Assembly: GCA_020049855.1 (NCBI GenBank)
Contig: JAGVLJ010000078.1
Location: forward strand, 1-33,524
Length of the DNA: 33,524 nucleotides
Direction: 5' to 3'
Origin: Bacteroidia bacterium
Lineage (GTDB): Bacteria > Bacteroidota > Bacteroidia > UKL13-3
Shown: one piece after another, positions 1 through 33,524 of the stretch
Numbering within the stretch: position 1 is the stretch's first letter
Layout of the letters: each line of letters begins with the position of its first letter
Position numbers and translations under genes: made by a program
Notes under the pieces: model-generated
What the model was told of the DNA's origin: nothing
Seen by the model: the letters and a program-made list of their open reading frames with translations, nothing else
The model's database searches: none

Positions 1-1113
1 AAAAACGGAACGGTGATAAACAATTCAACCATTTACTGCATGGATAATTCAACTAAGAACTTTTTTATCATTGGCTCCGACAATGACACCTGCTATATAA
101 CCCTTACTACTAAGACACAAGAATACAACAAGAAGCCCCACGCCACCATTGATATCCTCAGCAAGTCAAAAGATACTTTGTGTCTTACCGCTTTTTCCCA
201 AAGCGGGGCAATACATATGTGGCAGGAATATTTTGATGAATCCTGGGTTGACTTATCTGGTAATTTTCTGGGTAATAAATCCTGGGCTACGGAAGGGGAT
301 GATAATTATACAATAGGCGAAATGGCGTGTACAAAATCTGTAATCACTGTTGGCTCAACGGTAAGCAGGGTTTTCTGGAAGAATTTAAAAAACCAAACCT
401 ATTATATTCCGGCTAATAACCAACAGGGTATGCTGGCAAACTATTCAAGCAAAGGACCCACGTTAGATAACAGAATGAAACCGGAAATAACCGCACCTGG
501 CGGAATGATTCACAGTGCAAGCAATTCATTTGATGCTTCCGCTATACCCGGAGGATCTTTTGCTCCCTATTTGGTATCCAAATATACCTCGCCCAAAAAC
601 GGCCGTAACTATTATTATGTCACCGGTCAGGGCACTTCTTTTGCTTCGCCTATGGTGGCCGGAGCAGTTGCACTTATGCTGCAAGTAAGCCCGGGTTTAG
701 ACCCTGAACGAATAAAGATTTTATTAAAACAAACTGCCATTAAAGATGGTTTTACTACACAATCGCCTGATCCCACCAAATGGGGAGCCGGTAAACTAAA
801 CGTGTATGCCGCCATTAAGGAAACCATTTGGTGGGTAGGCACGGTGCCAGTTCCAAAAAATGAAATTGACATAAAGGTTTATCCTAATCCAAATAATGGC
901 CAATTTGCGCTATCCTATGAAACCGAACAATCAGGATATTTTTTAATTGAAGTAAGCAATGTAACCGGCCAGCAGGTGTACCAGCAAGCCTGGGAGCTTA
1001 ACAACGGGAAAAACACATTACCCGTTGATTTATCATCCTTGAAAAAAGGAATTTATTTTTTGACCATAACCGGTAAGGGTGGACAAGTAGTTAAAAGAAT
1101 TGCCATAAACTAA
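1..1113 (+). CDS. Secreted subtilisin-like (S8) peptidase with T9SS sorting domain, 5' end missing
   Basis: The reading frame is already open at base 1, so this is the C-terminal part of a longer gene. The GTG at base 13 is probably internal. The segment holds the end of a peptidase S8 domain: a SSKGPT...KPEITAPGG stretch typical of subtilases, then GTSFASPMVAGA with the catalytic Ser codon at 637-639. The catalytic Asp and His would lie upstream of the window. The last ~80 residues are a type A T9SS C-terminal domain: a KVYPNPNNGQF opening, beta-rich body, a GIYFLTITGKGG turn and a VKRIAIN end. In Bacteroidota such a tail directs export across the outer membrane and is then removed. The inferred role is extracellular or surface proteolysis; the substrate is unknown. 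Confidence 0.9.
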   Translation, partial: KNGTVINNSTIYCMDNSTKNFFIIGSDNDTCYITLTTKTQEYNKKPHATIDILSKSKDTLCLTAFSQSGAIHMWQEYFDESWVDLSGNFLGNKSWATEGDDNYTIGEMACTKSVITVGSTVSRVFWKNLKNQTYYIPANNQQGMLANYSSKGPTLDNRMKPEITAPGGMIHSASNSFDASAIPGGSFAPYLVSKYTSPKNGRNYYYVTGQGTSFASPMVAGAVALMLQVSPGLDPERIKILLKQTAIKDGFTTQSPDPTKWGAGKLNVYAAIKETIWWVGTVPVPKNEIDIKVYPNPNNGQFALSYETEQSGYFLIEVSNVTGQQVYQQAWELNNGKNTLPVDLSSLKKGIYFLTITGKGGQVVKRIAIN

Positions 1114-1504
1114 AACCCTATATAGCCTCCCAAAAGCGTCCTCTTACTTATTAGCGAGTCTACCAAATTGTAGCGATATACGGTATTCAGGTACTTTGTA
1201 TCCAACAAAACACATTAAAAAATATCAACCAGTATGAAACAGTTAAACCCAACTTAACTTTGTTTAATTACAGCAATGATAGTCTTATCTATTTTTGCTC
1301 AAACTACTTCTTTAAATTAAATCAAGCACTTACTTAAATCGTATATTAAAACGAGCAGATTACCATAAAATGAAGTATCTCAAAATAGATTAATAGCAGT
1401 TGCTTTCGTTTAAAAAATTGAACAACGGCCTGTCGTAAACTGCCATCAAATGGTTGCCCTGCCTAAAATTAAACTTTTAAAACGCATCCGCCCAATTCAG
1501 TTAA

Positions 1505-1645
1505 ATGGAAGAAACAGGGGGAACTAATATCCATGAACAGCCTACAAATCGCACTAGTTCCTATATATGTGGTACCCATAAACGGCAACCAGAAGGTAAA
1601 ATAGATTGTGCTATTTGTTTTATTGTAAGTAAGTTTGACTCTTAA
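1505..1645 (+). CDS. Possible 46-aa ORF with a Cys/His pattern
   Basis: An ATG-started frame of 46 codons. Its second half has CGTH followed 10 residues later by CAIC, a CxxH...CxxC spacing that could bind a metal such as zinc. It ends 30 bases before the next gene. Against it being real: it is short, has no clear ribosome binding site, and a good promoter for the next gene overlaps its last codons. It is listed only as a candidate. Confidence 0.25.
   Translation: MEETGGTNIHEQPTNRTSSYICGTHKRQPEGKIDCAICFIVSKFDS
1605..1637 (+). promoter_or_regulatory. Bacteroidota-type promoter for the kinase operon
   Basis: ATTG at 1605-1608 (-33 element) and TAAGTTTG at 1630-1637 (perfect TAnnTTTG -7 element) are separated by 21 bases. 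Transcription would start near 1643, giving an A-rich leader of about 30 bases before the ATG at 1676. This was recognised by eye from the known Bacteroidota sigma-factor consensus. Confidence 0.6.
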
Positions 1646-1675
1646 CTAATAACCAACTTAAAACAAAAAAACTCA

Positions 1676-2377
1676 ATGGCACAAAACTTAAGAGGAATTT
1701 TAATAAAACCCTCACGAAAACAAACCATCCATTATTATCTAATCCTGCTTGATGTAGATGATAGTGTGAATCCGAATCTGTTTAACAACGGAACACAAAC
1801 CGGCAGCACATTGGAATACAGGTATGATGGAGAGTTATCTGATGCCGCTCCTACAAAAACCATTATGCTTCCTGTGTTTGTAAGTCAGGCAGTGTCCGGT
1901 ACAATACCCACTTCAGTAACCGTAACAGATAAGACACAACCAAATCCGATTGTGATAACGGGAGACCCCAACAAAAGGCAGCCTCCTGTATTTGATTTTA
2001 CTATTTCAAACAACGTAACACCGGAAAGTACTATTAATCCCGGCTTACCAAGTACCTTAGTAATTCAAAGCAATTTTTCTGTAACCAGCGGTGGCATTAG
2101 CACGCAACCGTTTTATTTTGTAGTAGTAATGGTAAATACGGGTATGAATCAGAATTCCGGTTATACCAATAAAATCAGCTTCAACACTGATGACACAAAC
2201 TTACTATGCATGTTAACACCGAGCGATTCCTTAGGAGATACCACCAGAGCGGCAGTAGGTGCATTTCCTGTATCCCTATATCAATACCAATCGGTACAGG
2301 TTGTATATGGAACAACCCAAAACCCAACTGCAAATTTCGGACAACAATGTAGTATCAACTATCCTGTTTTAATCTAA
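1676..2377 (+). CDS. Unrecognised 233-aa protein heading the kinase/regulator operon
   Basis: I do not recognise this family. The protein begins MAQNLRGILIKP, has no signal peptide and no membrane segment, and is rich in Thr, Asn, Ser, Pro and Val with alternating hydrophobic stretches (HYYLILLDVDD, PFYFVVVMVNTG). This suggests an all-beta cytosolic fold. The early LILLDVDDSVNPN and the later FVVVMVN segment loosely recall cytosolic PixA/AidA-type inclusion-body proteins, but the resemblance is too weak to name it. It starts about 30 bases after a good promoter and ends 5 bases before the sensor-kinase ATG, so it is almost certainly co-transcribed with the kinase and response regulator. It may be the system's main output or a sensed component; that is inference. 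Confidence 0.75.
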   Translation: MAQNLRGILIKPSRKQTIHYYLILLDVDDSVNPNLFNNGTQTGSTLEYRYDGELSDAAPTKTIMLPVFVSQAVSGTIPTSVTVTDKTQPNPIVITGDPNKRQPPVFDFTISNNVTPESTINPGLPSTLVIQSNFSVTSGGISTQPFYFVVVMVNTGMNQNSGYTNKISFNTDDTNLLCMLTPSDSLGDTTRAAVGAFPVSLYQYQSVQVVYGTTQNPTANFGQQCSINYPVLI

Positions 2378-2382
2378 GTTAA

Positions 2383-4317
2383 ATGAGGCGAATACCTGAA
2401 AGAGTTATACTTTTCCTTCTATCGGTTACTTTACTCGGCAAATTGGGCTTTGCGGCAAATTCGTCAGACACAATTAAAGTAAACAACTTGCTAAGGCAAT
2501 CCATAAGTCTCCAACGAATCAATGTAGATTCATGCTATTTGCTGGCAGCATCGGCCTACAAAATTGCCCAACAGATCAATTACCAGAATGGAATAAGAGG
2601 CGCATGTATGCGAATAGGGTCAGTTCTTATAACCCAAGGGTACAATGATTCAGCAATGGGCTTCATCAATCGGGCTATCGCTATCTGTGAATCGCTAAAT
2701 GACCAGGAAAGAATAACCGGAGCACTCATCTTAAAAAGTATTATTTTTCAGAATAGAGGACAAAAAGACTCTGCCTTTGCAACCATATACAGGGCCTTGC
2801 GTTACAGTGATAGGGCAAAAAATCCTGTTTTAAAAATTGGAGCGTACTGCACAATGGCCAATCTTAGCTTTGATTACCATGAGTATGATAAAGCGCTAAG
2901 GGAATTTAACGTAGCATTGAGACTTGCTAAAGATGCAAATCTTTTAAGGGAAATGAGTGATGCCATGACCGGAATTGGAAACGTTTACTATAAACAGAAC
3001 TTATTTACAAAAGCACTGAATTACTATTTGAAAAATGACTCCCTTCTGCCACTTATCAATGATGATATTGGGTATGCCCAAAACTTACACGACATTGCGT
3101 TGTGTTATGCCGGATTGAAACAGGCAGGTAAAGCACTTTCCTTCTATAGCAAAGCGCTTAAAGCATACAAAAAATATGGCATGCAAAACGAAGAAGCAAA
3201 TCTCTATTATAACGTAAGTATCCTTTATAATGATTTGCAAATGCCCGACAGTGCCATCTACTTTTTAAATCAATCTTTAGCACTCGCCATACGCATTCAT
3301 CAGCTTGAAAAATCGATGGAATGTTATAAACTTCTTGCCGAAACCTGGGCCGCAAAAGGAGATTACATGAAGGCCTATCAATTCCATGTACAATTTAATA
3401 TGTTGAACGATTCGATACTAAATGCCGAGAAAATTTCCAGCATCAGTGAAATGCAAACCAAATACGAAACGGCAAAAAAGGAGCAGCAAATTATTTTACT
3501 TGACCAACAAAATAAAACAAAAGCTGCACAGCGAAATGCATTGATTGCAGGCAGCACTTTACTGTTACTTGCACTATTTATATTAGGGTTTTACTATGTA
3601 CAACGCAACAAAATATCCAGAAAAAATCAGGAAATAGCTGAACAAAAAATAAAAGGCCTATTGAATGAAACAGAAATAAAAACCTACAATGCCATGATAG
3701 AAGGACAGGAGGAAGAACGCAAGCGCATTGCTGCCGATTTGCACGACAGGCTGGGTAGTATGCTGGCTACCGTAAAACTACTTTTCAGTTCATTAGATAA
3801 CGAGATCGACCCTATCAATTTAGACAACAACGAGCAATTTTCTACCGCCAAATCATTGCTTGATGAAGCCTGCGGTGAGGTAAGGCGTATTTCACACAAC
3901 TTAAGCTCAGGCATTGCAATGAGTTCGGGGTTGGTAGCTGCCCTGGAAGAACTATGCCACAGTGTATATCAAAGCAAACTTATTAAATGCAAATTATTGG
4001 CCTATGGAATGGAACAACGCCTTGACCAACCCATTGAACTTGGTGTGTACCGAATGATTCAGGAACTATTCAGCAATATCTTAAAACATGCCAAAGCAAG
4101 CAACATTAATGTACAACTTAATCATGTAGGAGAATCATTAAACGTGACCGTAGAAGATGACGGCATAGGCTTTAATGTAGAAGAAAAAAGAAAAAGCGGA
4201 GGAATGGGCTTATATAACCTTGAAAGGCGGGCAGCACAGCTAAATGGGATTTACACAGTGGACTCATATCCGGGTAAAGGGACAATCTCGATTATTGAAA
4301 TTCCAACTACAATATAA
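2383..4317 (+). CDS. TPR-containing NarX/LytS-like sensor histidine kinase (HisKA_3)
   Basis: A 644-residue sensor kinase. Order of parts: N-terminal signal or anchor helix (residues ~7-25), periplasmic tetratricopeptide repeats (~35-365, with motifs such as GNVYYKQNLFTKALNYY and YAGLKQAGKALSFYSKAL), one membrane helix (~387-406), a coiled-coil linker, and a HisKA_3 dimerisation domain. The presumed phospho-acceptor is His454 in ADLHDRLGS. A HATPase_c domain follows, with an N box (ELFSNILKHAKAS, ~560), G1 (DDGIGFN, ~591) and G2 (GGMGLYNLERRA, ~606). This arrangement is common in Bacteroidota. TPRs may sense protein partners or envelope state; the signal is unknown. It lies 5 bases after the previous gene and 4 bases before its cognate regulator, so signalling within the operon is very likely. 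Confidence 0.93.
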   Translation: MRRIPERVILFLLSVTLLGKLGFAANSSDTIKVNNLLRQSISLQRINVDSCYLLAASAYKIAQQINYQNGIRGACMRIGSVLITQGYNDSAMGFINRAIAICESLNDQERITGALILKSIIFQNRGQKDSAFATIYRALRYSDRAKNPVLKIGAYCTMANLSFDYHEYDKALREFNVALRLAKDANLLREMSDAMTGIGNVYYKQNLFTKALNYYLKNDSLLPLINDDIGYAQNLHDIALCYAGLKQAGKALSFYSKALKAYKKYGMQNEEANLYYNVSILYNDLQMPDSAIYFLNQSLALAIRIHQLEKSMECYKLLAETWAAKGDYMKAYQFHVQFNMLNDSILNAEKISSISEMQTKYETAKKEQQIILLDQQNKTKAAQRNALIAGSTLLLLALFILGFYYVQRNKISRKNQEIAEQKIKGLLNETEIKTYNAMIEGQEEERKRIAADLHDRLGSMLATVKLLFSSLDNEIDPINLDNNEQFSTAKSLLDEACGEVRRISHNLSSGIAMSSGLVAALEELCHSVYQSKLIKCKLLAYGMEQRLDQPIELGVYRMIQELFSNILKHAKASNINVQLNHVGESLNVTVEDDGIGFNVEEKRKSGGMGLYNLERRAAQLNGIYTVDSYPGKGTISIIEIPTTI

Positions 4318-4321
4318 CTAT

Positions 4322-4963
4322 ATGATAAAGATAGCCATTGCAGATGATCATCAAATGTTTATTGATGGGATTAAGTCGCTGCTAAAGGGAAATAAAAACA
4401 TGCGGGTTTCGGCAGAAGCCTCGAACGGAGAACAATTAATTTCCCTGTTAAAACACCACCCAACCCAGATCATTCTAATGGATGTAAATATGCCTGTAAT
4501 GGATGGTATTGAAGCTACCAAACAGGTGAAAAAATTATTTCCGGAAATAAAAGTAATTATGCTCACCATGTTTGGCTCACGAGAATATATAGAGAAACTG
4601 TTGCGTGCAGGCGTCAACGGATATATTCTAAAAAATACAGGAAAAGAGGAACTGACTACCGCCATTGAAAAAGTGATGCAAGGCGAATCTTACTTCAGTA
4701 AAGAAGTAACTGAATGTATCATGGGAGGTTTACAGGGCAAAAAAATAGAAAACAACCAGCATCCAGTAGAATTAACCGAACGCGAAAAAGAAGTATTGCG
4801 CCTAATTGCTCAGGAACTCACCTCGAACGAAATTGCCAACAAGCTGTTTATCAGTTTTCATACCGTAGAAACACATCGTAAAAATTTAATCAGCAAATTG
4901 CAGGTAAAAAATATTGCAGGCTTAGTGAAGTATGCGGTAATAAATGGACTGGATCACGAGTAA
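4322..4963 (+). CDS. LuxR/NarL-family response regulator
   Basis: A 213-residue two-domain regulator. The ATG at 4322 (MIKIAIADDHQMF) is chosen because receiver domains start exactly there and it lies 4 bases after the kinase stop; a longer frame would overlap the kinase. The receiver has acidic residues Asp8 and Asp9, phospho-acceptor Asp54 in LMDVNMPVMDG, the Thr of MLTMFGS, and Lys in GYILKNTG. The C-terminal GerE-type helix-turn-helix begins LTEREKEVLRLIAQ and contains SFHTVETHRKNL, the DNA-contacting part. It is the expected partner of the upstream HisKA_3 kinase. Target genes cannot be read from the sequence, but the first gene of this operon is a reasonable autoregulated candidate. Confidence 0.95.
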   Translation: MIKIAIADDHQMFIDGIKSLLKGNKNMRVSAEASNGEQLISLLKHHPTQIILMDVNMPVMDGIEATKQVKKLFPEIKVIMLTMFGSREYIEKLLRAGVNGYILKNTGKEELTTAIEKVMQGESYFSKEVTECIMGGLQGKKIENNQHPVELTEREKEVLRLIAQELTSNEIANKLFISFHTVETHRKNLISKLQVKNIAGLVKYAVINGLDHE

Positions 4964-5424
4964 TGCTGGATGCAGTTGCCCCCCTAAACATTAATCCTCT
5001 TTTTAAAAACTATTTATCAACTTTGACGCAGAACCCTGCAGGCTCCTTAGTGCCTCATAAATTCCACGTATTCTTCGTTCCTTTCCCCCACATTATGCGA
5101 TAAGAGGTAATGTACCAAGCTGCTGTAATTGTAATTACAAGCATCGTTGGTACCAATAAATTTTTGGCCATCAACTTGATTTTTAACTAAGCTTTCCGTT
5201 TTTCAAAAAAAAGTGGTACATTTAATGCAGTAAAAACCCAATAAAAATAATTCGGTTCTGAGCAGGAGAAATAAATAGATTAATAAATCTTTAGATTTGG
5301 CAATTGCCGGTATATGACAAGAGATGAATTTCATGAAATTTTGCTTTTACCCCTCTCCTACATAAAGAGTAAAAGTAGTCACTGCATCTAAAAGAGTTTT
5401 TTCACACTTAAAATAAAAAATAGG
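4964..5424. other. 461-bp intergenic region with a small palindrome and a possible promoter
   Basis: No credible coding frame. It holds a 16-base interrupted palindrome (TGTAATT-GT-AATTACA, 5124-5139) and a perfect -7 element TAGATTTG at 5292-5299 without an obvious -33 partner. If used, that promoter would give a leader of about 120 bases before the lipoprotein gene. I see no RNA gene. Confidence 0.5.
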
Positions 5425-6138
5425 ATGAATGTATTAAAACGCTCAAACAAAAACCTGGTGATAGCTCTAACAGGTTTACTTCTTGCAGCCATTTATGGCT
5501 GCAAAATGTTTAAGGTGATTAATTCCGACTACGACCGAAGCATTGATTTCTCCCAGTACCATACTTATGCGTGGCTTCCGGATAAGGATAATGAATCTTC
5601 GCAGTATCACAATTCAATTATTCATAACAACATTAAAAATTATTTCTCCCTGCACTTTGCCGAATTCGGATACACAGCTGATGCAGAAAATCCCGATTTG
5701 CTTTTTGAACAAGTGATTACCACCGTGAATAAAACAGATAACTATACCGAGCAACATCCTATAGCAACACCGCCCCCCCCGTATAATTATCAGGCAAACC
5801 CATACTACACCCCTACGCCAAATCCGTACAACTATAATAATTCAAACAACTTCAATTATAATTATAACCAACAAAATTATTCAAACAACGGCTATGCTTA
5901 TAGACCACCCATTCAACAGTACAGAACCGAAACTCACACCCAAAAATATGTGGAAACCACCTTTACACTAAATGCCATTGACCGCAAGCAAAACAGATTA
6001 GTTTGGACCTGCACCGTGCAGGCTGACATATACGACAATTTGTATATTGAATCAGGGATTCATCCAGCCGTGCGTTCCATGATTAAAACTTTTCCGGCAA
6101 AAAGACTAAAGCTGAAAAAAGGAAGCAGCGGAACCTGA
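5425..6138 (+). CDS. DUF4136-type lipoprotein with Tyr/Asn/Pro-rich insert
   Basis: A 237-residue protein with a charged N terminus, a hydrophobic stretch (residues 11-25) and Cys26 in a lipobox-like AAIYGC. The Tyr at -2 is unusual, but the context is otherwise that of a type II signal peptide. The following SDYDRSIDFSQYHTYAWLPD is the hallmark start of DUF4136. The family ending is present (TFTLNAIDRKQNRLVWTCTV ... IHPAVRSMIKTFP). Between them, at residues ~110-170, lies a low-complexity run of Tyr, Asn, Pro and Gln. DUF4136 proteins are envelope lipoproteins of unknown function. The gene stands alone. Confidence 0.8.
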   Translation: MNVLKRSNKNLVIALTGLLLAAIYGCKMFKVINSDYDRSIDFSQYHTYAWLPDKDNESSQYHNSIIHNNIKNYFSLHFAEFGYTADAENPDLLFEQVITTVNKTDNYTEQHPIATPPPPYNYQANPYYTPTPNPYNYNNSNNFNYNYNQQNYSNNGYAYRPPIQQYRTETHTQKYVETTFTLNAIDRKQNRLVWTCTVQADIYDNLYIESGIHPAVRSMIKTFPAKRLKLKKGSSGT

Positions 6139-6883
6139 AGCAGGAAGTAGATTTAAACAAAAAAACCATCTCTTTGTGTTACTCAATAAAAACTAAAAGT
6201 TTATACAGTAACCATAGATTTTTTTGCAAAATACCCGCCTTTTTATGCGTGAAAAAAATAAAAAATATACTAATAAAACAACACTATAGTTGGCTACAGC
6301 ACGTGAAAAATGATACCGAAATTGTTTGATCCCAAAAGCCCACACCTGAGCCTCAGATCGCACAGCGCAATCTGACCAGAAACCCTGCATGTAGAAAACG
6401 GCAAAAAATACTGCCAACTTCATCCTGTTGATTAGATACATTTAACTGCTCCCAAAATGTAAGTCGTATAAAATAGGATAACTATATACCAGTAATTATC
6501 TATGGCAAAATAGATAGTAGGGTGCAACAAGCAGCCAGGTAATTAATATAAACTTCCAAAAAATTATTTTAGCCCTGATGCCAAATGCAACAGAATTGAC
6601 AGCAGAATCAAAGCGATTAAATATGCACCAAGATTGCCATTTAACCTAAATTGGTAACAACGCAATACTTGGTTAAAAGCATTTTTTCATAATGTGTATT
6701 CTTACACACACGATCTGCCGGAAGATTCCTATACCATCGGTTTGGGTAACAATGCTGGCAATTTGCACATGCTATGCCCTGAGGTATTAGATGCTGCTCT
6801 TCGCTGTTGTAAAAAAATATGCGCCCAAAAAAATGCATGATTTCAAGTTCATCCGGCCCGTCAATTAATAAATGAAATTATTT
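6139..6883. other. 745-bp region between the lipoprotein and the condensin operon
   Basis: Mostly AT-rich with no convincing gene. A minus-strand frame at 6193-6441 could encode a hydrophobic 82-residue peptide but has no family resemblance or promoter. The 3' part (6641-6838) is open on both strands and is listed separately. An imperfect hairpin (CAGATCGC ... GCGCAATCTG) lies near 6355-6376. Confidence 0.5.
6641..6838 (-). CDS. Possible small Cys-rich ORF downstream of mksE (65 aa)
   Basis: The frame starts at ATG 6838, about 45 bases after the mksE stop and in the same direction. It encodes 65 residues with a CANCQHC cluster followed by further Cys residues, which could be a metal-binding knuckle. 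The frame stays open upstream of this ATG for about 13 codons (…DGPDELEI), so the start is uncertain. The opposite strand is also open over much of the same stretch (about 60 codons, reading …DLPEDSYTIGLGNNAGN…), so either strand, or neither, could be coding. I do not recognise the product. It could be a gene remnant. Confidence 0.25.
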   Translation of the reverse strand: MHFFGRIFFYNSEEQHLIPQGIACANCQHCYPNRWYRNLPADRVCKNTHYEKMLLTKYCVVTNLG

Positions 6884-7456
6884 TTACACCTCCTCTATAA
6901 TCCTAGCTCCGTTATCACTATCAGCCATAGGCTCGTCTGACTCTCCGAGTTTACCTTTGGCAAAATCACTGGCAAAATCAACAAATACCTTATAGGCCTG
7001 AGTAAATGTAAATTTTTTCTCGGATGACTTTTCTATGATGTTCCGTCTGCCTAAAGTATTTAAAAATTGCTTACGAGACTCAGGGTCTTGCAACTGTTTA
7101 TTGCTTTTAATCAAATCGGAATAGGGCGAGTTATCAAAGTAATTATCTATTTGCTCCAGTTCAAACTCGGCATATTGCAATTCCTCCAAAAAGTTTTTCC
7201 CGTCCTTATCCAGTTCGTAGCAAAGAATAGCAAAAAAAATGCAAATATCACGAGATAGCTGCTCGTTTGTTTCGTAAGACAGGATATATCCGTAATCAGA
7301 TTTTAACTCAAGTTCATACTTAAAACTTTCTTTAAAAAACCGCTCGTAAAACTGCTGGTTGTTTTTTAATTCAATAAATTTAGGGTCGCTGGCCAGAATA
7401 AATTTTCCGTCCATCAAATCGCCTACTATGTCTAGGTGGTATCTAGGAAATTCCAT
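6884..7456 (-). CDS. mksE: MksE-like condensin subunit
   Basis: A 190-residue acidic protein beginning MEFPRYHLDIVGDLMDGKFI. The start, the segment LSRDICIFFAILCYELDKDG and the ending with a small winged-helix-like part (FTFTQAYKVFVDFA, ~152-165) match what I know of the Bacteroidota MksE family. MksE is the accessory (KITE-type) subunit that binds the kleisin and regulates DNA loading of a MukB-like SMC complex. Its ATG overlaps the end of the kleisin gene by 14 bases, implying translational coupling and fixed stoichiometry. It is the last gene of the three-gene operon. A JetD/MksG-type toprim nuclease does not follow it. Confidence 0.8.
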   Translation of the reverse strand: MEFPRYHLDIVGDLMDGKFILASDPKFIELKNNQQFYERFFKESFKYELELKSDYGYILSYETNEQLSRDICIFFAILCYELDKDGKNFLEELQYAEFELEQIDNYFDNSPYSDLIKSNKQLQDPESRKQFLNTLGRRNIIEKSSEKKFTFTQAYKVFVDFASDFAKGKLGESDEPMADSDNGARIIEEV

Positions 7457-8708
7457 ATTTTAAAACTTTAATGGGTGGTACTCGTAAGGTCATTTGGGTG
7501 GTGCGCACTACTTTTTTGTCGGCTTCGGGATCAAACTCCAGCATAATTCCTTCTTCGAATAATAACGTAGTTAACGCAAAAAATTTATCTGTATCTACTG
7601 TTTTGTATTCTGCTTTCAAGGTGCTGCCTGCCCAGTCAAAAAAATTATTCATAGGTAGTTTACTCATCATCATCTCGCGGTAATGTTCTTTATTAAACAG
7701 CCACATACTGGCTCGCACATCTTGCTCCTCAATAATCACTACCTCGTCTCCGGCAAACTGCTCCATATATTCTTTGGCATTATAGTACATATCGTTGCTG
7801 TAAGGATAATCGCGGAATAGCTTAAACACTTGGGGAACCTGTACTTTGTGAGGCTTTTTCAAAAACTCTATCCAGCCGGTGAGAATCATGTTCTCGGTGC
7901 GGATGCGTTCAATCAACGGCAACAGCTCATTGGTCAGAATTTTTGACTGACGCAACAAATCATCATTGGTTTGCACCAGAAAATTATACGTTTTTTCAAA
8001 TTGCTGCCTCACCATTTCATCGTCAAAATTGAGTCTTCGTACGTTCACGTAATTCGAAATATCAAACAAGCGGTTGGTGATGGATTGGCTGTGGTTTACA
8101 TCCAGAATTTGATTGAGCGGGCTGATATAATAATCAATCCAGAAACTTGCCTTACGCACTTTTTCCTGATAATCTATTTTATCTACGTTCGATTTCAACT
8201 CACGGGTTTCTACCAGCAACCGTAGTGTATTTTTTTCAACCGACTCCGAGAAATCTTTTATCTCTCCGTATAAATCGCTGATGCGCTGCATTAAGATATT
8301 GCGGTCTTTGTGAATCCCCTCACGTATTTTCTTGAACAATTCTCCAATAGAGTGTGCATACTTCTCAATGGTTTCGGGAAGCAGCGGACGAAATTCGTTG
8401 AATACAAATTCAAAGAAATTGAAGTACACTCCGCGTATTTCAAAATCCTCTCCTACTTTCCTCAGGATTTTATATTCGTGCAGTTGCGGCTCAATAGCAT
8501 TGTCATGCTCCTTAAGCAATTGATGCAAGCGTTCGCGTTTTATGAAACCATCTTTCGACTGTATTTCGAACAACCCCTTTATGGTATCGAAATAATTCGA
8601 GAGAAAGTATAAAATAGTTTTTGGTTCTGCTTTCATTGGCAACCTCCCTTCCCGTACATCATGGCCAGCGCAGTACAGCAATTTCCGTCCGAAAGGGGAA
8701 ATTGCCAC
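7443..8708 (-). CDS. mksF: MksF/MukF-like kleisin subunit of the condensin complex
   Basis: A 421-residue, helix-rich protein between the SMC and MksE genes. The N-terminal part (residues ~25-100, KTILYFLSNYFDTIKGLF ... DGFIKRERLHQLL) looks like a winged-helix dimerisation region. The middle (~130-200 and 240-290) is heptad-like and helical, and the C-terminal part (~345-421) could be the second winged helix that binds the SMC head. This is the expected MukF/MksF kleisin layout, although kleisins diverge strongly and the call rests partly on the neighbours. The start at 8708 is kept because LLYCAGHDVREGRLP reads as protein. An alternative ATG at 8636 has a GGGAGG sequence 6 bases upstream and would remove 24 residues. 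Confidence 0.75.
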   Translation of the reverse strand: MAISPFGRKLLYCAGHDVREGRLPMKAEPKTILYFLSNYFDTIKGLFEIQSKDGFIKRERLHQLLKEHDNAIEPQLHEYKILRKVGEDFEIRGVYFNFFEFVFNEFRPLLPETIEKYAHSIGELFKKIREGIHKDRNILMQRISDLYGEIKDFSESVEKNTLRLLVETRELKSNVDKIDYQEKVRKASFWIDYYISPLNQILDVNHSQSITNRLFDISNYVNVRRLNFDDEMVRQQFEKTYNFLVQTNDDLLRQSKILTNELLPLIERIRTENMILTGWIEFLKKPHKVQVPQVFKLFRDYPYSNDMYYNAKEYMEQFAGDEVVIIEEQDVRASMWLFNKEHYREMMMSKLPMNNFFDWAGSTLKAEYKTVDTDKFFALTTLLFEEGIMLEFDPEADKKVVRTTQMTLRVPPIKVLKYGIS

Positions 8709-8768
8709 GGCATGGGTATATGGCTTGAAATGATGGGGCGTGTTAAATAATTTTTTTGTCTCATGCCC

Positions 8769-11420
8769 TTATGCTTTTGCACTATCAACCACCTCTCCAT
8801 AAGCTGCATTTACTTTTTCGCTGATATTGATTTTACCTGCCGAAGGAAAAATGAAATAATATTTTCCAAATCCGGGAACCGCATCAGGTGCAGCGAAAAT
8901 AGGAATGAAATGATGCTCCTGACAAAAACGCACCAATTCAGGCCTGTTTTGTTTATCAATGGTAGCCACCTCATCTATAAACAACGAAATACGGTTTTCA
9001 TTATCGTTAATGGCCAGCCGGTTTATGATGCTCATAATAATCACCAAACGAATCATCTTATCCGTTCCGTCCGATTCTATTTGTTCTCCTAAATCAACCG
9101 TTTTATTTTGACCTTTTTTACTCAATGAAAGTTGAATATCGAACAAGTCATCAAAATCAATTTTTTTACCGGTATCCAGGTAGTTATTCAAAATTTTAAG
9201 ATTTTCAGAGTGGTCAAATTCGAATATTAATTGTCCTTTTATTTGTTGAATCTGGCTTATTTTTCTTACTTCATCTACCAGCCGTTTATTATCTATTAAC
9301 TCAATTCGAAGGTTTTCGATATCCGAAATGCGCGCCTGCGAAAGTTTGGTATTAAATTTATTAACAACAAACTCCCTGAACTCTTCATAACGTTTAAGAA
9401 TGGTATAAGCAGGATTGGCAAACTGGGTACTGATGCTTTCCAGCAAGGCAGAAATACTGCTTTCTTTATCTTCAATCAACGCTACTTCCTCTTCAACGTA
9501 CTGAATAAATTCGTCTTCACTGGCAAAGGTGCTTTGCAAACGTTCTCGCAATTTATCAAAAAGTTTATCTTTATTGTTTTTAAGAATAATCCTGTCGGCT
9601 TGATTTAGTTTAATTTTATTGTACAGTTGATCCAGACTTTCGCTTGTTTCATATTCATCGCCTGCAATACCCATTTCTATCAGTTCACGGTAATATTCGG
9701 CAATTTGTTTTATGCGGTCTTCCCTCTTTTTTTTATCCTCAACCAGCTCTTGCAAATCATTGGATGTTTGAGCCAATTTTTTCTCCAGTTTTTTTTGCTC
9801 GGTTTCAAAATGGTCGCGCTCCATTTTAAACTCATTAATTTCTTTAGCTAGTTTGTCAATGGCTTTAGCAAGGGTAGGTTTTAACTTTATACGCTGCAAC
9901 TTAAATTTAATGGTTTCAATTTGTGCGTTAATATCCTGCAGGTCGGTCTGGGCTTTTTCTACATCCTTTAAAATTCCGAGCAAACTTTCCAAATTGATCT
10001 TTTCCAGTTTCAGCGCATCCAGTTCCTCTTTAATTTCATTGGCACTTCGGAAATTTTTCAGGACAATGTTTTCCGAAATATCAATCTCCCCGTCAAACAG
10101 ATTCAATTTGTCGGTAATTTTTTTTATTTTTTTTAATACCTGCTCACTTGGCAAACTCAATACCTGCTCTGATAAAATAGAGTTCATCGTTCTGCGCACG
10201 TCAGCCGAATCGGAAATATTATTCACCAACAAATTGCGGTAATTGCCCACCTGATTTTCTTCGCGTTTTATTTGCTCCGTAATAGATAACAAGCGGGATT
10301 CAACCTGTTTGCTGCTGAGCTTTTGCAACTCGGCCATAGTTATACGGCTTTCCAGATCTTTTCGTTTTTTATCCAAGTTAGAAAGAGACTCAGTGAGTAT
10401 ATTTTGAGGTTCGTAGCTATTTATTTCTTTTACCTCTGCTTCCTTCTCATTTAGCTGGGCGGCTCGGCTGCTTATTTCGGCTTCCTTCCCCCCTATTTTG
10501 CGGTCAAGATCGGCCTTTTGAGGAATCAATTCCTCGTTTATTTCTGTTTTTAGTTTGGCAATACTTTTATCCTTGTCCAGTAATTGATTTTGCAATTGCG
10601 GCAATGTATCCTGATAGGATTTCATAAACCCATAGTACAAGTTGCTAATGATACGTGCCTTGGCGTTGTACTGACTCACCGCCTCGCGAAACTCATCAAA
10701 CTCCCCCTTTACAGCCTTGATGTTCCGGATATCGGTATTTATTTTCATCAAATCCTGAATATCCTTTTTGTTTTTTTGCGAAAAATTGAGCACCTCGTTT
10801 TCCCTGTTATCTGCCACTATCAACGCTTCCTTCAGGTTTTTGTTGGTGATCAGTTTGGTATTAATGAGGTAACGGTAAATACGCGAGAAGTTATTGCTTA
10901 ACCCATCTGTTTTTACCGTATCTTCCAGCCAAACCACCCCGTTGTTTCTGCGCCCGCGCTGGTACACAAACTGGAATACCTCGCGTTTGTCTTTAAACAT
11001 GCTCAATACGAGTCCTTCCTTTATCAAACGCTCTTTTACCTGATCAAAATTGCGCAAACGTTTTTCTTCATCTACAAAAAACTCTTCCCGGTATTCACTG
11101 TCGAACTTAAAATATTCGAGGTTACTATCTGTATCCCGTTTTACCAAAATAGTGTAATACGACTTTTTAAAAACTTCGAACAGAATAAAACTTTGATTAT
11201 GGTTGGGGAAATAGTGATGAATGGTTTCTTTATCCCCTTTACGCTGACCACTGAAGGTCATTTTATTCCCATCAATAATGAAAAGAAAATTAAGGGCGTA
11301 AATGAGCGTACTTTTACCGATATTATTTGGCCCGACCAATTGCAGGGAGTCACAATCATCCAGTCTTAATTCGGCTTTTCCGTACACTTTTGAATTTAGT
11401 ACAATTACTCTTGTCAGCAT
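8769..11420 (-). CDS. mksB: MksB/MukB-like SMC ATPase
   Basis: An 883-residue SMC-type protein. Walker A (GPNNIGKST) is at residues 30-38. A very long, charged coiled-coil region with a central interruption runs from ~230 to ~720. An ABC-signature equivalent (ESDGTDKM, ~782) and Walker B (LFIDE, Asp816-Glu817, with D-loop ATIDKQ) form the second half of the head. SDGT in place of LSGG, and a length near 900, resemble MksB rather than canonical Smc (~1,180) or MukB (~1,480). The start MLTRVIVLNSKVYGKAEL (11420) fits SMC N termini; the upstream in-frame ATG (11492) adds 24 unlikely residues. It is first in the operon, 60 bases before mksF. Known relatives extrude DNA loops for chromosome organisation or restrict plasmids (Wadjet JetC). 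Confidence 0.88.
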   Translation of the reverse strand: MLTRVIVLNSKVYGKAELRLDDCDSLQLVGPNNIGKSTLIYALNFLFIIDGNKMTFSGQRKGDKETIHHYFPNHNQSFILFEVFKKSYYTILVKRDTDSNLEYFKFDSEYREEFFVDEEKRLRNFDQVKERLIKEGLVLSMFKDKREVFQFVYQRGRRNNGVVWLEDTVKTDGLSNNFSRIYRYLINTKLITNKNLKEALIVADNRENEVLNFSQKNKKDIQDLMKINTDIRNIKAVKGEFDEFREAVSQYNAKARIISNLYYGFMKSYQDTLPQLQNQLLDKDKSIAKLKTEINEELIPQKADLDRKIGGKEAEISSRAAQLNEKEAEVKEINSYEPQNILTESLSNLDKKRKDLESRITMAELQKLSSKQVESRLLSITEQIKREENQVGNYRNLLVNNISDSADVRRTMNSILSEQVLSLPSEQVLKKIKKITDKLNLFDGEIDISENIVLKNFRSANEIKEELDALKLEKINLESLLGILKDVEKAQTDLQDINAQIETIKFKLQRIKLKPTLAKAIDKLAKEINEFKMERDHFETEQKKLEKKLAQTSNDLQELVEDKKKREDRIKQIAEYYRELIEMGIAGDEYETSESLDQLYNKIKLNQADRIILKNNKDKLFDKLRERLQSTFASEDEFIQYVEEEVALIEDKESSISALLESISTQFANPAYTILKRYEEFREFVVNKFNTKLSQARISDIENLRIELIDNKRLVDEVRKISQIQQIKGQLIFEFDHSENLKILNNYLDTGKKIDFDDLFDIQLSLSKKGQNKTVDLGEQIESDGTDKMIRLVIIMSIINRLAINDNENRISLFIDEVATIDKQNRPELVRFCQEHHFIPIFAAPDAVPGFGKYYFIFPSAGKINISEKVNAAYGEVVDSAKA

Positions 11421-11516
11421 GCTATTTATTCTTTCTGTAGTAGTAGTGCAAGTTACCAAATGGGCAGGCGCAGTTATTCCCCAATTATGCACAGAATTAA
11501 TTCAGAAAATCAATAG

Positions 11517-11675
11517 TTTACAAAAGAGCCTGCCGAAGTAGAAAAAGCACCGGGTATTCGCCAGATAATTTACACCAGTCCTACTTTCCGAAATCAGTAC
11601 CTCAATTATAAAGATTTTGCCGGATACAAAGCACACAGCCCTATTTTACCAAAGGAATGGGCGCAGAAAGGATGA
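11517..11675 (+). pseudogene. Possible gene remnant (C-terminal fragment, ~50 codons)
   Basis: On the plus strand, after a TAG at 11514-11516, the frame stays open to TGA 11673-11675 and reads like natural protein (…APGIRQIIYTSP…FRNQYLNYKDFAGYKAHS…), but it has no start codon. It lies in the gap between the divergently arranged remains upstream of the SMC gene and the metallophosphoesterase end. I could not assign a family. It may be the tail of a decayed gene. Confidence 0.3.
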
Positions 11676-11801
11676 CTTAATATGGCAGCGCATTGGTTAG
11701 TAGCAAAATTGAAGGAATGATAAAAACCTGAGATCAGAACACGCGAAAGATCGGATTCATTTACAGATAAAAGACATATCAGCCTGTTTTTTTTAGCCAG
11801 A

Positions 11802-13046
11802 TTACCCCCGGATTAGCTCCAGCAGGGTTATCTCGGGCAATATGCCTACACGTCCCTGATAACCGATAAAGCCAAAGCCACGATTTACATAGAGTTTTTG
11901 CGATGCCCGCTCATACAGTCCGGCCCACTGCTTATACACCCATTGCACCGGACTAAAACGGAAAAATGAATTTTCAAAGCCAAACTGCATTCCATGGGTA
12001 TGACCACTTAGCGTTAAATCAATATCGGGGTAAGATGGTAATACCTGTGCTTCCCAATGGCTGGGATCGTGGCTCATCAATAATTTAAAAACATATTTTT
12101 CCGAACCACGATAGGTTTTTTCCAAGTCTCCGTATTGGGCAAAACCTTTCGCTCCCCAGTTTTCAACTCCCAACAAGGCTATTTGTTCCCCGTTTCGCTC
12201 CAGTACCGTATGCTCATTCAGTAATAAACGCCAACCCATATCGGCATGAATTTGTTTAAGGTGCTGAAGGTTGTGTTGTTTATGTGCTGCACTCGCCCAT
12301 GTCACATAATCTCCGTAATCGTGATTCCCTAATATGGAGTAAACCCCCAAAGGTGCTCCTAGCTGAGAAAATACATCGATGTAGTCATGCATTTCCTGAG
12401 CATGGTCGTTCACCAAATCACCCGTAAACAAGATTAAGTCGGGTTTTGCTTCCATTATCAGGTCTAGTCCCTGTTGCACCGCCTTTCGATTTGCCAAACT
12501 ACCGGAATGAATATCACTTAGCTGAATAATTTTAATCCCGTTAAACGCAACAGGAAGGTTAGTAAAACGTAAGGTGTGACGGTGCAATTTATAACGATAC
12601 TTATTGTTGAAACCCAGAAGCAACACTACGTAAAGAAAGAATCCGGATGCAAGACCAGCCAGCGACATGAGGGAAGAACGACCTATATACACCAACCCCG
12701 GTGCAGACGACCCCACCAATTGAAACACCCCTTGCGCCACACGCCTGATATCATCGGTGAGCAGAAATACTCCTGCTACTACCTTAGCAATGTATAACCC
12801 CACCACCATGGCAAATAAATGAAGTGCAATACTTCCTGGTTTGGCCGTACGCAACATATTGGCCTGCATTAATGCTGTAAATACCAATACGGCAACCAGC
12901 GAAATAATCCAGTAGGAAAAAATAATCCCCGATTGCGTGATAGCCGAAAAAGAGTGAATAGCTGACAGTACGCCCTGAAATACATAAAAATCCAACAACA
13001 CAAACGTAGCTGCCGGAAAAAAGAAAGAACGTATTTTTTTACTCAT
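11802..13046 (-). CDS. Membrane-anchored calcineurin-like metallophosphoesterase (YkuE-like)
   Basis: A 414-residue protein with four or five N-terminal membrane helices (residues ~5-150) followed by a metallophosphoesterase domain. All metal-binding motifs are visible: QLSDIHSG (~174), FTGDLVND (~200), LGNHDYGDY (~236), LMSHDP, and LSGHTHGMQFG (~345). The family uses two metal ions to cleave phosphoesters; relatives of this type include YkuE and UDP-diacylglucosamine pyrophosphatase-like enzymes, but the substrate here is unknown. The start at 13046 (MSKKIRSFFF) is preferred to the longer frame from 13094 because a perfect -7 promoter element lies between them at 13066-13073. The gene is monocistronic. 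Confidence 0.9.
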   Translation of the reverse strand: MSKKIRSFFFPAATFVLLDFYVFQGVLSAIHSFSAITQSGIIFSYWIISLVAVLVFTALMQANMLRTAKPGSIALHLFAMVVGLYIAKVVAGVFLLTDDIRRVAQGVFQLVGSSAPGLVYIGRSSLMSLAGLASGFFLYVVLLLGFNNKYRYKLHRHTLRFTNLPVAFNGIKIIQLSDIHSGSLANRKAVQQGLDLIMEAKPDLILFTGDLVNDHAQEMHDYIDVFSQLGAPLGVYSILGNHDYGDYVTWASAAHKQHNLQHLKQIHADMGWRLLLNEHTVLERNGEQIALLGVENWGAKGFAQYGDLEKTYRGSEKYVFKLLMSHDPSHWEAQVLPSYPDIDLTLSGHTHGMQFGFENSFFRFSPVQWVYKQWAGLYERASQKLYVNRGFGFIGYQGRVGILPEITLLELIRG

Positions 13047-13065
13047 TGTTTTTTTAATACAACTA

Positions 13066-13073
13066 CAAAGGTA
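13066..13073 (-). promoter_or_regulatory. -7 promoter element of the metallophosphoesterase gene
   Basis: TACCTTTG on the minus strand, a perfect TAnnTTTG match 20 bases before the ATG at 13046. No clear -33 element was found. It decides the start codon of the downstream gene. Confidence 0.45.
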
Positions 13074-13237
13074 ATGATGAACCCATAGCGGCATTGGATT
13101 ATCGCAACAAACTTACCACACATGTCGGTAAACAGTAGAAAAGTACATGTGGTTTATCTGTAAAAACAGTCAGGTGGGTTACCTTTAGTTACCAAAAAAT
13201 AACTTACTTGCACGTCAAACATAAATAATCACAACAC

Positions 13238-13885
13238 ATGAAAAAAATTGGAGTAATAGGCTCGGGCATTGTAGGACAAGTGCTGGCTAATGGTTTTATA
13301 AAACATGGGTACAAGGTAATGATAGGAACTAATGATGCAGCAAAACATGAAACGCTTAAAACAAAAGTAAGTGGTGCTGCCATTGGCAACTTTGAGCAAA
13401 CCGCTAAATACGGTGAGTTAATTGTGCTGGCCGTAAAGGGGCATGCTGCCCTTGAAGTGCTTAAAAAAGCCGGGAAACCCAACCTTAACGGAAAAACGGT
13501 GATTGATGCTACCAACCCAATTGACGAAAAAACAGCACCCGATAATGGAGTATTGCATTTTTTCACCAACCTCAATAGTTCGTTGATGGAGCAATTGCAA
13601 CAAGCAATACCTGAGGCAAATTTTGTAAAATCATTTAGTTGTGTTGGAAACGCTTTAATGGTTAACCCCTATTTTGGCACTACGAAACCCACTATGTTTA
13701 TTTGCGGTAACCATGACGCTGCAAAAGCCGAAGTTGTAAACATTCTTGACCAATTTGGATGGGACGTTGAAGATATGGGGAAAGCCGAAGCTGCACGAGC
13801 CATTGAACCTCTTTGTATTTTATGGTGTATACCGGGTTTTATAAAAAACCAATGGATGCATGCCTTTAAACTATTAAAGAAATAA
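13238..13885 (+). CDS. NAD(P)-binding protein of the F420-dependent NADP reductase-like family
   Basis: A 215-residue protein with an N-terminal Rossmann motif GSGIVG (Gly8, Gly10, Gly13) after a short beta strand (KKIGVI). It then has GYKVMIGTND, where cofactor specificity is set, and VLAVKGHAALEVL and VIDATNPID, which follow the COG2085 pattern (predicted dinucleotide-binding enzymes related to NADPH:F420 oxidoreductase). Bacteroidota are not known to rely on F420, so another redox partner is likely. The C-terminal half (VKSFSCVGNALMVNP, FICGNHDAAK, WDVEDMG) completes the fold at full length. It precedes OsmC and a dehydrogenase on the same strand, suggesting a redox-stress neighbourhood. 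Confidence 0.85.
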   Translation: MKKIGVIGSGIVGQVLANGFIKHGYKVMIGTNDAAKHETLKTKVSGAAIGNFEQTAKYGELIVLAVKGHAALEVLKKAGKPNLNGKTVIDATNPIDEKTAPDNGVLHFFTNLNSSLMEQLQQAIPEANFVKSFSCVGNALMVNPYFGTTKPTMFICGNHDAAKAEVVNILDQFGWDVEDMGKAEAARAIEPLCILWCIPGFIKNQWMHAFKLLKK

Positions 13886-13996
13886 GCACGTTCCATTTTT
13901 TTAGTAATGAAACACAGGAAACAACGTATTACCAAATCCATTTAACAAAAAACATAACTCAAAATTTCGTAACTTTCACCCTTAACTAATTAACCC

Positions 13997-14407
13997 ATGA
14001 TAAGAAATGCAACAGCCGTATGGCAGGGATCGGGCAAAGAAGGCACTGGTCACCTTACTACTCAAAGTAATGTATTAAACAACACCGCGTACTCATTCAA
14101 CAAACGCTTTGGTGATGAACCAGGAACCAATCCCGAAGAACTGGTAGCAGCCGCCCATGCCGGTTGTTTTACAATGAAATGTAGTTTTGTATTGGGTGCC
14201 GCAGGTTTTACACCCGAACACCTGAATACCAAATGTGAAATTACCCTTGATAACGGGACTATTACCAAATCACATCTGATACTAAGTGCAAAAGTTCCCG
14301 GAATAAGTCTGGAAAAATTTAACGAATGTGTGGCCGATGCCAAAGCAAATTGCCCTATTTCAAAAATGCTTAACTGCGAAATTACGCTGGATGCTCAATT
14401 GAGTTAA
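13997..14407 (+). CDS. osmC: OsmC-family peroxidase
   Basis: A 136-residue OsmC-type protein that reduces organic hydroperoxides using a pair of reactive cysteines. The expected residues are in place: Arg37, Glu47/Glu48 in NPEELVAAAHAGCF, Cys57, and Cys119 in ANCPISK. Three further cysteines (62, 80, 127) are present. The N-terminal TAVWQGSGKEGTGHL strand and the overall length match the OsmC subfamily rather than Ohr. A near-consensus -7 element (TAACTTTC) lies about 35 bases upstream. The stop is followed after one base by the ATG of a short-chain dehydrogenase, so the two are translated from one message. Confidence 0.93.
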   Translation: MIRNATAVWQGSGKEGTGHLTTQSNVLNNTAYSFNKRFGDEPGTNPEELVAAAHAGCFTMKCSFVLGAAGFTPEHLNTKCEITLDNGTITKSHLILSAKVPGISLEKFNECVADAKANCPISKMLNCEITLDAQLS

Positions 14408-14408
14408 G

Positions 14409-15086
14409 ATGAAAATTGCTGTTGTAACCGGATCTAACCGCGGCATTGGAAAAGAGATTTGCCGGCAACTGGCCGAAAAAGGATTTCAGGTAGTTGCCAC
14501 GGGACGTGATTTTCATAAAATACAACAGGCTGCCGAGGAGATTGGCCACGGAATCGTTGCTTATCAACTGAACGTGTCCGATCCTTCCTCGTGCAACAGA
14601 TTTTACAACCTGCTTGCTGAAAAATTTTCTTCGGTGGATGTTTTGGTAAACAATGCAGGCATTATTGGAAACAAACCTGCCACCACTTTTGATATGGGTC
14701 AACTACAGGCGGTATTAAATATAAATTTGCTTGGAGCCATTAATACAACTAAGGCATTGTGGCCTATGATTGAAAAAAGTAAGGAGGCGCGCATTATCAA
14801 CGTGAGCAGTAGTATGGGCTCATTGAAGGAAATACAAAGCGGAGGTTATACCGCCTATCGGTTATCCAAATGGAGTTTAAATGGCTACACCATGTTGCTT
14901 GCAGCCGATGCCCCACCACATATAAAAATTAACTGCATTTGCCCCGGCTGGGTACAAACCGATATGGGAGGGTCAAATGCCCCACGTACGGTACAGCAAG
15001 GCGCTGATACAGCCGTATGGCTGGCCACCGAAAAAAATATTCCCACAGGAAAATTTTTCAAAGACAGGAAAGAAATATCCTGGTAA
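14409..15086 (+). CDS. Short-chain dehydrogenase/reductase (carbonyl reductase-like)
   Basis: A 225-residue classical SDR. The cofactor motif TGSNRGIG is at residues 7-14, NNAG at 81-84, catalytic Asn106, the Ser of NVSSSMGS (133-135), and Tyr150/Lys154 in YRLSK. The Arg in TGRD (~33) fits NADP(H) preference. The overall pattern (TGSNRGIGKEICRQLA, CPGWVQTDMGG) resembles eukaryotic-like carbonyl reductases (CBR1/SDR21C type), which reduce reactive carbonyls. Coupling to osmC with a one-base gap supports a joint role in detoxifying peroxide and lipid-oxidation products; that role is inference. Confidence 0.9.
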   Translation: MKIAVVTGSNRGIGKEICRQLAEKGFQVVATGRDFHKIQQAAEEIGHGIVAYQLNVSDPSSCNRFYNLLAEKFSSVDVLVNNAGIIGNKPATTFDMGQLQAVLNINLLGAINTTKALWPMIEKSKEARIINVSSSMGSLKEIQSGGYTAYRLSKWSLNGYTMLLAADAPPHIKINCICPGWVQTDMGGSNAPRTVQQGADTAVWLATEKNIPTGKFFKDRKEISW

Positions 15087-15592
15087 CCTAAAAAAGCATT
15101 GGCATAACTTTTCAAAAAAATAGAAAAAACGCATCTATCAAACATTGATTTACGGTAGAAACTATACTGAAAGTTATGATGGCGAAAAATCTACCGCACC
15201 TCGTGAAGATGTGCCGCGCCTACACCAAAGATACCAAATGACTTAAACGATTCTAATTCATCAGCGGCCGCAAGAAAAAAAACTTTTTAACACGAGCCAT
15301 TCTAACAGCTCGAATAGAATTTTAAAGCAATACACTGCAAGGCTTTTGCGAATGGCAGTATGCCAGCGGCAAGTGGTTTCGAAGTTAGGGCGAAGGCTTG
15401 GCAAAAATGACGAATTGTAATAAGTTGGTTGAACGGGGCATTATGGAGAAAGAACTTTTTGAAACATGGTGAATCCTGTATCATCAGTTTTTTTAATGTG
15501 CCGCTTACAAAAGTTATGCGGTTTCACCAGCATCCCGACTTTTTACTTTAACCTGTTTTATTTTTGCGTCATTTTAGTGCACTTTTGCATTT
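15087..15592. other. 506-bp intergenic region upstream of recG
   Basis: No convincing gene. A plus-strand stretch at about 15121-15245 is open for ~40 codons (…IYGRNYTESYDGEKSTAPR…) and ends at TAA, without a start: a possible remnant. The part from ~15305 to 15480 has a higher GC content than the flanks and several small hairpins, discussed under findings. The recG promoter lies at the 3' end. Confidence 0.45.
15559..15566 (+). promoter_or_regulatory. -7 promoter element upstream of recG
   Basis: TATTTTTG fits TAnnTTTG and would place the transcription start about 20 bases before the GTG start of recG. The -33 region is T-rich but without a clear TTTG. Confidence 0.4.
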
Positions 15593-17692
15593 GTGAGTGA
15601 TTTCCTTCAAACACCCATTGAATTTTTAAAAGGAGTTGGTCAGGCTCGTGCTGATTTACTTAAAAAGGAATTGAACATTTTCACCTTTGAAAATCTTCTC
15701 TATTTTTATCCATACCGACATATTGATCGTACCCGATTTTACAAAATTGCCGAACTGCAAGATGATCTACCATACATTCAACTACGAGGAAAGTTTACAG
15801 ACCTCAGAAGTGAAAAAATAAACCGGGGACAACGTTTGGTTGCCAACTTTACCGATGGCTCAAATAACCTGGAAATAGTATGGTTTCAGGGAGCAAAATG
15901 GGTGAAAGAAATTATAAAACCCAATACCGAGTATATTCTATTTGGCAAGCCAACCATTTTCAACGGGAAGTTTAATATCGTGCATCCTTCGATTGATTTG
16001 TACAACGATGAAAACATAAAAATGCTTTCAGCCTTGATGCCTATGTACAACACAACCGAAAAAATGAAACAACGCAATTTTGAAAGCAAGGCTATACTTA
16101 AACTGGTACATACCCTTTTAAAAGATGAACGCCTGATAATTCCCGAAGACTTACCAAATGAACTCATCAGCAAAGAAAAACTTTTAACAAGGGGAAAAGC
16201 CATTCATGCTATACACTTTCCGCGAAGCGCAGATGAATTGATACTGGCCACAGAACGATTAAAATTTGAGGAATTGTTTTTTCTGCAAATCAAAATCCTG
16301 CGATACAAAGTTCAGCGCGGGAAATTTCCGAACGGAATAAGTTTCGAACATATTGGAGAATTATTCAACACCTTCTATGAAAAACATTTACCCTTTAACC
16401 TTACCGAAGCACAAAAAAGGGTAATAAGGGAAATAAGAGTGGACATGAAAAGTGGTATTCAAATGAATCGCCTGCTGCAAGGTGATGTAGGAAGCGGTAA
16501 AACAATAGTTGCCCTGCTGTGTATGTTAATTGCGATTGACAATAACTACCAGGCCACTCTAATGGCTCCAACAGAAATTCTGGCTCAGCAACATTTTCAT
16601 AACCTGAAAGAACTTTTAACTGAACTGCCTGTATCAGTTCAGTTGCTCACGGGAAATACAACCATGAAAGAGCGAAAAAAAATGTTGCAAGATCTTGAAT
16701 CGGGTTCGTTAAACATCCTTATCGGAACGCATGCTCTCATTGAAAGCTCGGTTCAATATAAAAACCTTGGCCTTGTTATCATTGACGAGCAACATCGTTT
16801 TGGAGTTGAGCAGCGATCGAGATTATGGCAAAAAAACGAAAAACCACCACATGTTTTGGTAATGACAGCTACTCCCATTCCGCGCACATTGGCTATGACA
16901 ATTTACGGAGACCTGGATGTGTCGGTAATTGATGAACTTCCCGCAGGCAGAAAACCAATTAAAACGGTTCACAGGTTTGAAAGCGGAAGATTGGCTGTGT
17001 TTGAATTTATGAAACAGGAATTAAGTAAAGGCAGACAAATTTACATTGTGTATCCGCTGATTGCCGAAAGTGAAAAAATGGATTACATGAATTTGCAGGA
17101 CGGATTTGAAAGCATATCACGTGCATTTCCATTGCCTCAATATAAAGTAAGCATTGTGCATGGCAAAATGAAGCCGACCGACAAAGATTTTGAAATGGCA
17201 CGTTTTGTAAAAGGTGAAACCAATATTATGGTTGCCACTACAGTAATTGAAGTAGGGGTAAATGTCCCTAATGCTTCGATAATGATAATTGAAAGTGCCG
17301 AGCGTTTTGGGCTTTCTCAATTGCATCAGTTGCGCGGACGTGTGGGTCGAGGAGCCGAACAAAGTTATTGTATATTAATGACCGGAAATAAACTTGGTAA
17401 TGAAGCTAAAACCCGGATTAAAACAATGGAGCAAAGTAACGATGGATTCTATATTTCAGAAGTTGATTTAAAATTACGCGGGCCGGGAGATTTGGATGGA
17501 ACACAGCAAAGCGGGTTACTTGATTTAAAACTGGCCGATTTAAAAACTGATGAGCATATTTTACAAAGAGCCCGTAACTGTGCCTCGCAATTACTATCAG
17601 AAGATTACAATTTTACGCAACCTGAAAATCTTCCTGTAAAGCTGTGGCTTAACAAACAGCACCACTCAAAAGTGTGGTCAAGAATTTCATAA
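15593..17692 (+). CDS. recG: ATP-dependent DNA helicase RecG
   Basis: A 699-residue helicase that remodels stalled replication forks and Holliday junctions. The GTG start (MSDFLQTPIEFLKGVG) is chosen because RecG proteins begin with this segment and no ATG is near. N-terminal wedge/OB domain (~1-260) with LRGKFTDLRSE; Walker A GDVGSGKT (~297); TAPTEILAQQH (motif Ia); DEQH box at ~398 in IIDEQHRFGVEQR; MTATPIPRTLAM (motif III); and the C-terminal helicase domain with TTVIEVGVNVPNA and QLRGRVGRG (motifs V and VI). The RecG-specific tail DLKLRGPGDLDGTQQSG is complete. Full length for the phylum. It converges with the next gene with only 4 bases between the stops. Confidence 0.97.
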   Translation: MSDFLQTPIEFLKGVGQARADLLKKELNIFTFENLLYFYPYRHIDRTRFYKIAELQDDLPYIQLRGKFTDLRSEKINRGQRLVANFTDGSNNLEIVWFQGAKWVKEIIKPNTEYILFGKPTIFNGKFNIVHPSIDLYNDENIKMLSALMPMYNTTEKMKQRNFESKAILKLVHTLLKDERLIIPEDLPNELISKEKLLTRGKAIHAIHFPRSADELILATERLKFEELFFLQIKILRYKVQRGKFPNGISFEHIGELFNTFYEKHLPFNLTEAQKRVIREIRVDMKSGIQMNRLLQGDVGSGKTIVALLCMLIAIDNNYQATLMAPTEILAQQHFHNLKELLTELPVSVQLLTGNTTMKERKKMLQDLESGSLNILIGTHALIESSVQYKNLGLVIIDEQHRFGVEQRSRLWQKNEKPPHVLVMTATPIPRTLAMTIYGDLDVSVIDELPAGRKPIKTVHRFESGRLAVFEFMKQELSKGRQIYIVYPLIAESEKMDYMNLQDGFESISRAFPLPQYKVSIVHGKMKPTDKDFEMARFVKGETNIMVATTVIEVGVNVPNASIMIIESAERFGLSQLHQLRGRVGRGAEQSYCILMTGNKLGNEAKTRIKTMEQSNDGFYISEVDLKLRGPGDLDGTQQSGLLDLKLADLKTDEHILQRARNCASQLLSEDYNFTQPENLPVKLWLNKQHHSKVWSRIS

Positions 17693-17696
17693 GCCA

Positions 17697-18638
17697 TTAA
17701 TTACAGTATTTTTTCAAAAACTCATTGGCTCTTTTCGCTCCCAAAGCCAAAGCAGCTTTCCAATCGCTACAGGAATCTTTTTTCTCACCGGCCTCACGCC
17801 TTGCCCATGCTCTTATCATTAATATTTCAGCAGAAGTGGGTTGAATTTTTACTGCAATATCCATATCCGACAATGCTTCTTTAAATTTTTTCTGCTGCTG
17901 TTTAACTCTACCTCTTCCGGCATAAGCTTCGGCCATATTCGGATCTTCTTTTATTGCCAGTGTATAGTTCTTTATTGCCTCGCTGTAATTCCCTGCTTTA
18001 AAATATACCTCGCCCATTTTACAATAAGACAATGCAAGTTTGTACTCGTATTGTATAGCCTTGGCATAGTCGGCAGCAGCCTCAATAAATTCATCTAAAT
18101 TTCTCCTAGCCTCGGCACGCTGAAAGTAAGTTTCTCCTGAAGATGGCTCCAATTCAATGGCCTTATTAAAATCCAGAATAGCCCATTCGTATTCATTTAC
18201 TCTCAATTTTCGCACACCTCGGCCATAATAAGCGAAGGAAGTAGGCAATGCTTTATCATTATCTCCAAACCGTAATATGATCGCATCAAGCCATATATTT
18301 TTTTCTTTCCCCAATTCAGGATTCAGGTTATCAGGTGCATTTATAGTGGGATCAGACGGAGCATAAATGGCAAAACTTTTCTTCATAAAAGGAATCATAT
18401 CAATGCTGTCGTGCTGAGCTCTGAATCGCTTAATTTCAACTTCTACTTTCGCCCTATACTGTGGATACAAATTAATGTAAAACCACATTGCCTTTGCGTA
18501 TTCTTTGCGTGCAATAAATTCCTCTGCTTTTTCAAAAGTGTAAGTCGAAGGGTAAGCATCCTTTCTATCACTATCGTCTTGCCCAATGGCCTGAAAAGCA
18601 AATAAAATTGATAAAAAGGGGTAAATTAATTTATTCAT
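17697..18638 (-). CDS. Secreted tetratricopeptide-repeat protein
   Basis: A 313-residue protein with a Sec signal peptide (MNKLIYPFLSILFAFQAIGQ, cleavage after ~19). An N-terminal region of unknown fold is followed by several TPR units from ~135 onward (e.g. AILDFNKAIELEPSSGETYF, YSEAIKNYTLAIKEDPNMAE, ALSDMDIAVKIQPTSAEI). TPR superhelices bind peptides or proteins, so a scaffold role in the periplasm is the most that can be inferred. The ending (SDWKAALALGAKRANEFLKKYC) is common in Bacteroidota TPR proteins. It lies 71 bases downstream of the amidohydrolase and may share its transcript. Confidence 0.85.
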   Translation of the reverse strand: MNKLIYPFLSILFAFQAIGQDDSDRKDAYPSTYTFEKAEEFIARKEYAKAMWFYINLYPQYRAKVEVEIKRFRAQHDSIDMIPFMKKSFAIYAPSDPTINAPDNLNPELGKEKNIWLDAIILRFGDNDKALPTSFAYYGRGVRKLRVNEYEWAILDFNKAIELEPSSGETYFQRAEARRNLDEFIEAAADYAKAIQYEYKLALSYCKMGEVYFKAGNYSEAIKNYTLAIKEDPNMAEAYAGRGRVKQQQKKFKEALSDMDIAVKIQPTSAEILMIRAWARREAGEKKDSCSDWKAALALGAKRANEFLKKYCN

Positions 18639-18709
18639 TTAGTTAAGGTAATTATGATACGATGATATTTGGTTTTAAAAAGATTGTCAAAATATATTAT
18701 AACGAATGG

Positions 18710-20365
18710 TTAATTGCCGGAGTAAACCAACTCCCCGTTAAGATAAGTTGCCATAACTTTAGCCTTTACCACATCTGAAATTAAAACTTTGGCAATATCC
18801 ATATCCAATATTACAAAATCGGCCGCCATCCCATTTGCAAGGCAACCCTTTTCTTTTTCTTCAAACTGAGCATAAGAAGCCCAATAAGTGATCCCTTTTA
18901 ACGCCTCCCATATGGTAAGTGCATTATGAATCTGGAATGAACCCATTGGATGTTCCTGAATAGTAGTTCGCATCACAGCCGAGTAAAGAGTTGCCATCGG
19001 GTTTACGCCCTCTACAGGAAAATCGGTTCCTAACGCTAAACGACCCGAATAAGGCAGAAGGGATTTATAGGCATAAGCCTCCTCTAGTCTGGTTTTGCCC
19101 AAGCGAGAAGGTACCCAATTTTTATCAGAACTTACATGAGTTGGCTGTACAGAAGGAATAACTGAATAAAGGTTAAGCTTAATCCAATCAGACTGATGAA
19201 TTACCTGGGCGTGCTCAATACGCCACCTAAAATCGTTCTGTTGCTTTAAGATCTCTCCATAAATATCAAGCATCACCCGGCTTGCCGAATCTCCTATACA
19301 ATGAGTGTTTAATTGATACCCTGCCGCAAATACACGTTTGGCCATGGCCCGTAAATAACTTGTATCCTTATTCATAAAGCCATAATACCCCGGCCTGTCA
19401 GAATAAGGTTCAAGCAAACATGCTCCTCGGCTTCCTAATGCTCCATCGGCATACAACTTTACAGATTGGATATGAATATTGCCATTTCGGTATGGCCCCT
19501 TTGACATAATTTTTTTAAAATTTTCTTCTGTAGGATTAAGCATCACATACGCCTTGATTTTAAGCAGTCCTTCTTTTTGCAACGATTCCATTTTCTTTAT
19601 CACAAAATAATCAACGCCTGCATCTTGTACCGAAGTAACGCCATAACTAAAACAAATACGTTGTGCATCCAGCATGGCTTCCTGCATTTCTGTATCTGTT
19701 GGTTTTGGAATTATTCTTTCTACTAAATCCATAGCATTATCCAACAATAACCCGGTGGGCTTGCCATTGGCATCTCGTACAATCTCACCTCCATCGGCCG
19801 TTGTTTTTGAACCAATTTTAGCAAGTTTCAGTGCTTTTGAATTCACCAATGCGGCATGGCCGTCAATCCGTGTTAAAATAACAGGAGTTCCGGGGAATAA
19901 AGAATCTAATTTTTCTTTAGATGGAAATTCTTTTACAACCCATATATTCTGATCCCATCCCCTACCCTGAACCCATTTGATCTTTTTCTTTTTTAGTAGT
20001 GCATCTTGCTCATATTTTTTTAAAAGAGCAAGTACTTCATCAAACGATTTGGCCCCCCGCAAGTCAGCCTGCATCATCATCATGCCCAAACCCATAAAAT
20101 GGCAGTGTGCATCGTTAAACCCAGGATAAATGAACTTGCCCTGTAGATCAATTATTTGTTTACTTGTAAACTTGCTGAAAATATCATCTTTCATCATTGA
20201 AACGGCAACCACCTTACCTTGATGAACTGCCATGTAATATCCATTACTTAACCGGGCATCCATGGTATAAATTAATCCGTTTGCCAAAATCATATCTACC
20301 TCCCGCTGGGCTTTTGCCACAAAACAAAACAGAAGTAAAAAAAGTAAAATGAATGTTCTTTTCAT
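18710..20365 (-). CDS. Secreted amidohydrolase of the YtcJ-like (Amidohydro_3) family
   Basis: A 551-residue protein with a clear signal peptide (MKRTFILLFLLLFCFVAKAQ), placing it in the periplasm. The mature part has the N-terminal composite beta domain (ILANGLIYTMD, GKFIYPGFNDAHCHFMG with the metal-binding HxH at ~85), then YADGALGSRGACLLEPY, NTHCIGDSASR, RIEHAQVI, and LGTDFPVEGVNPM (the late metal-binding Asp). This pattern is that of YtcJ/N-substituted formamide deformylase-type hydrolases, which hydrolyse amide bonds; substrates are mostly unknown. Export is common for Bacteroidota members. It lies 47 bases after the acyl-CoA carboxylase gene with no promoter seen between them. Confidence 0.9.
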   Translation of the reverse strand: MKRTFILLFLLLFCFVAKAQREVDMILANGLIYTMDARLSNGYYMAVHQGKVVAVSMMKDDIFSKFTSKQIIDLQGKFIYPGFNDAHCHFMGLGMMMMQADLRGAKSFDEVLALLKKYEQDALLKKKKIKWVQGRGWDQNIWVVKEFPSKEKLDSLFPGTPVILTRIDGHAALVNSKALKLAKIGSKTTADGGEIVRDANGKPTGLLLDNAMDLVERIIPKPTDTEMQEAMLDAQRICFSYGVTSVQDAGVDYFVIKKMESLQKEGLLKIKAYVMLNPTEENFKKIMSKGPYRNGNIHIQSVKLYADGALGSRGACLLEPYSDRPGYYGFMNKDTSYLRAMAKRVFAAGYQLNTHCIGDSASRVMLDIYGEILKQQNDFRWRIEHAQVIHQSDWIKLNLYSVIPSVQPTHVSSDKNWVPSRLGKTRLEEAYAYKSLLPYSGRLALGTDFPVEGVNPMATLYSAVMRTTIQEHPMGSFQIHNALTIWEALKGITYWASYAQFEEKEKGCLANGMAADFVILDMDIAKVLISDVVKAKVMATYLNGELVYSGN

Positions 20366-20412
20366 GCAGTATTTTCTTATAACATTTATTTAGTTTAAAC
20401 TGTTGTCAAAAA

Positions 20413-22008
20413 TCAGGTCTGCAAAATACCGGGATTGTACGCACGTGTTAATGGTGCATGATTAGCTGCTTCAATACCTGTTGAAATAAGCTGCCGTGTT
20501 TTTACCGGGTCAATAATGGCGTCAACCCATAATCTTGCTGCCGCATAATACGGTGTAGTTTGTTCAAGATACCTGTCGGTAATCGTTTTTAATAACTCCT
20601 TTTCTTTTTCCTCGGTTATCTCCACCCCTTTTGCTTTTAGATTTGCTTCCTGTATTTGCAACAATGTTTTGGCTGCCTGTGCTCCGCCCATCACAGCTAT
20701 TTGTGCGGTAGGCCATGCTACAATTAATCGCGGATCATACGCTTTGCCACACATAGCGTAATTACCTGCCCCATATGAATTACCTGTGACAATAGTAAAT
20801 TTAGGCACCACCGAATTGGCTACGGCATTCACCATCTTAGCACCATCCTTTATAATGCCCCCATGCTCACTTCGTGAACCAACCATAAAACCGGTGACAT
20901 CCTGTAAAAAAACAAGCGGAATTTTTTTCTGATTGCAATTTGCAATAAAACGGGCTGCTTTATCTGCGGAGTCGGAATAAATTACTCCCCCAATCTGCAT
21001 CTCCCCTTTTTTTGATTTAACAATTTTGCGATTATTAGCAACAATTCCTACTGCCCATCCGTCAATACGGGCATACCCGCAAAGTATACTTTTACCATAT
21101 AATTCTTTGTATTGATCAAATACCGAATCGTCCACCAGGCGTTCAATCAATTCCATAGTATCATATGGCTTTGATGTGTCGGATGGAATGATATCATAAA
21201 TTTCACTGATATTTTTTAATGGAGCTTTAGCAGTTGCCCTGTCAAAACCGGCTTTTTCCTTGTGCCCTATTTTGTCCATAATGGCACGTATGCGATCCAA
21301 ACAAGCTTCGTCATTGGGAAATTTATAATCGGTCACGCCTGATATCTCGCAGTGGGTAGTTGCTCCGCCCAAAGTTTCGTTGTCAATATCTTCACCAACG
21401 GCTGCCTTTACCAGATAGGATCCGGCAAGAAAAATAGATCCTGTTTTATCAACTATCATAGCCTCATCGCTCATAATGGGCAGATAGGCTCCTCCGGCAA
21501 CGCAACTACCCATAATGGCGGCAATTTGCACAATACCCATTGAACTCATCACGGCATTGTTTCTAAAAATACGTCCGAAATGTTCTTTATCTGGGAAAAT
21601 TTCGTCTTGCATAGGTAAATATACTCCGGCACTATCTACAAGATAAATAATGGGCAGGTTATTTTCCATGGCAATTTCCTGTGCTCGCAAGTTTTTTTTA
21701 CCCGTTATCGGAAACCATGCTCCAGCCTTTACGGTTGCGTCATTGGCTACAATTACACACAGTCGTTTACTTACATGCCCTAAACCTATCACAACTCCAC
21801 CAGCAGGGCATCCTCCGTGCTCGTCATACATTTCGTAGCCGGCAAAAGCACCCAATTCAATAAAGTCGGATCCTTTATCAATAAGATAGGCCACACGCTC
21901 CCGAGCTAGTAGTTTCCCTTTTTCTTTTTGTTTGGCAGATGCTTTTGCTCCGCCACCCATAAATATTTTTTCTTCCCGTTTTTTTAACTCAATGAGTTTA
22001 TCTTTCAT
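20413..22008 (-). CDS. Acyl-CoA carboxylase beta (carboxyltransferase) subunit
   Basis: A 531-residue biotin-dependent carboxyltransferase. The N-terminal crotonase-like half contains GGCPAGGVVIGLG, VANDATVKAGAWFPIT and DSAGVYLPMQ. The C-terminal half contains FLQDVTGFMVGS, GNSYGAGNYAMCG and WPTAQIAVMGG, where the two oxyanion-forming Gly-rich loops lie. The VKAGAWFPIT/KKNLRAQEIA signature and the DSAGVYLPMQ form are closer to methylcrotonoyl-CoA carboxylase than to propionyl-CoA carboxylase, so leucine breakdown is a fair guess, but the acyl substrate is not certain. The biotin carboxylase alpha subunit is not in this window. It has its own promoter and may lead a transcript that continues into the amidohydrolase and TPR genes. 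Confidence 0.92.
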   Translation of the reverse strand: MKDKLIELKKREEKIFMGGGAKASAKQKEKGKLLARERVAYLIDKGSDFIELGAFAGYEMYDEHGGCPAGGVVIGLGHVSKRLCVIVANDATVKAGAWFPITGKKNLRAQEIAMENNLPIIYLVDSAGVYLPMQDEIFPDKEHFGRIFRNNAVMSSMGIVQIAAIMGSCVAGGAYLPIMSDEAMIVDKTGSIFLAGSYLVKAAVGEDIDNETLGGATTHCEISGVTDYKFPNDEACLDRIRAIMDKIGHKEKAGFDRATAKAPLKNISEIYDIIPSDTSKPYDTMELIERLVDDSVFDQYKELYGKSILCGYARIDGWAVGIVANNRKIVKSKKGEMQIGGVIYSDSADKAARFIANCNQKKIPLVFLQDVTGFMVGSRSEHGGIIKDGAKMVNAVANSVVPKFTIVTGNSYGAGNYAMCGKAYDPRLIVAWPTAQIAVMGGAQAAKTLLQIQEANLKAKGVEITEEKEKELLKTITDRYLEQTTPYYAAARLWVDAIIDPVKTRQLISTGIEAANHAPLTRAYNPGILQT

Positions 22009-22047
22009 ACGCGCTTATCCTAATCTTTATTCGCCTTAGGTTCACGG

Positions 22048-22079
22048 CAAATCTAACCTATCCCGTAAAAAGATGGAAA
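22048..22079 (-). promoter_or_regulatory. Promoter of the acyl-CoA carboxylase gene
   Basis: On the minus strand, TTTC (22079-22076) and TAGATTTG (22055-22048, perfect -7) are separated by 20 bases. This gives a leader of about 35 bases before the ATG at 22008. It is divergent from the SRP RNA promoter about 50 bases away. Confidence 0.5.
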
Positions 22080-22107
22080 TCACTTTCCTCCTTTTGCCAA
22101 AAATAAA

Positions 22108-22115
22108 TACTTTTG
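22108..22115 (+). promoter_or_regulatory. -7 promoter element of the SRP RNA gene
   Basis: TACTTTTG is a perfect TAnnTTTG element whose predicted transcription start (~5-6 bases downstream) coincides with the 5' end of the SRP RNA helix at 22121. This mutual fit supports both calls. Confidence 0.6.
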
Positions 22116-22120
22116 CGCTC

Positions 22121-22215
22121 GGGTAGGCGTCATACGACCAGCTCCCTTTGAACTCCCCCAGGCCTTGATCGGAGCAAGGGCAAAAGGTTGTAGCGGTGCG
22201 ATATGATGGCCGCCC
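22121..22215 (+). ncRNA. ffs: Signal recognition particle RNA, bacterial small type
   Basis: A ~95-base transcript that would bind Ffh and target nascent membrane proteins. The 5' end GGGTAGGCGTCATA pairs with the 3' end TATGATGGCCGCCC in about 12 of 14 positions. The inner part has the SRP helix-8 pattern: CCCCCAGG (22155-22162) on one side and GGAGCAAGGG (22171-22180), with the AGCA asymmetric loop, on the other. A GGTTGTAGCGGTGCGA 3' strand typical of Bacteroidota SRP RNAs follows. The apical loop reads CC-TTGATC-GG instead of the usual GGAA tetraloop. A perfect -7 element precedes it and a T run follows. No open frame here needs to be a protein; a 73-codon minus-strand frame is a shadow. 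Confidence 0.8.
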
Positions 22216-22221
22216 TTTTTT
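22209..22221 (+). terminator. Terminator at the 3' end of the SRP RNA
   Basis: The closing helix strand GGCCGCCC is followed immediately by TTTTTT (22216-22221). The RNA's own terminal helix thus acts with the T run as an intrinsic terminator. Confidence 0.6.
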
Positions 22222-22292
22222 GTTTATCAGCCCATTACAAAACGGTGAGTTGTTTGTGTACAAGTTGATTTATCAATAAAATGCTGCACCAT

Positions 22293-22300
22293 TATTTTTG
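22293..22300 (+). promoter_or_regulatory. -7 promoter element upstream of the transaldolase gene
   Basis: TATTTTTG, a TAnnTTTG match 25 bases before the ATG at 22326. No convincing -33 element at the right spacing. Confidence 0.4.
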
Positions 22301-22325
22301 ACCCTATATCCTTAAACAGCGTATC

Positions 22326-22982
22326 ATGAAATTTTTTATAGACACTGCTAATCTTGCCCAAATTAAAGAAGCCAATGAATTAGGAATTCTTGACGGAGTA
22401 ACAACCAATCCTTCACTCATGGCTAAAGAAGGTATTAAAGGACGGGACAATATTCTGAAACACTATGTTGACATTTGTAAAATTGTAAAAGGAGATGTAA
22501 GTGCCGAGGTAATTTCAACCGATTTTGAAGGTATTATCAGGGAAGGTGAAGAGCTGGCCTCACTTCATGAAAATATTGTGGTAAAAGTGCCCATGATTAA
22601 AGATGGGATTAAAGCCATCAGTTTTTTTAAATCGGAGGGAATCCGTACCAACTGCACACTGGTATTTTCACCTGGACAAGCAATTTTAGCAGCCAAAGCG
22701 GGTGCTACTTATATTTCTCCTTTTATCGGTCGTTTGGATGATATTGCCTTCAATGGATTGGAATTAATAGCCCAGATTACCGGTATTTTTGCCGTGCAGG
22801 GATATGAAACTCAGGTATTGGCTGCTTCCATCCGTAACCCAATCCACATTGTAAAATGTGCCGAAATTGGAGCCCATGTGATTACCAGTCCACTTGAACC
22901 GATTCTTGCTTTATTAAACCATCCGTTAACGGATAGTGGTCTGCAGAAATTTTTGGCAGACCATAAAAAAGCTAACGGGTAA
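22326..22982 (+). CDS. tal: Transaldolase, TalC/fructose-6-phosphate aldolase family
   Basis: A 218-residue small aldolase of the TalC/FSA family (non-oxidative pentose phosphate pathway). It starts MKFFIDTANLAQIKEANELG, with Asp6 and the TTNPS motif (26-30). The Schiff-base lysine is Lys87 in NIVVKVPMIKDG. NCTLVFSPGQAILAAKAGATYISPFIGRLDD is complete. At the position that separates the two activities, SAEVIS carries Glu61, as in TalC transaldolases, whereas E. coli FsaA has Gln there. Transaldolase is therefore the likelier activity (family knowledge plus what is seen). Its stop directly abuts the stop of the convergent phosphatase gene. Confidence 0.93.
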   Translation: MKFFIDTANLAQIKEANELGILDGVTTNPSLMAKEGIKGRDNILKHYVDICKIVKGDVSAEVISTDFEGIIREGEELASLHENIVVKVPMIKDGIKAISFFKSEGIRTNCTLVFSPGQAILAAKAGATYISPFIGRLDDIAFNGLELIAQITGIFAVQGYETQVLAASIRNPIHIVKCAEIGAHVITSPLEPILALLNHPLTDSGLQKFLADHKKANG

Positions 22983-23468
22983 TCACTTACCAATTTTATC
23001 AATTAAAAGGGTCAGGTTCGAATTTGATTCGGCCAAAATGCCCTTTACCCCCGCCTTGGCAGCGGCTTCTATATCACGCTGTGCATCGCCAATAAACCAA
23101 CTTGTGGCCGCATTCAGTTTATACCGTGCCACTGCTTTTTCCAGCAGTAACGAATCAGGCTTACGACAAATACACTTGCCAACAGTAGGATGATGTGGAC
23201 AATAGTATATTTCAAGTAAACTTATTCCTTCCTTACTCAACAGATTGATTAATTTTTGATGGATCTTATCCAAAAACGCGTGATCATATAGCTTTTTTGC
23301 AACCCCACCCTGATTACTAATAACTACAAAGTTAAAATCTAACGCCTTCATGGCTTTAAGAAACGGAATAAGGCTTGGATTAATTTGAAAATCCTGTTCA
23401 CAGGTCACATAATTGCCGATTTCTGTATTAATAATGCCATCTCTGTCTAAAAAAATTGCTTTTTGCAT
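22983..23468 (-). CDS. gmhB: GmhB-like HAD-IIIA phosphatase (heptose-bisphosphate phosphatase type)
   Basis: A 161-residue HAD-superfamily phosphatase. Catalytic Asp8 and Asp10 are in FLDRDGIIN, motif II Ser/Thr in VVISNQGG, and motif IV in FIGDAQRDIEAA. A CPHH...CIC segment (YYCPHHPTVGKCICRKP) is the zinc-binding loop of the GmhB/histidinol-phosphate phosphatase branch. GmhB removes the 7-phosphate of heptose 1,7-bisphosphate during ADP-heptose synthesis for LPS or S-layer glycans. The length is slightly below the ~180 of E. coli GmhB. Another small sugar-phosphate substrate is possible because other heptose genes are absent here. It is divergent from the mannosyltransferase gene. Confidence 0.82.
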   Translation of the reverse strand: MQKAIFLDRDGIINTEIGNYVTCEQDFQINPSLIPFLKAMKALDFNFVVISNQGGVAKKLYDHAFLDKIHQKLINLLSKEGISLLEIYYCPHHPTVGKCICRKPDSLLLEKAVARYKLNAATSWFIGDAQRDIEAAAKAGVKGILAESNSNLTLLIDKIGK

Positions 23469-23521
23469 TAGTTTTATTAATTATTGCGTTAATTATCGGC
23501 TACAAAGAAAGAATAAATATT

Positions 23522-24262
23522 TTGTCAGACAGCATTGTTATCATTCCTACTTACAATGAAATAGAAAACATCGAACAGATGGTGAGAAAAGTATTTTCGT
23601 TTGAAAAGGACTTTCACATACTGGTAGTTGATGATAATTCTCCTGACGGAACAAGGTCTATAATCAAAAGGTTAATACCAGAATTTCCGGGAAGGCTGCA
23701 TTTGCTTGAAAGAGCCATAAAAGAAGGATTGGGCAGAGCATATATTGCCGGATTCAAATGGTGCCTTCAAAAAAACTATCAGTACATTTTTGAGATGGAT
23801 GCCGATTTTTCGCATAATCCCCATGACCTTATAAAATTGTACAATGCATGCTTTAATGGAGCCGATGTAGCTATTGGTTCCAGATATAAAACTGGAATAA
23901 ATGTGGTGAACTGGCCAATGAGCAGAGTTATGATATCTTATTATGCTTCGTGGTATGTTAGATTTATTACCGGAATGAGCATAAGGGATACTACTGCCGG
24001 ATATGTTTGTTATAGAAGAAAGGTTCTTGAGACAATTGAACTGGATAAAATAAAATTTAAAGGCTATGCTTTTCAGATTGAAATGAAGCACACTGCCTGG
24101 AAAATAGGATTCCGGATTGAAGAAGTGTCTATCATTTTTACTGACCGTACCATGGGTCAAAGTAAAATGACTAAAGGAATTTTTAAAGAAGCCATTTGGG
24201 GGGTAATTGAACTATTTTTGAAAGGGTTATTCCGAAAGTATCCAAGGCTTCCGAAAGAATAA
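23522..24262 (+). CDS. Polyprenol-phosphate mannosyltransferase (GT2, DPM1-like)
   Basis: A 246-residue GT2 glycosyltransferase that moves a hexose (typically mannose) from a nucleotide sugar to undecaprenyl phosphate at the inner membrane. Motifs: IVIIPTYNEIENI, LVVDDNSPDGT, the DxD motif in EMDADFSHNP, IGSRYKTG, and RDTTAGYVCYRR, all as in DPM1-type enzymes, followed by FTDRTMGQSKM. No C-terminal membrane domain is present, as in soluble DPM1. The TTG at 23522 (MSDSIVIIPTYNE) is chosen because the family starts a few residues before IPTYNE. Another TTG at 23456 would add a hydrophobic leader but overlap the divergent phosphatase gene. Confidence 0.88.
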   Translation: MSDSIVIIPTYNEIENIEQMVRKVFSFEKDFHILVVDDNSPDGTRSIIKRLIPEFPGRLHLLERAIKEGLGRAYIAGFKWCLQKNYQYIFEMDADFSHNPHDLIKLYNACFNGADVAIGSRYKTGINVVNWPMSRVMISYYASWYVRFITGMSIRDTTAGYVCYRRKVLETIELDKIKFKGYAFQIEMKHTAWKIGFRIEEVSIIFTDRTMGQSKMTKGIFKEAIWGVIELFLKGLFRKYPRLPKE

Positions 24263-24596
24263 ATTAGTGACCGTAGCCAAACAACCGGCTTTAGTACCTC
24301 CTCAACCGGATAAGTTTCCTTCTCATTTTTTTATGTTGTTGTATTTAGGTACTTGCCTGGTATAAGCGATTTAAGTCTTTTCTTTTCTTCTGTATTATTC
24401 TTGACTCAACGTGATATTATTTCACCAATTTCCTGACTTACTAAAAGAGGCTATTTGACATTCTCCCTGTGCTAGGTTTTTATTAACAAACCGATACCCT
24501 CTACTTTCTTACAACCAATTTGGTTTTATCTACCTGAACAGTCCTTTTTACCCATTCTTTTGACAAAGAATATACCCCATTTTAAATGACGAAAAA
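24263..24596. other. 334-bp intergenic region with a possible T9SS-tail remnant
   Basis: No intact gene. On the minus strand a short frame at 24501-24581 resembles the end of a T9SS sorting domain (listed separately). The rest is T- and C-rich on the plus strand, without recognisable structure. Confidence 0.5.
24501..24581 (-). pseudogene. Possible remnant of a T9SS-sorted protein tail
   Basis: Between an in-frame TAA (24584-24582) and TAG (24503-24501) the minus strand encodes NGVYSLSKEW...KLVVRK, 26 codons. A GVY turn followed by a Lys/Val-rich KLVVRK end is how many T9SS type A sorting domains finish. There is no start and no upstream domain, so it would be a decayed gene end. Chance similarity cannot be excluded. 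Confidence 0.25.
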
Positions 24597-24950
24597 ATGG
24601 GAATACCAGAAGATTTACTGTATAGTGCAAGTATAAAACCTGAAGAACCTGAAGCTGGTTGTGGCAATGTAGATAATCCAATAAATACACAAAAAGCACT
24701 GGGCGAAAAGATGATGGTCATTTGTTGGTCGTATGCCGCATTGTTTAAACTTGGCCTCCCCCCACAAGTATTGTTTCACCCCGATGGCTATAAAGATGCC
24801 TCAGAGTGGCTCATAGAGCAATATACTTCGGAGTGTTTTGTAGGTGTAGCTACCTTACAGTGGATTGGGCTGTGTTACTATAAAAAGACTGCTTCCCAAA
24901 AAAATAGTGAGCCATATATGCACCTACTAAAATGGTTTCGCTCAGAATAA
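24597..24950 (+). CDS. Unrecognised 117-aa protein
   Basis: I do not recognise this family. The ATG frame encodes 117 residues with no signal peptide, an acidic N-terminal third (ASIKPEEPEAGCGN), then a helix-like core (GEKMMVICWSYAALFKLGLP) and aromatic-rich C-terminal half with five Cys in total. It appears intact and is followed 20-25 bases later by a strong bidirectional terminator, which supports its being a transcribed unit. No ribosome-binding or promoter element could be recognised. It may be an orphan gene or the surviving 3' part of a longer one. Confidence 0.55.
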   Translation: MGIPEDLLYSASIKPEEPEAGCGNVDNPINTQKALGEKMMVICWSYAALFKLGLPPQVLFHPDGYKDASEWLIEQYTSECFVGVATLQWIGLCYYKKTASQKNSEPYMHLLKWFRSE

Positions 24951-24970
24951 CTTTAGATTTACCCAAAATA

Positions 24971-25003
24971 AAAAAGGCGATTCAAAAAAGAATCGCCTTT
25001 TTT
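24971..25003. terminator. Bidirectional intrinsic terminator
   Basis: A perfect hairpin GGCGATTC (24976-24983) / GAATCGCC (24990-24997), loop AAAAAA, is flanked by an A run on the left and a T run on the right. It works in both directions, ending the 117-aa gene on the plus strand and atpD-atpC on the minus strand. Confidence 0.92.
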
Positions 25004-25020
25004 ATGCATTCATCAGGTGA

Positions 25021-25251
25021 TTATGCTAATACCACTACTTTATCTTTAGTAATTTCTACCACTCCGCCTTTAATATTAAAATTTTGATCACCCGTATCCG
25101 TTTTAACACGAACACTTCCGACATCCAAACTTGATACTAGCGGAGCGTGATTGCTTAGTACTTCAAACTGTCCTTTGCTTCCAGGAAGTTTTACCGAAGT
25201 AGCTTCACCGGAAAAAAGGACTTTATCAGGAGTTAAAATTTCTACTTGCAT
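25021..25251 (-). CDS. atpC: F1Fo ATP synthase epsilon subunit (short form)
   Basis: A 76-residue protein beginning MQVEILTPDKVLFSGEATSV, with the conserved QFEVLSNHAPLVSSL and the NFNIKGGVVEI strand. These form the N-terminal beta-sandwich that sits on the central stalk. The C-terminal two-helix domain (~55 residues), which inhibits ATP hydrolysis in many bacteria, is absent, as is usual in Bacteroidota. The start at 25251 is chosen from the family N terminus; a longer in-frame extension upstream would overlap atpD. It lies 10 bases after atpD, and the transcript ends at the terminator 20 bases downstream. Confidence 0.93.
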   Translation of the reverse strand: MQVEILTPDKVLFSGEATSVKLPGSKGQFEVLSNHAPLVSSLDVGSVRVKTDTGDQNFNIKGGVVEITKDKVVVLA

Positions 25252-25261
25252 GTTTTCCCAA

Positions 25262-26875
<1,614 letters not shown>

Positions 26876-26889
26876 TCAACAGCCTATAA

Positions 26890-27483
26890 ATGAAGCTTAC
26901 AGAAGCATTTTACCAGCAACCAGATGTAGTAGAACTTGCCAGGCAGTTGCTTGGAAAGGTTTTGGTGACCCAATTTGACGGTCAACTTTGCAAAGCCCGA
27001 ATTGTGGAAACAGAAGCCTATGCCGGGGTTACCGACAAAGCCAGTCATGCGTACAACAATCGTTTAACCGAGCGAACCAAAATAATGTATGAAGCAGGTG
27101 GAACGGCTTATGTTTACCTATGTTATGGAATTCACCACCTTTTTAATGTGGTGACGAATGTAAAGGGAGTGCCCCATGCGGTGTTGATTAGGGCTGCAGA
27201 ACCTTTGCTGGGAATAGAGTTTATGTTGAAACGAAGAAAAATGAATAGCCCTGAGTTTCGCTTATCAGCCGGACCGGGAGCATTATCAGAGGCCATGGGC
27301 ATTCACACCCGCCATTCAGGGCTTTCACTTATGAGTAAGGAAATATGGATAGAAGACTCAGGCCTTATTCCGGAAGAAATTATTGCTTCGCCAAGGGTGG
27401 GTGTGGCCTACGCCAAAGAAGATGCACTACTTCCTTACAGGTTTAGCATAAAAAATAATAAGTGGGTGAGTAAGGCTAAGTAA
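26890..27483 (+). CDS. 3-methyladenine DNA glycosylase (AAG/MPG family)
   Basis: A 197-residue base-excision repair enzyme that removes alkylated purines. Family motifs: ELARQLLGKVLV, the IVETEAYAG segment with the catalytic Glu, DKASHAYNN, MYEAGGTAYVYLCYGIHH (the intercalating Tyr and active-site loop), VLIRAAEPL, and SAGPGALSEAMGI. It is full length for bacterial members. It is transcribed divergently from atpD and converges with a secreted protein gene 18 bases beyond its stop. Confidence 0.95.
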   Translation: MKLTEAFYQQPDVVELARQLLGKVLVTQFDGQLCKARIVETEAYAGVTDKASHAYNNRLTERTKIMYEAGGTAYVYLCYGIHHLFNVVTNVKGVPHAVLIRAAEPLLGIEFMLKRRKMNSPEFRLSAGPGALSEAMGIHTRHSGLSLMSKEIWIEDSGLIPEEIIASPRVGVAYAKEDALLPYRFSIKNNKWVSKAK

Positions 27484-27501
27484 ACAAACTTGACTTTTCG
27501 C

Positions 27502-28761
27502 TTAGTATTCTGTATTATATTTATACTCAATCAAGTAGTGATAGTTGTTTTCGTAAGGAGATTTACGCGTAAAAAAATCTTTTACCAGTGACTTTGATAG
27601 ATTTATTTCCTGGGTTTTCGTCTTCAAAACATAAATCCTATTATTTTCGGTAATGTAGCGCAGGTTTGAAAACCAAATTGGGAAATTAGTTGTTGTCATT
27701 GTATCGCTTGCAATCCCATCGATTTTAAATTCAATTATTTGCTTTATGTCATGCAACCCAAAAAATGAATCAAGAGTAACAATGTAAGATTGATACATAG
27801 TAAATGAAGTAGGGTTTTGTATTTGAACAAATAGCGTTGTTTCATTAATGAAAGATACACTATGGATATAAAAACAGGAATCCAACGCATTCATAAGGTT
27901 ACTTAAATTTGCAGAGTTGTTTTTAGCAATATAACGTTTCGATGCAAGATCAACTTTATCAACTGCCATCCTATTTTCGGTTGTATCAAACAAATTAAGG
28001 TAAACCTTTCCTATTTCGTTAAAATTACTCCCAAGAAAAGTAACACAAGGGATAAACCCATTCTTTACAATTGCATGGATGCCACGAGGACTCATTGCGT
28101 AATGAATTACTCCTGATGATAGCGACATCGCATCATTAGCATAAGAGGTTTTTCCCGAAAAATAATAATTCAACATTTTCATTGAAATAGTATTTGGGTC
28201 TACATTAATTACTGAAAACTTTACTAAACATACTTTTTCATCTCCTAAACTATTAATGAAATGCCTTGATAGTACTAATGTTTTTTCGTCTTTACAAAAA
28301 TTGATTTTGCTAAACTTTGATTTAGCTGCAATGCTATTCCCTGAAAACACCTGATCAATTCTTAGTTCAATTGCTTTTTTGAAAAAAGAAAAACTTTGAT
28401 CTGTTAGGTAACCAATAATCCGTTTTTGAGTTAGGATGAAAAACAGGCTATCACGTACATCAAAATCAATAATGGGGTCTGCACCTAAGGAATTATTATA
28501 CTTCAGCTCTTTATCAAGAGAGATAACTCGACTTAGAAATTTATGACTATCTGATTGTATTGAAATTATCTCAATATTACCTGAAAGATAATCCCCTAAT
28601 GTTAAAAAATAAGTGTTATTCTTTTCCTGTTTGAAAGAAATAAAATTATCAGGAAATCCTGATTTTGTACTTACAAGTGTATTCGATTCGAAATGTATTT
28701 GTTGGGCCTGTATGCGAATTACACTAATCCAAAAAAAAAGAAGAATGATCCCTTTAAACAT
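27502..28761 (-). CDS. Unrecognised secreted protein, 419 aa
   Basis: I do not recognise this family. The N terminus is a signal peptide (MFKGIILLFFWISVIRIQAQ, cleavage after ~19). The mature part is rich in Ser, Asn, Phe, Ile and Lys with regularly spaced beta strands (YFLTLGDYLSGNIEIISI, FVQIQNPTSFTMYQSYIV), suggesting a beta-propeller-like or other all-beta fold. There is no T9SS tail and no recognisable catalytic motif. The gene is AT-richer than its neighbours. It lies 64 bases downstream of another small secreted-protein gene, with a perfect inverted repeat in the gap, so the pair may be co-transcribed with partial termination between them. Confidence 0.8.
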   Translation of the reverse strand: MFKGIILLFFWISVIRIQAQQIHFESNTLVSTKSGFPDNFISFKQEKNNTYFLTLGDYLSGNIEIISIQSDSHKFLSRVISLDKELKYNNSLGADPIIDFDVRDSLFFILTQKRIIGYLTDQSFSFFKKAIELRIDQVFSGNSIAAKSKFSKINFCKDEKTLVLSRHFINSLGDEKVCLVKFSVINVDPNTISMKMLNYYFSGKTSYANDAMSLSSGVIHYAMSPRGIHAIVKNGFIPCVTFLGSNFNEIGKVYLNLFDTTENRMAVDKVDLASKRYIAKNNSANLSNLMNALDSCFYIHSVSFINETTLFVQIQNPTSFTMYQSYIVTLDSFFGLHDIKQIIEFKIDGIASDTMTTTNFPIWFSNLRYITENNRIYVLKTKTQEINLSKSLVKDFFTRKSPYENNYHYLIEYKYNTEY

Positions 28762-28782
28762 ATTTGTAAGTCAAATTCAATT

Positions 28783-28818
28783 AGTTTAACTTAGCTTACA
28801 CAAAAGCTAAGTTAAACT
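28783..28818. repeat. Perfect 15-bp inverted repeat between two secreted-protein genes
   Basis: Arms AGTTTAACTTAGCTT (28783-28797) and AAGCTAAGTTAAACT (28804-28818), loop 6 bases. It lies 8 bases after the stop of the 151-aa gene and 22 bases before the ATG of the 419-aa gene. There is no T run on the minus strand, so it is not a classical terminator. It may protect mRNA ends, attenuate, or bind a regulator. Confidence 0.75.
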
Positions 28819-28825
28819 TTATAAA

Positions 28826-29281
28826 TTAAAATTCGCGTGAAACTTCTATGGAATCAGAAACTGGATTTCCATTAGCATCCAATACTCTCGTCCATTCAAC
28901 ATGCATATAAGCTATCTCACCTGTTGTGCTATTTACAAAGGTTTGATTGTACGCTCCACTTAAGACGGTATTTTGAATTTGTGCTGCAGCATGGTCAAAC
29001 ATTTGAGCCGAAATACTCTCGAGCCAATTATTTGGTTCCCCATTAGTTACACTAGGGCTTGGACATCCATGAAATCCAAAACCTGAACATGCGATTTTTC
29101 TCTCCCATATTATCTCCCAAGTTCCATCAGGATGATCGATTCTAACTAAATCTTTTGAGTCCTTTATAGTTCCGCAACCTATAAAACATGAATTTGAATA
29201 ATCGACCGTAACGACTCGAAAAGCCATAGCATCGGATAAGAATCCCATTAAAATGGTAAGAATAAGAATAAATTTTTTCAT
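28826..29281 (-). CDS. Unrecognised small secreted protein with four cysteines, 151 aa
   Basis: I do not recognise this family. The ATG at 29281 gives a clear signal peptide (MKKFILILTILMGFLSDAMA, cleavage after ~20); a longer frame upstream adds an implausible second hydrophobic segment. The mature protein of about 131 residues has Cys pairs in NSCFIGCG and ACSGFGFHGC, which could form two disulfides. It also has a WEIIWERK strand and a C-terminal YMHVEWTRVLDANGNPV ending. No T9SS tail. A promoter (TACTTTTG, 29363-29356) precedes it. The neighbours are the 419-aa secreted protein downstream and a decayed XRE regulator upstream. Confidence 0.8.
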   Translation of the reverse strand: MKKFILILTILMGFLSDAMAFRVVTVDYSNSCFIGCGTIKDSKDLVRIDHPDGTWEIIWERKIACSGFGFHGCPSPSVTNGEPNNWLESISAQMFDHAAAQIQNTVLSGAYNQTFVNSTTGEIAYMHVEWTRVLDANGNPVSDSIEVSREF

Positions 29282-29355
29282 GATAAATAAATTTAATTTT
29301 CGCCTACTCTGAAAAGTTTTCGGCACCCCTTGTTTAGTTATGTTAGATACAATTT

Positions 29356-29386
29356 CAAAAGTAAAAATAAGCAATTGCAATATAAA
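29356..29386 (-). promoter_or_regulatory. Promoter of the secreted-protein pair
   Basis: On the minus strand, TTTA (29386-29383) and TACTTTTG (29363-29356, perfect -7) are separated by 19 bases. The leader to the ATG at 29281 is about 70 bases. This also argues against the longer frame that would start upstream of the promoter. Confidence 0.5.
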
Positions 29387-29483
29387 CAGACTTAATAAAT
29401 AAAACGAAATACCCAATACATTGGGTGGACATTTTTGTTATGTTAGCTCGGCTTACAATGTGATAAACAACCGGGACAAAAAG

Positions 29484-29682
29484 ATGCTGAATAAATTCGG
29501 TAAACACCTGAGAGAGCTTGTTATCCCGGAATTATTCACCAGAAGAACTAGCATTTAGATGTAATTTAAGCAAGAATCAGATAGGATACATTGAAAGAGG
29601 AGAAGTTAACCAAACTTTAATTACCATTATTCAATTATCCGAACAATTAGCATTTCCGCTATCGGAACTTTTGAATTTTTGA
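29484..29682 (+). pseudogene. Frameshifted XRE-type helix-turn-helix regulator
   Basis: From ATG 29484 the frame reads MLNKFGKHLREL and then meets a TAG at codon 25. Skipping one base (the extra G after GAGCTT, ~29523) restores a frame that reads SRNYSPEELAFRCNLSKNQI, then YIERGEVN, and ends SELLNF at TGA 29680-29682. Together these make a ~66-residue XRE/Cro-like HTH protein, with recognition helix around the NLSKNQIGYIERG motif. The downstream frame has no start codon of its own. It is either a single-base inactivating mutation, a sequencing error or, less likely, a programmed shift. The conserved remainder suggests the change is recent. Confidence 0.8.
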
Positions 29683-29688
29683 TAAATT

Positions 29689-30207
29689 CTATTCAGGAAT
29701 AAACAACGCCCTAAGCTCGGTGGCCTCATCGGGTTTCATTTTACCGGCCAGTATCAGGCGCAACTGCCGTCTGCGCAAAGCTCCGTCATAGCGTTTCACT
29801 TCTTCTTCTGTCTCCGGTTTCAGTTCCGGCACTTTTACCGGGTGACTGTTACGATCCAACGCCACAAAGGTGTAGTAAGCTTCGTTACTTTTAAACTTCT
29901 CTCCTGATGGTATATTTTCGGCCGACACGGATATGTGAATTTCCATAGAAGTGTTGAATGAACGGGTTACTCTGGCTTCCAGCGTTACCACATCGCCCAG
30001 TTTGATGCTTTTTCCAAACGAAACACTATCAACCGAAGCGGTTACCACTATTTTCCCTGAATGTTTTTGTGCAGCAATGGCGGCCACAATATCCATCCAA
30101 TGCAATAACCTCCCTCCCATCAAATTATTGAGTGTGTTGGTATCATTGGGTAACACCAATTCATTCATAATGGTGGCCGATTGCGAAGGTGTTTTTTTCT
30201 GATTCAT
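29689..30207 (-). CDS. Acyl-CoA thioesterase, hotdog fold
   Basis: A 172-residue single-hotdog thioesterase (YciA/ACOT-like). The segment VLPNDTNTLNNLMGGRLLHWMD (residues ~18-39) contains the conserved Asn and Asp of the family. It is followed by VVTASVDSVSFGKSIKLGDVV, which shapes the CoA site, and YYTFVALD. An Arg/Lys/Glu-rich helical tail (~135-172) extends beyond the core. It hydrolyses acyl-CoA to free fatty acid and CoA; chain-length preference is not readable. The ATG at 30207 (MNQKKTPSQ) is preferred over 30228 because a -7 element (TACCTTTG, 30233-30226) overlaps the longer frame. Confidence 0.9.
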   Translation of the reverse strand: MNQKKTPSQSATIMNELVLPNDTNTLNNLMGGRLLHWMDIVAAIAAQKHSGKIVVTASVDSVSFGKSIKLGDVVTLEARVTRSFNTSMEIHISVSAENIPSGEKFKSNEAYYTFVALDRNSHPVKVPELKPETEEEVKRYDGALRRRQLRLILAGKMKPDEATELRALFIPE

Positions 30208-30225
30208 GTATAAGGTAATTTGCCG

Positions 30226-30233
30226 CAAAGGTA
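30226..30233 (-). promoter_or_regulatory. -7 promoter element of the thioesterase gene
   Basis: TACCTTTG on the minus strand fits TAnnTTTG and lies about 20 bases before the ATG at 30207, between the tilS stop and the thioesterase. No -33 element is clear. Confidence 0.4.
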
Positions 30234-30248
30234 GAACAAAGCTACAGA

Positions 30249-31580
30249 TTAGTGCACCTTGTATTCAAATTCAACCACCGATTTGGTATGCCGGGTTACT
30301 TTAAACGGATTGGCAAGGCGGTAATTAACTACCCAAACAATTTCCCCGGCTGATTCTAAAACAAGCACCTGTTTTTTTTGAATCCGGTTCACTTTTTCAT
30401 CCACCAAAAAATCACTTAGTTTTTTATTTCCCTTCATCCCCAGCGGTTGAAACTTATCTCCTTCTTTCCAGGTGCGCAGGGTGAGCGGAAAACGAAGTTT
30501 GGCAGCGTCAACTAGTACTTTGCCAGCAGGTGAGGAAAGATTAAGCGGAACTTCTTTCACGTTCCATTTTAGCTGGAAGCGTTCAGTATAAAATTTACCT
30601 TTTTCACCTGAAAGTGCCGTACTAAAATCGCTGACTCCGGTGTTTTGAAACTGTTGAATGATAAAGGCATTGCGGTCTATTAATAGTTGGTGAGTAGCAC
30701 TCCTGAATATTTTGCCCGATTGGTTTTCGATGCTTAGCAATAGTTGCGCCACCTGATCATTATTAAATCCAAAAGGAGAAATTAATTGAAACAACAAAAA
30801 GGCAGGGGTAGCATGTTTTATAAGTGGTTTTATCTGAATAGTGATCCCGTCAACTGTGGTTTCACCATGCTTATTCAACCATTTGGTTGTTTCGGCCCTG
30901 ATGAATTCATTGGCTTGTTGTACTACTTCACTTGTGTGCAGCACATGTTTCACCACCTGAGGATTTATAAGAAGCAGTTCAGGTAATACATGTAACCGTA
31001 TGCGGTTGCGCGCGTACTTGTCTGAAGCATTCGAACTGTCTTCGCGGTAACGAATATTATTTTTAACTGCATAGGTTTCAATTTCCTTTCGGGTAGCAAA
31101 TAATAGTGGCCTCACTAATGTACCCGACTTCACCCGAATGCCTTCCAACCCGTTTAATCCGCTTCCCCGGGAAAGATTAAGCAATATAGTTTCGAGTTGA
31201 TCGGTAGCCTGATGGGCGGTAATTAACCTATCAAAATGATGCTGTTCCATTAATTCAGCAAACCACTCATAGCGCAGTTTGCGGGCGGTTTCCTGAAGGC
31301 CTGTTTTATCAATAGCGGCCTGTTTTGATGTAGTAAATTTTTTAACAAAAACCGGAATTTTATTTTCAGCACCTGTTTTTTTTACAAATTGTTCGTCCGC
31401 ATCACTCTCTTTTCCGCGTAATTGAAAATTGCAATGTGCTACCGTCACGTCATATCCTTCTTTCAACAACAAATGCAATAATACCATGGAATCTATTCCT
31501 CCGCTAACGGCAAGTAACAGCTTGTGCTGCTTTTTAATAAGCCCGTTGTTCTGAATATATTCACGAATTCTGTGGAGCAT
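30249..31580 (-). CDS. tilS: tRNA(Ile)-lysidine synthase
   Basis: A 443-residue enzyme that converts C34 of tRNA-Ile(CAU) to lysidine so that it reads AUA codons; essential in most bacteria. The PP-loop SGGIDS is at residues 26-31 in LLLAVSGGIDSMVLLHLL, followed by VAHCNFQLRGKESDADEQFV and ITAHQATDQLETILLNLSRGSGLNGLEGI. These are the ATP and tRNA-binding signatures of TilS. The C-terminal TilS domain is present (FPLTLRTWKEGDKFQPLGMKGNKKLSDFLVDEKV). It is full length for the phylum. It is divergent from the OstA-like gene across 64 bases. Confidence 0.96.
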   Translation of the reverse strand: MLHRIREYIQNNGLIKKQHKLLLAVSGGIDSMVLLHLLLKEGYDVTVAHCNFQLRGKESDADEQFVKKTGAENKIPVFVKKFTTSKQAAIDKTGLQETARKLRYEWFAELMEQHHFDRLITAHQATDQLETILLNLSRGSGLNGLEGIRVKSGTLVRPLLFATRKEIETYAVKNNIRYREDSSNASDKYARNRIRLHVLPELLLINPQVVKHVLHTSEVVQQANEFIRAETTKWLNKHGETTVDGITIQIKPLIKHATPAFLLFQLISPFGFNNDQVAQLLLSIENQSGKIFRSATHQLLIDRNAFIIQQFQNTGVSDFSTALSGEKGKFYTERFQLKWNVKEVPLNLSSPAGKVLVDAAKLRFPLTLRTWKEGDKFQPLGMKGNKKLSDFLVDEKVNRIQKKQVLVLESAGEIVWVVNYRLANPFKVTRHTKSVVEFEYKVH

Positions 31581-31644
31581 GTGTTGGTATAGTTTGTGCC
31601 CTTAATTCAGGGTTTTTGTTTTCTTTGCAGCAAAGTACGTTTGT

Positions 31645-33132
31645 TTGAAGCATATCATTATATTTTTTTTACTGCTCACTTCCCTTCATTTGCGTGCGCA
31701 AAAGAAATCGCAGGTACATATTGAAAATGCCAACACCTTTGAGTACGATGAGAGTACCGGATCAAAAGTGAAACGCTTAATTGGGCTGGTAAGATTTCGT
31801 CAGGATAATTTAATAATGACTTGCGACAGTGCCTATTTTTTTGATGAAGAGAACAGGTTGCAGGCATACAGCCGGGTGGTGATACAACAAGGTGATAGTT
31901 TTTTTCTATATAGCGATTTTTTAAACTATGAAGGCAATACAAAAAAAGCACATGTAGAGGGCAATGTTCGAATGATGGATCCCAGTATGGACCTAACCAC
32001 TACCGATATGGATTTCGATTTGCAGAATAATATCGGGTACTATACCAATGGAGCCACCATTATTAATAAGCAAAATAAACTCACCAGCAAAACGGGCTAT
32101 TATTACAGTAAAACCAATCAAGTTTATTTCAAACGGGATGTTTTGCTGGTAAACCCGGAATATACTATTGACTGCGACACCCTCAGTTATAACTCCATTA
32201 GTAAAACAGCCTTCTTTCTGGGGCCTACGGTAATTAAAAGTCAGGACAATACTATTTATTGTGAAAACGGTTGGTACGATACGCAAAGAGAATTATCCCA
32301 GTTTAGCCGCAACGCCCGACTATTTAGCAAAGAAAATATGATTTATGCCGATAGCCTCACCTACAATAGAAAAACCGGAATAGGAAGAGGTTTCAGAAAT
32401 ATCAGGGTAATAGATACAGCCGAAAAACTTACTATACGAGGTGAATTTGGAGAAGTAAACCGGTTGAAAAAAATCACCTATATGACCAAAAATCCGGTTG
32501 CAAAAAAATATACCGATAAAGATTCGCTTTACCTTTATGCCGATACATTATTCTATAACCAAACAAAAGATTCAGCGCGCATTTTAAAAGCATATTACCA
32601 TGCCAGCATTTACCGAAAAGATATGCAGGCCGTAAGCGATTCAATTGTTTACTCGTTTAGAGATTCAACCATTACACTTTTCAAAAAGCCTATTATGTGG
32701 TCGGAAGAAAAACAGCTAACGGCCGACACTATCAGGTTGTATATGCATAAGAATAAACTCGACTCGATACACCTTCTCAACAATGCGTTTATTGCTATGA
32801 TGGAAAATGCAAAGCACTTTAATCAGATAAAAGGCAGAAACATGAAAGGTGTTTTTAAAAATCAACAACTGCAGCAGGTATTTGTATACGGGAATGGCCA
32901 AAGCATCTATTATGCGAAAGACAGCAGCGGATATCAGGGAGTAAACAAAATTGAATGCAGCTTTATGCAAATACGACTTGATTCAAATAAACTTCAGAAA
33001 ATAACTTTTTACGAAAAACCTGAAGGCATCATTTACCCTGTTGACAAAATTCCCGATCCGGAATTGCGCTTAAAAGGCTTCGCGTGGTATGGCAACAGGC
33101 GTCCAGTAATGAACCTAAAAATATTATTTTAA
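31645..33132 (+). CDS. OstA-like protein (LptA/OstA N-terminal type)
   Basis: A 495-residue exported protein. It has a signal peptide (MKHIIIFFLLLTSLHLRAQ) and a series of OstA/LptA-like beta repeats, e.g. LIGLVRFRQDNLIMTCDSAY, KKAHVEGNVRMMDPSMDLTT and KNPVAKKYTDKDSLYLYADT. In Bacteroidota these OstA-like proteins are thought to help LPS transport or outer-membrane assembly in the periplasm. The start codon is a TTG (31645), chosen because it directly begins a perfect signal peptide and no ATG is available nearby. It ends …KGFAWYGNRRPVMNLKILF. Divergent from tilS. Confidence 0.9.
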   Translation: MKHIIIFFLLLTSLHLRAQKKSQVHIENANTFEYDESTGSKVKRLIGLVRFRQDNLIMTCDSAYFFDEENRLQAYSRVVIQQGDSFFLYSDFLNYEGNTKKAHVEGNVRMMDPSMDLTTTDMDFDLQNNIGYYTNGATIINKQNKLTSKTGYYYSKTNQVYFKRDVLLVNPEYTIDCDTLSYNSISKTAFFLGPTVIKSQDNTIYCENGWYDTQRELSQFSRNARLFSKENMIYADSLTYNRKTGIGRGFRNIRVIDTAEKLTIRGEFGEVNRLKKITYMTKNPVAKKYTDKDSLYLYADTLFYNQTKDSARILKAYYHASIYRKDMQAVSDSIVYSFRDSTITLFKKPIMWSEEKQLTADTIRLYMHKNKLDSIHLLNNAFIAMMENAKHFNQIKGRNMKGVFKNQQLQQVFVYGNGQSIYYAKDSSGYQGVNKIECSFMQIRLDSNKLQKITFYEKPEGIIYPVDKIPDPELRLKGFAWYGNRRPVMNLKILF

Positions 33133-33524
33133 AGATGATGCCTTTTGCCAATGAACTGGAGTACAAATTTGAAAATTTTTGAATGTCGCATACCATTACC
33201 CGATAATTTTAAGCTAAAAAGAGAATAAAAAAATGCACGCTGGTTCAGGGCTATTATCCCTTTGAATATATTCCGTTTTCTTTATTTTGGGGTAAAACCC
33301 AATTACACGTGAATCGCATCTCAACTGTTCTCCATCAGTTTTTAAGCTCGATTTCACACTCGTTTATCATTACTCTGTATGCAATATATCCCACTCTATT
33401 TTTTGCCAACCCAAAATAAAAAAAATAGTCCCAAATATTAGTGAACTATTTTATAACAGGCAATGGGATAATAAGACTATAATAAAAAACCAATGGTATA
33501 ACTTAAGCAATCTTTAACCAGTAC
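33133..33524. other. 392-bp non-coding end of the window
   Basis: AT-rich. Only very short frames are present (for example a 25-codon ATG frame near 33150, MNWSTNLKIFECR…). I see no promoter with both elements, no hairpin terminator and no RNA gene. The next gene lies outside the window. Confidence 0.5.

Follow-up and report, generated by a model that had tools for sequence, protein, structure and literature searches.

The stretch of DNA analysed here (hereinafter the window) is 33,524 nucleotides long and derives from a Bacteroidia bacterium (assembly GCA_020049855.1, contig JAGVLJ010000078.1). Its minus strand carries three genes, found where they had originally been predicted, which encode an SMC, a kleisin and a KITE subunit:

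11420..8769, minus strand: SMC subunit (MksB/JetC/MukB-type), 883 aa, ATG start
8768..8637, minus strand: 132-bp gap between the SMC stop and the kleisin start, the nuclease position in relatives, here with no recognisable remnant
8636..7443, minus strand: kleisin subunit (MksF/JetA-type), 397 aa, start most likely at ATG 8636
7456..6884, minus strand: KITE subunit MksE, 190 aa, Pfam PF21980

The SMC measures 883 aa from its ATG and would reach 907 aa if the GTG start of the ORF list were used. It displays a Walker A motif (GPNNIGKST), an ESDGTD signature, a Walker B motif (LFIDE) and short coiled-coil arms enclosing a small hinge at about residues 394–455. The SDGT signature had been described as divergent; since S-x-G-T is invariant in the alignment of window-type SMCs and in that of the DUF3584/JetC-like SMCs, it is in fact normal for the group. 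The kleisin had been taken to be 421 aa long, a length that presupposes a start at GTG 8708. As its relatives begin with MxAEPKT at the position of ATG 8636 (MKAEPKT in the window), the 24 extra N-terminal residues are unconserved among these relatives, and a GGGAGG lies immediately upstream of this ATG, the sequence indicates that the true start is most likely ATG 8636, giving a protein of 397 aa. The 14-base overlap of the kleisin and KITE genes, also noted in the original prediction, recurs in nearly all relatives within the family.

Family membership of the three subunits

The KITE subunit is recovered directly by the Pfam MksE model (PF21980; 74.2 bits at a cut-off of 27, E = 2.1e-20). 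For the SMC, single-sequence searches yielded only weak AAA matches and one irrelevant PDB match, and a profile search of the PDB matched mostly coiled coils. Profile-profile comparison with DUF3584/JetC-like SMCs using hhalign returned a probability of 100 (E = 1e-55). The AlphaFold2 model of the SMC (mean pLDDT 78) retrieved MukB first (E = 7e-20) and JetC next in a Foldseek search of the PDB, and VIA aligned it with the MukB head (3euj_A; Z 24.1, rmsd 4.1 over 389 residues). Along with the motifs, these results reveal an SMC with a split ABC ATPase head, arms and a MukB/JetC-type hinge.

Single-sequence searches with the kleisin found no family match and no PDB sequence match. Its profile aligned over the full length with the proteins at position A, the kleisin position, of canonical operons (hhalign probability 99.2, E = 1.8e-19), and the best Foldseek rows for its AlphaFold2 model were JetA (8q72_E, E = 1.6e-3) and MukF (E about 1e-3). 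In VIA the match to MukF reached Z 13.5, barely above the values of up to 13.4 obtained for unrelated helical bundles; hence, for its identity as a MukF/JetA-type kleisin the profile result outweighs the fold. All three subunits are thus homologous to those of the known complexes, and the classification of the operon as a MukBEF/MksBEF-type SMC complex, the core of the Wadjet group, is well supported. The MksBEF assignment made at the outset is borne out by the MksE match and by the profile and fold matches of the other two subunits to JetC/MukB and JetA/MukF: the suggested comparison with MksB/E/F- and JetA/B/C-type proteins places every subunit inside this group.

Permuted gene order and the nuclease slot

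Canonical Wadjet operons run kleisin-KITE-SMC-nuclease (A-B-C-D), an order that the SMC-kleisin-KITE arrangement of the window does not follow. The original prediction correctly observed that the SMC comes first and that no JetD follows, while missing both the cause and an internal slot for the nuclease: the order SMC-nuclease-kleisin-KITE (C-D-A-B) found in certain relatives is a circular permutation of the canonical one. The canonical order is seen on the Salinibacter ruber plasmid pSR76, with a nuclease homologous to that of the slot, and on plasmids of Polaromonas and Halioglobus. In a tree of the SMC, kleisin and KITE proteins, all permuted operons group in one clade to the exclusion of five canonical-order operons (support 100, SH-aLRT only, with single long branches present). 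The comparison of gene order across relatives, which had been recommended, accordingly unites the SMC-first operons as a single permuted clade and puts the nuclease between SMC and kleisin. The SMC-first operon occurs in roughly 46 of the 395 genomes of the class, distributed over about ten families, and the phage records and viral contigs searched held no relative of it. A literature search that covered few subscription papers turned up neither the permuted order nor an internal position for the nuclease.

The 76-kb Salinibacter plasmid pSR76 (L219) is itself the bearer of a four-gene Wadjet-like operon with a compact nuclease. A distant relative in another family of the class, f9 (L132-L135; G318, G213, G381 and G434), has the canonical kleisin-KITE-SMC order and lacks a nuclease gene beside it; GroEL is encoded close by in G213, and a slot-type nuclease occurs on a separate contig (L160) in G381.

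Five related operons (G012, G014, G026, G271 and the second copy of G276) encode a nuclease exactly between SMC and kleisin, and not at the end of the operon where it had been expected. These are small toprim nucleases of the JetD/DUF7281 type, about 265 aa in length, in which the toprim-like E, the DxD (D-Y-D) and the final LEQ(E/Q) motifs are all kept; the 265-aa product in G026 gives a weak match to JetD_C (26.7 bits, cut-off 22). The five share homology with one another and with the position-D nucleases of canonical plasmid-borne operons (profile probability 99.7, E = 3e-26), and a search against PDB sequences found no match. Their equation with full-length type-I-like JetD was rejected: the catalytic motifs align, the profile comparison is not significant overall (probability 0.4%), and the slot nucleases belong with the shorter position-D/DUF7281 enzymes.

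The slot nuclease is intact in only 3 of 64 family genomes. G034, a near relative of G012, retains just a C-terminal remnant corresponding to the last ~54 codons (30/52 positions identical to the G012 nuclease), and the larger SMC-kleisin gaps of G007 and G276 contain only repeat-like filler. In the window genome, profile searches detected no JetD_C anywhere, no slot-type nuclease and nothing between or beside the three genes, and no nuclease remnant was found in the 132-bp gap; the earlier statement that no JetD-like gene adjoins the operon therefore extends to the whole genome. Weak nuclease-profile matches in G096, G199, G205, G306, G409 and G059 were set aside as they look like other long-SMC systems, the loci inspected among them being L139, L161 and L162. 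L139:5513-11826 (G059) has the canonical order, its SMC (DUF3584) being 1233 aa and its nuclease (DUF7281) 283 aa long; DUF7281 seems to represent a compact family of JetD that Pfam does not label as such.

The permutation predicts a nuclease between SMC and kleisin; its observed position agrees with this and favours an ancestral nuclease with many losses, the direction that we infer for the clade. At least one loss is attested by the decaying remnant in G034. Alternatively, the core might always have been a nuclease-free condensin, with the five nucleases representing independent insertions into the SMC-kleisin gap. The nuclease bearers are indeed scattered tips on the tree, their nucleases are 33–38% identical whatever the divergence of the core, and an ancestral nuclease without regain entails about 17 losses versus 5 gains, as counted on the sampled tree. 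However, random insertion does not predict the exact cyclic A-B-C-D order, with D after C and before A, and the homology of the five nucleases to each other and to the position-D enzymes, as well as the remnant, also speaks against it; we consider this scenario rather improbable. The identities of SMC and nuclease move in step in three canonical pairs (55/46, 33/43 and 46/46%), unlike those of G012 and G026 (74/37%); for G271 and the second copy of G276 they are 30/38%. As nuclease identity does not track that of the core, nucleases may have been exchanged or re-acquired at this position; the alternative is that the core slowed down on becoming housekeeping.

Inheritance, selection and condensin context

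The core operon, with or without the nuclease, is present as a single copy in 32 of the 35 sampled family genomes, a count that takes in three genomes with a nuclease, and is missing from the remaining three. Across 26 family genomes, 18 of the 23 splits in its tree recur in that of rpoB (mean 0.24 with shuffled names), pointing to mostly vertical descent. Its neighbours are housekeeping genes, with synteny within the family, and G026 (with nuclease) and G033 (without) have identical flanks on both sides; thus, a single chromosomal locus occurs both with the nuclease and without it. All three genes are under strong purifying selection (dN/dS 0.012–0.061), and this holds for the G007-G034 pair, whose nuclease has been lost or has decayed. 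Apart from a few unparsed members, all retain the main ATPase motifs. In genus g14 (L048, L049, L050) the SMC is only 38% identical to that of the window, despite rpoB placing the genus inside the family, which suggests horizontal replacement.

Searches for ScpA (PF02616) and the Smc hinge (PF06470) recovered neither in the window genome or in any family genome searched, while positive controls matched. The look-up proposed with the original prediction thus ended with no ScpA, Smc hinge, JetD_C or slot nuclease in the window genome, which accordingly lacks a recognisable Smc-ScpAB condensin. ScpA is found in 1 of the 46 SMC-first carriers (G271, which has kept its nuclease) and in 80 of the 349 other class genomes, a comparison uncorrected for relatedness. 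Its absence alone proves little, because most of the class (314/395 genomes) is likewise without detected ScpA, most class genomes having neither ScpA nor the SMC-first operon, and this is not special to the carriers. Furthermore, G005, G008 and G028 (91, 96 and 99% complete) have no operon, ScpA or Smc hinge, and no known condensin was detected in them; as these bacteria live without the operon, it cannot be essential throughout the family. In two Bacteroidetes mapped by Hi-C, none of the known condensins was found (PMC10197239).

Origin and role of the operon

The operon is probably a Wadjet-type immune operon that was permuted, lost its nuclease and now works as a condensin on the chromosome; the family membership and the operon history are well supported, and the chromosomal role is what we can best infer from sequence. 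The ancestor would have been a four-gene Wadjet-like system, permuted from A-B-C-D to SMC-nuclease-kleisin-KITE (C-D-A-B), from which the nuclease gene would then have been lost, repeatedly within the clade, leaving SMC-kleisin-KITE. By analogy with MukBEF, the kleisin, carrying a KITE dimer, would close an SMC dimer joined at the small hinge, and ATP would drive the entrapment of DNA and the extrusion of loops by the complex. Such extrusion may compact and segregate the chromosome in bacteria without Smc-ScpAB. It is the combination of a vanished nuclease, housekeeping-like inheritance and absence of the usual chromosome-folding machine that gives the operon the look of an immune system turned chromosome folder. 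Of the two roles originally offered, a condensin of some Bacteroidota is favoured, and a loop extruder with its effector elsewhere is disfavoured by the lack of JetD_C or a slot nuclease in the genome.

A defensive function appears unlikely. The complex would in that case sense plasmids or the DNA of phages and would either call in an unrelated nuclease from another locus or restrict by a means other than cleavage. The closest four-gene relatives do reside on plasmids or beside recombinases, and nuclease-bearing versions persist in three family genomes. Nevertheless, neither JetD_C nor a slot-type nuclease is available in the window genome, and a single-copy, mostly vertically inherited operon with housekeeping neighbours and very low dN/dS is unlike a defence gene. 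Moreover, G013 (L153:4111-10666) and G029 (L154:4994-11582) carry, besides the core operon in its nuclease-less form, a separate and complete type-I-like Wadjet (kleisin-KITE-SMC-JetD), suggesting that their defence against plasmids does not chiefly depend on the core. That the operon is a decaying, functionless relic, as the loss of the nuclease and of the entire operon in G005, G008 and G028 might imply, is hardly credible and is refuted for the window lineage by the purifying selection on all three genes, including in the G007-G034 pair; the near-universal retention of the ATPase motifs also speaks against it.

The operon can be set beside several known systems. The SMC, kleisin and KITE are homologous to JetC, JetA and JetB of Wadjet/JetABCD (MksBEFG), and relatives of the window operon bear a JetD/DUF7281-type toprim nuclease inside the operon. 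Unlike Wadjet, the window genome has no nuclease, the order is permuted to C-[D]-A-B, and the operon is a core, mostly vertically transmitted one; the 883-aa SMC and ~265-aa slot nuclease also differ from those of the type-I-like Wadjet seen here (about 1130 and 390 aa, respectively). Escherichia coli MukBEF is likewise a nuclease-less complex of the Wadjet group in cells without Smc-ScpAB, and MukB came first among the fold matches to the SMC, but sequence identity is low, the arms are much shorter (883 aa versus the 1467-residue MukB chain), and the phylum and gene order are different. MksBEF of Pseudomonas and Corynebacterium (mksFEB(G)) has the same three subunit types, including the MksE Pfam family, whereas its order is F-E-B-G and not SMC-first, and the Corynebacterium MksB is 1111 aa long (PMC10123090). 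With Smc-ScpAB the operon would share its proposed cellular role; the Smc hinge and ScpA are absent from the window genome and the family.

A member without a nuclease is not new as such, since MukBEF and several other members of the group have none (PMC7617805). A recent catalogue of the group kept operons with MksB proteins above 890 aa and MksF proteins of 400–1200 aa and sought the nuclease only as a flanking match; the window operon, with its 883-aa SMC, 397-aa kleisin and internal nuclease slot, would fall outside these rules (PMC7617805). A Wadjet-like defensive ancestry of MukBEF and MksBEF has been proposed in a review (PMC10586767). Should the clade preserve such a transition in progress, as suggested below, it would provide a model for the origin of MukBEF-like condensins and would name the condensin of some Bacteroidota without Smc-ScpAB; in any case, the operon offers a concrete candidate for a condensin where ScpA and the Smc hinge are absent.

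This one clade allows several states of the same operon to be compared: with the nuclease next to recombinases, with the nuclease at the chromosomal core position, with only a decayed nuclease left, and without any nuclease and mostly vertically inherited. We tentatively suggest that the clade preserves a change from immunity to condensin in progress; on this view, the slot would give a housekeeping condensin an optional nuclease module that has been lost and perhaps regained. The nuclease-bearing copies of G271 and G276 adjoin a tyrosine integrase or two serine recombinases, the integrase being beside the operon of G271. Homologous HTH-type regulators (L130:15173-16096 and L131:6965-7861, one with HTH_11/WCX) lie near both of these recombinase-associated four-gene operons and possibly control them. 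The second, nuclease-bearing copy of G276 is further flanked by an AbiEi-type antitoxin (L131:1770-2663) and SbcD/SbcC-like genes (L131:13181-17496).
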